64,000 nucleotides of DNA from an uncultured Bacteroidales bacterium (GTDB lineage: Bacteria > Bacteroidota > Bacteroidia > Bacteroidales > P3), in the NCBI GenBank assembly GCA_900318175.1, contig ONJQ01000009.1, positions 1 to 64,000 on the forward strand, given 5' to 3'. The notes under the pieces were generated by a model. The model made no database searches. It saw only the letters and a list, made by a program, of their open reading frames with translations, and was not told where the DNA came from. The position numbers and the translations under genes were made by a program. The first letter of the stretch is position 1; each line of letters starts with the position of its first letter. Shown here piece after piece: positions 1 through 64,000 of the stretch.

Positions 1-93
1 GATGGTCTCAAGAACCTCGCGAACTGCCTGCAAGTACTCGTTTTCGCCCGGATGTTTGGCTTCCAGGTTAGCCATAATTTCGTTTACTTTCAT
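1..93 (-). CDS. gdhA: NADP-type glutamate dehydrogenase, N-terminal fragment (cut by window edge)
   Basis: Only the first 31 codons lie in the window; the reading frame is open to the left edge. The translation starts MKVNEIMANLEAKHPGENEY and continues with LQAVREVLETI, which resembles the N-terminal helix of hexameric glutamate dehydrogenases of Bacteroidota. In the family this enzyme interconverts 2-oxoglutarate plus ammonia and glutamate in the cytoplasm. A TATATTTG box sits 45 bases upstream of the ATG, consistent with a first gene in a transcript. The assignment rests on 31 residues, so cofactor preference cannot be judged. Confidence 0.72.
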   Translation of the reverse strand, partial: MKVNEIMANLEAKHPGENEYLQAVREVLETI

Positions 94-138
94 GATATTG
101 AATGTTTTGTATTAAACAATTGTTTTACTTTGGACTAA

Positions 139-146
139 CAAATATA
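139..146 (-). promoter_or_regulatory. TAnnTTTG promoter -7 box for glutamate dehydrogenase
   Basis: Read on the minus strand this is TATATTTG, matching the Bacteroidota -7 consensus, 45 bases before the gdhA start. No clear TTTG -33 box is seen at the usual distance, so this is a half-site call. Confidence 0.5.
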
Positions 147-281
147 CAACTTTATTTTGACATAGAATAATTTTTTTTTAAAAATTTCTTATTTTCCACT
201 CTAACACCTGCGCAGTCCAGTATTTTACATTGCACCGCCGCGATAGGAATCCCTGCCATGACTCTTCATAACCCCCGTCCC

Positions 282-1041
282 TCAATCCACATCTCGAACC
301 AACCGCACCGACAGACGGAAGCAACGCGGGTTGACTACTGAGGCATAGACACGTCCATCGTAAAAATAGACGTAATAAGCCTCCTTGTCCCCCTTGGGGG
401 TGGAGGACCAATACAGGCCCGATTCCCCCGGGTGTGGCGGATTCTTATCCCACTCGTAATCCGCGGCAGGCAGAAAGACCGCACCCTCACCCTGCATTTG
501 CTCCCACTCCTCGCGGGTGTAAACATTATCCTCCCAACTGATACAACCGGGACTGAACACCAAACCCTCCGGTGTCTGCCACCTGTCAGGCAGCAATACC
601 ATTCCATGCACTTTGTACACTGTTGCTGTCCCCCGCTTGAAGGCTGCATCTTTTCTGTACAACAGCAGGTACTCCCATTCTGACTTTCCCAATGTCCGCC
701 ATCCTGCTTCAGCATAATTCAAATAATTACCCCAATCGAAGAAAGAAGGATACTGACTATTATCCATTGAATTGTTCCCAGGTTTGTTTCCTGTCCCCCA
801 ACCAAAATAGCCACCGTAATCCCACGGATTAAGCACAAAATTGCGACCAAGCGTGGCAAGATTTCCCGGTGCGAAACACACCCTTTTTTTTATAGCCTAT
901 AGAAAAAGTGGAAGTGCTGGTACCCTCCTGAGAGTCCGAAGAATTATTCTCAGATTGTTCTTTAGTGCATGCTACAAAACATAAAACAAATGCCACCCAA
1001 AACAACGGTGCAAGAGCTATGGGTTATCTATTTGTCTTCAT
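282..1041 (-). pseudogene. FISUMP-type lipoprotein gene, disrupted
   Basis: The intact part (about 282-881) encodes a protein rich in aromatic residues and glycine with VCFAPGNLATLGRN near its start, a WRTLGKSEWEYLL segment and SVRLVRDV at the end. This is the layout of FISUMP (Fibrobacter succinogenes major paralogous) domains found in exported Bacteroidota lipoproteins. Upstream, the same strand holds a lipoprotein leader ending in VLCFVACTK and a Ser/Thr linker. Two lesions separate start from domain: an in-frame TAA as codon 6 (1024-1026), and a run of eight T on the plus strand (884-891) that puts the linker one base out of frame with the domain; seven would restore it. The family is exported to the cell surface but has no defined function. 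A sequencing error in the homopolymer is possible, but the separate stop codon makes true decay more likely. Confidence 0.72.
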
Positions 1042-1126
1042 ATCGAATATGTATTTTCATGCCAAACGCAAAACCTACATATCCATCCTACTCTCCGCCA
1101 GCTCTTAGTCGGCTTATGCTCAGACT

Positions 1127-1936
1127 CTACAGATAGCAGGTCGTGACAAAGTTCTGTATCCGTGGGCGCACGTAGTCACGCTCCTCTATGTGGGCCATGT
1201 GGGCCACATTCTCCAGCACCATAATCTCCGCGTAGCGTGCCTCAAGTGCTTGCGAGAGGGCAAGCTCAACCGGCAGGCGCGGGTCCTTCTTGCCGAAGAT
1301 GAAGAGCACCGGCACTTCCAGCTGTTGCAGCACCCTCAGCCTTGAAGGCCGTGCTGCCATGCCGCGCTGGGCGGCAATGATGCTCTCCGCCTTCGTCTCC
1401 AAGCATTGGTCCTGAAGGTCCTTAATCTCCATCGTCAGCGCCACCCTGTTCTCCGGGCAGAACAGCGGCGGGATAAAACTCACGATATAGCTTGCGCGGT
1501 TGGCCATCACCTGTTCGCAGGTAGCCATGCGCCGCTCTATGGCCTGATCCGTGTCGGCCATCGCGTGCGAATGCAGCAGTCCCAGTCCCCGCAGCCTGTG
1601 GGGGAAAAGGTCGGCAAAGGCCATGGCCACATAGCCTCCCATCGAATGGCCGACCATCACGCACTGCTCCACCCCCGCATCGTCCAACACAGCCTTCACC
1701 GCACGTGCCATGAAATCCATCGTGTGTACCTCGCCGAAACATTCGCTGTAACCGTGACCCGGCAAATCGATAGTTATTACATGCATCGTCCGCATATACG
1801 ACAGCACATACGAACTCCATATATCCAGATTCTGAAGATAGCCATGCAGCAAAACCAATGTCTGCTCATGCTCCCTTCCCTCATCGCGGTAATGCAACGT
1901 ATGTTCTTCAAAGACAATAGTCCTATGCTGTTCCAT
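1127..1936 (-). CDS. alpha/beta hydrolase
   Basis: A 269-residue cytoplasmic protein of the alpha/beta-hydrolase fold. It shows the oxyanion region LLHGYLQNLDIW (about 29-40), a strand-turn DLPGHGYS (57-64), the nucleophile elbow GHSMGG with Ser98, an acidic residue in FGKKDPRLP (Asp218) and a histidine in VAHMAHIEE (His246), so the Ser-Asp-His triad is complete. The substrate cannot be told from sequence; esterases, C-C hydrolases and thioesterases share this layout. I chose the ATG at 1936 rather than an earlier in-frame start at 1996 because the upstream start would overlap a promoter. The gene appears to be transcribed alone. Confidence 0.88.
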   Translation of the reverse strand: MEQHRTIVFEEHTLHYRDEGREHEQTLVLLHGYLQNLDIWSSYVLSYMRTMHVITIDLPGHGYSECFGEVHTMDFMARAVKAVLDDAGVEQCVMVGHSMGGYVAMAFADLFPHRLRGLGLLHSHAMADTDQAIERRMATCEQVMANRASYIVSFIPPLFCPENRVALTMEIKDLQDQCLETKAESIIAAQRGMAARPSRLRVLQQLEVPVLFIFGKKDPRLPVELALSQALEARYAEIMVLENVAHMAHIEERDYVRPRIQNFVTTCYL

Positions 1937-1966
1937 CAAGTGACAATTAATGTATTTTACAGAAAG

Positions 1967-1997
1967 CAAAGATACACCTTTTTTTTGACCTACCAAA
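1967..1997 (-). promoter_or_regulatory. Bacteroidota-type promoter for the alpha/beta hydrolase
   Basis: On the minus strand TTTG (1994-1997) is followed after 19 bases by TATCTTTG (1967-1974), a full match to the -33/-7 consensus. It lies about 31 bases before the chosen ATG and decides the start of the gene. Confidence 0.8.
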
Positions 1998-2088
1998 ACC
2001 TTTTAACAAAAAAAATCTTACTGCGGTGCCTTTCCCATTCTTGCACAAGGTTTTCCGACGTGTGGCCAAAACCTGCTACCCGAGCACA

Positions 2089-2115
2089 CCGCGGCGGCGT
2101 TTCACGCCGCCGCGG
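2089..2115. repeat. GC-rich perfect hairpin, REP-like
   Basis: Twelve base pairs (CCGCGGCGGCGT paired with ACGCCGCCGCGG) close a TTC loop. There is no T-run, so it is not a simple intrinsic terminator. The three-base loop and long perfect stem recall the palindromes at 8280-8296. Confidence 0.6.
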
Positions 2116-2307
2116 GCCAACACAACCAAATAGCAGACCTTTGCAGGGCAACAAGGCCATCCATCCAGAATGGAGCATGACGACAGCCACCTGTCGCAAT
2201 GGCTCTTCCCCATTACCGATGAGGGCATAAAACAATTCCAATGCACAGCAACACTCCAGTAGCAGCAAGTTCGCTCCTTGCCGTCCATTTGTCCGATCGT
2301 GCCAGTA

Positions 2308-2382
2308 TCATTTATCCAATGAAAAAGGAAGAAATGAGGAACAAATGTTAGAGAACTGACCTAAAAGGAGTGGAGGAAGAGC
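2308..2382 (-). repeat. dispersed intergenic element, copy A
   Basis: These 75 bases are the exact reverse complement of 42059-42133, and a diverged form occurs near 20680-20750. Similarity between copies A and C continues weakly past the TCATTTATCC end (a shared GGAGCGA-like stretch). It lies just downstream of the OmpA-type gene. Confidence 0.85.
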
Positions 2383-2425
2383 GAAATGGCAGATGGGAAA
2401 GGGCGACGGACCTCCCGAAAAGGGA

Positions 2426-5197
2426 CTATTGGAAGGAGACTTCGGCCTGGCAGGGGGTGAGGCCGCGTTTGAATTTGGTGTTGCCGTAGGCCGCCACATT
2501 GATGCGGTCGGGGTCAATGCCCTGTGCCACTATATAGCTGCGGATGGCTTTGGCGCGGCTCAATGAGAGGTCGTAGCTTTGGCGGTCGTCCGTGCCGGGC
2601 ACGTTGACGGAGACTTTGACCGTGCTGCCAGCATGCTGCCTAATGAAACGGACCACGTTGTCCAGCTCGGCGCTGGCCATGGGCAGCAGTCGTGCGGTGC
2701 CGGGGTAGAACTGCACAAGGGGCATAGGCAGGGGGGCGGCAAGCTTTCGCAGCTCGTCGAGGTCATAGCCCCGGAAGGCCACCGGGGCCTGCGTGCGTGC
2801 GGCCACGGAAAAGGCGGGGACATAGAGCCAGTCGGCAGTGACCAAGGCCACATAGGGCTTGCCCTTGTAGAGACGGAGGGGCATGAGGGTGTCGAGAGCC
2901 TCCTCGGCCAGATGGTGCACCGTCCGGCGGTTGGCGGGGTCGACAATGTCCAATCCGCGTGCCACGTCGAGCACCTGCGACAGGTTGAAGGTTACGGTGC
3001 GGTGGGCGTCAGCGGTGTCGTGGTCGACGGTGAAGGTGCTGGCAGCATAGTTGCCGCCGTGGGGCGAGCGAGAGGTGAGCAGCAGGAGCTGCTCATCGGC
3101 CATAAAGGCGACGGAGGCCTCGTCGAAACTGCCGTTGCACTCGCGCCCCAGGTTGACAGGGGTGCTCCAGTGGGACCAGTCGCCAATATCATTGCGGGAG
3201 GCGGTGTAGACATCGCCATAGCCCAGACCGCGGGCGTCGGTGACGAAGTAGAGGGTCTTCATGTTGCGGCTGAGGAGCGGGCTGCGCTCACAGTAGGGGC
3301 TGTTGACAGGCAGACCCAAGTTGACGGCTTCGCCCCACTGGCCGTCGTGCCAGGGGATGAAGTAGAGGTCCGTGGCCAAGGCCGTGTCGCCATGGAAGTA
3401 GGCGCCGGACTCCTGCACATTGTGCCCGCCGGGGCGGTCGGAGGCCAGCAGGAGACCGCTGCCGTCAGGCAGCATGTAGGCATCCGTCTCGACGTAGAGG
3501 GTGTTGACGGGCCGCGGGAGCGGCTTGGGGTCGGTCCAGAGGGTGTCGTTCAGCACACGGGCTGACCAGATGTCGTCGTTGATACCGAGAAGGACGCGCC
3601 GACCGTCGTCGTAGAAGCCGAAGGCGGTGACGGGGGCCGTGGTGCCTAAGATTGTGACGCGGCCGGCGGGTACCCAGGGGTTCTTGCCCTTGGGGCTGCG
3701 GCGGGCCATGGCCACGGTGCCGTCGGAGGTGCCTCCAGCCGAGGGGACGGTGTAATAGAGGCGGGTGCCGTCGGGGTGGGCAAAGAGGTGGTGCATGGGG
3801 CAGGCGGAGAGGAGCGGCGTGCGGTGGCCATGGCCACGCTCGGCCAAGAGGGCGGCGAGCTCGTTATACTCGCGCGTATTCAGTTCTTCAAAGCAGATGG
3901 CGAACTGCTGCAAGCGCAGCAGGGCGTTGGCCCACTCCTTGCGCGCTATCTGGCCTTGAAGGACGCGTTGCAGGGCCACGAAAGCGGCCTTGCGACCCAT
4001 GCAGAGGTGTATGCAATCGGTCATGCGGTCGATGTCGGCTTCGACAAAGGGCTTAGTAAGGTCAAAGGAATCGATGACGGCGCTGCGTGCCAGGTCGGAA
4101 CGGACGGCCATGAGGAAGGGGTAGTCGGGGTTGTCGGCGGCAAAGGCGGCGATGGGCTGGCGGTTGCCGTCGGCGGAGAACCAGCTGTAGTACTCTTTGT
4201 AGACGGCGGAGTAGTGCTCATCGAGGGGGAAACGCTGAAGGTAGAGGGTGGCGGCCTCCTGGTTGTGGTCGACCATGACCATGCGGCGCAGGGCGGCCAG
4301 CGCACTGTCCGCCAAGGGGCTGTCGGAATGGGTCAGGGCAAACTCGGCATAGTCCATCGGGGTGCGGAGCAAGCCATAGTCCATGGATTGGAGGGCTTGC
4401 AGACGGGCAAGGGCGTCGAGATAGTCGTCGCCACGGGGGTAGCGTTTCAGGTAAGAGGCATAGGCTGTCTGGGTGTTGGCCTGACAGGCGGCATAGTAGG
4501 CAATGCGGCTCTTCTGTCGCATGGCGGCATGCTGCATGGCGCTACTGGCCGGAAAGCGGGCGGCGGCGGTGTCGACGGCGGCATCGGTGTCAAAGGCGGA
4601 GAAGTAGCTGGTGGCCAAGCGGGAGAGGGCCGCCTGGGCGGAGTCGGCTTGGGCGGTGCCGGGATGGCTGAGGAGGAATTGATAGTAGGCCTCGATGGTG
4701 TTCTCGTTGCAGACCTGGAGGTAGTCGTCGTGAAGCTGGCAGGCGCGGATGCGGTTGGTGATGGCGCTGTTGTCGGCAAAGGTGGCGAGGTAGGTCTCCC
4801 GCTCCATGGTGCCCATGGCGGGGGCATGGGTGCGGACGTAGAGCTCGGCCTGTTCGATGACGGTCTGGTGCTGCTGGCGGATAAGGTTGAGGGTGATGCC
4901 TTTCTTGATGAGCTTTTGGAGGTCGCGATAACGGCCACGGTCCTGCAGCCAGGCGGTGTAGAGAGCCTCGGCACGGACCAGGTGGGTGGCGGCGGTGGCG
5001 AGGTTGCGCTGGGGGCTGTCCGGGTGGGAATAGTAGCGGGCCAGGTCAATGAGGTTGGCCACATCGTCGGGGTTCTTGGCGTAGGCACGGCTGAGGGTGA
5101 CGTAGAGTTGGCGGAACTCTTCGGTACGGTCGACCTCCTGCCCCACCACGACGGTGCAGAGCAGCACGGAGGCCATGAGTATCAACAATCTCTTCAT
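2426..5197 (-). CDS. exported TPR / PD40 beta-propeller / OmpA-like protein (PorE-like architecture)
   Basis: A 923-residue exported protein. Residues 1-19 form a signal peptide ending VVVGQ. Helical tetratricopeptide-like repeats fill about 25-440 (repeated A-Y-x-x-Y-L and Y-P-x-x-x-Y patterns). From about 455 to 760 there are PD40/WD40-like strands with SDRPGGHN, YGDVYTASRN and LLLTSRSPHGG. The last 110 residues are an OmpA-like peptidoglycan-binding domain (VQFYPGTARLLP, then LSLSRAKAIRSYIVAQGIDP and INVAAYGNTK). This order matches PorE of the type IX secretion system, but PorE is shorter and lipidated, whereas no lipobox is visible here, so I call it PorE-like only. It should sit in the periplasm or outer membrane. 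It is last in a tight operon (19-base gap to the gene before). Confidence 0.8.
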   Translation of the reverse strand: MKRLLILMASVLLCTVVVGQEVDRTEEFRQLYVTLSRAYAKNPDDVANLIDLARYYSHPDSPQRNLATAATHLVRAEALYTAWLQDRGRYRDLQKLIKKGITLNLIRQQHQTVIEQAELYVRTHAPAMGTMERETYLATFADNSAITNRIRACQLHDDYLQVCNENTIEAYYQFLLSHPGTAQADSAQAALSRLATSYFSAFDTDAAVDTAAARFPASSAMQHAAMRQKSRIAYYAACQANTQTAYASYLKRYPRGDDYLDALARLQALQSMDYGLLRTPMDYAEFALTHSDSPLADSALAALRRMVMVDHNQEAATLYLQRFPLDEHYSAVYKEYYSWFSADGNRQPIAAFAADNPDYPFLMAVRSDLARSAVIDSFDLTKPFVEADIDRMTDCIHLCMGRKAAFVALQRVLQGQIARKEWANALLRLQQFAICFEELNTREYNELAALLAERGHGHRTPLLSACPMHHLFAHPDGTRLYYTVPSAGGTSDGTVAMARRSPKGKNPWVPAGRVTILGTTAPVTAFGFYDDGRRVLLGINDDIWSARVLNDTLWTDPKPLPRPVNTLYVETDAYMLPDGSGLLLASDRPGGHNVQESGAYFHGDTALATDLYFIPWHDGQWGEAVNLGLPVNSPYCERSPLLSRNMKTLYFVTDARGLGYGDVYTASRNDIGDWSHWSTPVNLGRECNGSFDEASVAFMADEQLLLLTSRSPHGGNYAASTFTVDHDTADAHRTVTFNLSQVLDVARGLDIVDPANRRTVHHLAEEALDTLMPLRLYKGKPYVALVTADWLYVPAFSVAARTQAPVAFRGYDLDELRKLAAPLPMPLVQFYPGTARLLPMASAELDNVVRFIRQHAGSTVKVSVNVPGTDDRQSYDLSLSRAKAIRSYIVAQGIDPDRINVAAYGNTKFKRGLTPCQAEVSFQ

Positions 5198-5216
5198 GCT
5201 GGCAGGGGAATGGCGG

Positions 5217-5765
5217 TTAGAAAGTCAGGCTGCCCAGGATGGACTCGAACTCCTTGGCCATCTGAGGATAGGTGGCCTTGGTGGTTTCGAGACGGAACTC
5301 GACGATGGTGTTCTGGACTTTGAAGTAGACCATGCGGAACTGGTAGTCGCGCTTGTCGTTGACATTGGTGTAGGCACCGATGTAGCCCATACCGCCCGTC
5401 TTGGGCAGGCCGAGGCCTGTGGTGTAGTCCTTGAGGGGCTGGTAGGGTTCCTGCACATAGCGGTCGTAGACATAGTCGTAGATGGTGCCGGTGTAGTTTT
5501 TGCGGACACGGATGCGGAGGTAAGGAAGCGCGGTGTCGCCCTTGGAGACGACGATTTTGGAGGTGTAGTAGTAGTGATAGAGGGTGGTGTTCTGGTCAAT
5601 CTTCTGGGTGCTGAGGAAACGCCACTTGCTGGGGAATGTGTATTGCACACGGGTGCCGGGAATGGCTACCTGAGCCTGGAGCGTACCGCAACAGGCAACA
5701 AGAAGCAACAGACCGACAAGCAGTCGGCGCACAAGGGCGGAATGGGATGAGGACAGCTTATTCAT
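5217..5765 (-). CDS. exported PsbP-like protein of unknown function
   Basis: A 182-residue protein with a basic N-terminus and hydrophobic core (LLVGLLLLVACCGTLQAQ), likely cleaved after AQ. The mature part begins with a GTRVQYTFPSKWRFL segment and ends with an AKEFESILGSLTF helix, the general layout of PsbP-like/DUF1795 folds (curved sheet with a final helix that often follows a fitted 'FESIL' pattern). No catalytic residues are evident. It lies between the glycosyltransferase (2-base gap) and the OmpA-type protein (19-base gap) and is surely co-transcribed with them. Function unknown; a periplasmic partner of the OmpA-type neighbour is an inference from position only. Confidence 0.72.
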   Translation of the reverse strand: MNKLSSSHSALVRRLLVGLLLLVACCGTLQAQVAIPGTRVQYTFPSKWRFLSTQKIDQNTTLYHYYYTSKIVVSKGDTALPYLRIRVRKNYTGTIYDYVYDRYVQEPYQPLKDYTTGLGLPKTGGMGYIGAYTNVNDKRDYQFRMVYFKVQNTIVEFRLETTKATYPQMAKEFESILGSLTF

Positions 5766-5767
5766 AA

Positions 5768-6967
5768 TTATTCAAGGTTTAAATATTTTTCGTAAAAGGC
5801 AATGAGCTTGCGGGTTAGAAGCTCGGTGCTGTAGGTGTCGGCCACCAGGCGGCGGGCATTGGTGCCCAGCAGGAGACGCATGGAGGGGTCGGAGACACAG
5901 CGCTCAATCTGTGCGGCAAACTGCTCGGGGGTGTCGGCAATGAGCAGGTGCTGACCGTCGACATAGGGGATGCCCTGCGCCCCGCAAGTGGTGGTGACCA
6001 CGGCTTTGCCCGCGGCCATGGCCTCGACAATCTTGACCCTTATGCCACTGCCACTGAGCAGGGGGACGACGTTGATCTGCTTGGAGGCGATGAACTGCAT
6101 GGCGTCCGGCACCTCGCCCACCATGTGGACCCCCGGCAGCTGGAGTGCCAGAAGGTCGTCCGGCATGCGACGGCCCGCCAGATGGAGGGTGAGGGAGGGC
6201 ATACGGCTGTGGACAAGTGGCCACACCTTGTCAAGGAACCAACGCACACCCTCCTGGTTGGGGAGCCAGTCCATGGAACCGAGATGGAAGAGGGTGTTGG
6301 GCTCCTCGGGCTGGGAGGCGGGCGGTGCGGGGTTGATGGCAAAGGGGATGGTGACGATGGACTTGCGGCAGCCCTGGGAACGGAAGTAGTCGGCATCGAT
6401 GTCGGTAATGCAGATGACGCCGTCGAAGTCGTTGACATGCTCGCGCTCGTAGGCTCCGAGGGTGAGGGCAAGATGCTTGATGTACCACCGCTTGAAGGGG
6501 TTGCGCTCGCCCTGAGCCATGCGGCGCCATATATGGTGCTCCACATTGTGGGCACGGAGGAAGAGCGGCGCCTTGCTGTGGCTGCGGACAATGGGCACGT
6601 AAGGGGCCAGGAAGATGCTTTCGAGATGGATGATGTCGAACTGTTCCTCGCTGAGCAACTGGGCCAAACGCGCGGCAAAAGCCTTGCTGACAAAACGGCG
6701 TACATGGTAGGAGTCGGCACAGAGCAGGGCAAAGGCGGCATCGAGGGGATGGATGGAGAGGTCGACGTAGACCGATTCGAAGCGTGTGGCCTTGCGGTAG
6801 GAGTCGGGGATGCGGTCTTCCAACACGGGGTGCTTGTCGGTAGACATTGCAAGAACCTTCACTTCGCACCCGGCAGCAAGGAGCCCCTGGGTGATGCTGT
6901 TCATGGCCAGGGTGCCACCATCGACAGGCGGGAAGGGAGGTTTGTTGCAGAGTTGGAGTACCTTCAT
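5768..6967 (-). CDS. glycosyltransferase family 4 (GT-B fold)
   Basis: A 399-residue protein beginning MKVLQLCNKPPFPPVDGG, a typical GT4 N-terminus with a donor-site glycine-rich turn. The C-terminal half carries FHLGSMDWLPNQEGVRWF and the nucleotide-sugar site LSGSGIRVKIVEAMAAGKAV, where Glu315 is the conserved catalytic-region glutamate of the E-x7-E motif. In this family the enzyme transfers a sugar from a nucleotide donor with retention, usually in building surface polysaccharide or LPS. Being in an operon with envelope proteins rather than a polysaccharide cluster is slightly unusual. Acceptor and sugar cannot be assigned. Confidence 0.88.
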   Translation of the reverse strand: MKVLQLCNKPPFPPVDGGTLAMNSITQGLLAAGCEVKVLAMSTDKHPVLEDRIPDSYRKATRFESVYVDLSIHPLDAAFALLCADSYHVRRFVSKAFAARLAQLLSEEQFDIIHLESIFLAPYVPIVRSHSKAPLFLRAHNVEHHIWRRMAQGERNPFKRWYIKHLALTLGAYEREHVNDFDGVICITDIDADYFRSQGCRKSIVTIPFAINPAPPASQPEEPNTLFHLGSMDWLPNQEGVRWFLDKVWPLVHSRMPSLTLHLAGRRMPDDLLALQLPGVHMVGEVPDAMQFIASKQINVVPLLSGSGIRVKIVEAMAAGKAVVTTTCGAQGIPYVDGQHLLIADTPEQFAAQIERCVSDPSMRLLLGTNARRLVADTYSTELLTRKLIAFYEKYLNLE

Positions 6968-6979
6968 AGGGAGAGGGTA

Positions 6980-7924
6980 TTACTCGGTGGGCAGGGCCTT
7001 GAAGCCTTTACCCATAATCTCGGCACTGTCGATAACGTTGACAAAGGCCGTGGGATCGAGGTTGCGGAGGTTGGAACGGAGCTTGACGAAGTCGGCACGC
7101 TCCATGGTGACGTAGATAATCTTGCGCTCGGTGCCATTGTAAAGGCCCTCGCCGGTGATGCAGGTGCCACCACGGTTGAGTTCATGGAGGATGTATTCCT
7201 TGACAACATCGTGCTTGTCGGTGACGATGAAGGCGGTTTTGTAGCTCTTGATGCCGTCGACAACAAGGTCGATGACCTTGCCTTCGATAAAGATGATGAT
7301 GATGGAGTAGATGGGGAGACGGATGTCGCCAAAGGCAATGAGGGTGGAGAGGGTGATGCAGCCGTCGACGATGGTGACGAGGGTGCCAAGGCTAATCTTA
7401 GTGTACTTGTGGAGAATCATGGAGATGATATCGCTGCCGCCACTGGTGGCACCGCTGCGGAATATCATGCCGATGGCCACACCGTAGATGAGGCCGGCGA
7501 CGACGGTGTTGAGGAAGTAGTCGGGCACGAACCACATGCCGTCGTGGGTCTGCACCATGTTGAGACCTTCGATGGCGTTGGCGACGATGGGGCCGTCGTG
7601 GATGACGGGGTTGTAGCCCCACACCCAGCTTTCAATGGCGTAGGTGAAGCCGAAGATGAGGAAAGTGGAGATAATGGTCTTGACACCGAACTTGGGGCCG
7701 AGGACCCACGTGCCGATAATGAGCAGGGGGACGTCCATACAGATGGCCCAGACGGAGATTTTGCCACCCCAAAGGGTGCTGAAAACGTTGGAAAGGCCGT
7801 AGGTGCCACCAGGGGCCATGAGATAGGGGTTGACAAACATCACATCGCCCACGGCAAAGAGGGCGCTGCCAAGAATCAAGAGCATGTAGGCAATCACTTC
7901 TTGCTTAAAGTTCTTCTTTTCCAT
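6980..7924 (-). CDS. YitT family membrane protein (DUF161 + DUF2179)
   Basis: A 314-residue inner-membrane protein. Five to six hydrophobic segments occupy about 10-215, including the family pattern FVNPYLMAPGGTYGLSN near the start and IFRSGATSGGSDIISM in the middle. The last about 95 residues form the soluble DUF2179 domain (KTAFIVTDKHDVVKEYIL, RKIIYVTMERADFVKLR, DPTAFVNVIDSAEIMGKGF). Transport function is suspected for the family but not established. It is first in the four-gene minus-strand operon running to 2426; a TAACTTTG box lies 73 bases upstream. Confidence 0.92.
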   Translation of the reverse strand: MEKKNFKQEVIAYMLLILGSALFAVGDVMFVNPYLMAPGGTYGLSNVFSTLWGGKISVWAICMDVPLLIIGTWVLGPKFGVKTIISTFLIFGFTYAIESWVWGYNPVIHDGPIVANAIEGLNMVQTHDGMWFVPDYFLNTVVAGLIYGVAIGMIFRSGATSGGSDIISMILHKYTKISLGTLVTIVDGCITLSTLIAFGDIRLPIYSIIIIFIEGKVIDLVVDGIKSYKTAFIVTDKHDVVKEYILHELNRGGTCITGEGLYNGTERKIIYVTMERADFVKLRSNLRNLDPTAFVNVIDSAEIMGKGFKALPTE

Positions 7925-7996
7925 TTAGAGTTTTGTTATTTTATCGTGTTGTTTTATTGCATGTTGTAACATTCCACACACAAGGCATGGAAAATG

Positions 7997-8004
7997 CAAA
8001 GTTA
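7997..8004 (-). promoter_or_regulatory. TAnnTTTG box upstream of yitT operon
   Basis: The minus strand reads TAACTTTG, 73 bases upstream of the yitT start. No exact TTTG is found at 18-20 bases, so this is a partial match. Confidence 0.5.
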
Positions 8005-8134
8005 CGAAAGTTATTCGGTATATTGAGTTTTTATATAAAAATAGCCGTTGTAGTATTTCTGCACACCTGACACACCGCCCAGATTTGTCACTTTGCTTAT
8101 GGTGCAAATGATACATAGGTAGGGTCTATACCAT

Positions 8135-8501
8135 CTCTTTTGAGAGCGCGACCTTTCGCGGCGCAGCATCTGCGTTGCCGATTAACTCCACAGTAGGTGC
8201 GGGGTACTTGAGAGTCTGCCTCTACGAGGCAACTAACAGATGTCTACAATAGGGGATCTCCAGTTTTTGTATATATGTCGCGTCCCTTTGGGACGCAGCT
8301 CCCTGATGTCTGTGTGCCACGGCACTGCGCCTTCGGCTTGTACCATGTTATTAAAAGTCCCACCTCTACGAGGCGATTTATAGAAGTCACCGTATTGTGA
8401 TTCTATATTAATTAATCACCCCAACGGGGTGGGATATGAATAACACCGTACGAAGTGCGGTGATTATCTGTGGCAATAGAGCGCGTCCCGACAGGGACGC
8501 G
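8135..8501. repeat. cluster of short REP-like palindromes
   Basis: At least six short hairpins occur in under 400 bases: GCCTC-TAC-GAGGC (8218-8230), GCGTCCC-TTT-GGGACGC (8280-8296), CCTC-TAC-GAGG (8363-8373), CACCCC-AAC-GGGGTG (8417-8431), CACCGTAC-GAA-GTGCGGTG (8444-8462) and CGCGTCCC-GACA-GGGACGCG (8482-8501). Stems differ but loops are three or four bases. Such arrays are typical REP-like debris in Bacteroidota intergenic DNA. None is followed by a T-run. Confidence 0.75.
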
Positions 8502-8725
8502 ACATGAAAACACAAAAGCACCCTTCCATTGTTCTTCACCCCATGAGTCCTATCATCGCCTATGGCTCAATAAAGACGGGCATTCCTTGCCGGCGGCTTG
8601 TTGCCTTTGCTCTGGCAGCTGCGGAACCGCTCACAGGAGTGGAGTTAGGGTGGAACCAGGGTGAGGACACTCCGCCCCTCCCCCCACTCTTTTTCATGCG
8701 GGGGTAAAAAAAAAAGACTGGGCGG

Positions 8726-8762
8726 TGTAGTATTTTGGATAGTTGTTACGTTATTATTGGCG
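8726..8762 (+). promoter_or_regulatory. ECF-type promoter of the sigma-factor operon (proposed)
   Basis: TGTAG (8726-8730), twelve variable bases, then TTGTTACGTT (8743-8752) and TTAT-GGCG (to 8762). The same arrangement, with identical spacing, lies before the lipoprotein gene at 10910. It is unlike the TAnnTTTG promoters elsewhere, as expected for a promoter read by the alternative sigma factor encoded right here. Confidence 0.65.
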
Positions 8763-9229
8763 TGAGAACAAAGAATCCTTTTGATGAGCTGCTCCACCGC
8801 TACCGCGGGTTGCTGTTTTCCCTCTGTAGCCATTTTCGCCACAGGGGGCTGGATACGGATGACTTGATACAGGAGGCGACCATCGCCTTGTGGAAGAATA
8901 GAGAGCGGCTGCTATCGATGAGCGGCCCCTCGCAAGCAGCACTGACTTGGAAGATAGCCCGCAACGCGGTAATCGACACCCTGCGGCGGATAGAGGACAG
9001 CGAAGCACTGCCCGAAAGCTACGACCAAAGGGAGGAGGACCGCTCGCTGGTGGAGGAGCTGCACGAGGTGATTGCACAGCTGAACGAACCCGACAGGACC
9101 ATCGTGACAATGAAACTGGAGGGGTACTCGTACAAGGAGATTGCCCTAAAGCTGGACACAACCGAGAAGAACGTGAGTGTGAGACTGGTGCGCGTGAAAG
9201 ACAAACTGAGAAAAGAAATGACAAAATAA
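8762..9229 (+). CDS. ECF-family RNA polymerase sigma-70 factor
   Basis: A 155-residue sigma factor when started at the GTG at 8762. Region 2 spans about 9-75 (DELLHRYRGLLFSLC, DTDDLIQEATIALWKN, ALTWKIARNAVIDTLRR); region 4 spans about 100-152 (IAQLNEPDRTIVTMKLEGYS, YKEIALKLDTTEKNVSVRLV with the helix-turn-helix, then RVKDKLRKEM). Regions 1.1 and 3 are absent, which defines the ECF group; it directs RNA polymerase to a small set of promoters. An earlier in-frame TTG at 8735 would place the coding start inside the conserved promoter element, so I prefer GTG 8762; if the promoter's start site is where expected, the message would be almost leaderless. It is followed after eight bases by a one-helix protein, the usual position of an anti-sigma factor. 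Confidence 0.9.
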   Translation: MRTKNPFDELLHRYRGLLFSLCSHFRHRGLDTDDLIQEATIALWKNRERLLSMSGPSQAALTWKIARNAVIDTLRRIEDSEALPESYDQREEDRSLVEELHEVIAQLNEPDRTIVTMKLEGYSYKEIALKLDTTEKNVSVRLVRVKDKLRKEMTK

Positions 9230-9237
9230 AAGATATT

Positions 9238-9519
9238 ATGAACGAAGAACGTTTTGAAGAGATCTGGGAGAGAGCAGAGGCTGAACAATACGGCCAACGG
9301 CTGGCAGCAGAGTACCCCGCCTGGCGTACACGGCGCAACCGCATGGCAGGCGTGGCAATGCTGACGCTGGCAGCAGTGGGTATCGGCCTGCCCCTGTGGC
9401 AGACATCGCTCCAGCCCGCCCACCAAGAGGAGGGTTACACCGTTGCCTACTGCAACCGCCCAGACATCGCCGACCAATACTGGGCCAACATGGCAGACGA
9501 ACTGCTGATGAATAGCTGA
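9238..9519 (+). CDS. small single-helix membrane protein, candidate anti-sigma factor
   Basis: A 93-residue protein starting MNEERFEEIWERAEAEQYG. Residues about 1-34 are charged and helical, about 35-55 form a membrane helix (MAGVAMLTLAAVGIGLPLW), and the rest is a short tail with two cysteine-free polar stretches that would lie in the periplasm. No family is recognised. Position directly after an ECF sigma gene, cytoplasmic helix plus one membrane segment, and small size are what is expected of Bacteroidota anti-sigma proteins, but there is no zinc-binding or FecR motif, so the role is inferred from context. Confidence 0.72.
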   Translation: MNEERFEEIWERAEAEQYGQRLAAEYPAWRTRRNRMAGVAMLTLAAVGIGLPLWQTSLQPAHQEEGYTVAYCNRPDIADQYWANMADELLMNS

Positions 9520-9537
9520 TAAAAAAAGATGACGATT

Positions 9538-9972
9538 ATGAAACGATTATTATTGATAATACTGTTGCCGCTGGCGTTGCTTACCGGCTGCTCCCACGAG
9601 AAGAAGGAGTATTCGGTGAGCGAGCTGTACCAACACTATGCCGAACGCCAGAATCTGAACGTTGCCCAGGTCGAGGGATTCAGCCTCAACGACTCGGTAA
9701 GTGTGGAGGTGATACTGATGGAAACCGACGACGAAAATGTCTGGCAACAGCTGAAGGAAGAGTTCAACATACAAGGCGACGAGGGGACGGTGAGCTGGCT
9801 CGGCAATTCGGACAACCCCGCCGTCCGCACACAATGGACAGGCATACCGGTGATGCGCGTCATTGCCTCGCTCGACAAACATACCATCGGCATCTACCGT
9901 ATCGACAATGAGATGCAGTACGACGCCATTGTGGATTACCAACTTGAGAAAACAAAAAAAGGAATAAAATAA
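9538..9972 (+). CDS. lipoprotein of the sigma-factor operon
   Basis: A 144-residue lipoprotein: signal MKRLLLIILLPLALLTGC with lipobox LTGC (Cys18). The mature protein has alternating strands (VSVEVILMETDDENVW, TGIPVMRVIASLDKHTIGIY) but no recognised domain. An alternative start 9 bases upstream (9529) would add MTI; the chosen ATG gives a standard basic N-terminus. It follows the candidate anti-sigma gene by 18 bases and precedes another lipoprotein by 14 bases, so all four are likely one transcript. Role unknown; envelope sensing is a guess from the operon. Confidence 0.8.
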   Translation: MKRLLLIILLPLALLTGCSHEKKEYSVSELYQHYAERQNLNVAQVEGFSLNDSVSVEVILMETDDENVWQQLKEEFNIQGDEGTVSWLGNSDNPAVRTQWTGIPVMRVIASLDKHTIGIYRIDNEMQYDAIVDYQLEKTKKGIK

Positions 9973-9986
9973 AGAATTACATCAAT

Positions 9987-10796
9987 ATGAAAAGCACATT
10001 CAAACTCACTACGTTGCTGGCGACATTAGTTCTCCTCACCACTGCATGCGAGAAACCCGAAAACCCCACCGGGAACGGCAGCAACAACAGCGACCCCAAA
10101 GAACGCACCATTGTCTACGCGGTAGGTGAAAACGAAAACCGCACGACCCTGAGAAACGAAGGCGAATGGGATGTCCTGCTGGACCAGTTCTGCAAACAGG
10201 CACAGGAGGGCAGCGAGGTGGTGTTCTACAATATGAGCCAAACGACCTACCTCCAAAGCAAAGGAACTTCCAAGACCAACAGAACCATCACCACCACCAG
10301 CCGTGACGAGATGAAGCAATGGATGAAGGACATGGAGAAGCAGGGCCTCACGGTGAGGGTCACCTACAACGACTCCACCGGGACCTGGCACGGCGAAGCT
10401 TACGCCACCGCACCAACCACCAACACCAATGACATGATAATAGGAACGTGGCGCTTGAACTGCATGGTGGTGACCCAGACAGACGAGAATGACCAACTGG
10501 TGAATAGCGACCTATTCGCTCCCTTTGAGGGCAGCACGATGTACTACAGGTTCTACAACGACGGCTCGATGACGATATCTGTTGTCAACAGTATCGACAG
10601 CGTCACCGACTCGGGTACATGGAGACTCACATCCGACGGTGAACTCAGCTCGGAGATGCTGCCCAACGGCGTGAACTGGAATGTGAACTGGATTTCCCCC
10701 TATAGCATGATTCTCTCGCGCAGCGACCTCGGCACCGACAACGGGAACTATTTCTACCAGTTGCAGTTCGATGCGGTAACTACAACAAAAAAATAA
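9987..10796 (+). CDS. lipoprotein with lipocalin-like C-terminal half
   Basis: A 269-residue lipoprotein, lipobox TTAC (Cys21), followed by an Asn/Gly/Pro linker. Residues about 40-140 contain a Ser/Thr-rich segment of unknown fold. Residues about 148-265 begin DMIIGTWRLNCMVVTQ and continue with FYNDGSMTISVVN, SGTWRLTSDGEL and YSMILSRSD, the strand order of the lipocalin-like domains often seen in Bacteroidota lipoproteins (GTW-x-L start, second GTW-x-L strand). Ligand unknown. It ends the sigma-factor operon; a separate promoter element follows at 10814. Confidence 0.8.
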   Translation: MKSTFKLTTLLATLVLLTTACEKPENPTGNGSNNSDPKERTIVYAVGENENRTTLRNEGEWDVLLDQFCKQAQEGSEVVFYNMSQTTYLQSKGTSKTNRTITTTSRDEMKQWMKDMEKQGLTVRVTYNDSTGTWHGEAYATAPTTNTNDMIIGTWRLNCMVVTQTDENDQLVNSDLFAPFEGSTMYYRFYNDGSMTISVVNSIDSVTDSGTWRLTSDGELSSEMLPNGVNWNVNWISPYSMILSRSDLGTDNGNYFYQLQFDAVTTTKK

Positions 10797-10813
10797 AAAA
10801 AATCACGCCCATC

Positions 10814-10850
10814 TGTAGCTTTTCACCGACTTGTTACGTTCTTATGGGCG
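10814..10850 (+). promoter_or_regulatory. second ECF-type promoter element, upstream of lipoprotein gene
   Basis: TGTAG (10814-10818), twelve bases containing TTTTCACC, then TTGTTACGTT (10831-10840) and CTTATGGGCG. Compared with 8726-8762 the outer blocks match with the same spacing and only two mismatches in the last 20 bases. The gene start lies 60 bases downstream. Confidence 0.65.
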
Positions 10851-10909
10851 AAATCAATCAAGCAAAACAAATCAATCAAATTTATTAATCAAATTAAAAA
10901 AGCACAACC

Positions 10910-11482
10910 ATGAAGAAGAAACTTTTCATCATCGCTGCCGCCGCCATGTTGCTCGGCATGACCGCCTGCCAAAAGGAACAGATCACCCCGAACAATCCCG
11001 GTAACAATGTTACCAACACTCTGGTGACCTCCACCTCTGACCTGATTAGTACTAACTGGACTGCCAACCTCAACCTCACCGACCTGCTGTTTGCCATGAC
11101 TGGCATGAACCTCAGCGACTTTGGCTGCGACACCGTAATCGGTTTCGACTCCGCCCTGGTCTTCCACATCGAATTTGACTCCAACTATGCACACCTCACC
11201 TTCTCGGAAAACATGGACGTTACCAACGTGACCGAGATTGCCGGCGAATACAGCATCGAGCAGATTGAGCAGATGAACTTCGCCTATGTATATGACCCCG
11301 CCACCCACACTGGCACCCTCACTGCTGCAGGTGTTGACGAGAACAACAACCCCATCAACTACCAAATCGCTTTCACCTACAGCGAGACCGACGACACCAT
11401 TACCATCAACCTTCTCTTCGCCAACGCCGAAGACGAGGATACGACAATCAGCTTCCCCCTGGTGTTCCACCGCGATATCTAA
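10910..11482 (+). CDS. lipoprotein, probable sigma-regulon member
   Basis: A 190-residue lipoprotein: signal MKKKLFIIAAAAMLLGMTAC, Cys20 lipidated. The mature protein is Asn/Thr/Asp-rich with repeated short strands (TANLNLTDLLFAM, ALVFHIEFDSNYAHLTF, YQIAFTYSETDDTITINLLF), a beta-rich fold. No family is recognised. It has its own promoter element matching that of the sigma operon, so it is probably controlled by the same ECF factor. The AT-rich leader of about 60 bases and a strong terminator after the gene suggest high expression. Confidence 0.82.
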   Translation: MKKKLFIIAAAAMLLGMTACQKEQITPNNPGNNVTNTLVTSTSDLISTNWTANLNLTDLLFAMTGMNLSDFGCDTVIGFDSALVFHIEFDSNYAHLTFSENMDVTNVTEIAGEYSIEQIEQMNFAYVYDPATHTGTLTAAGVDENNNPINYQIAFTYSETDDTITINLLFANAEDEDTTISFPLVFHRDI

Positions 11483-11500
11483 AATCTGAGGAATCTATAC

Positions 11501-11550
11501 TTCGGCGACTGCCACTGGAATAACTCCATGCGGCAGTCGCCTTTGCTTTG
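11501..11550 (+). terminator. intrinsic terminator after lipoprotein gene
   Basis: GGCGACTGCC (11505-11514) pairs perfectly with GGCAGTCGCC (11533-11542), followed by TTTGCTTT. It closes the sigma-factor region. Confidence 0.75.
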
Positions 11551-11649
11551 TACCACAGACAAGGGAATGGGATGAGAGCAAAAAGCATGATGGGGAAGAT
11601 GGCAGAGCGGCACTTTTGGGATGATAGGCGCAGATTGTAGCAAGATATT

Positions 11650-11680
11650 TTTGACAGAATCAAAAGAATTCGTATCTTTG
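11650..11680 (+). promoter_or_regulatory. Bacteroidota-type promoter for the UvrA paralog
   Basis: TTTG (11650-11653), 19 bases, TATCTTTG (11673-11680), 35 bases before the ATG: a full consensus match. Confidence 0.85.
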
Positions 11681-11714
11681 CATATCATTAATCCCCTGCA
11701 AAGAACACTAACAC

Positions 11715-14024
11715 ATGAACAATATCAACATCGTCGGAGCCACAGAGAACAACCTGAACAACATCTCGCTGCAGATACCCAAGGGTAAGATTACGGTGTT
11801 CACCGGGGTGTCGGGGTCGGGAAAGTCATCGTTGTGTCTCGACACCATCGCCGCCGAAAGCCGCCGCGAACTGAACGAGACATTCCCCAGTTTTGTGCAA
11901 CAATATCTGCCAAAGTACGGCCGCCCCAAGGTGGAACGGATAGAGAATATGCCCGTGACCATCGTCATCGACCAGAAGAAGCCGGCCAACAACAGCCGCT
12001 CGACTGTTGGGACCTACACGGACATCTACGCCTTGCTGCGACTGCTGTTCTCGCGCATTGGCGAGCCCTTTGTGGGGTACAGCGACACTTTCTCGTTCAA
12101 CCACCCTTCGGGGATGTGTCCTCGGTGCAGCGGACTGGGCGAGGTGACGGACTTGGACATCCACAAGCTGGTGGATTTCGACAAGTGCCTGAACGACGAG
12201 GATGTGATACACTTCCCCACCTTCACAACCGGGGCATGGCGGTGGAAACGGTATGCCTACAGTGGCCTGTTTGACCTGAACAAGAAAATACGCGACTACA
12301 CAAAGGAGGAGATGGAGCTGCTGCTCTATTCGCCACAGATAAGGCTGAAGAACCCGCCGGAGAACTGGCCGAAGTCGGCTAAGTTTGAGGGGCTGTACCC
12401 ACGGATGTACCGCAGCATTATCACCACCAAGGAGGGCAAGCGGCAACAGAAGGTGCTGGACGGGATGACCTGCACGAAGGAGTGCCCGGAATGCCACGGG
12501 ACACGGCTGAACGAGCGGGTGAGAAGCTGCCGCATACAGGGGAAGAACCTGGCGGAGGTGGTGGCAATGCCCATCAGCGAGGCGTTGGGATTTGTGGACA
12601 GCATTGAGCACCCCTTGGCAGGAGACCTGCGCAACGAGCTGCACAAACGGCTTCAAGCATTGTGCGACATCGGGCTGGGATACCTCTCCCTGAGTCGCGG
12701 CACAGGGACACTGAGCGGCGGCGAGGCTCAGCGCATCAAGATTGCCAAATATATAAACTCGGCACTGACGGACATGGCCTACGTATTGGACGAGCCGAGC
12801 GTAGGGCTGCACCCGCAGGATATAAGTCGGCTGAAGGAGTCGCTAAGGCACTTGCGCGACCATGGTAACACGGTACTGATTGTGGAGCACCACCGCGAGA
12901 TAATAGCCATGGCAGACCACGTTGTTGACATGGGACCCGGAGCGGGAGACCACGGCGGAGAGATTATGTATGAGGGGGACTACCAAGGGCTGCTGGCCTC
13001 GGACACCATCACGGCACGCATGCTGCGACACTGCACCCCGATGAAGAGGAAGGTAAGAGAGCCGAAGGGGTGGTTCCACATCACGGATGGCTGTCTGCAC
13101 AACCTGAAGAATGTCCATGTGGATATTCCCAAGGGGGTGATCACGGTCATTGCCGGAGTGGCGGGGTCGGGAAAGAGCTCGCTGATGGAACATTTCATGC
13201 AACAGGAGACATCGCCCTTGGTGTTTATCGGGCAGAAAAACATAGGCATCAACCTTCGCAGCACACCCGCAACCTATCTTGACATCGCGGACACGATAAG
13301 GCGGCTCTTCGCCAAGGAGGGCGTCGCTGAGGGTGAACGGCAGAAACGCCCCAGCATACAGCTATTCTCGTTCAACAGCCAAGGGGCATGCCCAGCGTGC
13401 AAGGGGAAAGGGGTCATCGTGTCCGACATGGCTTTTATGGAGAGCATCGAGACGGTGTGCGAGGAGTGCCACGGAACGCGCTACAGCCATGAGGCTCTGG
13501 AGTATCGCTACCATGGGAAGACAATAGCCGAGGTGATGGACTTGACGGTTGAGGAGGCTATCAGCTTTTTCGACAGGCAGCCCTTCCAACCGCAACTGCG
13601 GATGCTGCAAAAAGTGGGACTGGGATACCTGCACCTGAACCAATCAATGAGCACATTGAGCGGCGGGGAGCTGCAAAGGGTGAAACTGGCCGACCGGCTA
13701 TACAGCACAGCGATACACCTGTCGTCAACCGAGACACGCCTTTCGGCAGGACACACCTACATCATAGACGAGCCAACGGACGGACTGCACCTGGACGATG
13801 TGCGGCGGCTGATGGAGCTGTTTGACGAGATGGCCGATGCAGGGAACACGCTGATACTGATAGAGCACAGCCTGGATGTGATGAAACAAGCCGACTACCT
13901 GATAGAGCTTGGCCCCGGAGGTGGAGACAACGGAGGACGGCTGCTCTATTGCGGCACACCCGATGCCATACTGAACGCACCCCAGTCGGTGACAGCACCC
14001 TACATCCAAGCCTCCCTGCAATAA
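11715..14024 (+). CDS. class II UvrA (excinuclease ABC subunit A paralog without UvrB-binding domain)
   Basis: A 769-residue tandem ABC ATPase. Walker A motifs are GVSGSGKSS (31-39) and GVAGSGKSS (about 480-488); signatures are LSGGEAQR (about 333) and LSGGELQR (about 646); Walker B regions are YVLDEPSVGLHP and YIIDEPTDGLHL. Zinc-binding CxxC pairs occur (CPRCSGLG; CPECHGTR; CPACKGKG; CEECHGTR). After RSTVGTYTDIYALLRLLFSRIG the protein goes straight to the zinc region, so the 100-plus-residue UvrB-binding segment of canonical UvrA (about 940 residues) is absent. Class II UvrA proteins are linked to DNA-damage or drug tolerance, but roles are poorly defined. It sits alone behind its own promoter and a shared terminator. 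Confidence 0.92.
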   Translation: MNNINIVGATENNLNNISLQIPKGKITVFTGVSGSGKSSLCLDTIAAESRRELNETFPSFVQQYLPKYGRPKVERIENMPVTIVIDQKKPANNSRSTVGTYTDIYALLRLLFSRIGEPFVGYSDTFSFNHPSGMCPRCSGLGEVTDLDIHKLVDFDKCLNDEDVIHFPTFTTGAWRWKRYAYSGLFDLNKKIRDYTKEEMELLLYSPQIRLKNPPENWPKSAKFEGLYPRMYRSIITTKEGKRQQKVLDGMTCTKECPECHGTRLNERVRSCRIQGKNLAEVVAMPISEALGFVDSIEHPLAGDLRNELHKRLQALCDIGLGYLSLSRGTGTLSGGEAQRIKIAKYINSALTDMAYVLDEPSVGLHPQDISRLKESLRHLRDHGNTVLIVEHHREIIAMADHVVDMGPGAGDHGGEIMYEGDYQGLLASDTITARMLRHCTPMKRKVREPKGWFHITDGCLHNLKNVHVDIPKGVITVIAGVAGSGKSSLMEHFMQQETSPLVFIGQKNIGINLRSTPATYLDIADTIRRLFAKEGVAEGERQKRPSIQLFSFNSQGACPACKGKGVIVSDMAFMESIETVCEECHGTRYSHEALEYRYHGKTIAEVMDLTVEEAISFFDRQPFQPQLRMLQKVGLGYLHLNQSMSTLSGGELQRVKLADRLYSTAIHLSSTETRLSAGHTYIIDEPTDGLHLDDVRRLMELFDEMADAGNTLILIEHSLDVMKQADYLIELGPGGGDNGGRLLYCGTPDAILNAPQSVTAPYIQASLQ

Positions 14025-14040
14025 GCCAATAATCCTAAAC

Positions 14041-14081
14041 AAAAAAATCCATGACAGCTGAGGCTATCATGGATTTTCTTT
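14041..14081. terminator. bidirectional terminator between UvrA paralog and tRNA-Gly
   Basis: AAAATCCATGA (14044-14054) pairs with TCATGGATTTT (14067-14077), with A-run on the left and T-run on the right, so it can stop transcription from both sides. Confidence 0.75.
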
Positions 14082-14090
14082 CTATACCTG

Positions 14091-14163
14091 AGCGACAGAC
14101 GGGGTTCGAACCCGCGACCTGCGGCTTGGGAAGCCGCCGCTCTGCCAACTGAGCTACTGTCGC
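14091..14163 (-). tRNA. tRNA-Gly (anticodon CCC)
   Basis: On the minus strand a 73-base cloverleaf: acceptor GCGACAG/CTGTCGC, D arm GCTC-AGTTGGCA-GAGC, anticodon stem GCGGC/GCCGC with loop TTCCCAA (anticodon CCC), T arm GCGGG-TTCGAAC-CCCGT. The discriminator is T and CCA is not encoded. The anticodon reads GGG glycine codons. Confidence 0.93.
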
Positions 14164-14263
14164 ATTGGGGATGTCTGATGGGTGTTTCTTTTCCAACAGA
14201 CACCCCGAATAACTCGCCTTTTACTTTTTTATTGTATTCGGACGAAAAAAAATTCATTTTTTA

Positions 14264-16534
14264 TTAGCGACGACGGCCACCGCCATTGCCGTCACTACGG
14301 CGGCGTTCAGAACCTTCGCGACGAGGGCCACGGTCGCCACCCTCACGGCTTTCGCGACGGGGACCACGGTCACCTTCGCGACGAGGGCCACGGGCAGGTC
14401 TCTCCTCTTCGTAGCCTTCGGGTTTAGGCAGCAAAGCCTTGCGGCTCAGCTTCAGCTTGCCGTTCTTCTCGTCGACAGCGATAATCTTCACCTTGATGAT
14501 GTCGCCCTCTTCGATGAGGCCTTCCAGAGTGTCGGTACGTTTCCAGTCATACTCGCTGATGTGCATCAGGCCCTCTTTACCGGGCAGGAATTCCAGGAAT
14601 GCGCCGAAGTCGACAATGCTGACCACCTTGGCATCATAAATCTGACCCACTTCGGGGACGGTGCAGATGTCCTTAATCCACTTGATGGCTGCCTCGATGC
14701 TCTCCTTATCCTGCGAGGCGACATCGACAATGCCGAGGTCACCAACTTCCTCGATGTTGATAATGGTATTGGTCTCAGACTGGATTTTCTGGATAACTTC
14801 GCCACCCTTACCGATAACAGCACCAATGAAGTCTTTGGGAATCTGAATCTGCTCGATGCGGGGAACGAAGGGCTTGTAGTCCTCGCGGGGAGCGGGAATG
14901 GTGCTCTCAATATGGTCAAGGATGTGAAGACGACCTTGGCGAGCCTGTTCCAAAGCCTTGGCGAGCACATCGTAGCTGAGGCCGTCGACCTTGATATCCA
15001 TCTGGCAAGCGGTGATACCGTCGCGGGTACCGCAGACCTTGAAGTCCATGTCGCCAAGGTGATCCTCGTCGCCGAGGATGTCGCTCAGCACAGCCCATTT
15101 GTCACCCTTGCTGATAAGACCCATGGCGATACCGGCAACAGGCTTGCGAATCTTCACACCGGCATCCATCAGAGCCAAGCAGCCGGCACATACGGTGGCC
15201 ATGGAGCTTGAGCCGTTGGACTCAAGAATGTCGGAAACCACACGGATGGTATAGGGGCACTCCGTCTCGGGAGGAAGGACCTCCTTCAGCGCACGCCAAG
15301 CCAAATGACCGTGGCCCACCTCGCGGCGGCTAAGGCCGCGGTTGCCCTTCACCTCGCCAGTGGCAAAGCCGGGGAAATTATAATGCAGCAAGAATCGGCG
15401 GGTGCCTTCGATGACGGCTCCATCAATAATCTGCTCGTCAAGCTTGGTACCCAGTGTGACAGTGCTCAACGACTGCGTCTCACCGCGGGTGAAGATGGCG
15501 CTGCCGTGGGCGGAAGGAAGGTAGCTCACCTCGCTCCACAAGGGACGAATCTCATCCAGCTGACGGCCATCCAGACGGCTGCGCTCGGCAAGCACCATGT
15601 CGCGCATGGCCTCGCGCTCTGTGTCGTGGTAGTAGCGGTCAATCATGAATTTTATTTCGTCGGTCAGGGTCTCCTCTGTATAGTTGGCATCGATAAACTC
15701 CTGCTTGATGGCCTCGAAGCCCTCTTCGCGCTGATGCTTGTTAGCGATACCCTGTTTGCTGAAGTCGTAGCACTTCTGGTACACGGCATCGTGCAGACGC
15801 TGGCGCAGTTCCTCGTCGTTCACTTCGTGGCAATACTCGCGTTTCTCGGTCTTGCCGGCCTCGACGGTCAGCTCAGCGATAGCGCGGCATTGAATCTTGA
15901 TAGCCTCATGGGCAGCCTTGAGGGCGTTCAGCATCACCTCTTCGCTTACCTCCTTCATCTCGCCTTCCACCATCATGATATTCTCCTCGGTGGCGGCAAC
16001 AATCAGGTCAAGGTCGGCACGCTCGATGTCGGCCATAGGAGTGTTGATGACATACTGGCCGTCAAGATACGACACGCGCACCTCGGACACGGGACCATTG
16101 AAGGGGATGTCCGAAACGGCCAAAGCCGAAGCGGCAGCCAGAGCTGCCAACTGGTCGGGCATAGTGTTCTTATCGCCCGAAATAAGGGTAATTTGCACCT
16201 GCACCTCGGCATGGAAATTGTCGGGGAACAAGGGGCGCAGAGCGCGGTCCACCAAACGGGCAATGAGAATCTCATGCTCCGAAGGGCGAGCCTCGCGTTT
16301 AAAGAAACCGCCGGGAAAACGCCCCATAGCGGCATACTTCTCTTGATAATCCACGGTGAGCGGCATGAAGTCAACGTTCTCTCCCACCTCTTTCTTCGCG
16401 CACACAGTGGCCAACAGCATCGTGTCATTCATCCTTACTACCGCAGCACCGTCGGCCTGCTTGGCAAGCTTGCCAGTTTCAATCTCGATCATGCGGCCAT
16501 CGCCCAGATCGAATCTCTTTGTGATAATGTTCAT
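14264..16534 (-). CDS. pnp: polynucleotide phosphorylase
   Basis: A 756-residue exoribonuclease that degrades RNA 3' to 5' with phosphate, also acting in reverse. Two RNase PH-like core domains fill about 1-550 (start region [40 protein letters not shown]; in the second core [11 protein letters not shown]-like [17 protein letters not shown]). A KH domain follows at about 563-620 ([20 protein letters not shown]) and an S1 domain at about 625-700 ([20 protein letters not shown]). The last about 50 residues are a basic tail of repeated RGPRRE units, longer than the usual family end; such tails are probably RNA-binding. It lies after rpsO, the classic rpsO-pnp order, but with a terminator in between. 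Confidence 0.97.
14270..14400 (-). repeat. coding repeats for RGPRRE-type tail of PNPase
   Basis: The 3' end of pnp contains several short in-frame direct repeats (plus strand TTCGCGACGAGGGCCACGG and variants) encoding [15 protein letters not shown] and related units. They can expand or contract by slippage, so tail length may vary between strains. Confidence 0.7.
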
Positions 16535-16558
16535 TTTTTCCTTTATTATTTCTTTGTT

Positions 16559-16590
16559 CCGCTACGCGGCGCACCGTGCGTCGCGCATCA
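16559..16590. repeat. short palindromes in rpsO-pnp spacer
   Basis: CCGC-TAC-GCGG (16559-16569) is followed at once by GCAC-C-GTGC. The TAC loop matches that of palindromes near 8218 and 53352. Confidence 0.5.
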
Positions 16591-16663
16591 TGCCCTGCAC
16601 CCCATCGGCCTGAAGCCTCATTGTGCCGGGCTATGTTCAGTTCAAAAATCGTTTGTCTTTTTC

Positions 16664-16694
16664 AAAAAAGGCTCCCCAGAGAACCCAGGGAGCC
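16664..16694 (-). terminator. intrinsic terminator after rpsO
   Basis: On the minus strand GGCTCCC (16694-16688) pairs with GGGAGCC (16676-16670) and is followed by TTTTTT. It lies between rpsO and pnp, so pnp would be reached by read-through or needs its own start. Confidence 0.78.
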
Positions 16695-16724
16695 CAACCA
16701 TAACCAAATAAATATGAAAAACTA

Positions 16725-16994
16725 TTACTTCCTTAAGTTGAGTTTCTTGATGATGGCACGGTAGCGCTCAATGTCAACATCCTTCAGATAGTCCAATTGA
16801 CGACGACGCTTGCCGACCAGCGACACCAATGCGCGCTCGCTCACTTGGTCTTTCTTGTTCTTCTTCATCAGTTCAGTGAGATGCTGAATTCTGTAAGTAA
16901 ACAGAGCAATCTGAGCTTCAACCGAACCAGAATCTTTTGCGCTTTTTCCGTATTCTGCGAAAATTTCTTCCTTCTTTTCTTTTGTCAGATACAT
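16725..16994 (-). CDS. rpsO: 30S ribosomal protein S15
   Basis: An 89-residue basic protein that binds 16S rRNA early in 30S assembly. It shows the family pattern: GSVEAQIALFTYRIQHLTEL (about 23-42), DQVSERALVSLVGKRRRQLD (about 48-67) and a final YLKDVDIERYRAIIKKLNLRK. Length equals the family norm. It has a full promoter at 17052-17082 and a terminator before pnp. S15 often represses its own translation through its leader; the 55-base leader here is not obviously structured, so this is only a possibility. Confidence 0.97.
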   Translation of the reverse strand: MYLTKEKKEEIFAEYGKSAKDSGSVEAQIALFTYRIQHLTELMKKNKKDQVSERALVSLVGKRRRQLDYLKDVDIERYRAIIKKLNLRK

Positions 16995-17051
16995 TTCTTA
17001 GTCGTGTTTATTCGTTTTATTTTTGTCCTTTTGTTTCTTTGAAATCGGTTG

Positions 17052-17082
17052 CAAAATTACAACTTTTTTTCCACATAGCAAG
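17052..17082 (-). promoter_or_regulatory. rpsO: Bacteroidota-type promoter for rpsO
   Basis: On the minus strand CTTG (17082-17079), 19 bases, TAATTTTG (17059-17052), 58 bases before the rpsO ATG. Confidence 0.78.
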
Positions 17083-17183
17083 CTTTTTCTCCAAAAAAGT
17101 TGAAATTTAACTCTTGTTAGGAAAGTCAGGAGACTCGCTGAAAAATTAACAATCTTTTTTTCAGCAAAATAAAAAAAAAGACG

Positions 17184-17191
17184 TAACTTTG
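17184..17191 (+). promoter_or_regulatory. TAnnTTTG box for the Na/Pi cotransporter operon
   Basis: TAACTTTG, 30 bases before the ATG at 17221. The -33 region is a T-run without a clean TTTG. It is divergent from the rpsO promoter. Confidence 0.65.
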
Positions 17192-17220
17192 CAAATCTAT
17201 TTACGTACAACTACACACTA

Positions 17221-18966
17221 ATGGATTTTTGGGACATTCTACTGATTATTATTAAATTTGCAGGGGCTGTAGTAGTGTTTATCTACGGCATGAAACTGAT
17301 GAGTGAGGGTCTCCAAAAGGTTGCCGGTAACAAAATGCGCAGCATAATGGGCAGAATGACCAACAATACCTTCAACGGTATTGCTACCGGCGCAGCCGTC
17401 ACCGCAGCCATCCAGTCCTCCACTGCCACCACTGTCATGGTAGTCAGTTTTGTCAATTCCGGTCTTCTCACGCTGGCCGGCGCCATAGCTGTAGTCATGG
17501 GTGCCAACATCGGCACCACCATCACCTCCTGGATCATCCTCCTTGGCCTGGGCTGCAGCTCCGGAGAATTCGTCTTCCCGCTCATCATCTTTGCGCTTGC
17601 TGCTCCCTTCCTGCTCACCAAAGGCGACAAAGCCAAATCCATCAGCGAATTCATCATCGGCTTCGGCATCCTTATGGTTGGAATCCAATTCCTACAGGAC
17701 GCCATGCCCGACCTCAGCCAGAACCCTGCCATCCTTCACATGATGAACGGCTGGTCCGATTGGGGCTTCTGGCCCATCCTTATTTCTATTGTAATCGGCG
17801 CTGTGCTCACAGTCCTCATCCAGGCCTCCGCCGCCGTTATGGCCATCACCCTCATCATGACCGCCAACGGCTGGATTGGGTTCGACATTGCCGTGGCCAT
17901 CATCATGGGTCAGAACATCGGCACCACCCTCACCGCCAACGTCGCCGCCAGGCAGGCCAACTCCGCGGGCAAGAAAGCCGCCCGCGCCCACTTTGTCTTC
18001 AACATGGTCGGCGCCATCCTGACCCTAATCATCCTTTACCCCGAACTCAACCTCATTGCCTACCTTACCGAGCTCTTCTCCGGCCACGAACCTGCTTTCG
18101 ACTACCATCTGCTGCCCGTTGCCCTCGTGCCCCTGGCCATCACCATCTTCCACACCTTCTTCAACGTCATCAACACCGTCATCCTCTCCTTCTTCATCCC
18201 CCAGTTCATCAAGATTGTCAACCTCATGGTCAAAACCCCGCCCGAGGAATCCGAGGACGAGTTCCGTCTGCGCTTCATAAGTGGTGGCTTTACCAATACC
18301 GCCGAGCTCAACCTGCAGGCTGCTCAAAACGAGATACAGAACTTCTCCAAGCGTATGCTGCGCATGTTCACCTTCCTGCCCAGCCTGCGCACCGCCAAGG
18401 ACGACGACGAATTCAACAAAATCTTTGAACGCATTGAGCAGTATGAGGGCATCTCCGACCGCATGGAAATGGAGATAGCCAAATACCTCACCAAAACCGC
18501 TGCCGCCGACCTCTCCTCCGAGGGCTCGCAGCGCGTCTCATCCATGCTCCGCATTGTCGACAACCTCGAAAGCATAGGCGACATCATCTACCAGATAGCC
18601 ATAACGCGCAAGAACAAACGCGACGCCGCCGTCCACTTTGACCAAGGGCTCAACGACAACCTCAACCACATGACCCAGCTGGTCCAAAGCGCCCTCGACA
18701 TCATGGACGACAACATCCGCAACGACGACCACCACATCAACCTCCAGGCCGCCTACAATGCCGAAGAGGAAATCAACCACTACCGCGACATCCTCCGCAA
18801 ACGCCACCTCGACGCCCTCAAACTCGGCGTTTACGACTTTGCCATCGGCAATGCCTACAGCTCCCTCTACGCCCTCTACGAAAAGCTTGGCGACTACATC
18901 ATCAACATCTCCGAAGCCATCGACGACAGCGTCAAAACTGCCTCCGTCCTCGGCGACGCCGAATAA
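17221..18966 (+). CDS. Na/Pi cotransporter family protein with PhoU-like C-terminal domain
   Basis: A 581-residue inner-membrane protein. The membrane part (about 1-340) contains two inverted repeats with the family QSSTATT motif (AAIQSSTATTVMVVSFVNSG; AVVMGANIGTTITSW) and its partner (VLIQASAAVMAITLIMTANG; AIIMGQNIGTTLTANVAA). Residues about 350-575 are a helical PhoU-like domain (ILRIVDNLESIGDIIYQIA; NHYRDILRKRHLDALKLG). The family imports or exports phosphate with sodium; the PhoU part may tune transport. It starts a three-gene operon with purM and a HIT protein. Confidence 0.92.
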   Translation: MDFWDILLIIIKFAGAVVVFIYGMKLMSEGLQKVAGNKMRSIMGRMTNNTFNGIATGAAVTAAIQSSTATTVMVVSFVNSGLLTLAGAIAVVMGANIGTTITSWIILLGLGCSSGEFVFPLIIFALAAPFLLTKGDKAKSISEFIIGFGILMVGIQFLQDAMPDLSQNPAILHMMNGWSDWGFWPILISIVIGAVLTVLIQASAAVMAITLIMTANGWIGFDIAVAIIMGQNIGTTLTANVAARQANSAGKKAARAHFVFNMVGAILTLIILYPELNLIAYLTELFSGHEPAFDYHLLPVALVPLAITIFHTFFNVINTVILSFFIPQFIKIVNLMVKTPPEESEDEFRLRFISGGFTNTAELNLQAAQNEIQNFSKRMLRMFTFLPSLRTAKDDDEFNKIFERIEQYEGISDRMEMEIAKYLTKTAAADLSSEGSQRVSSMLRIVDNLESIGDIIYQIAITRKNKRDAAVHFDQGLNDNLNHMTQLVQSALDIMDDNIRNDDHHINLQAAYNAEEEINHYRDILRKRHLDALKLGVYDFAIGNAYSSLYALYEKLGDYIINISEAIDDSVKTASVLGDAE

Positions 18967-19006
18967 AAACCCAAAAAGACAACATCCATTCAAACACCAC
19001 GATACT

Positions 19007-20179
19007 ATGGACACATTAAAATACAACCTTCGAGGCGTTTCCGCTTCCAAAGAAGACGTCCACAACGCCATTAAGAACATCGACAAAGGCCTCTTCCCGA
19101 AAGCCTTCTGTAAAATCATTCCCGACTACTTAGGCGGCGACGACTACTATTGCAACATCATGCACGCCGACGGCGCCGGCACCAAATCCTCCCTCGCCTA
19201 CCTCTATTGGAAAGAGACTGGCGACATGAGTGTCTGGAAAGGCATTGCCATCGACGCCGTGGTCATGAACCTTGACGACCTCCTTTGTGTGGGCGCTGTG
19301 GACAACATACTCCTCTCCTCCACCATCGGCCGCAACAAGAACCTCATCCCCGGCGAGGTCATCAGCGCCGTCATCAACGGCACCGAAGAGTTCCTGCAAC
19401 AGATGCGCGACCTTGGTATCGGCATCTACCTCACCGGCGGCGAAACCGCCGACGTGGGCGACCTTGTCCGCACCATCATTGTCGACTCCACCGTCACCGC
19501 CCGCATGCGCCGTGCCGACGTCATTGACAATGCCCACATCCACGCCGGTAACGTCATCGTGGGGCTCGCCTCCTACGGCCAAGCCACCTACGAGGACCAG
19601 TACAACGGCGGCATGGGCAGCAACGGCCTTACCTCTGCCCGCCATGATGTCTTCTCCAAGCACTACGCCCAGAACTTCCCCATGAGCTACGACCACAACC
19701 TCCCGTCCGAAGTGGTCTATTGCGGCAGCCGCCGCCTCACCGACCCCACCGAGGTGCCCGGCGTCGATGCCGGCAAGATGGTCCTCTCCCCCACCCGCAC
19801 CTATGCCCCCGTCATCCGTCGCGTCCTCGACCAGTACCGCGCGCACATCAGCGGCATGATACACTGCAGCGGCGGCGCTCAGACCAAGGTGCTCCACTTC
19901 ATAGACCATCTGCATGTGGTCAAGGACAACCTCTTCCCCGTGCCTCCCCTCTTCCGCATGATTCATGACGAGAGCTCCACCGAATGGAAGGAGATGTACA
20001 AAGTGTTCAACATGGGGCACCGCATGGAGATCTACACCGACGAGAACACAGCCCAAGGCATCATCGACATTGCCCGTAGCTTCAACATCGACGCCCAAGT
20101 CATCGGACACGTCGAGGCCAGCGACACCCCGCAGGTCACCGTCGCCACCGAGAACGGAACATTCATCTACAACAATTAA
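19007..20179 (+). CDS. purM: phosphoribosylformylglycinamidine cyclo-ligase (AIR synthetase)
   Basis: A 390-residue cytoplasmic protein of the PurM fold: MHADGAGTKSSLAYLYW (about 50), AIDAVVMNLDDLLCVGAVD (about 82-100), LTGGETADVGDLVRTIIVD (about 143-161), GNVIVGLASYGQATYED and GMIHCSGGAQTK (about 283). PurM closes the imidazole ring of AIR in purine synthesis using ATP. The longer N- and C-terminal parts fit the form used by Bacteroidota rather than the about 345-residue E. coli enzyme. I start at the ATG at 19007, 40 bases after the transporter stop; longer in-frame extensions would overlap that gene. Gene order with a phosphate transporter and HIT protein suggests nucleotide/phosphate metabolism. 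Confidence 0.9.
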   Translation: MDTLKYNLRGVSASKEDVHNAIKNIDKGLFPKAFCKIIPDYLGGDDYYCNIMHADGAGTKSSLAYLYWKETGDMSVWKGIAIDAVVMNLDDLLCVGAVDNILLSSTIGRNKNLIPGEVISAVINGTEEFLQQMRDLGIGIYLTGGETADVGDLVRTIIVDSTVTARMRRADVIDNAHIHAGNVIVGLASYGQATYEDQYNGGMGSNGLTSARHDVFSKHYAQNFPMSYDHNLPSEVVYCGSRRLTDPTEVPGVDAGKMVLSPTRTYAPVIRRVLDQYRAHISGMIHCSGGAQTKVLHFIDHLHVVKDNLFPVPPLFRMIHDESSTEWKEMYKVFNMGHRMEIYTDENTAQGIIDIARSFNIDAQVIGHVEASDTPQVTVATENGTFIYNN

Positions 20180-20193
20180 ACACCCTCAATACC

Positions 20194-20586
20194 ATGGCAT
20201 CAATATTTTCACGCATCGTAGCCGGCGAAATCCCCTGCTACAAAGTTGCCGAAACCGACAACTGCCTTGCCTTTCTCGACGTCAATCCCGTAGTCAAAGG
20301 CCATGTCCTCTGCATTCCCAAGAAGGAGGTCGACTACATCTTCGACCTCGACGAGGACCTCTATTGCGACCTTCAGCGCTTTGCTCACCGTGTGGCCCGC
20401 GGCCTCAAAAAGGCCTGCCCCTGCGTCAAAGTGGGTGTCGCCGTGCTGGGTCTCGAAGTGCCCCACACCCACATCCATTTGGTACCCATGCAGACCGAAG
20501 CCGACCTCAACTTCCATCATCATGTCAAGATGGAGCCGGACGAAATGCAAGCCCTGGCGCAGAAGATTGCCAGCTGCATAGAATAA
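20194..20586 (+). CDS. HIT family nucleotide-binding hydrolase
   Basis: A 130-residue cytoplasmic protein. It begins ASIFSRIVAGEIPCYKVAET, the usual HIT start, and has the histidine triad HTHIHLVP (His91, His93, His95). HIT enzymes cleave phosphoramidate or nucleotide-lysine bonds; the precise substrate is unknown. It lies 14 bases after purM and is followed by a strong terminator, so it ends the operon. Confidence 0.93.
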   Translation: MASIFSRIVAGEIPCYKVAETDNCLAFLDVNPVVKGHVLCIPKKEVDYIFDLDEDLYCDLQRFAHRVARGLKKACPCVKVGVAVLGLEVPHTHIHLVPMQTEADLNFHHHVKMEPDEMQALAQKIASCIE

Positions 20587-20603
20587 CACCTCTCGCAACA
20601 AAC

Positions 20604-20645
20604 AACGGAGGATGCCCCAACAGGCATCCTCCGTTTGCTTTTTCC
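20604..20645 (+). terminator. intrinsic terminator after HIT gene
   Basis: AACGGAGGATGCC (20604-20616) pairs perfectly with GGCATCCTCCGTT (20623-20635), followed by TTGCTTTTT. Confidence 0.88.
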
Positions 20646-20679
20646 CCTTGCCTTGCAACTCAACCCGTCTGGTTTCGCT

Positions 20680-20794
20680 CCTCCTCCACTCGTTATAGGT
20701 CAGTTCTCTAATATTTGTTCCTCATTTCTTCCTTTTTCATTGGACAAATAGAACAACAAATGTGAGCCAACTGACCTACGACGACTGGAGGAAG
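20680..20794 (+). repeat. dispersed intergenic element, copy B, with long inverted arms
   Basis: The left part (20680-20750) is a diverged copy of the 75-base element at 2308 and 42059. In this copy, 20680-20723 also matches the reverse complement of 20751-20794 at 34 of 44 positions (core TAGGTCAGTT on both sides), leaving a 27-base spacer. It sits between the convergent HIT and copA genes. Confidence 0.8.
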
Positions 20795-20799
20795 GGATA

Positions 20800-22707
20800 C
20801 TATGCCCATTTAAGGCGCAGACTGTTCAGCACGACACTGACGGAGCTGAAGGCCATCAAGGCCGAAGCCCACATGGGGGTAATCTGAAAATCGAACACAG
20901 GACTGAGTGCACCCGCGGCGAGGGGGATACAGATGACATTGTAGATAAAGGCCCAGAAAAGGTTCTGACGGACGGTGCGCACAATGCGTGCCGAAAGGTG
21001 CATGGCCTCGGGTATGCGACGCAGGTCGTCGCCCATAAGGGTCACCTGGGCCACCTCCATGGCCACATCGGTGCCGCGAGCCATGGCTATGCTCACATCG
21101 GCGGCGGCAAGGGCCTGGGAGTCGTTGATGCCGTCGCCCACCATGGCCACACAGTGGCCCTGCTGCTGAAGTTGGCGGACAAGGTCCTCCTTGTCCTGTG
21201 GAACAACGCGGCTGCGATAGTGCTTGATACCTGCCTGGGTGGCCCAGTAGCGGGCAGCATCGTCGCGGTCGCCGCTCATCATGTAAAGCTCCACCCCTTG
21301 GGCGTGCAACTGGTCTACCGCCTCGCGGGCATGGGGCTTCAATTGCTCGCGTTGCCCAAAGGGAATATCGTCAGTCTGTGTGGTGAAGTCGATAGTCTGA
21401 TTGGGGATGGTGAGGGTACCCGTCTTGTCAATGACGAGGGCGTCGATGCGGTGAAGCTGTTCAATGGCCGTGGCGTCTTTGACCAGAATATTCTTCTGCG
21501 CCGCCTTGCCAATGCCCACCATCAGAGCTGTGGGGGTTGCAAGCCCCATGGCGCAGGGACAGGCAATGACCAACACGGAGACCGCCGAAAGGAGAGCATG
21601 GGGCAACTGGGCAACGCCCCCCAGAGCCAGCCAGAGAACGAAAGTGAGCAGGGAGATGCCGACCACCACGGGGACAAAAACAAGGGCCACACGGTCCACC
21701 ACGCGTTGCACAGGAGCCTTTGAGGCCTGGGCCTGCTGGACCATGCGGATGATGCCCGAAAGGACGGTCTGTTCGCCCACGGAGCGGGCACGCATGACGA
21801 AGGTGCCTTGGCGCACAAGAGTACCCGCCAAGACGCTGTCGCCTTTCTGCTTGGCAACAGGGAGCGGCTCGCCGCTAATCATGGACTCGTCTACATAGCC
21901 CTCGCCGCTACGTAGCACACCGTCGACAGGCACCTTGTCGCCGGCACGGACTTCGAGCAGGTCGCGTGGGCGGATGGTGGAGACTGGCACGTCAGAGACC
22001 TCGCCGTCCATCACAAGGCGGGCAGTCTTGGGGGCAAGGCCCATCAAGGCACGGATGGAGGAGGCTGTGCTGCCTTTGGCACGTTCCTCAAGCAATCGGC
22101 CAGTGAGGACGAAGGTAATAATCATGATGGAGGCGTCGAACCAGACATTATTCTCAATGCCGCGCGAAGTCCAGACCTGCTCACCCCAAAAAGTATTGAA
22201 GACACTGAAGAGGAACGAGATGGAGGTGGAGAGAGCCACAAGGGTGTCCATATTGGCACTGCGATGACGCAGTTGTGTCCACGCGGAGCGGTAGAACTGA
22301 CCACCACAATAGAACATCCCGGCAGCGGTGAGGACAATGAGAATGAGGTTGCGCATCAATGCACTGCCCACAGGATGCCACAAAATAGAAATGGCCATGA
22401 CGGCAACAGCAAAGAACCAGGCACAGACGGTGCGGCGGCGCAAGGAGAGGTAGGCTTCGCGTTCGATGTCGTCGGAGTTACGGTCAGGTTCGATGACAAG
22501 ATCATAGCCGATAGCAGCCACTTCGCGTTGCATGTCGGCAAGGGTGATGACATCAGGGTCGTACTCTATAAGCGCAGAGCGTCCCGGTAAGGATACCGAA
22601 ACGCTCTGTATTCCCTGCAGCGATGCCAAACGACGCTCGACATTGGCTGAACAGGCTGCACACATCATACCCACAACGGGGATGGTGCAAGTGGTAAGGG
22701 TTTTCAT
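20800..22707 (-). CDS. copA: copper-type P1B ATPase with shortened nucleotide-binding domain
   Basis: A 635-residue inner-membrane pump. An N-terminal metal-binding HMA domain carries GMMCAAC (Cys16, Cys19). Transmembrane CPC lies at 383-385 (IACPCAMG), the actuator loop at 276-283 (MISGEPLP), phosphorylation Asp427 in DKTGT, and hinge GDGIND at 524-529. CPC points to Cu(I) export. Unusual: from Asp427 to MSGD (478-480) there are only 53 residues, where normal CopA has a nucleotide-binding domain of over 100 residues with an HP motif; no SEHP-type motif is present. The ATG overlaps the copZ stop by four bases (ATGA). An earlier start at 22728 would run into copZ. Confidence 0.9.
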   Translation of the reverse strand: MKTLTTCTIPVVGMMCAACSANVERRLASLQGIQSVSVSLPGRSALIEYDPDVITLADMQREVAAIGYDLVIEPDRNSDDIEREAYLSLRRRTVCAWFFAVAVMAISILWHPVGSALMRNLILIVLTAAGMFYCGGQFYRSAWTQLRHRSANMDTLVALSTSISFLFSVFNTFWGEQVWTSRGIENNVWFDASIMIITFVLTGRLLEERAKGSTASSIRALMGLAPKTARLVMDGEVSDVPVSTIRPRDLLEVRAGDKVPVDGVLRSGEGYVDESMISGEPLPVAKQKGDSVLAGTLVRQGTFVMRARSVGEQTVLSGIIRMVQQAQASKAPVQRVVDRVALVFVPVVVGISLLTFVLWLALGGVAQLPHALLSAVSVLVIACPCAMGLATPTALMVGIGKAAQKNILVKDATAIEQLHRIDALVIDKTGTLTIPNQTIDFTTQTDDIPFGQREQLKPHAREAVDQLHAQGVELYMMSGDRDDAARYWATQAGIKHYRSRVVPQDKEDLVRQLQQQGHCVAMVGDGINDSQALAAADVSIAMARGTDVAMEVAQVTLMGDDLRRIPEAMHLSARIVRTVRQNLFWAFIYNVICIPLAAGALSPVFDFQITPMWASALMAFSSVSVVLNSLRLKWA

Positions 22708-22913
22708 ATCGAAAGATCGTAGCCGCAATCCTCGGCAGTCTCCTGAATCTGTTCAGGGGTCACACGGGAAGAGTCGTATGTTACTTCAACCTGTTTAAGC
22801 TCTACGCTGGCTTGCGCCTCTCCGACACCGTCAAGACGAAGCAGAGCCTCTTCAAGACGTTTCTTGCAGTTGGGGCATGCCATGCCCTCAACGGGGAAAA
22901 GACGTGTTTCCAT
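22704..22913 (-). CDS. copZ: copper chaperone, HMA domain
   Basis: A 69-residue single HMA domain with GMACPNCKKR (Cys13, Cys16) and the family ending AEDCGYDLSI. Such proteins carry Cu(I) to CopA in the cytoplasm. I start at the ATG at 22913, 13 bases after the greA stop; a longer frame to 23000 would overlap greA and has no HMA similarity. The 4-base overlap with copA implies translational coupling. Confidence 0.88.
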   Translation of the reverse strand: METRLFPVEGMACPNCKKRLEEALLRLDGVGEAQASVELKQVEVTYDSSRVTPEQIQETAEDCGYDLSI

Positions 22914-22926
22914 GACTGACGACAAA

Positions 22927-23400
22927 TTAACGTTCAACGGTGAGGATTTCGAATTGCATGGTCCCGGCGGGGACAACAACGTCGACGGTATCGCCGGCAC
23001 GCTTGCCTAAGAAGGCCTGTGCGAAAGGCGAAGTGACGGAGATTTTGGCCTCTTTAAGACTGGCTTCACTCTCGGGGACTATGGTGTAGACCTGCTTAGC
23101 GTTGTTCTTGATATTGCGGATGGTGATCTTGGACAGGAGCAAAACCTTGGAAGTGTCAATCTTTGATTCGTCAAGCAGACGGGCGTTGGCGACAAGGTCC
23201 TGCAGCTTGGAGATGCGGGCTTCGAGGTGGCCTTGGGCCTCCTTGGCAGCGTCATACTCGGCATTCTCGGAAAGGTCTCCTTTGTCTCGTGCTTCAGCGA
23301 TGGCAGCAGATGCAGCAGGGCGCTCAACAGCGATGAGGTGGTGAAGCTCGTCTTTCAGCTTCTGCAATCCTTCTTCACTATAATATTTGATTTCTGACAT
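22927..23400 (-). CDS. greA: transcription elongation factor GreA
   Basis: A 157-residue protein of normal length. The N-terminal coiled coil contains ERPAASAAIAEARDKGDLSE and NAEYDAAKEAQGHLEARIS, where the acidic tip residues (DLSENAEYD) insert into RNA polymerase and stimulate cleavage of backtracked RNA. The C-terminal domain ends SPFAQAFLGKRAGDTVDVVV. It leads a small operon with copZ and copA (13-base gap), a mix of housekeeping and metal genes. No clean TAnnTTTG box is seen before it; a terminator from the upstream gene ends about 35 bases away. Confidence 0.96.
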   Translation of the reverse strand: MSEIKYYSEEGLQKLKDELHHLIAVERPAASAAIAEARDKGDLSENAEYDAAKEAQGHLEARISKLQDLVANARLLDESKIDTSKVLLLSKITIRNIKNNAKQVYTIVPESEASLKEAKISVTSPFAQAFLGKRAGDTVDVVVPAGTMQFEILTVER

Positions 23401-23432
23401 GTTTGATTTGAAAATTTGTAAAGTGAAAGCGT

Positions 23433-23470
23433 TTAAAAATTAGGAAAGGCTATGAAAGCCTTTCCTAATT
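23433..23470 (-). terminator. intrinsic terminator between PorV/Q-type gene and greA
   Basis: AATTAGGAAAGGC (23438-23450) pairs over 13 bp with GCCTTTCCTAATT (23458-23470). On the minus strand the stem is followed by a short T-run, ending the long upstream unit. Confidence 0.8.
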
Positions 23471-23491
23471 AAGTTTTATGTGAATTCCCTC

Positions 23492-24577
23492 TTAGAATCG
23501 GAAGGTACCTCCGATGGCATGAGTGCCACGAAGATTGGCACTGGTACGGTAGGAGTAGTCGATGGTAAGATAGATGGGATTGTCACTGCCTTTCTTGGAC
23601 AGGGGCACATCAACAGAGGCACCTGCGCAGAGACCGGTGTTGGCGGTGGTGCGAAGGCTCTCGTCGAAAATGTCGGTCTGGTAGATGTAGCCGCAACGAA
23701 TGTTGAACATGTTGAGCATGCTGTACTCTAAACCAAGAGAGAAATTGTCCTTGAGGAAGGCGTTGGAGGTGAAAGCACCAGCAACAGAGAGGCGCTGGCT
23801 CAGAGCCTCGAACAGGAAATCGTAGGAGATACCGATGTTGAGGCAGGTGGGGAGCTCCATGTTGCTGGAACGGAACTCAGCAGTCATATTGTTACCGGCG
23901 TTGTTGACAAAGGTGAAGGACAAACCAGTACCATCATAACTGAAGGCAGGACCCCAGTTTTTCAGGCTGATACCGAATTTGAGTTCATCATTGGCACCGG
24001 TGACGTACTGAATACCTGCATCGATAGCGAAACCACTTGCAGAGATATTGTCAGTGGACTCACTGATGATTTTGATGTTGACACCACCACGAATAGAGGC
24101 CGTGAAGATGTGAGAGTAAGCCACATTAATATTCATAAGAGTGGGAGAGAATGTACCATTGATGGGTTCAGGACTCTCAACGGTGGTCTTCTCAATGTCG
24201 CCAAAGCCCATAGACATGAGGCTGATGCCCATGACACCACGGTCGAAAAGACGAATGCCAAGACCAAGAGCGTTGATAGAAGCACCGCTGTTAAGACCAC
24301 GGACACCGCCATAAAGCATGGTGTTGGAGTAGGTGAATTCGAGTTTATTGACGTAACTGAGACCAGCGATGTTGGAATAGAAAGCATCCAGGCCACGAAC
24401 ATTGGCCACACTGGCACTTCCCCAGCCAGTGCTGCGGGCCCACGGGTTGATAAGCAACTCCGTGGCACCAGCAGTACCTCTACGCCTGTCGTTACCGGCC
24501 CAGACGGACTCGGCGGACATGAGTACCATGATGGCTACTACAGCAAATATTCTAATTATGTTTTTCATTTCTGTCAT
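23492..24577 (-). CDS. PorV/PorQ family outer-membrane barrel
   Basis: A 361-residue exported protein: signal peptide ending ESVWAG, then GAAELL-like TAGATELLINPWARSTGWGSA, the family start in which a Gly-Ala-rich strand precedes a small N-terminal helix. Residues about 60-361 alternate beta-strands ending in GGTFRF, with a terminal Phe typical of outer-membrane barrels. PorV shuttles T9SS cargo to the attachment complex and PorQ has a related role; which of these it resembles most cannot be told. It follows the 1609-residue exported protein by 23 bases and probably serves it. The ATG at 24568 (MKNIIRI) is an equally good start. Confidence 0.82.
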   Translation of the reverse strand: MTEMKNIIRIFAVVAIMVLMSAESVWAGNDRRRGTAGATELLINPWARSTGWGSASVANVRGLDAFYSNIAGLSYVNKLEFTYSNTMLYGGVRGLNSGASINALGLGIRLFDRGVMGISLMSMGFGDIEKTTVESPEPINGTFSPTLMNINVAYSHIFTASIRGGVNIKIISESTDNISASGFAIDAGIQYVTGANDELKFGISLKNWGPAFSYDGTGLSFTFVNNAGNNMTAEFRSSNMELPTCLNIGISYDFLFEALSQRLSVAGAFTSNAFLKDNFSLGLEYSMLNMFNIRCGYIYQTDIFDESLRTTANTGLCAGASVDVPLSKKGSDNPIYLTIDYSYRTSANLRGTHAIGGTFRF

Positions 24578-24600
24578 TTTTAAAGATTAACAAACAGTGC

Positions 24601-27600
24601 TTAGAATGTGAACGAGTTCAGGTCAACAGGACGCATGGTGCCAAACCATTTGACAACACGTTCGCCAATACCAGGAACTTTGAAATGGATGAGATAGACA
24701 CCACCGGCAATGGGGATACCCGTGTGGTTGTGGAGATCCCAGTCGAGGGTGGTAGCAGTACCTGCCGTGGGGCCAAGACGACGGACCATGGTGCCATCAA
24801 CAGTGTAGATGGAAATCACGGTACCGGTGGGGACATTGACAAAGCGAACTTTGGTCTCCAGCTGGCTGACACTCTCGTAGGCAGAATAGCTGTAGTAGGG
24901 GTTCGGGACAACATTGATACGGCTGAGGATGGAATCCTGATAGCTCTTGGATGCACCATCGCGGGTAGCCTGATTGGTCAAAGTAGCAATGTCGGAAGTG
25001 AGCTCGAACATATACATAGGATAGTTGGCATTCTGAACTTGGGCATTTTCGAACAGACGAACTGCGGAACCATTGGGCGAGAGGTAACGGCCATAGGGCG
25101 TATTGACATCGAGATCAACAGTCACATCGCAAGGCATGTCGATGGGGTTCTTGAACTGGAAGCGAGGACTGACCATGGGCATGTTGACCCAAGCGACCGA
25201 AGCAAAGAGCAGGGAAGCAGAGTCACGCTGCGGGATGAGAGAGGTGCTCTCACCATCAAGGATACCATGGAAGCAACGCAGACGATCGACATCGGAAACA
25301 GGAGTGAAGTCCATGAGGCGGTCGAGAGAACGGAGCATGCTGACGGCCCAGCGACCAGCATCGTAAGACGGGGTCTTGTAAGAGGTGACCACGGAGTTGC
25401 GACCGTTGACGATGTCATAGAAGGTCTGGTCGGTAGCATTCATCACATAGATGAAGTGACGGCCACCCATGACATAATTCTGAGTACCCTCGGTAAGGGC
25501 GAAGGTGGGATTCCAAAGCATGTCGGTACCATTGTACTGGATGAAACGGGAGTCTTCACCAAACATGATGTTGAGACGCTCACCAGTGGTGGTGTTGATA
25601 GCATAGCCAGGGAACCAACCCATACCGTCTTCGCTGATGTAAGCAGGATTGTTGACATCATCGACATCGGGGGCTACACCGAGTTCGGCAGCAGTACGAC
25701 CCAGTTTGTCGACAGAAGCGTGGTGACGCATCTGGAAACGACGGGCATTGCCTTGGGACTGAGTGTGGTCATCGCACATCTCAAGAACCGGGCAGCGAGT
25801 CCATTTGGAAGTATCGCTGGTGAAGACAATACGAACGCTGGGGAGCTTGGACATATCATTGAAGTTAAGAGACTTGTTACGGAAGTTATCCATAGTCTTA
25901 CGGACGATAGACCAGTAATTGTAAGTGCGGGCGAAAACGGAGCTAATGCGGCAGAGGCTGTCGAGTATATCGTTGCCAGCCACATAATAGCGATAGCAGA
26001 AACCAGGATGGAAGGGGAGTGTGGAGACAAGGCCGTAAGGAGCCCAACCACCAGATACACCTTCAAAGACTTGGAAACGGTCGACACCAACACTGGAGGT
26101 GATACCATTGGCAGAGAGAAGCTGACTCTTGAAATAGTCCTCATCAACATAATTCTCGGTGTAGCTGACCTCACCAGTAGTAGTGGTGAAGATGCTGCGA
26201 GTACCAGCAGCAAATTGGGTACCAGAGCGCACCCAGTTCTGCACCCAGTAACTATCATCATCGCTCACATTGGACAACCAAGGAGTTTCGTTGTTTTGGA
26301 AACGAACGTTGGATGAGATGAGTGAGTTATTGTTGATGAAACTTCCCCAATAACGGGATGCATAGTTCTCACTGTTCTGAGTGGTGATGGTGAGCGGGGT
26401 GGCAACACCTTGAGGATTGCTCAGAGCGACGGCAATACCGAGGTCAAGGAAGAGCTGCTCATTGAAGCGACCGAGAGAGAAGTCGGAACGGACACTCTCA
26501 ACATTGTCATAGATATAAGGATTGGTGGCATAGGTGGGATCTTCAGGAGACTTGGAGATAACCCAACCGCAATCGTTGATGTTAGAATCTTGGTCGAACT
26601 TGATGATATATTTACCAACCTTGACACTCAGCGGGTCAATAACCTCGACATGGATAGGACCATAGTTCTCTTCATATCTGGGGTTGAGAATCTGACAAGG
26701 ATTAGCAAGCATGCCATTACCATCGTTTCTCAGTTTACCAGCGGGTTTACCAGGCTGACCAGGAGCACCCATAAGTTCGGTGATGCTTCCCTCAGTAAGA
26801 CGAAGAACAGAACCACCATTACCATAACCCTCGATACGGGTGATGTTGGGGCACATACCGAATTCGGCATTCACAACGGTACCACCATTCTCGGAAGAGG
26901 GATCGTGAGGAATGGCAACAATAGGAGTAATGGTGCGTCCAAACTCGTCTTTACGACCGGCAAGGTAGGGTTCCTTCTGGCCATCGAGTTTATCGGCCTC
27001 AACGGCAAACTCTTTGTAACGGTTCTGAGCGTATGCTATGCAAACGAAATAGTACTCTTTATTGTTGACGAGAGTAGCATTACGACCGGTTGCAAAAGCA
27101 TCGGTCTTGATACGGAAGACATGCTGGATACCTTGGTTGGTACCTTCAACCATGATATTGGGAGTCATCAGACCCGTAGTGCTGTTACGAGTGTAGTTGA
27201 CAAGGGTTCCAATAGGAAGGCTGGGATTCTCGTTGTAAACGGTATCATAGGTACGGGTTACAGAGTCGAAGGTGATGCTTTCAATCTCATCATAGAAGTT
27301 GCGGACGTCGCACTGAGCAACAAGGGCAGCCTTGGTGATGTCGCGAATGTCAGCAATGGAGACGTTGGCATCCTTGAGCTGATAAATCTGGAAGCCTTCG
27401 AATTTGTAGCTACGGTCTTCATCGGAATAGAAAACAGTGTTACCGGAACCATCAGTGTAAGAACGGACGATAGCAGGATCAACCTCAGAGTATTTCTCAC
27501 CGTAGTTGTTGCTACCAGGATTGTCGTACTTAATGTAGAGGATGATTTCGTTGTTCATCTCCTGAGCAATGAGAGTAGGAGCATCGGGACCATCAAGAAC

Positions 27601-29430
27601 CTTGAAGCAGTTCTCGAACAGAGCCTGGCAAACATCATCAATCTCGCGGAGAAGCTCAACGGATGAGAAAGCTTTTCCTGAAGGAGCTTGAGCAAAGGGA
27701 ATACCTACAGTTACATAGTTCAAAGCACCGGGTTTCAGAGTGAAGGGGCCTGCAGACTGCATGAAACGACGGTCGGCGGGAGAGTTGCCAGCAGAAACCT
27801 CAGTCCAGTAATCAACATCATTACCATCAGTACCCCAGTGGAGAGGATCACTGTCGCCAGGGAACATGAAGTCGCAAGCAAATTCAGTGGTACCGGTAGT
27901 GATACCGTTTCCACCGTACTTCATGCGCTGGCCATTCTTCCAATAACCACGCAGGTAGTTGTAGTAGTCAGTAGCCTTGGCAGGCTCACCATTGATAGAG
28001 TTGGAGCTGTTGTCATAGTAAACGAAGCGGCGCATACCGAAACGCTCATCGTCAACGATGTTGTTACCAAAGTTCACACCATTGATAGCGCAGTTTCCAA
28101 TAGCATCGCCAGGAACAAAGAACCATGCATTGGGATAGTAAAGGTCAGCATCGTCGGTAAGAGTAATAGTATCATAGGTGCCATCAGACAGACGATAGTG
28201 TTCGAGCTGCTGAGGATAGTAAGCACGCATCTTTGAAATGTCAATCTTGGGGTTGTCCTTGCCATCGGGATCCATATAGGGGCCCTGGAAGAAGTCGATA
28301 CCAACTGCAGGAGGAATACCGGAATAAGAACCGGATCCGGGACCATCATCCTCATCACCATTGTAGCAGTAACCGAGACCACGTTTAACATCGCAACCGA
28401 CGAAGTCATCATGAGCATAACCAAGGTCGGCATCGACCCACTGGCTGAAGTAAGTCTCACGGAGTTCATAAGTAGAACGGTTGATGATTTCGTAGGTGTA
28501 GAAAGTCATGTTGTTGATTTCATCATTGGTGGAGAAGGCGAAAGCCTGAGCGCGAATCTCCATACCAATGGGCTGACCGAGAGACTCGGTGTGGACGTTA
28601 CCCATATCGTTGAATACCCACCAAATAGTCTGGTCACCTTTCAAAACCTGGTCGGAGAGAAGACCACCAACAACAATGCCGGCCTGGGTCTCAAGAGTGG
28701 TAGTGACGTGAGAAGTGTAGTCACGACCCCACTGAGCTTTCAGTGTACGGGGGCAAAGTTCATTGTTGAAATCATAGTAAGGATAGTCACCATCTTCCCA
28801 ATTGTAGGCACCATCGTGATTGGCATCGAAGAAAGGAGCCAGATATTGAGACTGGTTGGCGTTGATACCGGAAGCGGGCCAGTTTTTGATAGTGGCGGAA
28901 ACGGCATCGGGCGAGTAATGCTCATTGGGGGTAGCACCTTGATCACTATAGTCGAACATGGACATGAATTCCAGTACTTCGTTCTTAGTGATGATGTAGT
29001 GACGGTCGAACTGGTTACAAACGGGGAGGTCGACAGAAGCGGTCTTCAACTCAAGAGGACCGGGCCAGTAGTCGTCACCCTCAGAACCGAAACGCAGAGC
29101 AGCAATACGGAGCTGATCGTTGACGTCAGTACCGCCAATCCACAATGCAGCGCAGAAAAGAGGACAAGTGTTGCTGTTTTTGGGCAGGTGGTATTGCGCC
29201 ACGCTACCATCGTACCACATGTTGCCATAGCCGTTGATAAGGGCTCTGACGTTGTTGACATTCAGCTCAGCGGTACTCTGTGCTCTTTTGCACACAGCGG
29301 CTTTGGACTGTACAGCGGCCTTGTGGGAGTTAGTCTTTTTACAGACCTTGCAATCCTCGGCAAACGAGGTCCCGGGCAAGGCGGTGAAAAGGAAAGCCAC
29401 CAATACTAATTTGCTAAATATATTCTTCAT
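24601..29430 (-). CDS. 1609-residue exported protein with T9SS-like C-terminal region
   Basis: Signal peptide (1-24, ending SFAED) followed by CKVCKK. Most of the protein has no family I recognise; it is rich in Tyr, Asn and Asp with repeated DGxDxY-type turns and many aromatic strands. The last about 100 residues contain SRINVVPNPYYSYSAYE, then TVISIYTVDGTMVRRLG and AGGVYLIHFKVPG-type strands, like type IX sorting or FlgD-like Ig domains that carry the sequence NVVPNP before a final sandwich. It is placed between a TonB-dependent receptor and a PorV/Q-type barrel with 23-27-base gaps. Likely a cell-surface protein; role unknown. Confidence 0.82.
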   Translation of the reverse strand: MKNIFSKLVLVAFLFTALPGTSFAEDCKVCKKTNSHKAAVQSKAAVCKRAQSTAELNVNNVRALINGYGNMWYDGSVAQYHLPKNSNTCPLFCAALWIGGTDVNDQLRIAALRFGSEGDDYWPGPLELKTASVDLPVCNQFDRHYIITKNEVLEFMSMFDYSDQGATPNEHYSPDAVSATIKNWPASGINANQSQYLAPFFDANHDGAYNWEDGDYPYYDFNNELCPRTLKAQWGRDYTSHVTTTLETQAGIVVGGLLSDQVLKGDQTIWWVFNDMGNVHTESLGQPIGMEIRAQAFAFSTNDEINNMTFYTYEIINRSTYELRETYFSQWVDADLGYAHDDFVGCDVKRGLGYCYNGDEDDGPGSGSYSGIPPAVGIDFFQGPYMDPDGKDNPKIDISKMRAYYPQQLEHYRLSDGTYDTITLTDDADLYYPNAWFFVPGDAIGNCAINGVNFGNNIVDDERFGMRRFVYYDNSSNSINGEPAKATDYYNYLRGYWKNGQRMKYGGNGITTGTTEFACDFMFPGDSDPLHWGTDGNDVDYWTEVSAGNSPADRRFMQSAGPFTLKPGALNYVTVGIPFAQAPSGKAFSSVELLREIDDVCQALFENCFKVLDGPDAPTLIAQEMNNEIILYIKYDNPGSNNYGEKYSEVDPAIVRSYTDGSGNTVFYSDEDRSYKFEGFQIYQLKDANVSIADIRDITKAALVAQCDVRNFYDEIESITFDSVTRTYDTVYNENPSLPIGTLVNYTRNSTTGLMTPNIMVEGTNQGIQHVFRIKTDAFATGRNATLVNNKEYYFVCIAYAQNRYKEFAVEADKLDGQKEPYLAGRKDEFGRTITPIVAIPHDPSSENGGTVVNAEFGMCPNITRIEGYGNGGSVLRLTEGSITELMGAPGQPGKPAGKLRNDGNGMLANPCQILNPRYEENYGPIHVEVIDPLSVKVGKYIIKFDQDSNINDCGWVISKSPEDPTYATNPYIYDNVESVRSDFSLGRFNEQLFLDLGIAVALSNPQGVATPLTITTQNSENYASRYWGSFINNNSLISSNVRFQNNETPWLSNVSDDDSYWVQNWVRSGTQFAAGTRSIFTTTTGEVSYTENYVDEDYFKSQLLSANGITSSVGVDRFQVFEGVSGGWAPYGLVSTLPFHPGFCYRYYVAGNDILDSLCRISSVFARTYNYWSIVRKTMDNFRNKSLNFNDMSKLPSVRIVFTSDTSKWTRCPVLEMCDDHTQSQGNARRFQMRHHASVDKLGRTAAELGVAPDVDDVNNPAYISEDGMGWFPGYAINTTTGERLNIMFGEDSRFIQYNGTDMLWNPTFALTEGTQNYVMGGRHFIYVMNATDQTFYDIVNGRNSVVTSYKTPSYDAGRWAVSMLRSLDRLMDFTPVSDVDRLRCFHGILDGESTSLIPQRDSASLLFASVAWVNMPMVSPRFQFKNPIDMPCDVTVDLDVNTPYGRYLSPNGSAVRLFENAQVQNANYPMYMFELTSDIATLTNQATRDGASKSYQDSILSRINVVPNPYYSYSAYESVSQLETKVRFVNVPTGTVISIYTVDGTMVRRLGPTAGTATTLDWDLHNHTGIPIAGGVYLIHFKVPGIGERVVKWFGTMRPVDLNSFTF

Positions 29431-29457
29431 ATCTAAATATTTTTTTCGCGTTAGGAA

Positions 29458-32400
29458 TTAGAACGAGTAAGCTATTGTAGCCATGAAGCGACGAGGAGTG
29501 GAATATCTCCAGTAACTGTTGTTCAGATAAAAAACTGAGTACATGTCACGGAAGGAATCAGGATCGAGATAACGCTCGATAACAGATTGGGTCTCGGGGT
29601 CGGTCAGATAGCCATTGTCGTCGGGGTTACCTGTGACAGGCCAAACACTGGTAGTGTTGCGGATGTCAAGAACGTTATAAACGCTAAGGGCAATGGAGAG
29701 CATGGATTCACGTTTACCAATCTTGATGGGGAAGCGCTTATCAATGACAAGATCCAGATAGAAGCCCCAAGGCAAACGAGCTCCGTTGTAGCTACCGACA
29801 ATGGTTGACTGAGTGTTGCTGAAGGCCTTGGTGTAAGGACGACCAGACTGAGCAACGGCTGTGATATCAATACCGAAGTTTTCGAGCAGCTTGACAACTT
29901 CCTGACGGTCTTCACCGGTTTCCTTGTCGGTGACTTTGCGGGTGATAGTGGGTCCGTTGTAACGTTTGCCACCAAGATAGCGGAAGTCGAAGTTGACCTT
30001 GAACTCATGACGACGGTCATCGGAGATAGGATTGAGCATCTTAAGAGTGGTATAACCTTCTCTGATAAGTTCCTGCATGGTGCTCCCAGTCAAACCGGTA
30101 CCTTCAGCATACTGAAGAGTATAGTTGGCGTTAACACGGATGTTCTTGGACTGGCGGAGGTCATAGCTGATGGTGATACCCTTAGTGGTCTTGAAGTCGA
30201 TATTGTCGTAAGAGTAGTAGTTATTGTTGGGGTCGGCACCAGCATACTGGACAACCTGGATAAGGTCACGAGTCTCTTTGTAGAATGCACTGATGCTGAC
30301 AGCGTTGTTCTTGTTAAGAGCCTGCTGGAAACCAAGTTCGTAGTTGGTGATTCGCTCGGGCTTCAGGTTGGGGTTGTTGATGGCAGTAATCTGAGACATA
30401 TAGAGATATTTCAGATATTCAGCACGCCAGTTGCCGGAAGGACGGCGGGCGATAATATCGTAACTGGCTTTGAACTGCGAATTTTCGCCAACGGGGAAGG
30501 AGAAAGCGATACGGGGCTGGACAACAACCTGAGGTTTGTAGTCTTCGAAGGCAGTTGAACTAACAGTATTGTTGGTAAGAGCTTTCTGACCATCGGGGGT
30601 ACGATAAGGAGTGGGTTTACCAGACTTACCGGCAATCGAGTTGGGAGAGTTGAGCTCAACACCATTGGCATCATACCAGGTGGAACCGTTACGGTAACCG
30701 TAAATGGTGGGGTTGTCAGCGTCGGCTGCATCAACGTACACAATCCAGTTGTCACCGGCACCGGAATAGATTTCACCCTGATAGGGGGCTTTGTTGTCTT
30801 TCAGGTCCTTGACAGTCCAGGAATCATACAGCAGATAGGGATCCTTAAGCACACTCTGGTTAGCATCGAAAATGTCGACACGGACACCGACGTTGAAGAT
30901 AAGGTCAGAGAAGTAGAACTGGTCCTGAATGTAACCAGCCATATAGGTGGGAGTGTAAGCAGGGATGTAACGAAACTTAGCATCGCTGGGGTTGAAGAAG
31001 TCATCAAGACTCCAGGTGCTGCTGTTGTATTTCTTACCAGTGTGGTCGTAGCCGTAATAGGAAACCAGCGAAGAACCGTTGTTGAACAGCTCATCGGAGG
31101 AGAACATATTAAGACCACCGGCCTTCACATACTCTTCGGGAGTATAGCGGTCGATATCGAGGTAGGAGACTTCACCCTTCTCATCACCACTCCAACCGAG
31201 GTAGTCGCGCATAGCACGATCAAAGTAGGACTGACCTTCTCTATTGAGCAGGCGGTCGAAAGTGACATAGAGGGTAGAACCTTCCCAAGTGTAGGTAGGC
31301 TTGCCAAGATCCATCTGTGAGATGTGGCGGTTAGCATTCTGGCGCATAATGGTCCAGAGGCCTGTAGCACCTAAAGCATAGTATGAACGATCCATACGGT
31401 CGTACTGGAAACCGATTTCAAGAGAGTGGCCCTTGATTTCAGCAGAAGCTTTGGCTGCAACATAGATGTAATCGTCCTGTGAGAATCCAAAACCAGTGCT
31501 CTGGACACCCACATTGTCAATAATACCATAGATGTTGGCGGGGCTGTCGCCGTTGGCAAGACCCTTAAACTGGCGAAGCATGTCAATATTGAAGAGTGCA
31601 CCAGAGAGGTCGGGGATGTTGAGAAGTTGGAGGTTGTAGTTGGCTAACACCTGATTGGGTGCATAAGGCTCATAAGTAGACCAATCAATCACGTCATACC
31701 AGCTGTTCTGAACCATAGCAGCGCGACTGATACCATTGTAACTGTAATTGGAGTTCAGCTCATAGTTGGGACGTTGTTCGGTAACAAGACGGCCGATGTA
31801 ACCATATTTGAAAACATCGCCGAGATCACCGCCGAAGACTTCATTGTATGAACGGGCGCGGTCACGCTCAAACATGGCAACAATGTTGTACATGACATTC
31901 TTGATAGCACGACCATTGGAAGAAGAGCCATCGGTGTTTTCAACGTTGGTGGGTTCTTCATCGGGGAAGCGCTGAGTGAAGTCAACAGTAACAGACCAGT
32001 CAAGGTCGCGGGAGACACCGTTTGCACTGCGAGTCATGTTCAAAGGCATCAGAGAGTTGTTAGGACCGTAACTATAGTTCAGGTCACCAGTGATGGCCAA
32101 AGTAGCATAATCAGAGAAACGGATATCGAAGGAGAGGTTATTCTTGATATTGAAAGAAGCGGTGTGAGGAACACGGCTGGCATCACCACCGAAATCCTTC
32201 TTAGACAAAGTCGAAATCTCTACGAAATTGTCTCTGTAAAGACCTCTTTCAGCGCTATAGTTAGTAGTTCCCGTTACAGGGTCATAACTGATAGGAGCCT
32301 TTTCGAATTGGCGAACGAGGTCATCGTTGACAACCATGTAGCGACGGTCGCGAGGACGATAGAAGGGGTTGTGCTGATAAGTGCCTTGCGAAGTGAGACG

Positions 32401-33219
32401 GAAACCGATGAGGGTTCTGTCACCAGTAATATTACCGTTCTCGTCTTTCAAATCCTGTTTGATGACGGGACCAGTGATATAAGCCGTAAGACGGTTCCAG
32501 AGGCGGTAGTCAAGAATAGACTCCAGGCTGAAGTAGCCTTTGAACTGGCTTGAAGGCGGTTTAAGGGTGATAATCTGGGTACCACCGATAGCTTCACCGA
32601 TGCTGGCAGGTGTACCACCAAGGATAACCTGAATTTCAGCGATAGCCTCTTTAGGGACATTGACACCCGTACGTTTACGAACGCCGCCTACGTTGGTGAC
32701 CATACCGTCCTCACCACGGGCAGTACCTGTACCACCATCATTATAACCGACACCACCGACGGCGGCAACGATGTTCTCGACAGAGGTACCGGGCATCTGC
32801 GCGATAGCTTCAGCAGAGACACGCTCACCAGATTCTGCAGATCCGATATCAATAATCGGGTTTTTGGATTCCTTAATCTCAACCACCTCCAGAGTCTTGG
32901 ATGCAGTTGACAATTCGATGTTACAGACAGAGAAACCGGATGCTTTTACCGTAAAGTCTTCACGGGTGTAGGTATTGTAACCTACGCACGAAGCCTGAAT
33001 CTCGTACTGGCCGACATTCAGGGGCTTGAGAGTAAAATTACCATCCATGTCTGTCTGTGTACCCTTGATTTGTTTTCCGTCTTGCTTAGCAACGACGTTG
33101 GCAAAAGGCACTGGCTCTTTTGTCTTCGAATCGATAATGGTACCTTTGATAGTACCCTGCGCGAGGACGAAGTTCGCCATCAGCAGCAGACCGATTGTCA
33201 TTAGTACTTTTTTAAACAT
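29458..33219 (-). CDS. TonB-dependent receptor with carboxypeptidase-regulatory N-domain
   Basis: A 1253-residue outer-membrane protein. Signal peptide 1-20 (MANFVLAQ); a carboxypeptidase-like Ig domain at about 21-110 (GTIKGTIIDSKTKEPVPFAN; QTDMDGNFTLKPLNVGQYEI); a plug at about 125-235 (MPGTSVENIVAAVGGVGYND; VPKEAIAEIQVILGGTPASI); then a large barrel ending RRFMATIAYSF with terminal Phe. It lacks the SusC plug signature and has no SusD partner next door, so it is not a standard SusCD pair. With the following exported protein and barrel it forms a three-gene set. Substrate unknown. Confidence 0.88.
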   Translation of the reverse strand: MFKKVLMTIGLLLMANFVLAQGTIKGTIIDSKTKEPVPFANVVAKQDGKQIKGTQTDMDGNFTLKPLNVGQYEIQASCVGYNTYTREDFTVKASGFSVCNIELSTASKTLEVVEIKESKNPIIDIGSAESGERVSAEAIAQMPGTSVENIVAAVGGVGYNDGGTGTARGEDGMVTNVGGVRKRTGVNVPKEAIAEIQVILGGTPASIGEAIGGTQIITLKPPSSQFKGYFSLESILDYRLWNRLTAYITGPVIKQDLKDENGNITGDRTLIGFRLTSQGTYQHNPFYRPRDRRYMVVNDDLVRQFEKAPISYDPVTGTTNYSAERGLYRDNFVEISTLSKKDFGGDASRVPHTASFNIKNNLSFDIRFSDYATLAITGDLNYSYGPNNSLMPLNMTRSANGVSRDLDWSVTVDFTQRFPDEEPTNVENTDGSSSNGRAIKNVMYNIVAMFERDRARSYNEVFGGDLGDVFKYGYIGRLVTEQRPNYELNSNYSYNGISRAAMVQNSWYDVIDWSTYEPYAPNQVLANYNLQLLNIPDLSGALFNIDMLRQFKGLANGDSPANIYGIIDNVGVQSTGFGFSQDDYIYVAAKASAEIKGHSLEIGFQYDRMDRSYYALGATGLWTIMRQNANRHISQMDLGKPTYTWEGSTLYVTFDRLLNREGQSYFDRAMRDYLGWSGDEKGEVSYLDIDRYTPEEYVKAGGLNMFSSDELFNNGSSLVSYYGYDHTGKKYNSSTWSLDDFFNPSDAKFRYIPAYTPTYMAGYIQDQFYFSDLIFNVGVRVDIFDANQSVLKDPYLLYDSWTVKDLKDNKAPYQGEIYSGAGDNWIVYVDAADADNPTIYGYRNGSTWYDANGVELNSPNSIAGKSGKPTPYRTPDGQKALTNNTVSSTAFEDYKPQVVVQPRIAFSFPVGENSQFKASYDIIARRPSGNWRAEYLKYLYMSQITAINNPNLKPERITNYELGFQQALNKNNAVSISAFYKETRDLIQVVQYAGADPNNNYYSYDNIDFKTTKGITISYDLRQSKNIRVNANYTLQYAEGTGLTGSTMQELIREGYTTLKMLNPISDDRRHEFKVNFDFRYLGGKRYNGPTITRKVTDKETGEDRQEVVKLLENFGIDITAVAQSGRPYTKAFSNTQSTIVGSYNGARLPWGFYLDLVIDKRFPIKIGKRESMLSIALSVYNVLDIRNTTSVWPVTGNPDDNGYLTDPETQSVIERYLDPDSFRDMYSVFYLNNSYWRYSTPRRFMATIAYSF

Positions 33220-33248
33220 ACTCTTTTAGGTATTATTACTATAAAGGA

Positions 33249-33650
33249 TTAATTAATTTCTTGTAGGTTTACCTCCGGCACATATTTAGCCGTGAGGATA
33301 GTGTGGTAGATAATGGCCTGTCTCAAATCAAAATCGACTCTGGCAGGCTCTTTGCCCATTTCCATAACTCCTCTTGCAGAAGAAGGAGCAGAAGTGGTTG
33401 CAGCAGCTGCGGCTGGCTGCGGAGCCACGGGTTCCGATTCGTAGGTGAAATAGCCGGCGGCAGCTTCCTCTTCAGCAAAAGAAGTCTCGGCCTTCGGCTC
33501 GTCAACAAAGAGTGACTCGAATGCGGGACGAGAGGGCTTCTTCTGTTGATAGGAGTCATCCTCCAGGTCGGAAATCTGCTTGCGCGCATACTTGCGAGCA
33601 CTAATCCCGACCCAGAGGATCATTCCTACTATGAAGAGGATATACTTCAT
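33249..33650 (-). CDS. small membrane-anchored protein next to SecDF
   Basis: A 133-residue protein. Residues 1-17 are a membrane anchor (MKYILFIVGMILWVGIS), followed by a basic turn (RKYARKQ) and a Glu/Pro/Ala-rich, probably unstructured middle (about 45-100). The end has a conserved-looking FDLRQAIIYHTILTAKYVPE motif, which I recall from short conserved proteins of Bacteroidota; no function is known. It follows secDF by 21 bases and precedes the TonB receptor by 29 bases. The topology (anchor, long acidic linker, conserved helix) would suit a partner of a membrane complex. Confidence 0.75.
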   Translation of the reverse strand: MKYILFIVGMILWVGISARKYARKQISDLEDDSYQQKKPSRPAFESLFVDEPKAETSFAEEEAAAGYFTYESEPVAPQPAAAAATTSAPSSARGVMEMGKEPARVDFDLRQAIIYHTILTAKYVPEVNLQEIN

Positions 33651-33671
33651 TATCTTTTAGAGTAGACTAAT

Positions 33672-36600
33672 TTATGCCTCAATTTGTTTTTGCTCGCGAC
33701 GGGAAATCTCGAACACCACGGAACATGCAATGCAGACCGAAGAGAAGACACCGCAAACAACACCGACAAGGATGGCGAAGATAAAGCCACGGATAACCTC
33801 ACCACCGAAGATGAACATCATCAACAGCGTGAAGAATGTGGTACCACTGGTGTTGATTGTACGAGCCAAGGTTGAATTGATAGCATCGTTCATATGAGTT
33901 TTGAGAGTACGCTTGGGATAGAGCTTGCGGTATTCACGCACACGGTCGAAAATAACCACAGTAGCGTTGATAGAGTAACCGATAACCGTCAACACAGCTG
34001 CAATGAACGACTGATCCACATCGAGGTTGAAGGGAAGCAGGCCATGCAGCAGGGCGAAGATGCCGATGACAAGGATGGTATCGTGAGCCAAAGCCACAAC
34101 ACTACCCACACCGAAACGCCAGCTGCGGAAGCGGAGACCGATGTAAACAAACATGACAAGCAGACCGCCGATAACTGCCAAGAAAGCATTGCGGACAAGG
34201 TCGTTTGCAATCGAAGCACCAACCTGTTCAGACTGGATAATACCCAGCGGGTTGGTCTCAGTGCTGCGGAACTCGTCCTCAGAAATGGTGTTGGCAAAGA
34301 AGTCCTTCGTGCCAGCATAAAGCAGAGTAGCAATCTCGTTGTTCACAGATTCACCATCCTCATTGAATTTATACTTGGTGGTGATTTTCAACTGAGAGCT
34401 GGGGCCGTAGGTTTTAACTTCAGGAGCCTCGCCGAACTGTTTGTCGAGGGCGGAACGAACGTCAACGGCATTGACGGGCTGGTCAAAGCGAACCACATAG
34501 GTACGACCACCAGTGAAATCGATACCACGGCTCAGGCCACGGGCAAAGATACCGATGAGGCAGATTGCCACGGCGCAGATAGCAATGGTGTAGAAAAGCT
34601 TGCGACGACCGATGAAATCGTATTTGGCATTGCGCATGAAGTTCTCCGAGAAGGGGAAGGAGAAGTTCATCTTCTTTTTGTGGTTCAGCATCCAGTCGAT
34701 GCAGAGACGAGTGATAAAGATAGAGGTGAACAGCGAGGTGACAATACCGATGCAGAGGGTCACGGCGAAGCCCTGAACAGGACCGGAACCGAACATAATC
34801 AGAACAAGACCCAGCAGGAAGGTAGTAACCTGACCGTCAATAATAGCGGAATAAGCGTTGCTGAAACCAGCCGACACGGCATTGGCCATGCTCGAACCGG
34901 CACGCAACTCTTCTTTGATACGTTCATATATAATAACGTTGCCGTCCACTGCCATTGCCAAGGTCAACACGATACCGGCGATACCAGGCATGGTCAGAAC
35001 TGCTCCCACCGAGGCGAGCACACCGAACAGCAAGAAGATGTTGGTCACAAGGGCGATGGCCGACACCCAGCCGCCGCGGTTGTAGAACACCACCATATAA
35101 ATAAGAACAATGATGAAAGCAAGGATGAACGAAATCAAACCCTTGTTGATGGACTCCTGACCCAGAGAAGGACCGACCACGGCTTCCTGGACGATTACGG
35201 CAGGAGCGGGCAGCTTACCAGACTTCAGGATGTTGGCAAGGTCCTTAGCCTCTTCCAGTGTGAAACTACCCGTGATGGAGGAACGGCCACCGGCAATCTC
35301 GCCGTTGACAACAGGGGCAGAATAGACCAGGTCATCAAGGACGATGGCGATGCACTTGCCCACATTCTCACCAGTGATGCGCTTCCAGTCGCGGGCGCCC
35401 TCACTGTTCATAGTCATGGAAATCTCATTGCCGCCGGCATTGCTGAAGTCCTGACGGGCATCGGTGATGACGCTACCGTCAAGCAGAGCGGCACCGTCGC
35501 GGGTATTGATGCGGATGGCAAAAAGCTGATAGATGTCGGAGCCGTCCTGAACGGGCTTGGCGCTCCAGAGGAACTTCACGGTGCGGCTGTCGATGACGCG
35601 CTTCTCAAAAGCAGTGGCGATCATGCGGCTGATGGCATCACGGCTCTTGGCGTGAGCATAGCCTACAACAGGACCTTCAAGCAAACCACCCTGGGGGTTG
35701 ATGTTCGGCATCAACATATTCTCATTAAAGAGGGGGTGATCCTTTGACAACTCATCGGTCGAAGCACTCTCAGTGTTATTGTCAGCACCCAGGGCGCTCA
35801 GTAGCGAGTCGCTCTCGGCAACGGGCTCGGCAGTGGTGTCCACCACCTGGGCCGTCTCCTCGGTATTGGCTTCGGTGCCGCCAATAGAAGAGATATAGGA
35901 ATCCACCTTGTCAAGCATCCGATAGGCCTCGGCATTGTCGTAGGTCAGCCAGAACTCCAACTGGGCAGTACCCTGGAGGAGCTTGCGGACACGCTGGGGA
36001 TCCTTCACACCGGGCAGCTCGACAAGGATGCGCTCCGAAGCGCGCAACTGTTGGATGGTGGGCTGGGCCACACCAAACTTGTCGATACGCTGGCGAAGAA
36101 TCTCATAGGTGCGGTCGTAAGCGCTGGCGGCCTCTTCCTTGACAACCTTGATCACAGCGTCGTTGTCATCGTTCAGTTTGATGCGGTCACGCAGCTGGGT
36201 GTTGAAATAAGAAGCCAGCTGCACGTCGGGATTAACCTGACGGATTGCATCGTAGAACAACGACACGAAGTCGCGGTTGGTGGTTTTCTTCTGTGTGGCA
36301 AGGGCCATGTCGATAGCCTTGTTGAACACCGAATCCTCAGTGTGACCTGCCAATGCGCGAACCACATCAACGGTGGAAACTTCGAGCATCACATTCATAC
36401 CACCCTTCAGGTCCAGGCCGAGGTTAATCTCGCGAGACTGACACTGACGGTAGGTGTAACCCAGATAGACTTTCTCGCTTGCCATCGAGTCCAGGTAAGC
36501 GGCCTCGCGGGCAATGGAAAGAGAGTCTTTCAGTGATTGTGCGTACAGAGCATCACCATGCGATTTGGTGTTGATTAAATTTTGCGCTGTTGTGCTCTGA

Positions 36601-36728
36601 ACATAGGCATCTGCCGCTTTTGCTGCGTTCTTCTCAACCCTGCTTGTAACAAAAGTAAACGACAATTGATACAAACATACCAAGACAAATGCCCATGTAA
36701 GAAATCTAATAAGTCCTTTATTCTGCAT
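33672..36728 (-). CDS. secDF: fused protein translocase SecDF
   Basis: A 1018-residue inner-membrane protein joining SecD and SecF. The SecD part (1-about 690) has a large periplasmic P1 domain (LGLDLKGGMNVMLEV near 103; IDKFGVAQPTIQQLRASERI; VELPGVKDPQRVRKLLQGTA) and membrane segments with VLTLAMAVDGNVIIYERIKE. The SecF part follows (RGIDFTGGRTYVVRFD; TVIGYSINATVVIFDRVREY). SecDF uses the proton gradient to finish protein export after SecYEG. Two-thirds of the extra length is an insert with low-complexity Glu/Ser stretch at about 280-340. A full promoter lies upstream; the next genes are close. Confidence 0.96.
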   Translation of the reverse strand: MQNKGLIRFLTWAFVLVCLYQLSFTFVTSRVEKNAAKAADAYVQSTTAQNLINTKSHGDALYAQSLKDSLSIAREAAYLDSMASEKVYLGYTYRQCQSREINLGLDLKGGMNVMLEVSTVDVVRALAGHTEDSVFNKAIDMALATQKKTTNRDFVSLFYDAIRQVNPDVQLASYFNTQLRDRIKLNDDNDAVIKVVKEEAASAYDRTYEILRQRIDKFGVAQPTIQQLRASERILVELPGVKDPQRVRKLLQGTAQLEFWLTYDNAEAYRMLDKVDSYISSIGGTEANTEETAQVVDTTAEPVAESDSLLSALGADNNTESASTDELSKDHPLFNENMLMPNINPQGGLLEGPVVGYAHAKSRDAISRMIATAFEKRVIDSRTVKFLWSAKPVQDGSDIYQLFAIRINTRDGAALLDGSVITDARQDFSNAGGNEISMTMNSEGARDWKRITGENVGKCIAIVLDDLVYSAPVVNGEIAGGRSSITGSFTLEEAKDLANILKSGKLPAPAVIVQEAVVGPSLGQESINKGLISFILAFIIVLIYMVVFYNRGGWVSAIALVTNIFLLFGVLASVGAVLTMPGIAGIVLTLAMAVDGNVIIYERIKEELRAGSSMANAVSAGFSNAYSAIIDGQVTTFLLGLVLIMFGSGPVQGFAVTLCIGIVTSLFTSIFITRLCIDWMLNHKKKMNFSFPFSENFMRNAKYDFIGRRKLFYTIAICAVAICLIGIFARGLSRGIDFTGGRTYVVRFDQPVNAVDVRSALDKQFGEAPEVKTYGPSSQLKITTKYKFNEDGESVNNEIATLLYAGTKDFFANTISEDEFRSTETNPLGIIQSEQVGASIANDLVRNAFLAVIGGLLVMFVYIGLRFRSWRFGVGSVVALAHDTILVIGIFALLHGLLPFNLDVDQSFIAAVLTVIGYSINATVVIFDRVREYRKLYPKRTLKTHMNDAINSTLARTINTSGTTFFTLLMMFIFGGEVIRGFIFAILVGVVCGVFSSVCIACSVVFEISRREQKQIEA

Positions 36729-36775
36729 ATCTTACGTGTTAAAGTTTTAATTAGTTATTACACTTTTTGAACATG

Positions 36776-36806
36776 CAAAGATAACAAATTTTATCGACAC
36801 AACAAG
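36776..36806 (-). promoter_or_regulatory. secDF: Bacteroidota-type promoter for secDF
   Basis: On the minus strand CTTG (36806-36803), 19 bases, TATCTTTG (36783-36776), 48 bases before the secDF ATG. Confidence 0.8.
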
Positions 36807-36826
36807 CATTTTTCCAAAAAAAGCCG

Positions 36827-36834
36827 TAATTTTG
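36827..36834 (+). promoter_or_regulatory. radC: TAnnTTTG box for radC
   Basis: TAATTTTG, 19 bases before the chosen radC ATG; a TTG start at 36832 would lie inside the box and is rejected. The -33 site is not clear. Confidence 0.6.
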
Positions 36835-36852
36835 CAAAAAAATAGAACTGAA

Positions 36853-37587
36853 ATGAACGACGACAACCCCGACACCACTCACAGAAGCCTCCCCATCAAC
36901 CGCTGGGCCAAGGAAGACCGCCCTCGTGAAAAGATGCTCTCCATGGGCAAAAAAAGTCTTACCGACAGCGAGCTCATCGCCATCCTGCTCCGCACCGGAG
37001 TGACAGGCACCAGTGCCATCGATTTGGCCAAGCAACTGCTGCAATTGTCAAACAACAGCCTGACCGAGCTATCGCGTATGGAAATCAATGATTTGAAGAA
37101 AGCTCACAAAGGGTTGGGGATGGCCAAGGCAGTCACCGTTATCGCTGCCCTCGAACTGGGCCATCGCATGATGCGCGAAGCTCGGGAAATCAAAGAGGAC
37201 ATTGTGCGTGACTCCGACGACCTTTTCCGCTACATTGGACCCTCCATTTGGGACCTTCCCAACGAGGAGTTCTGGGCCATCTACCTCAACCAACGCAACA
37301 AAGTGGTTCGACGGCTTCGCATTGGCTCAGGCGGGCTCACCCAAACCACCGTCGACCTTCGCATCATCTTCCGCGAAGCCCTGCAATACAATGCCGTAGC
37401 CATCGCCGTAGCCCACAATCACCCCTCTGGCAGCCTCACCCCAAGCAATGCCGACAAAGACCTTACCCGGCGCATCGAGCAAGCCGGCAAAGTGCTAAGC
37501 ATCAAACTTGTCGACCACATCATCGTGGGTATCCCACCCGAAGGCAAGCCGGCATACTACAGCTTCACTGAGCACGGTCTTTTGTAA
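36853..37587 (+). CDS. radC: RadC family JAB/MPN-domain protein
   Basis: A 244-residue protein. Residues about 15-90 form a helix-hairpin-helix-like region (LTDSELIAILLRTGVTG; KAHKGLGMAKAVTVIAALEL). The JAMM motif is complete: Glu in NEEFWAIYLNQRNKV, then HNHPSGSLTPSNAD with His188, His190 and Asp201. RadC was named for DNA repair, but that role is disputed; the domain is a metal-dependent peptidase-like fold. The ATG at 36853 places the start just after the promoter. Its last 23 bases overlap the convergent folB gene. Confidence 0.93.
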   Translation: MNDDNPDTTHRSLPINRWAKEDRPREKMLSMGKKSLTDSELIAILLRTGVTGTSAIDLAKQLLQLSNNSLTELSRMEINDLKKAHKGLGMAKAVTVIAALELGHRMMREAREIKEDIVRDSDDLFRYIGPSIWDLPNEEFWAIYLNQRNKVVRRLRIGSGGLTQTTVDLRIIFREALQYNAVAIAVAHNHPSGSLTPSNADKDLTRRIEQAGKVLSIKLVDHIIVGIPPEGKPAYYSFTEHGLL

Positions 37588-37927
37588 TCTCCACCGTCAC
37601 GGAATCCAACTGTCCTCCCAGCGGAGGATTCAGCTTCGACACCCTCACCTCAACACGCTCAATTGCTGCAAATTCCGCCAACAATGCATTGGCCACCCGC
37701 TCGCCCACATGCTCCAGCAGGTGCGACGGACGTTCCACCTCGCGTTTCACTGCCTGGTAAACATCCAGATAGCTCACCGTATCGGCGATATTGTCAGACT
37801 GTTGTGCACGCCGAGTATCCGTCTCGAATGCCACATCCAGCACAAAGTGGGTGCCGATGGCTTGTTCCTCGGCAAAACAACCATGGAAAGCATAAAAATG
37901 CATTCCGTTCAGCGTAATCTTGCTCAT
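37565..37927 (-). CDS. folB: dihydroneopterin aldolase
   Basis: A 120-residue tunnel-fold enzyme of folate synthesis. It begins MSKITLNGMHFYAFHGCFAE with the family Gly-x-x-x-Glu region, and continues with HFVLDVAFETDTRRAQQSD, SYLDVYQAVKREVERPSHLL and the C-terminal VRVSKLNPPLGGQLDSVTVE, in which the lysine is the expected catalytic residue. The enzyme splits dihydroneopterin to hydroxymethyldihydropterin plus glycolaldehyde. I use ATG 37927; a longer GTG start adds nothing like the family. It converges on radC with a 23-base overlap. Confidence 0.9.
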   Translation of the reverse strand: MSKITLNGMHFYAFHGCFAEEQAIGTHFVLDVAFETDTRRAQQSDNIADTVSYLDVYQAVKREVERPSHLLEHVGERVANALLAEFAAIERVEVRVSKLNPPLGGQLDSVTVEITKDRAQ

Positions 37928-38086
37928 CGCCCGAAAAAATTGACAATCATCCACAAGAAGAGTGGTTAATGTACATCCCGCACCAACTGCCCTTGCCTTT
38001 GTTCAAGAAGGGAGAAGTTCCCCCTTCAAGACCCCAAAAGCACTATTGCAGGATGCCACTGCACACCCCCTCGCAGAATGGGAGTT

Positions 38087-39136
38087 TTATACAATCGTGT
38101 CGAACTGCTTCAGGAAGCGTAGGTCGTTCTCGAAATAGAGACGCAGGTCGCGCACCTGATACTTCAGCATGGCCATTCTTTCCACACCCATGCCGAGGGC
38201 GAAACCGCTATACTCGTTCGGGTCTATACCACATGCTTTCAACACATTGGGGTCAACCATGCCGCAGCCCAGAATCTCCAACCAGCCTGTGCCCTTGCAG
38301 ATGTTGCAGCCCTTGCCGCCACAGATGCCGCAAGAGATGTCCATCTCAGCCGAAGGCTCAGTGAAGGGGAAGTACGACGGCCTCAGACGAATCTGTGTCT
38401 GCTCGCCAAACATCTCTTTGGCGAAGTAGAGCAGCGTCTGCTTCAAATCGGCAAACGACACCTTCTTGTCAACATACAGTGCTTCAACCTGGTGGAAGAT
38501 GCAGTGGGCGCGGGCACTGATGGCCTCGTTGCGGAACACGCGTCCCGGGGCGATAATACGGATCGGGGGCTTGTTGTTCTCCATCACACGCACCTGCACC
38601 GACGAGGTGTGGGTACGCAGAGCCACCTCCTGCTTGCCCTCCTCCTTCTCCACAAAGAAGGTGTCCTGCATGTCGCGGGCCGGATGGTCGTGGGGGAAAT
38701 TGAGTGCCGAGAAAAGGTGCCAGTCGTCCTCAATCTCCACCGACTCTGCCACCGTGAAACCAATGCGCGAGAAGATGTCAATAATCTCGTTCATCACCAC
38801 CGAGAGCACGTGGCGGCTGCCCATTTCGGAGAAGTCCGTAGGCATCGTCAAGTCGTTGGTGCTCTCCTGCGCCTGGTGCTCCTCAACAAAAGCCTTGAAC
38901 TCCTCAATCTTTTGGGTTGCAGCAGTCTTCAGCATGTTGAGGGCCTTGCCAAGCTCCTTCTTCTCGTCGTTGGGCACAGCCTTGAACTGTTCGAAGAGCT
39001 CGTTGATAACACCCTTCTTGCCCAAATACTTCACGCGGAACATCTCTACCCGCGCAGCTCTGTCTTGAATGTTTTCAATCTGAGTGGCCTGGATATCATC
39101 GATATAGGCCTGAATTTTGTCGTATAAAATGCTCAT
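38087..39136 (-). CDS. pheS: phenylalanyl-tRNA synthetase alpha subunit
   Basis: A 349-residue class II aminoacyl-tRNA synthetase subunit that charges tRNA-Phe together with PheT (not in the window). The N-terminal coiled coil (about 1-85) is followed by the catalytic core: DWHLFSALNFPHDHPARDMQ (about 144-163), motif 2 RVFRNEAISARAHCIFHQVE (about 199-218), and motif 3 with YSGFALGMGVERMAML near the end. A cysteine pair region CGICGGKGCNICKGTGW is the form found in Bacteroidota and similar groups. Its start overlaps the cyclophilin stop by four bases, so the two are coupled. Confidence 0.96.
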   Translation of the reverse strand: MSILYDKIQAYIDDIQATQIENIQDRAARVEMFRVKYLGKKGVINELFEQFKAVPNDEKKELGKALNMLKTAATQKIEEFKAFVEEHQAQESTNDLTMPTDFSEMGSRHVLSVVMNEIIDIFSRIGFTVAESVEIEDDWHLFSALNFPHDHPARDMQDTFFVEKEEGKQEVALRTHTSSVQVRVMENNKPPIRIIAPGRVFRNEAISARAHCIFHQVEALYVDKKVSFADLKQTLLYFAKEMFGEQTQIRLRPSYFPFTEPSAEMDISCGICGGKGCNICKGTGWLEILGCGMVDPNVLKACGIDPNEYSGFALGMGVERMAMLKYQVRDLRLYFENDLRFLKQFDTIV

Positions 39137-39822
39137 CTTTCAATAATAGTCATCTTCATTTTAACATCCTCAAGCGGTCTGTCCATCGGACCGCACGGCA
39201 CTGCGGCAATCTTGTCAATCACCTCCATGCCTTCCACCACCTCGCCGAAGACCGTATAGTCCCCGTCCAGGAAAGGCGTGCCGCCCAGCGTGGCGTACAC
39301 CTCGGCCTGCTCCTTGGTGAAACTGCGTCCCATGCGCTGTTCCACCATCTTCAGCCGTTCGGCATCCCATTTTGTGCCTTGCACAATGTAGAACTGGCAT
39401 CCCGACGACCGTTTCTCGGGGTTCACCTGGTCGGCTTGACGGGCTGCCGCCAAGGCTCCCTTCTTGTGGAACAATCCCGGCACAAACTCCGCTGGAATAG
39501 TGTATCCCACGTCGCCGTCACCCAGCATCTGGCCGGGTTTGGCGTTGCGCGAATTGGGGTCTCCGCCCTGTATCATAAACTGATTGATAACACGGTGGAA
39601 AAGTACATCGTTGTAAGTGCCTTCACTGACCAATTTTAAAAAATTATCGCGGTGAAGAGGGGTCTCATTATACAGTTTGACCACCATGTCGCCATAAGAA
39701 GTCTCGATTTTTACATAGTACACCTTCTCACTCTTTCCCTTCTGTTTCACAGCCGTTTGTGCACTGATTCCCGTCAGAAACGCGAGAAATGCAATCAAAA
39801 AACAAATTTTTTTTGTTGTCAT
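39133..39822 (-). CDS. exported cyclophilin-type peptidyl-prolyl isomerase
   Basis: A 229-residue protein with signal peptide (MTTKKICFLIAFLAFLTGIS, cleaved near SAQ). The cyclophilin domain starts VYYVKIETSYGDMVVKLYN and shows FHRVINQFMIQGGDPN (about 89-104, catalytic Arg) and SSGCQFYIVQ, then GDYTVFGEVVEGMEVIDKIA. It should speed proline isomerisation of exported proteins in the periplasm. I start at 39822; a frame to 39864 would add residues before the signal peptide. A four-base overlap couples it to pheS. Confidence 0.92.
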   Translation of the reverse strand: MTTKKICFLIAFLAFLTGISAQTAVKQKGKSEKVYYVKIETSYGDMVVKLYNETPLHRDNFLKLVSEGTYNDVLFHRVINQFMIQGGDPNSRNAKPGQMLGDGDVGYTIPAEFVPGLFHKKGALAAARQADQVNPEKRSSGCQFYIVQGTKWDAERLKMVEQRMGRSFTKEQAEVYATLGGTPFLDGDYTVFGEVVEGMEVIDKIAAVPCGPMDRPLEDVKMKMTIIER

Positions 39823-39845
39823 ACCGTCTTTTTTTATTATCTTTG
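39816..39845 (+). promoter_or_regulatory. Bacteroidota-type promoter for the lipoprotein-DUF4301 pair
   Basis: TTG (39816-39818), 19 bases, TATCTTTG (39838-39845), 55 bases before the ATG at 39900. It overlaps the start of the divergent cyclophilin gene. Confidence 0.75.
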
Positions 39846-39851
39846 CAGATG

Positions 39852-39859
39852 CAAAAGTA
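39852..39859 (-). promoter_or_regulatory. TAnnTTTG box for cyclophilin-pheS
   Basis: The minus strand reads TACTTTTG, 30 bases before the cyclophilin ATG. A TTTG lies upstream at 22 bases, slightly long for the consensus. The divergent promoters overlap here. Confidence 0.5.
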
Positions 39860-39899
39860 GTCAAAAAAATTCATATAAACACAAAATACAAGAAAAATT

Positions 39900-40343
39900 A
39901 TGAAGAAAAAAACTCTGCCAATTTTGGGACTTCTGTTTATCAGCGCGTTATCTTTTCTCTCATTTGGCTCTTGCGAGAAGGATACAAAATGCTATATCGA
40001 GGTCACAGTCTTAGATTCCAGGAAAGACAACAAGCCTGCTCCTGGTGCATGGGTCAAAATTCAATACGTTAAAAACAGCGAGGATGACACCAATAGCAAC
40101 GTCGTTGGAACCATCTCCGACACTGGCCAGTGCGACCAGAACGGTGTCTACCGCACCTTCTTCTACGCTCCCGCCATCTTCACCATCCAGGCCCGCATCG
40201 ATGAGCCCGACTCTGTCAACCACAAATTCTACTATCGCGAGGGCGAGCGCACCGTCCGTCTGAAGGAAGGCGAAACCGTCACCAGCAGCGTCAAAGTGAC
40301 CAGCGATAAGAAATTAGGCCGCGCCGACTTCAGACCCATTTAA
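39900..40343 (+). CDS. lipoprotein of unknown function
   Basis: A 147-residue lipoprotein: signal MKKKTLPILGLLFISALSFL and lipobox FGSC (Cys25). The mature protein starts EKDTKCYIEVTVLDSRKDNK and has a strand pattern with GVYRTFFYAPAIFTIQARI, like the Ig/transthyretin-type folds (carboxypeptidase regulatory-like) seen in Bacteroidota envelope proteins. No catalytic residues. It precedes the DUF4301 gene by 19 bases behind a full promoter, so both are probably co-transcribed. Confidence 0.82.
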   Translation: MKKKTLPILGLLFISALSFLSFGSCEKDTKCYIEVTVLDSRKDNKPAPGAWVKIQYVKNSEDDTNSNVVGTISDTGQCDQNGVYRTFFYAPAIFTIQARIDEPDSVNHKFYYREGERTVRLKEGETVTSSVKVTSDKKLGRADFRPI

Positions 40344-40362
40344 TCACTAACACCCTTTATCT

Positions 40363-41910
40363 ATGTCTGCCAAGTTTTCAGCCCAAGACCTTCAGCAAAT
40401 CGCCAGCCTCGGTTTGACCGAAGCCGACGTACAGCACCAGATTGACAACTTCCGCCAAGGGTTCCCCAAAACCGAACTTGTCGAGGCTGCCACTGTCGAC
40501 AATGGAGGCATTCTCCGCCTCTCCGACGAGGAAATCAACCGCTACGCCTCCATCTACGCCACAGCCTCGCAAGGCAAGAAAATCCTTAAATTCGTGCCCG
40601 CCTCTGGGGCTGCCACCCGCATGTTCAAGGATCTCTACTCCTTTGCAGCCACCTATTTCGGCATCGACTACAAGATTGAGAAGGAGCACCCTTCGGTCAA
40701 GGAATTCCTTGAAAATATTCGCACCTTTGCCTTCTTCGACGACCTCGTAGGCTGCATGGCCAAGCACCAAGCCGACTTCGGCGATTATATGGACCGCGGC
40801 GACTTCTCCACCGTCATCAACTTCCTGCTCAAGGAGCAATACATGGGCTATGGCAATCTGCCCAAGGGACTCCTCAAGTTCCACAAATACGGGCACCTGC
40901 AACGCACACCCCTCGAAGAGCACATTGTGGAAGGTGCCGAGTACGCCCGCATGAGCGACGACACCGTCAACCTCCACTTCACCGTCTCGCCCGAGCATCG
41001 TCCGCTCTTCCGCAAGAAGGTGGCCGAGGTCAAACGCTACTACGAGGATGCTTTCCACGTCAAGCTCAACATCTCATTCTCAGAGCAGAAGCACTACACG
41101 GACATCATCGCTGTCGACGAACAGAACAACCCCGTGCGCGACGAGGAGGGACGCCTCATCTTCCGTCCCGGCGGACACGGCGCCCTCATTGAGAACCTCA
41201 ACGAGCAGCGCGCCGATCTCATCTTCGTCAAAAACATCGACAACGTTGTGCCAGACTGGATGAAGCACAGCACCATCATCTACAAGAAAGTGCTGGCCGG
41301 TCTGCTCCTCAACCTGCAGCAGCAATGCTTCGACCATCTCCACACCCTCGACCATGGGGCAACTCCCAGCCAGCTCGAAGCCATTGAGCAATTCGTCCAG
41401 CACCAACTGCACCTCGAACTGCCCGAATGCTACCCCCAACTCGGCCCCGACGAGAAGGCTCAACGCCTGCACGACCTGCTCAACCGCCCCATGCGCATCT
41501 GCGGCATGGTACGCAACCAAGGAGAACCCGGCGGTGGCCCCTTCTTCACACGCAACACCCATGGAATCAAGAGCCTCCAGATTGTGGAGACTGCCCAGAT
41601 TAACCGCAAAGACCCCAACCAAGAAGCCATTCTTGCCAGTGCCACCCACTTCAACCCCGTCGACCTTGTGTGCGCCACCAAGAACTACAAAGGACGCTAT
41701 TTCGACCTTCGCAAATATGTCGACCCCGCCACAGGCTTCATCAGCAAGAAGAGCAAAGGAGCCACCGTGCTCAAATCGCAGGAGCTCCCCGGCCTCTGGA
41801 ATGGAGCCATGGCAAACTGGATTACTCTCTTCGTCGAAGTTCCATTGGCCACCTTCAATCCCGTCAAAACAGTCAACGACCTGCTCCGCAAAGAGCATCT
41901 CGAAGCTTAA
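40363..41910 (+). CDS. DUF4301 family protein
   Basis: A 515-residue cytoplasmic protein. It has LKFVPASGAATRMFKDLYSF (about 71-90), which resembles the nucleotide-binding start of NTP-transferase folds (G-x-A-T-R-M), plus IFRPGGHGALIENLNEQRAD (about 266-285) and RNQGEPGGGPFFTRN (about 386-400). The family is confined mostly to Bacteroidota and has no experimental function that I know of. Nucleotide-sugar transferase-like chemistry is a structural inference. It follows the lipoprotein and is closed by a strong terminator. Confidence 0.88.
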   Translation: MSAKFSAQDLQQIASLGLTEADVQHQIDNFRQGFPKTELVEAATVDNGGILRLSDEEINRYASIYATASQGKKILKFVPASGAATRMFKDLYSFAATYFGIDYKIEKEHPSVKEFLENIRTFAFFDDLVGCMAKHQADFGDYMDRGDFSTVINFLLKEQYMGYGNLPKGLLKFHKYGHLQRTPLEEHIVEGAEYARMSDDTVNLHFTVSPEHRPLFRKKVAEVKRYYEDAFHVKLNISFSEQKHYTDIIAVDEQNNPVRDEEGRLIFRPGGHGALIENLNEQRADLIFVKNIDNVVPDWMKHSTIIYKKVLAGLLLNLQQQCFDHLHTLDHGATPSQLEAIEQFVQHQLHLELPECYPQLGPDEKAQRLHDLLNRPMRICGMVRNQGEPGGGPFFTRNTHGIKSLQIVETAQINRKDPNQEAILASATHFNPVDLVCATKNYKGRYFDLRKYVDPATGFISKKSKGATVLKSQELPGLWNGAMANWITLFVEVPLATFNPVKTVNDLLRKEHLEA

Positions 41911-41933
41911 GCACAACATTTTCCATCCTTTCG

Positions 41934-41966
41934 CCGTCCCGCATGCCTTGCGGGACGGTTTTTTTC
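41934..41966 (+). terminator. intrinsic terminator after DUF4301 gene
   Basis: CCGTCCCGC (41934-41942) pairs with GCGGGACGG (41950-41958), followed by seven T and TTCTT. Confidence 0.9.
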
Positions 41967-42058
41967 TTCTTGCACCCATCTGCCCGGCCTCCGCCCTCCC
42001 CTACCCCTGCCATGCAACACGCAAAGGCCTGGCCGTCCGGCAACAAATAGTCTCAGTT

Positions 42059-42133
42059 GCTCTTCCTCCACTCCTTTTAGGTCAGTTCTCTAACATTTGT
42101 TCCTCATTTCTTCCTTTTTCATTGGATAAATGA
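42059..42133 (+). repeat. dispersed intergenic element, copy C
   Basis: Exactly the reverse complement of 2308-2382 over 75 bases; a diverged copy is at 20680-20750. It starts GCTCTTCCTCC, contains TAGGTCAGTT and ends near GGATAAATGA. Confidence 0.87.
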
Positions 42134-42216
42134 ACTACGAAATGAGGGCCAAATGAACGGGAAGGAGCGAAGCGAGAGCGGACGGACAGCGGGAATGGAC
42201 AGAGGACGGCGGGGAT

Positions 42217-42250
42217 AAAAAAGCCGAGAGGTCACAAGCGACCTCTCGGC
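42217..42250 (-). terminator. intrinsic terminator after TPM-domain gene
   Basis: GCCGAGAGGTC (42223-42233) pairs with GACCTCTCGGC (42240-42250); on the minus strand the stem is followed by TTTTTT. Confidence 0.88.
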
Positions 42251-42273
42251 ACAAAATAGCAGCTAAAAAAATG

Positions 42274-43071
42274 TCAGAAACGTCCGTGCGCTCCGCCGCC
42301 GCCAAAACTGCCGCCGCCGAAGCCACCAAAGCCGCCCATGCCGCCGAAGCCGCCTGAACCGCCACCCCACGACGAGCCGCCACGGGGAAAGAAGACACCG
42401 CCCCAATAGGGGCCGGCGCGACGTCCTGAGTTGCCGGAGAAATGGTCGCCCGGATCGTCCTTATGGTGCTTCTTGTCATACTGGTGCGCCAGCACAAGAA
42501 TCACCACCGTAATGGCCATGAAGCCAAGGAAAAACCAGAGGGCTGCACGGTCCGACTCCTTGTAGTCGGCGTAGCTGTATTCGCCACGGCAAACGGGCTC
42601 AATGACATCAAGAGCCTGCGTCAGCGCGGTGTAGTAATCGCCCTCGCTGAGTGGCGAAATCATTTGGTCATCAATAATATGCTTGCAGAACGCATCGGGC
42701 AGGGCTCCTTCCAACCCATAGCCTGGAACCAGGGCCACGTCGCCGTAAGGCTCCTCGTCGGTCTTGGATTTGATGAGGATTACCAAGCCGTTTTTGAGGT
42801 CCTTTTGCCCCACACCCCAGGAGGTGCCGATGCGGGTGCCGAGTTCCATAATCTCGCACCCGTGAAGCGAGGGGGTGATGATAACCAGAATCTGGTTCGA
42901 AGTGCTGTCGTCGAAAGCCACAAGACGCTGTTCCAGCTCATTGCGCTGCGTTGGCGAGAGTATGCCAGAGTAGTCGTTGACCAGTCTGTTGGTTGGTTCG
43001 GGGCACCACAACTCCTGCGCCGACAGGGCGAGTGTCGGCAGCAGGAGCAGCAAAAGGAGTAGTTTTTTCAT
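42274..43071 (-). CDS. TPM-domain exported membrane protein with Gly-rich tail
   Basis: A 265-residue protein. Signal peptide 1-18 (LLLLLLPTLALSA), then the TPM domain (about 28-150): RLVNDYSGILSPTQRNELEQ, NQILVIITPSLHG, WGVGQKDLKNGLVILI, GYGLEGALPDA. One membrane helix lies at about 175-195 (LWFFLGFMAITVVILVLA), and the last 45 residues are Gly/Phe/Ser-rich, ending GGGGAHGRF. TPM domains in plant TLP18.3 and related bacterial proteins are linked to membrane protein repair, but roles vary. It follows lemA by five bases; lemA-TPM pairs are common in bacteria. Confidence 0.92.
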   Translation of the reverse strand: MKKLLLLLLLLPTLALSAQELWCPEPTNRLVNDYSGILSPTQRNELEQRLVAFDDSTSNQILVIITPSLHGCEIMELGTRIGTSWGVGQKDLKNGLVILIKSKTDEEPYGDVALVPGYGLEGALPDAFCKHIIDDQMISPLSEGDYYTALTQALDVIEPVCRGEYSYADYKESDRAALWFFLGFMAITVVILVLAHQYDKKHHKDDPGDHFSGNSGRRAGPYWGGVFFPRGGSSWGGGSGGFGGMGGFGGFGGGSFGGGGAHGRF

Positions 43072-43076
43072 GTTTG

Positions 43077-43676
43077 TCAGAAGTCAAACTTCACCTCGAC
43101 AGGGTTCTCACTTCCCTCAGGGGCTGTGAAATAGCCCTTCTTGTCAAAGCCGCAGATGCCGGCAATGATGTTGTTGGGGAATCGGCGCAGCATCTTGTTG
43201 TAGGCGTTGACGGCATCGTTGAAGCGACCACGCTCGGTGGCGATACGGTTCTCGGTGCCTTCAAGCTGCACCTGAAGGTCGCGGAAGCCCTGGGTGGCTG
43301 TGAGTTCGGGGTAGCGTTCCACCACGACGTTGATGGAGCGTGTCAGGGCGCTGGAAAGAGCATCCTGTGCTTTCTGGAACTGTGCCACATTGGCCTCGGA
43401 GAGGTCGTTGGCATCCACCTGCACGGAGCTGGCTTTGGCACGGGCCTCGATGACCTCGGTCAGGGTGCCTTTCTCGTAGTTGGCAGCCCCCTGAACGGTG
43501 GCCACGAGCTGGGGAATGAGGTCAGCACGACGCTTGTAGGCGTTCTCCACCTGTCCCCATGCCTGGGAGACGTTCTCTTCCGTGTTGACAAGTTTGTTGT
43601 TGATGCCCACGCCCCAAAAGAAGCTGAGGGCCAGCAGGCCTACAACGGCCAGAATGACAATAGAGGTTTTCTTCAT
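43077..43676 (-). CDS. lemA: LemA family protein
   Basis: A 199-residue membrane-anchored protein: one N-terminal helix (VILAVVGLLALSFFWGVGI), then the LemA core NKLVNTEENVSQAWGQVENAYKR split as NEENVSQAWGQVENAYKRR-type motif and RFNDAVNAYNKMLRRFPNNI (about 145-165). The family has antiparallel helices and unknown biochemical role. A full promoter lies upstream, and the TPM-domain gene follows five bases later. Confidence 0.93.
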   Translation of the reverse strand: MKKTSIVILAVVGLLALSFFWGVGINNKLVNTEENVSQAWGQVENAYKRRADLIPQLVATVQGAANYEKGTLTEVIEARAKASSVQVDANDLSEANVAQFQKAQDALSSALTRSINVVVERYPELTATQGFRDLQVQLEGTENRIATERGRFNDAVNAYNKMLRRFPNNIIAGICGFDKKGYFTAPEGSENPVEVKFDF

Positions 43677-43735
43677 CGGAATAAGAATTTATAATACTTA
43701 AAAATACCGCTTTCAGGGCGATTTGTTTCAAAATG

Positions 43736-43765
43736 CAAAGATATATATTTTTTCGCACATAGCAA
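43736..43765 (-). promoter_or_regulatory. Bacteroidota-type promoter for lemA-TPM operon
   Basis: On the minus strand TTG (43765-43763), 19 bases, TATCTTTG (43743-43736), 60 bases before the lemA ATG. Confidence 0.78.
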
Positions 43766-43802
43766 CAGTTTGAGAAAAAAAATGCGTCGGAATAAAAAAA
43801 AG

Positions 43803-43833
43803 TTGCGTATGTCAGAATATCTTCGTAATTTTG
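43803..43833 (+). promoter_or_regulatory. Bacteroidota-type promoter for the 44-residue gene
   Basis: TTG (43803-43805), 20 bases, TAATTTTG (43826-43833), 79 bases before the ATG at 43912; divergent from the lemA promoter. Confidence 0.72.
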
Positions 43834-43911
43834 CAGAATCTTTTCGGAACGTACAAAACAGCATTTGTACACGGTGAATCAAGAAGTTAAACAATAAAAA
43901 AATACACAACT

Positions 43912-44046
43912 ATGGGTATCAATGCCAATAAAAAAGTAAAAAGAAGCAAGGTTAGAATCAACGGCAACAAGAACTCCACCAACAACTGGGGCATCAATGC
44001 AGCTGGTTGGAATGCCGTTCACAAGGCCGTCATCAACGCTGAATAA
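43912..44046 (+). CDS. unrecognised basic 44-residue protein
   Basis: An ATG-to-TAA frame of 44 residues starting MGINANKKVKRSKVRINGNK and ending AAGWNAVHKAVINAE. It has a strongly basic segment (about 7-20), an Asn-rich middle with NNWGINAAGWN, and a short C-terminal helix. There is no signal peptide or membrane helix, so it should be cytoplasmic; nucleic-acid or ribosome contact would suit the charge but is a guess. Support for a real gene: a -33/-7 promoter at 43803-43833, an AT-rich leader, and a terminator at 44102-44128. Two related WGINAAGWNA-like halves suggest a repeat (GINANKK / GINAAGWN). Confidence 0.68.
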   Translation: MGINANKKVKRSKVRINGNKNSTNNWGINAAGWNAVHKAVINAE

Positions 44047-44099
44047 GCAGAGATAAGAAAACTTGATTGTCCTGTCAACCAGTCAAGGGCTTCGGATAA

Positions 44100-44128
44100 A
44101 GAAAAGAGTCGCGAGAGCGGCTCTTTTC
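44100..44128 (+). terminator. intrinsic terminator after the 44-residue gene
   Basis: AAAAGAGTCGC (44102-44112) pairs with GCGGCTCTTTT (44117-44127), one G-U pair, loop GAGA, T-run within the 3' arm. Confidence 0.72.
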
Positions 44129-44339
44129 TGTTAATACCCAGTGCGGCCCAAACGGCAAAAAGGAAAAGGGCTCCCACCAACAGCGGGATGCCCTTTGTCA
44201 ATGGAATGTATTACGCCCACGCTATCTCACAACAAGTTTCTCAACCATATTGACCGACGGACCTGCAATGTGTGCAAAATCCTTGTCCACCGATGCTTGC
44301 GCAAAGGATGGACAAGGATTATACCTTCTAATGACTTCC

Positions 44340-44822
44340 CTACACCTCAGTCAGTGGGAGGGGCTTGCCGTCGAGGCGGGCACTGACAAGGTCGTCGCCC
44401 CGATAGACGAGTTTGAGTGAGAAGAAGGGCTGGGAAGGGTCCATAATGAGCCGGAGGAAGATGCGGTCGCCCTCCCAGAGGGAGAGTTGAGGGATGGTGT
44501 TCCAGTCGACCCAAGCCAGTTCGCCCTCGTCACAGGAGGAGAGGGTGCCACCCCAACGGGTGGCAGTGAAGAGGTGCATGTATTCGCTGGGCCACTCGTC
44601 GCTGACAAAGGTGACAATGCCCCGGTAGCGCCAGTCCTGCACCAGCAATCCGGTCTCTTCCTGCACTTCGCGCAGCATGCACTCATCGGGGCTTTCGTCA
44701 GCCTCGCACTTGCCGCCCACGCCAATCCATTTGCCGTGGCTTGCATCATTCTCTTTCTTCACTCGGTGGAGCATCAGGTATTGCCCTTCGTGCTCCAGAT
44801 AGCAGAGGGTTGTCTGTTTCAT
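44340..44822 (-). CDS. Nudix hydrolase (MutT-like)
   Basis: A 160-residue cytoplasmic enzyme. The Nudix box is complete: Gly37-x5-Glu43-x7-Arg51-Glu52-x-x-Glu55-Glu56-x-Gly58, within GGKCEADESPDECMLREVQE. The start VRKQTTLCYLE-like MKQTTLCYLEHEGQYLMLHR and later HLFTATRWGGTLSSCDEGEL fit 8-oxo-dGTP diphosphatases, which clean oxidised nucleotides. The ATG at 44822 is two bases after the RND pump stop, so it is translated from the end of the metal-efflux transcript. Substrate is not proven. Confidence 0.9.
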   Translation of the reverse strand: MKQTTLCYLEHEGQYLMLHRVKKENDASHGKWIGVGGKCEADESPDECMLREVQEETGLLVQDWRYRGIVTFVSDEWPSEYMHLFTATRWGGTLSSCDEGELAWVDWNTIPQLSLWEGDRIFLRLIMDPSQPFFSLKLVYRGDDLVSARLDGKPLPLTEV

Positions 44823-44824
44823 GT

Positions 44825-47800
44825 TCAACGCTTTGAAAGTTGTTTGTTCTGCCAGCCGTGATACCACTCAAAGACGATAGGCACCACAAAAATATTGAGC
44901 AGAGTTGAGGTGACCAGACCGCCCAGAACGACGACAGCCATAGGGGCCTGAATCTCGTTGCCGGGGTGGTCGGCAGCCAGAATCATTGGCACGAGGGAGA
45001 GGGCGGTGGTGAGGGCCGTCATCAGTATGGGGTTGAAGCGGTCCAAGGAGCCCTGCATAATGAGTTCGCGGGCCGAGAAGGCCGACTCCCCCTTTTGGGC
45101 AAAGAGCGTCTGGAACCGCGACACCAGCAGGATGCCGTTGCGCGTGGCAATGCCAAAGAGGGTGATAAAACCAATCAGCGCAGGAGTGCTCAGCGAGTTG
45201 GTGCCCAGTTTAATGGCCAGTACACCGCCGATGAGAGCCAACGGCAGGTTGAGCAGGACAATGAGCGAGAGGGAGAGGCTCTTAAACTCGGTGTAGAGCA
45301 ACAGATAGATTATAGCCAGGGCTACGATGAATACCAGGATAAGGGTGCGCGTTGCACTCTTGGCGCTCTCAAACTGGCCACCGTATTCTATGCGGTAGCC
45401 CTCAGGCAGATGAATCTTGGTGTCGACGGTCTTCTGTATCTCCTCCACAACACCGATGGCGTCGCGGCCACTGACGTTGGCGGAGACGACGAGCTTGCGC
45501 TGCACATTCTCGCGCGAGATGGTGTTGGGGCCACCCACCGAAACCACATCGGCCACCACTCCAAGAGGCACCTTGCCTCCGTCGTAGGTGTCGATAAGTG
45601 CATCCTTGACATCCTCGATGGTGAGGGTGTCGGTTGCGAAACGCTGCTTGAGGACGAGGTCGAAACTGCGCTGCCCTTCATAAACATCGCCTATCTTCTC
45701 GCCATTGAACGCCGTGGCCACGAAGCGGTTGAACTGTTCCATGGTAATGCCATATTGGGCAAGCATGGCACGGTTGGCACGGACTTGCAGCTGCGGGGTT
45801 TCGGTCTGCTGCTCGACATTGACGTCCACCAGACCCTCTATATCCGCAACGGCTCCTTTGATCTGATTTCCCAGCATATAGAGTTGACTGAGGTCGGTAC
45901 CGAAAATCTTGATGGCAATGGTTGCCTGGGTGCCGCTGACCATGTGGTCAATGCGGTGGCCCAAGGGCTGCCCGACACTGGTGACGACACCCGGAATGGA
46001 TGACAAGCGTTTGCGGACGTCCGTCATGAATTCCTCCTTGCTCCTGTCGGAGAGTTGGAAGTTGACATCAATCTCGGCACCGTTGGTGGCTTGCGAATGC
46101 TCGTCCAGCTCGCCACGGCCCGTGCGGCGGGCTGTCGACGTGACCTCCGGGATGGCAAGAAGCTCCTTCTCCAGCATGACGCCCAACTTGTTGCTCTCTT
46201 CCAGCGAGATGCCTGGCTTGGCAACCGCAGCAATGGTGAGCGAACCCTCGTTGAAGGGAGGCAGGAAGTCGCGCCCCACGGTGAACATGAGGCCTACGGC
46301 CACGAGCAGCAGCGCCACTGTAGTGAAGACGACAGGGCGACGGTGGCCGAAAGCCCATTGAAGCATGCGACGGTAGCCATTGGAAAGCCAAGTGGCCAAC
46401 CAGCTGTCTTTCTCGCGGCGGTTGAGGTAGGACTCATGGGAGAGGAGGAGTTTGCACAAGAGTGGTGTGACGGTCATGGCCACCAACAGGGACATGAAGA
46501 GGGCAATGAGGTAGGCAATGCCCAAGGGTTTGAGCATGCGGCCTTCGAGCCCGTCGAGGAAGAACAGCGGCACAAAGGTAATCATCACAATGAGTGTGGC
46601 ATGAATGATGGAGCTGCGAATCTCGGACGAGCCATGGAAGACGACATTGTAGGCCGAGTTGCGCTGCTCGACAGGAAGACGGTGATTCTGGCGGAGCCGT
46701 TTGTAGACATTTTCCACATCGATAATGGCATCATCCACCAGAGAGCCGATGGCAATACACATGCCACCGAGTGTCATGGTGTTGATTTCATAGCCCAACA
46801 GATAGAGACACAGCACGGTGCCCAAAAGCGAGAGGGGGATGGAGATGATGGAGATAAGCGTGGTGCGGAAACTGCCGAGGAAGAGGAAAAGCACAATGAC
46901 AACGAAGATAGCGCCTTCGAGCAATGCCTTGCCGACATTACCCACCGAGGACTGGATGAAATCAGCCTGACGGAAGATGTGGGTGTTCATCTTGACATCA
47001 GCCGGGAGGGTCTTGGCAATGTTCTGTAGGTTGGCCTCGATGCTCTCGGTGACACGGAGCGTATTGATGTTGGGTTGCTTGGAAATGGAGAGAATGATGG
47101 CGGGCTTGGCGTTGCACGAGGCGTAGCCCATCTTGGGAGCATTGCCCACACGCACCTCGGCCACATCGCTGAGACGGACAGGGTGGCCTTGGTGCATGGT
47201 GACCAAGGAGGCGCCCAGTTCGTCGACATCGCATGTGCGGCCCATGCCACGGAGGGCATACTCGTTGCCAAAGTCGCGGATGACACCACCCGTGGAGTTG
47301 GCACTGACGTTGCTGCCCACGGCCTCAATGTCGGCCATGGTGACCCCGTAGGCCTGCATGCGGATGGGGTCGGCAAGAATCTGATACTGCTTGTAATCGC
47401 CGCCAATGATGGTCACCTGGGAGACACCACCGGTGCCGAGAATGGCGGGTTTGACAACCCATTCGGCAATGGTGCGAAGCTCCTGCTGCGAGGTGGGATT
47501 AGACACCTGCGCAGAGTCGTCGATTTGGAGACCGACAAAGAGGATCTCACCCATCACACTGCTTTGGGGCGCCAAAACAGGGGTGATGCCTTCGGGAAGT
47601 TGCTCGGCGAGGGTGGTCATCTTCTCACTGACTATCTGTCGGGCACGGAAGACATCCATGCCCCAGTCGAATTCGACAAAAACGAAACTGGCACCAGCCA
47701 AGGATGTGGAACGAACGCGGCGCACATTGGTGGCACCGTTGACCGCCGTCTCGATGGGGAAGGTGACGAGGCGCTCCACCTCTTCGGAAGCCATACCATG

Positions 47801-47959
47801 GGCATCGGTCATGACCACCACCTGCGGAGCGGTGAGGTCGGGGAAGACATCAATGTCAGTACGGTTGGCCGACCACAATCCGGCAACCATCAACAGGATG
47901 GCGGCCACAAGGATGAAGAGTTTATGGTCTAAGCTGAATTGTATGATTTTGTTGAGCAT
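44825..47959 (-). CDS. heavy-metal RND efflux pump (CusA/CzcA family)
   Basis: A 1044-residue inner-membrane proton-driven pump. It begins NKIIQFSLDHKLFILVAAIL with TDIDVFPDLTAPQVVVMTDA (about 33-52), the heavy-metal RND pattern. The proton-relay helix has GMCIAIGSLVDDAIIDVENV (about 402-421), and a second repeat LPLALIGGVLAIKLGTNSLS near residue 920. Such pumps export Cu(I)/Ag(I) or Co/Zn/Cd; metal choice is not readable here. It works with the adaptor at 49203 and the channel at 47992, all on one transcript. Confidence 0.93.
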   Translation of the reverse strand: MLNKIIQFSLDHKLFILVAAILLMVAGLWSANRTDIDVFPDLTAPQVVVMTDAHGMASEEVERLVTFPIETAVNGATNVRRVRSTSLAGASFVFVEFDWGMDVFRARQIVSEKMTTLAEQLPEGITPVLAPQSSVMGEILFVGLQIDDSAQVSNPTSQQELRTIAEWVVKPAILGTGGVSQVTIIGGDYKQYQILADPIRMQAYGVTMADIEAVGSNVSANSTGGVIRDFGNEYALRGMGRTCDVDELGASLVTMHQGHPVRLSDVAEVRVGNAPKMGYASCNAKPAIILSISKQPNINTLRVTESIEANLQNIAKTLPADVKMNTHIFRQADFIQSSVGNVGKALLEGAIFVVIVLFLFLGSFRTTLISIISIPLSLLGTVLCLYLLGYEINTMTLGGMCIAIGSLVDDAIIDVENVYKRLRQNHRLPVEQRNSAYNVVFHGSSEIRSSIIHATLIVMITFVPLFFLDGLEGRMLKPLGIAYLIALFMSLLVAMTVTPLLCKLLLSHESYLNRREKDSWLATWLSNGYRRMLQWAFGHRRPVVFTTVALLLVAVGLMFTVGRDFLPPFNEGSLTIAAVAKPGISLEESNKLGVMLEKELLAIPEVTSTARRTGRGELDEHSQATNGAEIDVNFQLSDRSKEEFMTDVRKRLSSIPGVVTSVGQPLGHRIDHMVSGTQATIAIKIFGTDLSQLYMLGNQIKGAVADIEGLVDVNVEQQTETPQLQVRANRAMLAQYGITMEQFNRFVATAFNGEKIGDVYEGQRSFDLVLKQRFATDTLTIEDVKDALIDTYDGGKVPLGVVADVVSVGGPNTISRENVQRKLVVSANVSGRDAIGVVEEIQKTVDTKIHLPEGYRIEYGGQFESAKSATRTLILVFIVALAIIYLLLYTEFKSLSLSLIVLLNLPLALIGGVLAIKLGTNSLSTPALIGFITLFGIATRNGILLVSRFQTLFAQKGESAFSARELIMQGSLDRFNPILMTALTTALSLVPMILAADHPGNEIQAPMAVVVLGGLVTSTLLNIFVVPIVFEWYHGWQNKQLSKR

Positions 47960-47991
47960 TGGTCATAAATGTTAGCAAAGGTAATGTTATA

Positions 47992-49191
47992 CTATAGTTC
48001 AACGGAATAGAGAAGAAGATGCAGTTGCTCCAACTGGCGCGCAGTGTTCCAAATCTCAATCTCCACTTCGTTGTAGTAGTTGACCTGCTGGAGGTATTGT
48101 TCCAGACTGATTTCGCCAGCCTCCAACGCCTTATCGAGCAACGATACGCTGTTGTTCTGCTGGAAAGCGGCTTTGAGATTCTGGAGGTCGCGAATCAGAG
48201 CCTCATGGCGGTGGTACATGCTGCGCAGCTCGGCAAAGAGCTCAGCGCGCTTGGCATCAAGAGCCGCCTGGGAGGCAGCAGTCTGCAACTTGGCGGAACG
48301 GACGGCACGCTGCTGGCTCCACAATGGCAGGGTAAGCCCGAGGGTCGCCCCGCGCCACGTGCTGCCCACAACATTCTCAGCGGCATAGCCGACGGAGACC
48401 TGAGGCAACCATTGGGCACGGCTGAGTTGTTCCTGCTGCTGGCTGATGGCCAGCTGGTTGTCCAACTGACGGAGCGTGGGATTGCGCATTTCGAACTGTT
48501 CATACCACGTCTCGAAACTGGACTCGGACCATACTGAGTCGTAAGTCATCTGAAGGAATGAATAGTTGGGCATGTTCATTAGTTGACGGAGATCCTGTAT
48601 AGCATGGTCAACATCCAGATTGGCCAAAGTGGACTTGTTCTTAATGTCGGCAAGGTTCATTTGCGCACGGTTGTATTCAAGGATGGAGCAGTCGCCTGTC
48701 TCGTATCGACGCTGGTAAAGTCCAGCAAGCCGGACGGCGGCCTCGTGACGACGGTTGTAGATGGCCGCCATGTTGCGATAATAGATGAGGTCGGCACAGA
48801 GTTGCTGGGTCTCCAAGAGGGTGGCGTAACGAAGAGCCTGATAGTCGAGATGGGCAGCATTCTCTTGGAGGTTGCGAAGACGTGCACGCCGTACAAGGAC
48901 AGAGGGCATCTGGAACGACTGGGAGACACTAATGTCCCACCGGATGCCATTCTCGGAAGGGTCACCCCAAAAATATGCGGCCTCGACATCAGGGTCATCA
49001 AGCAACAGGCCTACATGGGCAGCTGTTTGCTGGGCCTCGGCCTGTTTGGCAGCGGCAAGAAGCGTGAGATTGTTCGCTTCCAAATCCTTCAGCACCTTGG
49101 CGTAATGGGGTTGCGCCACAAGAGAAACGGGAAGCAACGCCATTGAAAGGACTATGATTGGTAAAACGACTGACTTTTTCATAACGGGCAT
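47992..49191 (-). CDS. TolC-family outer-membrane channel of metal efflux
   Basis: A 399-residue exported protein, signal peptide ending SLVAQ (or from the ATG at 49182). Long helices with heptad patterns (KQAEAQQTAAHVGLLLDDPD; EAAVRLAGLYQRRYETGDCS; ISLEQYLQQVNYYNEVEIEI) and two similar halves fit TolC/CusC channels, which form the exit duct through the outer membrane. The family lipid anchor is not evident. It lies between adaptor and pump genes with 11- and 32-base gaps. Confidence 0.9.
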   Translation of the reverse strand: MPVMKKSVVLPIIVLSMALLPVSLVAQPHYAKVLKDLEANNLTLLAAAKQAEAQQTAAHVGLLLDDPDVEAAYFWGDPSENGIRWDISVSQSFQMPSVLVRRARLRNLQENAAHLDYQALRYATLLETQQLCADLIYYRNMAAIYNRRHEAAVRLAGLYQRRYETGDCSILEYNRAQMNLADIKNKSTLANLDVDHAIQDLRQLMNMPNYSFLQMTYDSVWSESSFETWYEQFEMRNPTLRQLDNQLAISQQQEQLSRAQWLPQVSVGYAAENVVGSTWRGATLGLTLPLWSQQRAVRSAKLQTAASQAALDAKRAELFAELRSMYHRHEALIRDLQNLKAAFQQNNSVSLLDKALEAGEISLEQYLQQVNYYNEVEIEIWNTARQLEQLHLLLYSVEL

Positions 49192-49202
49192 GGCATTAAG
49201 GT

Positions 49203-50723
49203 TTAGTGGACATGACCGGCATGGGGGTCGAGGGCAGCGCCGTTCTGTGCCAGACGGACCATGGATGCACCACGGGTCACCACACGTTCACCCGCTTTGA
49301 CACCGGAGAGTATTTCGGTACGACGACCGTCGGTGGCTCCAAGCGTGACCAAACGCTTCTCGAACGATTCGGGAGTCAACTGCACAAAAACAAAATAGTT
49401 GCCCATCTCTTCCACGATGCCCTGATTGGGGATGGCTAAAGCCTGACGGTCGGAACGTGTGGAGATGAATAGGGTGACGAAACTGCCACTGAGCAGATTG
49501 CCCTGGTTGCGCACACGGAAAGTGACGGGCACCAAGGGGCAGTCGAGGTCGGTCGACTTGGCGTATGAGACAAGACTGCCGTTCAGTTCGGAGAGGGTGT
49601 AAACGTGGTCGTCGCCAGGGACGAGGAGGTTGACACCAGTGATGCCACTTAGTTGACTATAGTAACGAGGTTGCACCTCGGCACGGACGAACAGGTCGCG
49701 ATTTTGGGAGACCGTGACTACAGGGCCACCCGCCTCGACGTAGCCACCATTGGTGACATGGATACGCTGGACGTAGCCGCTGATGGGGGCACGCACAACG
49801 GCACCCTTCTGCGAGAAGTTGCCTTTCAGATTGTCGTAGGCTGCTTTGGCAGTCTCGTACCTTGCTTTGACACGCTGCAATTCCGACTGCGAAACAATCT
49901 TGTCATCAGCCAACTGCTGCTTGCGCTCATACTCGGCTTTGGCAACAGTGTAGTTCGCGGTAGCCTCCTGAAAGCGGACGCTCATGTTGTTGTCGGCCAT
50001 TCCGTTGCTCTCAATAACGAAGAGTTGCTGGCCGGCCTTTACGGCTGTGCCCTCCACGAGATTGGGATTACTGAACATCACCACACCGGAAGCTGACGCT
50101 GCGGCTTCGCGCTCGTCGCCTTGCGAAGGCAACACTTGGGCCGAGGCCTTGATGACAGCACCAAAAGGCTCCATGCTGAGCGTTTCGGTTGCAAAATCAA
50201 TCTTCCAACTCTGTTCTTTAGTGAAAGTGATGGCATTGGACGGCGTGTGAGCATGGTGGTGATGGTGGTGATCATGTTCATGCAATGCCTCATGGTCGGC
50301 AACCACATGGACATGGGGATGGCAAACCACTGAGACTCCGCCGGGCTGCATAATCTCCACTCTCAACTGGCCACAGCCAGCCTTGGTGGGTTTGAAAGTG
50401 CATTTATAGATGCCTGGCTGCTCGGGGCTGTCAATCGTCTGGGTGACAGCCTCGCCATCGACAACAAGACTGATTTTGACCTGCGTGGAGTCAAGCGGTT
50501 TGAAATTGGAGAGGCGCGTGAGGTGTGCAGCCACCTCTGACTCTTGTCCCACCACAAAGGGCTCAGCCTCGGCAAAGAGCTCGAAATCGGCCCCGTATGC
50601 GGTATATTGTTCGGCATCATGATGATGCTCGTGTTCATGGTCGTGGTCTTCTCCGGCATGGTGACAGGCAGGCACCATACCAAGAACGAGTGCCATAGAT
50701 AATAAAATGGCTATTTTCTTCAT
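49203..50723 (-). CDS. His-rich periplasmic adaptor of metal efflux (CusB-like)
   Basis: A 506-residue protein. Signal with probable lipobox VPAC (Cys20), directly followed by a His/Asp/Glu-rich stretch (HHAGEDHDHEHEHHHD). A second His run lies at about 148-159 (HEHDHHHHHHAH). The membrane-fusion core follows: GVVMFSNPNLVEGTAVKAGQ (lipoyl-like half), AKAEYERKQQLADDKIVSQS and ARYETAKAAYDNLKGNFS (hairpin), then GAVVRAPISGYVQRIHVTNG (second lipoyl half). It links pump and channel and can hand over metal. The His runs suggest metal loading. The ATG at 50723 is chosen; earlier starts have no signal peptide. Confidence 0.9.
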   Translation of the reverse strand: MKKIAILLSMALVLGMVPACHHAGEDHDHEHEHHHDAEQYTAYGADFELFAEAEPFVVGQESEVAAHLTRLSNFKPLDSTQVKISLVVDGEAVTQTIDSPEQPGIYKCTFKPTKAGCGQLRVEIMQPGGVSVVCHPHVHVVADHEALHEHDHHHHHHAHTPSNAITFTKEQSWKIDFATETLSMEPFGAVIKASAQVLPSQGDEREAAASASGVVMFSNPNLVEGTAVKAGQQLFVIESNGMADNNMSVRFQEATANYTVAKAEYERKQQLADDKIVSQSELQRVKARYETAKAAYDNLKGNFSQKGAVVRAPISGYVQRIHVTNGGYVEAGGPVVTVSQNRDLFVRAEVQPRYYSQLSGITGVNLLVPGDDHVYTLSELNGSLVSYAKSTDLDCPLVPVTFRVRNQGNLLSGSFVTLFISTRSDRQALAIPNQGIVEEMGNYFVFVQLTPESFEKRLVTLGATDGRRTEILSGVKAGERVVTRGASMVRLAQNGAALDPHAGHVH

Positions 50724-50822
50724 ATTAGCAAATATATAAACAAATAAAATGTGTGAATGTGTAAATGCGCACATCAATTAATGACATAGCACATTTACGT
50801 AATAACTAATACCCGAAGGGCG

Positions 50823-51278
50823 TCAAGCCAAGACAGGAGGGGCTCGCAGACCATTGGCACCCAAAGTCGGTGCCGGGACAAGTGGGGCAGTACCTGAAGA
50901 CCACCACACATGACGGTTGGGTTGGATGGGTACCAGAAGTTCCGGCTGGGAAAGGGGAAGAGCCAGAACGATAAATTGATTGGATTCAGCCTTGAAAAAA
51001 GCTGCCGAGGCAAAGTGGTCATCGCTGGTGGAAATCACCAGACGCGAGAGCATTTCCTGCAACAGACAGATATTGAAAGGATGATGGGAATGATGGTCGC
51101 AGTCATTGCCATGGTTGCAGTCAAGGTGGTGGTTGCAGTCACAATGGCATGCGAGTTCGGTCTCAAATGTGAGACCCATGGCATTGCAGCAGTCATGGTG
51201 ATGGTGCGGCACAACGGCATGCAGCATGATTACCGCACATGCCACAGAAACCATTATCTTTGCCATCAAATGTCTCAT
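50823..51278 (-). CDS. small His/Cys-rich exported protein (DUF6769-like), head of metal-efflux operon
   Basis: A 151-residue protein with hydrophobic start (MAKIMVSVACAVIMLHAVVP) and then HHHHDCC (25-31), CHCDCNHHLDCNHGNDCDHH (45-62 region), giving a dense set of His and Cys ligands. The rest is hydrophobic and ends with ANGLRAPPVLA. It looks like the small metal-binding protein often placed before Cus-type operons in Bacteroidota (DUF6769), but I rely on memory for that name. It probably binds copper or a similar ion in the periplasm. It is first in the operon with CusB-, CusC- and CusA-like genes. Confidence 0.78.
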   Translation of the reverse strand: MRHLMAKIMVSVACAVIMLHAVVPHHHHDCCNAMGLTFETELACHCDCNHHLDCNHGNDCDHHSHHPFNICLLQEMLSRLVISTSDDHFASAAFFKAESNQFIVLALPLSQPELLVPIQPNRHVWWSSGTAPLVPAPTLGANGLRAPPVLA

Positions 51279-51331
51279 ACCTTTGATTTTACATCATTCA
51301 TGGACGCTATCCAATCCGAATAATGACGTTG

Positions 51332-51339
51332 CAAAGATA
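51332..51339 (-). promoter_or_regulatory. TAnnTTTG box for metal-efflux operon
   Basis: The minus strand reads TATCTTTG, 54 bases before the start of the His/Cys-rich gene. A -33 TTTG is not clear at the usual spacing. No metal-regulator site was recognised. Confidence 0.6.
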
Positions 51340-51345
51340 CGCAAA

Positions 51346-51909
51346 TTAATTGATTTGATAAAAAAGTAATCGCTCAAAACCATATTTTTCCAACCGCGAA
51401 TCCTGATGGTAGCCCAATTGAAGGAGACTTTTGACGCTGGCGGGATTATAGGGAGAGACGGTTGCACACAAGAGGTTTATCCCTCTTGCTTTGGCCTCGG
51501 CAGCAAGCCGCTGGCCTAACTGAAATTGCAAGTGATGGCCGCGCCAGTCGGGACGCACAATACATATCTTGTAATTGGCAGAGGTGTACGGCTCTGCATT
51601 GATGGTGGTCAGCAACGGTGAGAGGTCTTCCGCTCCTCCCTTTTCAGGAACATACAACACTGCAAAGCCAGCCAAGAGAGACTCCAAGTGGGGTTTGTCC
51701 TTATTAACCGGAGTCGTTACTTTGCACCAAGCCCCTAAACAGAAGTGCGGCGGTTGCAGACACTCACGCCACATCTGCTCCGTGTTGCGTCGCAGCAGGT
51801 CGGGACGCTCCAAGCGGAGCAACGCCTCCTGCTCAACGGCCCTAACTTGGTCCAGATGTTCTATTCCCAAAGGGCTGAACGTGAATAAACCTGCTCTTGT
51901 GTATGTCAT
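51346..51909 (-). CDS. GNAT-type acetyltransferase
   Basis: A 187-residue protein. The region ANYKICIVRPDWRGHHLQFQ (about 110-130) has the R-x-x-G-x-A-like acetyl-CoA turn (RPDWRGHHLQ), then LGQRLAAEAKARGINLLCAT and NPASVKSLLQLGYHQDSRLE match GNAT motifs A and B. Substrate unknown. It overlaps the upstream lipoprotein gene by four bases (ATGTCA/TGA), so the two are coupled. Confidence 0.78.
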   Translation of the reverse strand: MTYTRAGLFTFSPLGIEHLDQVRAVEQEALLRLERPDLLRRNTEQMWRECLQPPHFCLGAWCKVTTPVNKDKPHLESLLAGFAVLYVPEKGGAEDLSPLLTTINAEPYTSANYKICIVRPDWRGHHLQFQLGQRLAAEAKARGINLLCATVSPYNPASVKSLLQLGYHQDSRLEKYGFERLLFYQIN

Positions 51910-52514
51910 TGTCTGCTTAAATAGTCCACAAACCAGTGGTCGGTGTTGACCAACCACACTGTGCAGTCATTATGTCCATCAATATTGGCCGCAACGGTCT
52001 CAACCGCCTTGGCGGAGACTTTGCGCAACATATTGCTCCACAAGATCAACACGGTGTAACGGCTGTTTGTATTTAGTCCAGGGAGGCAACGGCTGTATTC
52101 TGTGAACGTCATGCTCCCATGCCAGTCGGGCACCACCGTGGGCGATGGCGGAAATTGGCCAAACGACCCCTTATTGTTCCAGTCGTAGCTGAGAAGCCCC
52201 GACTGGGTGTAGCAATTGATGTGGTAGAACACCAACGAGTCTCCATCAAAGTAGAGCACCTGCACCGGCTGGGCCCGGTGTTGCATCATGGTTGTGTCGT
52301 GGTCAAGCCTTATCAGATTATCCTGTTGCTCCACCGTGGCAACAATCTGTCTACATGGCACTTTACGTTGACTCTCCGCAAGGAATGACTGCACCTTATC
52401 CTCTCGGTACTCCTTGATTTCGTCGATACCGAAGGCCACCTTGGCTATTACGGAGCATCCTGCCGCCAACGACAATGCTGCCAGCAGGATGCCCCAAAGG
52501 ATGAAACGACGCAT
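51906..52514 (-). CDS. lipoprotein of unknown function
   Basis: A 202-residue lipoprotein with signal MRRFILWGILLAALSLAAGC (Cys20). The mature protein has a basic-acidic helix (DEIKEYREDKVQSFLAESQR) and then strands with LNTNSRYTVLILWSNMLRKV, TVWLVNTDHWFVDYL. No family recognised. It follows the SIMPL gene by nine bases and overlaps the acetyltransferase start; the three form one operon. Confidence 0.76.
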   Translation of the reverse strand: MRRFILWGILLAALSLAAGCSVIAKVAFGIDEIKEYREDKVQSFLAESQRKVPCRQIVATVEQQDNLIRLDHDTTMMQHRAQPVQVLYFDGDSLVFYHINCYTQSGLLSYDWNNKGSFGQFPPSPTVVPDWHGSMTFTEYSRCLPGLNTNSRYTVLILWSNMLRKVSAKAVETVAANIDGHNDCTVWLVNTDHWFVDYLSRQ

Positions 52515-52523
52515 CCGTCAAGT

Positions 52524-53231
52524 TTATTTCAGATAGTATTCTACCGTCGTCACCACGCGGACTTTCTTCACCTGGGGGGTGTTCTCGTCAAGATCCTCCA
52601 CCTCGAAATAGCCCTGCGAGGCAGTGCGCATCTTGCCAATACGGCTATGGCTGTTCTTGGCAAACTCGTCGGCAGCGGCACGGGCGTTCTCAAGGCTTTC
52701 AGCTATCATGGCAGGCTTGATGTCGTTGAGTCCGAGATACTGATAGTCAGCCCAACTGTTGGCCAGAATGTTCTGGTTCACGAGGTCGGTCTCAAGTGTC
52801 TGCTGCAACTTGCGCACCAGCTCAAGATTCTTGGTGAAGACGGTGACCGTCTGGTCGACCTGATAGCGGAAGGTTATCTGCGACACGTTGTTGGCATAAG
52901 TGTAACGGTCGTCATAACTAGCATTCCCCACCTTGATTTCATCATCCTTGAAACCTGCTTCACGCAGTTTGCTGACAATAATGTTGTTGTTCCGCTGTAC
53001 GGTGCTGCGCAAGTCGGCCAGCGAGTTGTCCTTCTCACTGTAGCGGATACGCCACACCACGCGGTCGGCAGGAACCTCTTTCTCGCAGAGTCCACGCACC
53101 TTGACGGTGTCGTCGAATGATTTGAGCGTCCGCACAGCGCAGACCAACATCAAACCCAACACAAAAGCTGCGAGCACGATGCTCACGCCCTGAATCATGT
53201 TCTTTTTGAACGGTATGCTACTTCCTTTCAT
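52524..53231 (-). CDS. SIMPL (DUF541) domain protein
   Basis: A 235-residue protein with one N-terminal membrane segment (VSIVLAAFVLGLMLVCAVRT) and a SIMPL domain: TVKVRGLCEKEVPADRVVWR, NNIIVSKLREAGFKDDEIKV, then QVDQTVTVFTKNLELVRKLQ and ENARAAADEFAKNSHSRIGK. Family members are periplasmic or membrane-attached and of unclear role (envelope-stress in E. coli YggE). It starts the three-gene operon that ends in the GNAT gene. Confidence 0.9.
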   Translation of the reverse strand: MKGSSIPFKKNMIQGVSIVLAAFVLGLMLVCAVRTLKSFDDTVKVRGLCEKEVPADRVVWRIRYSEKDNSLADLRSTVQRNNNIIVSKLREAGFKDDEIKVGNASYDDRYTYANNVSQITFRYQVDQTVTVFTKNLELVRKLQQTLETDLVNQNILANSWADYQYLGLNDIKPAMIAESLENARAAADEFAKNSHSRIGKMRTASQGYFEVEDLDENTPQVKKVRVVTTVEYYLK

Positions 53232-53602
53232 AGGTATTGGAATTAATTATTTATGCATTAATAACGCGGTACCTGGCTTTTTATTGCATACTTTACTCAC
53301 CGGCCAGATATTATTCTCCTTTATCCCAAAACGGCCATTAGGATTCCGGAAACTCCTACGGAGTGGTTGACAAGGGGTAATATGTTGGCTATTAAGCTAA
53401 AACTCCTACGGAGTAACTGCCGAATCGTGCTATGCGTAGGGAATCGCTCTGCCCCGTAGGGGTTTAATAGCATATCATGATGTCATACAGCCATATTCTC
53501 CGTAGGAGATTTCGAGCAGGTACAATCCAATGACCAATATGGGTTCAATACTGCCTGTCACCCCGGCGGTGTTGGGCAAAGGCGGTGCCGCATGGGGCAC
53601 GG
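53232..53602. other. intergenic region with short palindromes
   Basis: This 371-base region has no supported gene. It holds four short palindromes with TAC/GTA loops and AT-rich flanks. Nothing else is recognised. Confidence 0.65.
53352..53509. repeat. REP-like short palindromes with TAC/GTA loops
   Basis: ACTCC-TAC-GGAGT occurs twice in direct orientation (53352-53364 and 53402-53414, 37 bases apart), then CCCC-GTA-GGGG (53452-53462) and TCTCC-GTA-GGAGA (53497-53509). The last two have the complementary loop, so the units alternate in orientation. Confidence 0.75.
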
Positions 53603-54745
53603 CTATTCCACCACCAGTTTCTCGATAGCAGTTGTCCGGTCAGTTTTCATCCTCACAGCGTAGGTGCCTCTTGGCAGATGGCTGATGTCGAGTGTCACGC
53701 TCTGTGTCATGTCCCCGCAGGTGCGGCGGATAAGTGTCCGTCCGTTCATGTCAATCACTTCGAGGTGGAGTATACCCTCCTCCGATGTCACATTCACTTT
53801 ATCCCTCGCGGGATTGGGCTGCACCCTCATGCTGCTCTGTCCGTTTGCCTGGTCAATGTCATTGGTCTGGAGGATGGGGAAGTACGCTTGTTCGAATGGA
53901 GTCATCAGCCTTGTGCTGTCCCAGTCGGGTATGGTAGTGTATATTTCATGTCGGTTGTAAATGTTGTACAGACCCAATACAGTGTCACTACAAAAATTTA
54001 TATAAGGGTCGAACCCCGGTATACGACATTCGTCCGGGATTCTTTCACGATGGAGTGAGAATAATTCTTGGCGGTCGGCAGCCAGTGATGCCTTATCCCC
54101 CTCGCGCAGAGCAGCTATTGTGTTAAATTTTTCAATCATTATGATGATAAAGAAGCCTCTCACTGTCACAGGCTGGTCGAAGTAGAATTCATGGAAATAC
54201 TTGTAGTAGTTTATGGGGTCGGTCGGGTCGTATGAGTCATAGATCGGATCGGAGCCTTGGTAGATGGGATATTTCATTATGATATCGGGTTCTTTTCCCC
54301 TGTCTATGTGGAAGGTCTGCTCTTTCACCACTTGCAACTCCGGGGTTCCAAAGCTCGCCTTGTAGATAACCACAGTGACATCATGGTCCTTGTCCAACTC
54401 GTAAGAAAACTCTTTTAATTCTTGATTTCTACAAAAGAGCGAAACGGCTACCCCTTTTATGGTCACGGTCTTTGTGCTGTCTTCCCCTTTGAATAAAAAG
54501 GGGCATCCAATTGCCCAGGGATCTGGGACAGAATCGCATATTTTGGGAAGAAAAATGCTTTCGGTATGGATTTGATGAGGCGAGAATCCCCGGTAGGGTG
54601 TGATTTTCTCAGGGCATGGTATTTCTTGGTATAAGTAATTGGGGTTAGGGTAATCAACTATCGGTTGCCATTGCGCCATAGCGTCATTCATGGCTGCTGC
54701 CATTGCTATCATGGATAGTAATGTGTAAAGATATTTGTTGTTCAT
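53603..54745 (-). CDS. exported protein with type IX sorting domain
   Basis: A 380-residue exported protein: signal peptide ending AMAQW. The middle (about 30-290) has no recognised family. The last about 75 residues form a T9SS type A sorting domain: MRVQPNPARDKVNVTSEEGI (about 308-327), HLEVIDMNGRTLIRRT, LDISHLPRGTYAVRMKT and a final IEKLVVE. This domain is removed or lipid-linked when cargo reaches the surface. Expected at the cell surface. The next minus-strand gene upstream (54809) is also an exported protein, but lacks this domain. Confidence 0.85.
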   Translation of the reverse strand: MNNKYLYTLLSMIAMAAAMNDAMAQWQPIVDYPNPNYLYQEIPCPEKITPYRGFSPHQIHTESIFLPKICDSVPDPWAIGCPFLFKGEDSTKTVTIKGVAVSLFCRNQELKEFSYELDKDHDVTVVIYKASFGTPELQVVKEQTFHIDRGKEPDIIMKYPIYQGSDPIYDSYDPTDPINYYKYFHEFYFDQPVTVRGFFIIIMIEKFNTIAALREGDKASLAADRQELFSLHRERIPDECRIPGFDPYINFCSDTVLGLYNIYNRHEIYTTIPDWDSTRLMTPFEQAYFPILQTNDIDQANGQSSMRVQPNPARDKVNVTSEEGILHLEVIDMNGRTLIRRTCGDMTQSVTLDISHLPRGTYAVRMKTDRTTAIEKLVVE

Positions 54746-54808
54746 AACGCGTGATTATATGACGATTGTTGTTTATTTAATCTTATTATTGTGATGATGT
54801 TATTATTT

Positions 54809-56143
54809 TTACTGTGGGCATTGGGGATTTAACTGATGTAATACTGTATTGTTCATCGCTGTACCGAATAATAATTGATGAGGCTCATCTTTCCCCTTGG
54901 TGTCGGTGTGCATGGTGTAGGTGGTGTCGGTAAACATGTCTGTGGTGTAGGATTGGAAGCAATCGGTTGAGTAAGTGGCTGCAGGCAGCGTGCTGAAGTC
55001 GAGCATGATCCATCCTTCCCTCTCAGCGGCCATGAATCCGTTGGGTGGAACAGGGTGCAACGAGGAGTAATGGAGAGGATTGGCAGAAGGGTAGAGTGCG
55101 TTAGAATAGTAATAATATTGAGGTACGTACAGCCAAGATGTAGGGTAGGGGTTTAAACGGTAGAATTGGCCGCGGCCAAGTAAGATAGAGTCGATAAGCA
55201 TCAGTTCTCTGCGGTTGTTCAAGTATGCCATGTCTGGTGGGGGAGCAAAAGAAGCAAGGTCGGAAAGCATCATCCCGCAGTATTGATTGTAGTCCATTAG
55301 GCCTGTGGCCGCGGAGAGGGTGAAAAGCCGTAGTGCTGTGTAGGGCGTTTTTCGGCAGTATGAAGCCATGATTACAGAGTCGTTGTTCAACGCAGACATG
55401 CATATACCGCTGGCAAAAGTATCGGGGCAAGGGTACCAGTGCTGAATTTCGAAGTAAGGCAGGAAATTGATAGCGGGAGTGCCGACTGGCACACGCCGCA
55501 GGGTTAGCGTATTCAAGAGTGGGTTGTCGGTACCGGCCACTACGAAATAGTTGTCCGTCTTGACAACGTCCCAATACAATTCATCTTTATCTCCCATAAA
55601 GAATAGTCGGCAAGTTCCGGGTCCATGGTAGTTTTCCACATAAAGGACATGGTCTGCCCCTTTCGTGTCGGGGTCATGGTAAATGCTTTCCAGCCCAATG
55701 GCAATGATATTTTCCGCTCGTTTCTCCCCGTTGACGGCCATTCGGTTCAGGACAGCGAGCCCGAGTTTGTTCATGTCGTAATAAAAAGTGATGTTGCCCG
55801 TGCCGGCCACGAGGTTCGGAATACCGAAGTGACCAAGCAGTGCCGTATGGCTGTTGGTGTTGGTGCCGCAAAAGTAGGCAGTTGTGTCAATGATGTGGAA
55901 ATCTTTGATTGACCATCCGTCGGGAACCTTTACACGGTAAGTAAGCGCTCCGGGGTCGAAAACGCTAAAGTAAACAAACCATCCTGTGCCTCCCGATTCT
56001 TCAACATACGCAATGTTGTTCTGGCGGATAATTCCATGGTCTGGATTAACGATGGAGTTGGTCGTAATATAGTCTTGTGCTGACACATTCGCAACAGAGA
56101 CTAACGCCAGAATGATACTGATAAGAAATAGCTTTTTTTTCAT
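54809..56143 (-). CDS. exported protein of unknown function
   Basis: A 444-residue protein with signal peptide (MKKKLFLISIILALVSVANV, cleaved near SAQ). The mature part has regular strand-turn patterns (YITTNSIVNPDHGIIRQNNI; FGIPNLVAGTGNITFYYDMN; VVAGTDNPLLNTLTLRRVPV) that look like beta-propeller blades, but I recognise no family and see no T9SS sorting domain at the C-terminus. It precedes the sorting-domain protein by 63 bases on the same strand and has a full promoter. Confidence 0.78.
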   Translation of the reverse strand: MKKKLFLISIILALVSVANVSAQDYITTNSIVNPDHGIIRQNNIAYVEESGGTGWFVYFSVFDPGALTYRVKVPDGWSIKDFHIIDTTAYFCGTNTNSHTALLGHFGIPNLVAGTGNITFYYDMNKLGLAVLNRMAVNGEKRAENIIAIGLESIYHDPDTKGADHVLYVENYHGPGTCRLFFMGDKDELYWDVVKTDNYFVVAGTDNPLLNTLTLRRVPVGTPAINFLPYFEIQHWYPCPDTFASGICMSALNNDSVIMASYCRKTPYTALRLFTLSAATGLMDYNQYCGMMLSDLASFAPPPDMAYLNNRRELMLIDSILLGRGQFYRLNPYPTSWLYVPQYYYYSNALYPSANPLHYSSLHPVPPNGFMAAEREGWIMLDFSTLPAATYSTDCFQSYTTDMFTDTTYTMHTDTKGKDEPHQLLFGTAMNNTVLHQLNPQCPQ

Positions 56144-56239
56144 TTTTTATGGTATATAAGTTGTATGGTAAAATATAAATTGTTATTAATATGTATTTTA
56201 TATGAGTGGAATGGGTGTAATAATATATTTTTGTATCTG

Positions 56240-56269
56240 CAAATATACATTTTTTTTCTATTCGCCAAA
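56240..56269 (-). promoter_or_regulatory. Bacteroidota-type promoter for the exported protein
   Basis: On the minus strand TTTG (56269-56266), 18 bases, TATATTTG (56247-56240), about 97 bases before the ATG. Confidence 0.75.
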
Positions 56270-56543
56270 TAGTTTCTTTGATTCTTAACCCCAATCGGTC
56301 GTTAAATATGATATGATTTGTACATAAATGCAATGCTTTACGATGTCATTTTTCTTATGACCGCCATTGACAGTTTGTTTACTACGAGTGTACCATATTT
56401 CCCTTTCCTAATGACCGATATGGGATAAACAGAAATAATAAAGACAATCTATCAAATCATACTATAGCCAACAATAATGACCCAAATCAGTCAATAGCGT
56501 TGAATGGCAGTCCTTTCCGATTATATCTCTCGCAAAACCATAG

Positions 56544-56573
56544 AAAATGGGGCGCCCTTTCGGACAGCCCCAT
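56544..56573 (-). terminator. intrinsic terminator after urocanate hydratase
   Basis: ATGGGGC (56547-56553) pairs with GCCCCAT (56567-56573); on the minus strand it is followed by TTTTC. Confidence 0.62.
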
Positions 56574-56598
56574 CTTTGTTACTCTATCTTGCTTGAGC

Positions 56599-58599
56599 TT
56601 AGAACAGGCCTTCGAGGAGGTTATCGTCCACCAAATTGGGCATGGTGACCTTCAACTCGGGGCAGATGTCCATGGCGCGCTTGATGGCGAACATGGCACC
56701 CTCGTTGCGGGCCCAGCTGCGGCGGCTGATGCCGTTGTTCACATCCCAGTGGAGCATCATGCGCAGACGGCGGTCGCAAGCCTCGCTGCCGTCCAGCACC
56801 ATACCGAAGCCGCCGTTCATCACTTCGCCCCAGCCTACACCGCCACCATTGTGGATGCTGACCCACGTGGCTCCGCGGAAGCTGTCGCCAATGACGTTCT
56901 GCACGGCCATATCGGCGCAACGGTTACTGCCGTCGTAAATGTTGCTGGTCTCACGGAAGGGGCTGTCGGTACCGCTCACGTCGTGGTGGTCACGACCAAG
57001 GACGATAGGAGCGGATATCTCGCCCTTCTTGATGGCCTCGTTGAAGCGGGCTGCAATCTTGGTGCGGCCCTCGCAGTCGGCATAGAGGATACGGGCCTGG
57101 CTGCCAACTACCAGGTGGTTTTCCTTGGCACCCTTGATCCACTGGATATTGTCGTGCATCTGCTGCTGAATCTCGGCGGGGGCTGTGGCTGCTATTTCGC
57201 CCAGCACCTCCATAGCGATATGGTCGCTCTTGTCGAGGTCCTCGGGTTTGCCGCTGGTGCAGACCCAACGGAAGGGACCGAAGCCGTAGTCGAAGCACAT
57301 GGGGCCCATGATGTCCTGCACGTATGAGGGATAGCGGAAAGCACTGTGGTCTTCATTCCAGATGTCGGCACCGGCGCGGCTGCTCTCCAGCAGGAAGGCG
57401 TTGCCATAGTCGAAGAAGTACATACCCTTGGCAGTAAGTTTGTTGACGGCTGCCACATGACGGCGCAACGACTCCTGAACTTTCTCCTTGAAGAGTTCGG
57501 GCTTTTCGGCCATCATCACCTTGGCATCCTCGAAGCTGACACCCACGGGATAGTAGCCACCGGCCCAGGGATTGTGCAGCGAGGTCTGGTCGGAGCCGAG
57601 ATCCACCTGGATGCCCTTCTCTGCGCAGTATTCCCAAAGGTCAACCACGTTGCCCTGATAGGCAAACGAGCGGGCAATCTTCTGCTCGCGGGCTTTGTTC
57701 ACAGCCACAAAGAGCTCGTCGAGGTCGGCGTGCACTTCGTCCACCCAGCCTTGGTCATAGCGCTTCTGCGTGGCGGCGGGGTTGATTTCAGCGGTGATGC
57801 TCACCACCCCTGCAATGTCGCCAGCCTTGGGCTGTGCGCCGCTCATGCCACCGAGGCCGGCGGTGATGAACAGCTTGCCAGCCGTGCCGCCGCCCAGCTT
57901 ACGGGCTGCGTTCAGCACGGTGATGGTGGTGCCATGCACGATGCCCTGCGGGCCGATGTACATATAGCTGCCAGCAGTCATCTGGCCGTACTGCGTCACG
58001 CCGAGAGCGTTGTAGCGCTCCCAATCGTCGGGCTTGCTGTAGTTGGGAATCATCATGCCGTTGGTCACCACCACGCGGGGAGCATCCTTGTGCGAAGGAT
58101 AGAGCCCCATCGGGTGGCCGCTGTACATAACAAGGGTCTGCTCGTCGGTCATCTCGCTCAGATACTTCATCACCAGGCGGTACTGGGCCCAGTTCTGGAA
58201 CACGGCGCCGTTTCCGCCGTAGGTAATCAGCTCGTGCGGATGCTGTGCCACTGCGGGGTCCAGATTGTTCTGAATCATCAGCATAATGGCGGCAGCCTGA
58301 CGGCACTTGGCCGGATACTCGTCAATGGGGCGGGCATACATCTTGTAGGTGGGGCGCAGACGATACATATAAATGCGGCCATATTTCTTCAACTCCTCTG
58401 CAAACTCGGGAGCCAGCATCGCATGGTCCTTCGGGTCAAAATAACGAAGGGCGTTGCGGATGGCCAGTTTCTTCTCTGCAGGGGTGAGGATGTCCTTGCG
58501 CTTGGGCGCATGGTTCACTGTGGGGTCATAAGGCTGCGGTTCGGGCAGGGGATTAGGAATACCCTGACGCAATTCATTTTGGAATTCTTCGAGTGTCAT
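56599..58599 (-). CDS. hutU: urocanate hydratase
   Basis: A 666-residue cytoplasmic NAD-dependent enzyme of histidine breakdown (urocanate to imidazolone propionate). Family regions include HELITYGGNGAVFQNWAQYR (about 123-142), YSGHPMGLYPSHKDAPRVVV (about 159-178), GTAGKLFITAGLGGMSGAQP (about 239-258) and DLGSDQTSLHNPWAGGYYPV. The C-terminus carries GGVGWGEVMNGGFGMVLDGS. Usual HutU is about 550-680 residues; this is at the upper end. No hutH, hutI or formiminotransferase gene is nearby, so it is separate from its pathway here. It lies 27 bases after the HEPN remnant. Confidence 0.95.
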   Translation of the reverse strand: MTLEEFQNELRQGIPNPLPEPQPYDPTVNHAPKRKDILTPAEKKLAIRNALRYFDPKDHAMLAPEFAEELKKYGRIYMYRLRPTYKMYARPIDEYPAKCRQAAAIMLMIQNNLDPAVAQHPHELITYGGNGAVFQNWAQYRLVMKYLSEMTDEQTLVMYSGHPMGLYPSHKDAPRVVVTNGMMIPNYSKPDDWERYNALGVTQYGQMTAGSYMYIGPQGIVHGTTITVLNAARKLGGGTAGKLFITAGLGGMSGAQPKAGDIAGVVSITAEINPAATQKRYDQGWVDEVHADLDELFVAVNKAREQKIARSFAYQGNVVDLWEYCAEKGIQVDLGSDQTSLHNPWAGGYYPVGVSFEDAKVMMAEKPELFKEKVQESLRRHVAAVNKLTAKGMYFFDYGNAFLLESSRAGADIWNEDHSAFRYPSYVQDIMGPMCFDYGFGPFRWVCTSGKPEDLDKSDHIAMEVLGEIAATAPAEIQQQMHDNIQWIKGAKENHLVVGSQARILYADCEGRTKIAARFNEAIKKGEISAPIVLGRDHHDVSGTDSPFRETSNIYDGSNRCADMAVQNVIGDSFRGATWVSIHNGGGVGWGEVMNGGFGMVLDGSEACDRRLRMMLHWDVNNGISRRSWARNEGAMFAIKRAMDICPELKVTMPNLVDDNLLEGLF

Positions 58600-58626
58600 A
58601 TTAGTTTATTTTATTTTTTATTCATT

Positions 58627-58731
58627 TCAAAAATCGTCAATACTCCTCACACCCTCGGTACGTTCAATAATCGTATTGACCAACCGACTGACTTGATTCA
58701 GTGCATTCATTGCAAGCTCATGGTCAAACAT
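58627..58731 (-). pseudogene. HEPN toxin remnant, truncated to 34 residues
   Basis: Starting at an ATG that overlaps the stop of the MNT gene, this frame reads MFDHELAMNALNQVSRLVNT then IIERTEGVRSIDDF and stops at TGA. That matches only the first third of HEPN-domain toxins (DUF86-like), which continue after SIDDF for 70-90 residues with the catalytic R-x4-6-H region. The remainder is absent; the urocanase start follows 27 bases later. So the RNase toxin half of a HEPN-MNT pair is lost. Confidence 0.72.
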
Positions 58732-59017
58732 ACCGTCCCTCCTTCATAATGCGACTACGAAGTACAGCATTCATGTTGTCATGTACACGGACAATATCCA
58801 CGCTGCAACCAAACAACTTTTTCAATTCCGATTGCAACATATCGACAGTAAGCAACGATAATGCCCGTCCTTCATAATAGATGTCGACATCGCTCTCCTC
58901 CATCTGTTCGCCACGAGCCGCTGAGCCAAATACACCAATCTTACTGATACCGTATCGGTCAGCAGCATAGGGTTTGTACTGTCCCAGCAACGTCAGAATA
59001 TCATCCGTCGTTCTCAT
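58724..59017 (-). CDS. MNT-type nucleotidyltransferase (antitoxin of HEPN-MNT pair)
   Basis: A 97-residue minimal nucleotidyltransferase. The motif IGVFGSAARGEQMEESDVDI shows GS (31-32) and the acidic pair Asp43 and Asp45. In HEPN-MNT systems, this protein adds AMP to the toxin and neutralises it. The start at 59017 is nearly leaderless relative to the promoter at 59027. With its partner cut short, it may be a leftover. Confidence 0.85.
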   Translation of the reverse strand: MRTTDDILTLLGQYKPYAADRYGISKIGVFGSAARGEQMEESDVDIYYEGRALSLLTVDMLQSELKKLFGCSVDIVRVHDNMNAVLRSRIMKEGRYV

Positions 59018-59026
59018 TTCAAATTG

Positions 59027-59058
59027 CAAAAATACGAATAATTATTGGAACAGCCAAA
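59027..59058 (-). promoter_or_regulatory. Bacteroidota-type promoter for the MNT gene
   Basis: On the minus strand TTTG (59058-59055), 20 bases, TATTTTTG (59034-59027), only 10 bases before the ATG. Confidence 0.65.
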
Positions 59059-59222
59059 ATATTATTTATAGAATTCTTCCAACCCTAAACGCATTTATTT
59101 GTAATTATGTGATTCAAAAAGCAAGACTACGAATATTATTCGATACAGCCAGGATTTTCTTCCACCGGGGGAGTGCTGATGTTTAAGGCGGTGAAAACCA
59201 TCTCCTTCGACCTTTGAAAAAC

Positions 59223-59277
59223 GCCCGTTCAACGCTCCTTCAATATTGATTCAATATAGAACGGGCGTTGAACGGGC
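59223..59277. repeat. perfect 13-bp inverted repeat
   Basis: GCCCGTTCAACGC (59223-59235) and GCGTTGAACGGGC (59265-59277) are exact inverse complements around a 29-base AT-rich centre that contains CAATATTGATTCAATAT. GAACGGGC also repeats (59259-59266 and 59270-59277), so alternative pairings are possible. It lies 36 bases past the end of the protease gene. Confidence 0.7.
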
Positions 59278-59313
59278 ATTTATGATTGGTCCAAGAAATG
59301 GATCAACAATAGC

Positions 59314-61692
59314 TTAGAAGCATAATTCCACACCGGCCTCAAAGCGCGGGAGGTTCAGCTTGAAAGCTGTGGGGCTGGTGGGGTCGGCATTATAGTTGGT
59401 TGTCAAACCCGTAAGACGGTAGCGGCAGTAAAGGCCAATGGCATCGTAGGCAATGCGGGTGGTAACGCCGAAGTTGACCTTGTAGTTATCCTGATATTCC
59501 GGATTGGCAATGGAAGAAGTGGTGCTTTTTGCATGATTGTAGAGTTTGCCCTCACGGATATAATGGTACCCGCCGTACGAGACATAGGCACCGAGATCCC
59601 AGTGGACTCCCTTGCCGAGCATCCCCCCACCGACAAAGCGGACACGCTGGAAGAGTTCGAGGCTGCCCTCGTCGAAGACGTAGTATTTCTTGTCAGGGGT
59701 GTTACTTAAAGCAAAGAGATTGTCGAGGCGGTTGGATTTGTCGGGGACGAAGTTGAATCGAGTGGAGGCATATTCAAGACCGATACCAATACTGTAAGCC
59801 TTGGCCAAGCGGTTGAGCATACGCACACCGACATGAATGGTGGGAGAGAAGAATTTGCATTCCTGTTCCTGTGAGCTGAGGCGGAACATGTTTCCTGCCA
59901 TGATGTAAAAGTCCCAATAGATATTGCTGACATCCCAGCCGCCTTTATGGGATGTCTGCACAAGGGTGAGGTCGTTACCGGTGATTTTCTGTACTATATC
60001 GTTGTTGCCCTGCATAATATAGTTGGGACGGCTGAAACTGCACTTGGTGTCGAACCCTGTGACGGCAAGAGTCTGGTTTTGCTTGTCGGTAAGACGGAAG
60101 GAGGCGGTGTAGCCGTTGTACCACACGTTGAGGGTGCGGCGGTAGAGCTGGTTCTTGGGGAAACTGAAGGCACTGGCTGTGTCCATCGTATCAATATTGA
60201 TGTGGATGTAGGTATCGAGCGTGCCATCCTCGTTCTGCCAATTGAAGAAGAGGGGACGGCTGAGGTCTTTCGACCCGATACTGCTGAGCAGGTGCAGCTC
60301 TACCGAGTCGGCCTTTTCCACAAAGCGGAAAGTGGGACGGGCAGCAGGTTTCTGTTTCTTGTTGCAGAAATAACCGGCTTGCGGCACACCGTAACCAAAG
60401 GCATAGTCGAAATAGGGGTAGAGGTCGGCAGACTTTTCTATTTCATGGAAGAGCTGCATTGCCGTGAGCCCCGGGCAGGCCTGCAAGGCACAGGCTGCAA
60501 AACCGGCCACCAAGGGGCATGAGAATGATGTGCCGTCAACATAATTGACAGCCATGTTGCTGGAGGGGCTGGCGGCCAAGGCATGGCCAAAGGCGGAGAC
60601 ATTGGGTTTGAGTTTGCCCGTGGCACTGGGGCCGAACGAACTGAATGAGATATGTTTATAATTCTTAAGATTGGCCTCGATACCACCCACACAGAGGGCG
60701 CTGTCGGCATCGGCAGGGGTGATGATGGTGCGCCAATGATTGTCGGTGGCCTCGTTGCCGGCCGAGTTGCAGACCAGCATGCCTTTACGTGCAGCCATGT
60801 TGGCAGCCTTGGCGACATAGGAAGTGCCGTTCATCTCCTGCACATTGTAGCGCTCCTTGCCATAGCCAAGGGAGCTGCTGATGATTTGTGCGCCGTTCTT
60901 GTCGGCCCATTCCATGGCTTGCATCCACCACACCTCTTCTTTGAACGGTTCCAGTTCCACCTCGGTGCGGGCCAGGAGGAACTCGGCACCGGTGGCCAGA
61001 CCCAAGTGCCGCCCGTCGGGTGCTATGCCGGCTATGCAGCTGAGGGTCATAGTGCCATGGCTGTTCCAGCCGTAGACATCCTCTTTATCGTTGCAGAAGT
61101 TCCACGTCTTGATGATTTGATGGTTGTCGAAGAGGTGCTTGAAGGCTTGGTGAGTGTTGACTTTGGGGAAACCGCCGTCGAAGACAGCTATGCGGACACC
61201 CTTGCCGTTGATGCCGAGTTCGTCAAACTGACGGCCACCCATGCGTACAAGTTGGTCGGTGAGGGGGGTAGGCTGGGCGGACAAGTCAGACTGGTCAGAC
61301 AAGGCGGACGGGGCGGACGGGGCGGACGATGATGCCGGGTGCATCTCGGAGGCAATCAGATGGGTGCCTTTGACGAACGACAGCTGCTCGATGCGGCTCA
61401 TCTGTTCCGGCGTGGCCATGACGGCAACGGCGTTGAGCCAACGGGAGGTGCCCACCTCCTCGGTAGCGATGGCGCCAATCTGCGACACGTAGCTGCTGTT
61501 GAGGGGATAGTTGCTCACATCGTAGAGGTCGGCGCCACACTGACGGTAACGCTCAATGGCTTTGGCATCAAAATAGGTGTAAGGGTCGAATGTGGTGCCC
61601 TGCTTGTCGGTGAGGAACACCCAGTAGCATGACTGGCTGAAGGCCGGAAGGAAGGCCAACATCGCCAACAAGGAAAAGACGATTTTTTTCAT
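59314..61692 (-). CDS. subtilisin-like S8 protease fused to probable outer-membrane barrel
   Basis: A 792-residue exported protein: signal peptide (MKKIVFSLLAMLAFLPAFSQ), a prodomain (about 21-115), a low-complexity Ser/Ala/Pro linker (121-147), then the S8 catalytic domain with Asp172 (VFDGGF), His212 (NSHGTM), oxyanion Asn313 (NSAGNE) and Ser389 (GTSFSCPL). After a beta-rich middle (about 440-580), the last about 200 residues have barrel-like strands (GSLELFQRVRFVGGGMLGKG; VHWDLGAYVSYGGYHYI; IAYDAIGLYCRYRLTG) ending AGVELCF with terminal Phe. There is no type IX sorting domain. A surface- or periplasm-facing protease anchored by its own barrel is implied but not proven. It follows recO by 33 bases. 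Confidence 0.85.
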   Translation of the reverse strand: MKKIVFSLLAMLAFLPAFSQSCYWVFLTDKQGTTFDPYTYFDAKAIERYRQCGADLYDVSNYPLNSSYVSQIGAIATEEVGTSRWLNAVAVMATPEQMSRIEQLSFVKGTHLIASEMHPASSSAPSAPSALSDQSDLSAQPTPLTDQLVRMGGRQFDELGINGKGVRIAVFDGGFPKVNTHQAFKHLFDNHQIIKTWNFCNDKEDVYGWNSHGTMTLSCIAGIAPDGRHLGLATGAEFLLARTEVELEPFKEEVWWMQAMEWADKNGAQIISSSLGYGKERYNVQEMNGTSYVAKAANMAARKGMLVCNSAGNEATDNHWRTIITPADADSALCVGGIEANLKNYKHISFSSFGPSATGKLKPNVSAFGHALAASPSSNMAVNYVDGTSFSCPLVAGFAACALQACPGLTAMQLFHEIEKSADLYPYFDYAFGYGVPQAGYFCNKKQKPAARPTFRFVEKADSVELHLLSSIGSKDLSRPLFFNWQNEDGTLDTYIHINIDTMDTASAFSFPKNQLYRRTLNVWYNGYTASFRLTDKQNQTLAVTGFDTKCSFSRPNYIMQGNNDIVQKITGNDLTLVQTSHKGGWDVSNIYWDFYIMAGNMFRLSSQEQECKFFSPTIHVGVRMLNRLAKAYSIGIGLEYASTRFNFVPDKSNRLDNLFALSNTPDKKYYVFDEGSLELFQRVRFVGGGMLGKGVHWDLGAYVSYGGYHYIREGKLYNHAKSTTSSIANPEYQDNYKVNFGVTTRIAYDAIGLYCRYRLTGLTTNYNADPTSPTAFKLNLPRFEAGVELCF
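61250..61330 (-). repeat. low-complexity coding repeat in protease linker
   Basis: Short GGCGGACGGGGCGGACG and GTCAGACTGGTCAGACAAGG tracts encode the SAPSAPSALSDQSDLSAQP linker. Such tracts are slippage-prone, so linker length may vary. Confidence 0.65.
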
Positions 61693-61725
61693 AGTGATAA
61701 CCTTTTTAATTATTGTAATGTAACT

Positions 61726-62457
61726 TTATTGCAGAACAGAATGGAGTATTTCGTGCGACTGGAAGTTGTGGAACTCGGCAAGGTGCAGCTGGAAGTATTC
61801 CAGCATGCGGTTGATGAGTTCCGTGCGTTGGGCAAGGGTGGCGGAGGGAAGGGGGCTGCCGCCGTCAACAGCCTGGAGATAGTGGTGCAGGAGGAGGGAT
61901 GTGGAGCCGTCGAGGGTGTGCTCGCCGCTGTACTGGTAGCGGCCCGCAAGCATGTCGAAAAGGGGCTCGCGTGGACTGTAGTTGTCCAAAGGTTCTATGC
62001 CCATGTGACGCGAAACGGAGAGCATGAAGGTGATGGGCAGTTGGGCTGCCGGGATGGGAGACTGGGGGTGCATGGCGCCGACAACATAGTCGAAGAGTTC
62101 CGGCATAGGCTCCTCCTCGCGGAGGGTCTTATAAAGGAGCTCAGTCATGAAGAAACGCAGGGCGTGGCGCGACATCTCGTCGGCACGTGCCATGGCTATG
62201 GACTGCGGTATGCCACGATGGGGAGCAATCTCCTTGAGGTAGTTGATGGATGTTTTGGGGTTGTTGTAAACCACAAGGTCGAGGTAGCTGAGCGGCTGGA
62301 GGAGGTTCTGCTTGGTGCGACTGCCCCCTTTGCGCACACCTTTGAGGATATAGGAGCGCACCCCAAGCTGACGCGTGAAAATCTTGGCTATTACCGACGA
62401 CTCGGAATAGGCAGTGGTGTGCAGCACCAAGGCAGGGGTCGAGAGGGTAGGAATCAC
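61726..62457 (-). CDS. recO: DNA repair protein RecO
   Basis: A 243-residue protein: N-terminal OB-fold (PALVLHTTAYSESSVIAKIF; GVRSYILKGVRKGGSRTKQN; LLQPLSYLDLVVYNN) and a helical C-terminal part. RecO works with RecR to load RecA on single strands in the RecF pathway. The zinc-binding cysteines seen in some RecO proteins are absent, as in several Bacteroidota forms. Its ATG overlaps the PorZ stop by four bases, so it is translationally coupled to that gene. Confidence 0.93.
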   Translation of the reverse strand: MIPTLSTPALVLHTTAYSESSVIAKIFTRQLGVRSYILKGVRKGGSRTKQNLLQPLSYLDLVVYNNPKTSINYLKEIAPHRGIPQSIAMARADEMSRHALRFFMTELLYKTLREEEPMPELFDYVVGAMHPQSPIPAAQLPITFMLSVSRHMGIEPLDNYSPREPLFDMLAGRYQYSGEHTLDGSTSLLLHHYLQAVDGGSPLPSATLAQRTELINRMLEYFQLHLAEFHNFQSHEILHSVLQ

Positions 62458-64000
62458 CTTATGACAAGTATTTTGGCAACGGAGCGCATATTGCCCGATG
62501 CGTCGGAGGCAAAAACATAATAGGTGCCGGAAGAGACGCGGTCACCGTTGTTGGTGCGACCGTTCCAGACGGCCTGCCCGCCATGTGCATTGGTGGAGAA
62601 GACCACGTGGCCGCGGGCATCGGTAATATGGACCAAGGCATCGCGGGTGAAGCCCTTGACAGCAATGGGGCCGTCGTAGCCCGGACGGACGGGATTGGGA
62701 AAAGCGTGGATGTCGGCCAGAGGCTCGGTGTAGCCCACGGTGGCGGTGGAGCGGTAGGACTGCAGCCCCATGTCAGTGCCGACATAGACAACGCCGCTTT
62801 CGGGATGGACGGTGAGGGCCACAATCTTGTCCGAAGCCAAAGGGCTGTTGGCTGTGGTGAAGTGATGGAGCTGTTCCAAGCCGTTGGCAGAAATGAGATA
62901 GAGGCCGTTGTTGGAGGTGCCCACCCACTTGCGGTTGGCGCCGTCCACAGCCATGCAGGTGATGCTCTCATAGGCCATGAGGTACTCATTGATGCCGTCC
63001 TCATTGAAGAGGATGTTGGAGCAGTTGACAGGTGACGTCTCGCCATTGCCGCCATTGGCAAAAGCGCGGTAGCCATCGTAAATAACTTTCAACCCTTTGT
63101 CGGTGCCAAACCAGAGGTCGCCGGAGCGGTCCTGCACCAGGCAGGTGACGGTGTGGGTCTCCAGCTTGCTGCCGTTGTTGGGGTTGACAACAGCCTGTCG
63201 GCTCTCACCGTCGTGGACAAAGAGGCGGTTGCTCTTGCCGATGAACCACTTGTAGCCAGTAATGCTATCCCACACCAGCTTGTCAATCTCTTTCTTGTCG
63301 ACAGAGAGTCCCTGCAGCACCGGACTGATGTCGAAATTGCGCCAAGAGCCGTCGCGATAGCGGACGGCCAGTCCATGATCCACCAGCGAGCTGGTCACCC
63401 AGAGGTTCCCTTGGTCGTCGTAGGCCAAGCCGGAGACACGGTGATGGATAAACGTGCCACTGGTAAAGGGCTCCAGTGCTCCCTGCGTGTTGGACTGGTC
63501 GAAGAGGGTCTGCACTTGGTTGTCGTGTATGTCGAGCACACCGTAGCCCCACGAGGTGGCGCTGATATGTTTGCTGTCCTTGGGGTCCACGGCCATGTAG
63601 AGGACATCCTGAAAGGCGGGGATGCCGTCAGCGACGGAGATTTGCGACCACTCCCCTTTCTCGAAGATAGAGAGGGAGCCGAGAATACCAGCACTCTCGT
63701 AAGTGGGTTTCTTGCCGCCGGGGCAGAGGTAGAGCTTGTTATAGGTGGAGGCCAAACTGTAGACATAGTCGTCGTTGAAGGGACCCGCAGGGGCGTGGGC
63801 AGAGACCTCCGTGTAGCCGCGTGGCACCTCGATAAGGCCGGCCCACGTGTGGCCTATCCACAGGGTGCCATCACTGTCCATGTCGACATCCTCGGCTGCC
63901 ACGCCATAGGTGGGCAAAGTGGTGATTACGTCGGTGAGTGAGAACTGGCTGTTGTATATTTCAATCGAACTAAAGCGGTTCAAGACAATCTGGCTGCCAC
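62454..64000 (-). CDS. porZ: PorZ-type T9SS protein, C-terminal part (cut by window edge)
   Basis: The frame is open to the right edge and encodes 515 residues. It has beta-propeller repeats with two-component-regulator-like motifs (DVDMDSDGTLWIGHTWAGLI; LAYDDQGNLWVTSSLVDHGL; DRSGDLWFGTDKGLKVI; VDGANRKWVGTSNNGLYLIS) and a C-terminal T9SS-like domain (FPNPVRPGYDGPIAVKG; ITDARGHVVFSTNAHG; GTYYVFASDASGNMRSVAKI). This matches PorZ, which is part of the T9SS attachment complex and supplies anionic LPS. Codon context to the edge shows the same frame continuing. The start is outside the window; usual length about 770. Confidence 0.78.
   Translation of the reverse strand, partial: GSQIVLNRFSSIEIYNSQFSLTDVITTLPTYGVAAEDVDMDSDGTLWIGHTWAGLIEVPRGYTEVSAHAPAGPFNDDYVYSLASTYNKLYLCPGGKKPTYESAGILGSLSIFEKGEWSQISVADGIPAFQDVLYMAVDPKDSKHISATSWGYGVLDIHDNQVQTLFDQSNTQGALEPFTSGTFIHHRVSGLAYDDQGNLWVTSSLVDHGLAVRYRDGSWRNFDISPVLQGLSVDKKEIDKLVWDSITGYKWFIGKSNRLFVHDGESRQAVVNPNNGSKLETHTVTCLVQDRSGDLWFGTDKGLKVIYDGYRAFANGGNGETSPVNCSNILFNEDGINEYLMAYESITCMAVDGANRKWVGTSNNGLYLISANGLEQLHHFTTANSPLASDKIVALTVHPESGVVYVGTDMGLQSYRSTATVGYTEPLADIHAFPNPVRPGYDGPIAVKGFTRDALVHITDARGHVVFSTNAHGGQAVWNGRTNNGDRVSSGTYYVFASDASGNMRSVAKILVIR

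Follow-up and report, generated by a model that had tools for sequence, protein, structure and literature searches.

A predicted small ECF sigma-factor regulon with its own promoter code and a candidate one-helix anti-sigma factor in a lineage of rumen Bacteroidales

The window, meaning the whole 64,000-nucleotide stretch of DNA that was analysed from an uncultured Bacteroidales bacterium, carries an ECF sigma-factor operon followed by a lipoprotein gene that is probably transcribed separately, each behind the same predicted promoter. The gene calls of the initial annotation for both units hold at their coordinates, and an Rfam scan of the window returned one tRNA and nothing else. The locus reads as follows.

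8726..8752, + strand: predicted promoter P1 of the sigma operon, with a -35-like TGTAGTATTT and a -10-like TACGTT; 18 bases from TGTAG to CGTT
8753..8761, + strand: ATTATTGGC, the bases separating CGTT and the start codon; transcription probably starts here, leaving a leader of ~0-4 nt
8762..9229, + strand: ECF sigma factor P0001, 155 aa, GTG start (Pfam Sigma70_r2 8.1e-13, Sigma70_r4_2 2.3e-13; TIGR02937 1e-24)
9238..9519, + strand: candidate anti-sigma factor P0002, 93 aa, predicted to have ~35 N-terminal residues in the cytosol, a single membrane helix and, in the periplasm, a short tail bearing YCNR and ADELL
9538..9972, + strand: lipoprotein P0003 of 144 aa, unmatched in Pfam and probably located in the periplasm; genes like it take third place in other ECF cassettes
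9987..10796, + strand: lipoprotein P0004, 269 aa, with an unnamed N-terminal domain and a C-terminal barrel modelled as lipocalin-like
10814..10840, + strand: predicted promoter P2 of lipoprotein gene 10910, TGTAGCTTTT...TACGTT; 69 nt from CGTT to the start codon
10910..11482, + strand: lipoprotein P0005, 190 aa, with CQKEQ after the lipobox, resembling a surface-export signal

P0001 is an ECF (group 4) sigma-70 factor: it is short, has regions 2 and 4 above the Pfam cut-off and no other domain, and finds SigW, SigE and SigH as its top PDB matches. Its gene is itself preceded by a putative two-block promoter with CGT in the -10 element, another mark of the group. It scores 74.6 bits against NF058625 (the PG0214 / GFO_1088 type of ECF factor), below the curated cut-off of 130.

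The two promoters share the layout that had been described for them, with equal spacing. At 8726-8762 and 10814-10850, TGTAG is followed by 12 variable bases, TTGTTACGTT and then NTTATNGGCG, and the last 20 bases of the blocks differ at two positions, within the two to three initially reported. Exact matches to TGTAG-N12-TTGTTACGTT in the window are confined to these sites; four further matches have three mismatches each (0.96 expected at up to three). Across the organism's own genome (2,902,921 bases in 70 contigs, 91.78% complete) the pattern has three exact copies and its reversed control none. The third copy, C69:36911-36937, lies outside the window and upstream of an Omp28/peptidase/lipoprotein operon. 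Wide occurrence at unrelated genes had been named as grounds for rejecting the regulon, and in its own genome the pattern is not common: three sites have zero or one mismatch, and the next three, at two mismatches, are at control level. The 20-base right half alone, at up to three mismatches, gives four matches vs four in the control, three of the four being the P1, P2 and C69 sites at 0, 0 and 2 mismatches. The companion claim that all other promoters seen in the window use TAnnTTTG was checked in part, through a window-wide count of that word: 41 occurrences vs 21.5 expected.

Comparison across the genus indicates that the site is a conserved bipartite ECF-type promoter, TGTAGTTTTT-N13-CGTT. 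TGTA[G/A] and CGTT, 18-19 bases apart, precede 118 of 126 related sigma genes (110 with 18, 8 with 19). The same two blocks occur before 74 of 90 homologues of the P0005 gene, with a spacing of 18 in 74/74; the pattern is absent from 8/126 sigma genes and 16/90 of these lipoprotein genes. At up to two mismatches, the 20-base pattern finds 204 sites in 119 genomes of the genus vs 8 control matches. Among the 89 genomes searched for both features, a motif site is present in 54 of 59 that carry a sigma relative (E<=1e-20), leaving five such genomes with no site, vs 5 of 30 that carry none; some of this co-occurrence is to be expected, since P1 moves along with its gene and the genomes share ancestry. 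At one mismatch, a shorter pattern gave only 77 sites in the same genus vs 54 in the reversed control, and the case therefore stands on the fuller motif and its position. Shorter-pattern sites in other genera were not accepted as real (23 vs 66 in the reversed control; 59 genomes, one mismatch). Given the conservation of the motif in the genus and the 204 vs 8 sites, autoregulation of the sigma operon is well supported, at the level of sequence. More broadly, the genus-wide comparison supports the initial picture: an ECF factor that is autoregulated and reads a promoter code of its own, a candidate anti-sigma protein with one helix, and lipoprotein targets.

The sigma gene probably gives a leaderless message that starts at GTG 8762. 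In 101 of 118 related sigma genes the start codon lies 8-9 nt past CGTT, and it is GTG in 98/109 relatives and ATG in 9/109. The message might instead carry a leader, with translation from an in-frame TTG at 8735 or transcription from another promoter further upstream. That TTG is open in frame in the window, and some upstream in-frame ATG, GTG or TTG is found in 66/109 relatives. Against this, 43/109 lack any other in-frame start between that codon and either a stop further upstream or the limit of the 260 bases covered, the start codon is held at its distance from CGTT, and TTG 8735 falls inside the promoter; we regard a leadered message as unlikely. Leaderless messages make up 5.5% of mapped mRNAs in one Bacteroidota study (PMC9723704), and leaders under 10 nt ~3.7% in another (PMC7366714). 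The sigma gene, usually starting with GTG, would be a regulator gene that is probably leaderless throughout the genus, within a phylum whose leaderless messages, by these figures, are a small minority.

P0002 is placed and built as a candidate anti-sigma factor. A simple hydropathy count gives one hydrophobic segment in 91/91 homologues; the strongest hydrophobic window begins at residue 36-42, near residue 37, and positive charge is greater on its N-terminal side in 88/91. A P0002 match follows the first sigma match in 59/59 loci listed. One second-copy sigma gene has no P0002 match. The cytosolic segment of fewer than 50 residues joined to a membrane helix fits, in size and anchoring, class II (CnrY-like) anti-sigma factors, a class in which two helices wrap sigma 2 and 4; the ~35 residues fall short of a class I domain (ASDI, >=50 residues), with no Pfam match above cut-off. 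Nor does P0002, at 93 aa and with ~40 residues from where its tail begins, have the long tether and C-terminal beta-barrel of the Dma type. Pfam and TIGR/NF-type profile searches against anti-sigma families gave nothing above cut-off, and the P0002 profile found only two unrelated receptor chains among solved structures (E 0.2 and 0.25). The same profile matched one of 295 genomes of the order, its own; the genomes listed from the order and phylum samples included no other of its genus.

It is quite improbable that the sigma factor controls P1 and P2 while P0002 is not its anti-sigma factor, control falling to another protein or to sigma expression alone. The lack of a recognised anti-sigma domain and the ~35-residue cytosolic part would suit such an arrangement. 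It is disfavoured by the constant place of P0002 after the sigma gene, its single helix with positive-inside topology, a membrane protein at the same place in other cassettes, and the precedent of CnrY and other short anti-sigma factors of class II (PMC4598750 and PMC7406223).

The candidate anti-sigma gene is followed by lipoproteins for which the initial annotation recognised no family. That holds for Pfam, where all three are unnamed, but they are not without features: P0004 has a modelled lipocalin-like domain and P0005 an export-like signal. A model of P0003 had no significant match among PDB folds. DUF4252 was rejected as its family when no member matched (48 members scanned, E<=0.5). 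Weak DUF6491 matches occur in 12 of the 48 members (best 6.8e-4), and the window protein aligns over residues 1-50 at 15.6 bits, below the cut-off of 27.5. There are further P0003-like genes, five in the same genome and three in another family, and in 8/8 of those looked at, genes for an ECF sigma factor and a membrane protein come before them; Pfam scans of four of these eight relatives gave no match at 0.01. The P0003 profile matched 4 of 295 genomes of the order (its own and three of one other family), and a widened version, run on 345 genomes of the phylum, matched one, again its own. A P0004-like domain is present in the C48 cassette (BLASTP E 3e-14); one suspected by eye in the C40 cassette was rejected (E 24).

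The P0004 model (pLDDT 81) matches many lipocalins in Foldseek at probability 1.0, with E from 2e-4; in most cases TM by target is 0.36-0.47, short of 0.5. The C-terminal place of the predicted barrel was read from the model's strands. A DUF3598 protein ranks first among the matches (6.7e-5), which also include a surface glycan-binding protein. P0005 homologues carry C-X-K-(D/E)2 after the lipobox in 37 of 74 cases, the window copy reading CQKEQ; this lipoprotein export signal (LES) was shown for other genera in PMC5080379. P0004 and P0005 were rejected as one family, with profile comparison aligning signal peptides only.

The promoter code has two forms. A tandem sigma paralogue has TGTAA in place of TGTAG and a different region-4 recognition helix. 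Sigma proteins behind TGTAA (n=23) have G139 in 23/23, K135 in 23 and N136 in 22; those behind TGTAG (n=95) have S139 in 94/95, K136 in 93, and E135 in 77 or V135 in 17. The contrast is in essence one clade split, and within-clade covariation between sigma residues and promoter bases gave no signal at region 4. It is very unlikely that the motif serves as operator for some other DNA-binding activator or repressor, with a housekeeping promoter driving the genes: the conserved block does exceed a bare -35/-10 pair, running past CGTT into TTAT and, in 2/3 own sites, GGCG, but its two blocks keep an almost constant 18-base distance, and it bears CGT at -10 like the ECF-type SM6 motif of F. psychrophilum (PMC9723704), sits at the sigma gene itself, and varies at -35 with the paralogous sigma.

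The preferred reading is that of an ECF-type promoter, and its regulon is wider than first drawn: the two stated promoters stand, and a third predicted one lies on C69. Related cassettes also exist in the genome. Beyond the home locus, Omp28 and proteins with a type IX tail are frequent among the predicted targets: a set of 35 genes downstream of motif sites, most of them picked from other loci, includes 10 with a type IX tail, 8 for Omp28 and 4 sigma genes.

We consider it probable that the genes at 8762-10796 form an ECF operon under the control of its own sigma factor and that 10814-11482 is another transcription unit in the same regulon, with P0002 as anti-sigma factor and P0003 as sensor. 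The promoter pattern, genus conservation, gene families and topology carry sequence support; for the steps of the switch, we infer the following. The sigma factor would recognise TGTAGTTTTT-N13-CGTT. P0002 would bind it and hold it at the inner membrane, its short cytosolic N-terminus acting as a minimal anti-sigma domain. Periplasmic P0003 may dock on, or otherwise read, the short periplasmic tail of P0002 and so report an envelope condition, the signal being presumably envelope or secretion stress. Released sigma factor would then transcribe its own operon from P1, with a leaderless sigma message starting at GTG, the lipoprotein gene at 10910 from P2, and the Omp28/C10-peptidase/lipoprotein operon at the third site.

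The arrangement resembles autoregulated ECF sigma/anti-sigma operons in general. SM6 targets of Flavobacterium psychrophilum include type IX secretion genes; unlike SM6, as described in PMC9723704, the present system has a -35 TGTAGTTTTT, a probably leaderless sigma gene and a three-promoter regulon, and its predicted targets are lipoproteins and type IX-tailed proteins, not secretion machinery. CnrY/CnrH of class II share a short cytosolic anti-sigma segment, membrane anchoring and a separate periplasmic partner (PMC4598750, PMC7406223); unlike that pair, the P0002 profile has no relevant solved-structure match and P0003 no significant fold match. Das/Dma ECF21 of Bacteroides thetaiotaomicron likewise joins a Bacteroidota ECF factor and a membrane anti-sigma factor in one operon, with Dma2 mainly regulating its own operon and polysaccharide loci (PMC13088901), but its anti-sigma factor, unlike the 93-aa P0002, has a long tether and ends in a C-terminal beta-barrel. 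Another Bacteroidota ECF factor tied to type IX secretion is SigP of Porphyromonas gingivalis; it acts on type IX component genes with PorX/PorY (PMC8265659 and PMC4800418), whereas here some predicted targets bear the type IX sorting tail.

In the library that was searched, P0002-P0005 have no counterpart among named families, and close relatives of this rumen bacterium carry the same predicted switch. New here, as judged by sequence comparison, are the probably leaderless sigma gene, the TGTAA paralogue, the recurring P0003-like cassettes and the predicted Omp28 and type IX-tailed targets. The regulon is small and its promoter code comes in two forms (TGTAG/TGTAA) that pair with two recognition-helix types, a pairing testable in vitro without culture. 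According to PMC7406223, a class I anti-sigma domain accompanies only 6% of Bacteroidota ECF factors, in a retrieval that left out domains of fewer than 50 residues; the P0002 cassette offers a concrete candidate of the size left out. Tentatively, such cassettes may form a lineage-specific envelope class: an ECF sigma factor, a minimal anti-sigma factor (in the window's type, ~35 residues in the cytosol; a Cys-Asn pair in its short periplasmic tail) and a new-fold periplasmic protein that reads the tail. A genome would hold several such cassettes, their -35 words differing from one to the next, and in the TGTAG and TGTAA branches the sigma gene would be leaderless. If true, this class would fill part of the Bacteroidota gap left by the few ECF factors with an adjoining class I anti-sigma gene.

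The locus is best explained as an ECF sigma-factor regulon that is autoregulated and includes a minimal anti-sigma factor and a periplasmic partner. It comprises five genes and two predicted promoters, and a third site lies elsewhere in the genome:
8726: P1, predicted promoter of the sigma operon
8762..9229: P0001, ECF sigma factor
9238..9519: P0002, candidate anti-sigma factor
9538..9972: P0003, lipoprotein
9987..10796: P0004, lipoprotein
10814: P2, predicted promoter before P0005
10910..11482: P0005, lipoprotein
Contig C69, 36911-36937: third motif site, before an Omp28/peptidase/lipoprotein operon

The initial annotation had proposed that the sigma operon and the next lipoprotein gene share one promoter layout. 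A direct pattern search confirmed TGTAG-N12-TTGTTACGTT at both 8726 and 10814, and found no third exact copy within the window. The annotation had also suggested a whole-genome search; across 2,902,921 bases in 70 contigs (the window being C22:1-64000), the pattern occurred three times and its control not at all. A looser pattern recovered the same three sites at 0-1 mismatches, plus three further matches at two mismatches, about the level of the reversed control (four). Another pattern, allowing ≤3 mismatches, found only those three sites, each with one mismatch (control, five). The 20-base right half at ≤3 mismatches gave four matches versus four in the control, three of the four being the known sites.

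The closest sigma relatives on named contigs belong to Bacteroidales or Bacteroidetes assemblies, mostly metagenomic and many labelled as coming from the rumen or another ruminant stomach. From 141 partly overlapping loci, upstream regions were gathered for 126 sigma relatives and 90 P0005 homologues, each set deduplicated over the last 120 bases. TGTA[G/A]-N(18 or 19)-CGTT preceded 118 of the 126 sigma relatives, with a spacer of 18 in 110 and 19 in eight, and a −35 word of TGTAG in 96 and TGTAA in 22. TGTAG-N18-CGTT was present in 74/90 P0005-homologue regions, 44 to 109 nt from the start. Both promoter kinds carry an A/T-rich stretch immediately 5′. Genus-wide, A follows CGTT in 91% of the 95 TGTAG-type sigma promoters, and C follows it in 93% of the 74 P0005-type lipoprotein promoters.

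Extending the search to relatives, also proposed initially, bore out the motif: a pattern of 20 fixed bases with ≤2 mismatches gave 204 sites versus eight for the control in 119 genus genomes, part of them TGTAA sites belonging to a paralogue, and at least one site in 83 genomes. A shorter pattern with one mismatch was much noisier (77 versus 54 control in 89 genus genomes; 23 versus 66 control in 59 genomes outside the genus). Among the 89, a site was found in 54/59 genomes with a sigma relative (protein match at E≤1e-20) versus 5/30 without, an association that is partly built in and drawn from related genomes of varied completeness.

The sigma gene itself appears to be leaderless. CGTT stands 8 or 9 nt from the conserved start in 101/118 sigma relatives. 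When this distance is ≤12 (109 genes), the start codon is GTG in 98, ATG in nine and neither in two, where the homology-derived start is probably misplaced; another in-frame start lies upstream in 66 and is lacking in 43. Given the usual ECF geometry, the sigma transcript would begin at the start codon or a few bases 5′ of it. P0005 genes have leaders. Upstream of the sigma operon, window positions 8120-8660 hold a cluster of short G+C-rich hairpin-like repeats (e.g. CCTCTACGAGG, GTCCCGACAGGGACGCGAC), in which a repeat finder identified a 26-nt repeat in three copies, along with one inverted pair.

A second, tandem sigma gene lies ∼2.7 to 4.2 kb downstream in 14/59 loci among those listed. Across 118 different sigma proteins, residue 139 is Ser in 94/95 of the TGTAG type and Gly in 23/23 of the TGTAA type; positions 135, 136 and 143, as well as others beyond region 4, differ in parallel. 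The contrast amounts essentially to a single divergence of two clades, and within the TGTAG clade a covariation test did not single out region 4. In 19/23 TGTAA-type genes the start codon is 8 nt 3′ of CGTT.

All 91 P0002 homologues have one hydrophobic segment, near residue 37, with greater positive charge before it than after in 88 and a Cys-Asn pair in 82; among 40 aligned, F6, W10 and W29 before the helix and N73 and W82 after it are invariant. P0003 has a lipobox in 51/90 homologues, and those listed without one have a plain signal peptide, so a periplasmic location is likely. Its model (pLDDT 86.8) had no PDB match at E≤0.001. The second domain of P0004 is lipocalin-like, with TM-scores <0.5 in model comparison. 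C-x-K-(D/E)2, a type of motif described as a surface-export signal in PMC5080379, follows the lipobox in 37/74 P0005 homologues; the window P0005 has CQKEQ there.

The P0003 profile matched eight further genes, five of them in this genome and three from another family, and all eight are preceded by an ECF sigma gene and a membrane-protein gene. The own-genome cassettes are L258 (contig C40), L259 (C20), L260 (C30), L261 (C65) and, weakly, L262 (C48). Both sigma regions exceed the Pfam cut-off in 7/8, L259 falling just below. The membrane proteins have one hydrophobic segment in 7/8 (three in L262) and a C-N-x-x-C terminal tail in 5/8; L261 has C-D-N-N-C, and L258 and L262 have neither. In L262 the P0003-like match is short, or reads through a stop (one TAA), and the P0003-like stretch, around 3320-3793, may be broken or its frame may differ; a P0004-like domain comes next (BLASTP E 3e-14). 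BLASTP gave no backing for such a domain in the C40 cassette. By eye, the five own-genome cassettes have other upstream words, e.g. TGTGATTTTT...CGTTTAAT before L261:2160. One ECF-like sigma gene that has no P0003-like gene beside it (L263:2839, own contig C19) has TGTAGTTTTTTCGG upstream, with no CGTT at the usual distance from it.

Predicted targets were surveyed at L004 and 38 new loci, picked from the sites listed and mostly away from the home locus. A script placed 38 sites, of which 35 are followed by a reading frame and three are not; L247 had no site at two mismatches, and those in L237, L240 and L242 look like chance matches. The 35 genes, some incomplete at contig or region ends, include 10 with a type IX sorting tail, eight Omp28, seven with fibronectin domains and four sigma genes; several more were judged by eye to be lipoproteins of P0004 or P0005 type. 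Behind the C69 site stand six closely spaced genes. The first encodes an Omp28 with a type IX tail, and the third and fourth encode C10-family peptidases that also carry such tails; the products of the second, fifth and sixth were judged by eye to be lipoproteins, and that of the sixth contains an InlB-type repeat domain. On this reading the regulon would act on a small set of surface or secreted proteins; a guess from these predicted targets is that it may respond to envelope or secretion load.
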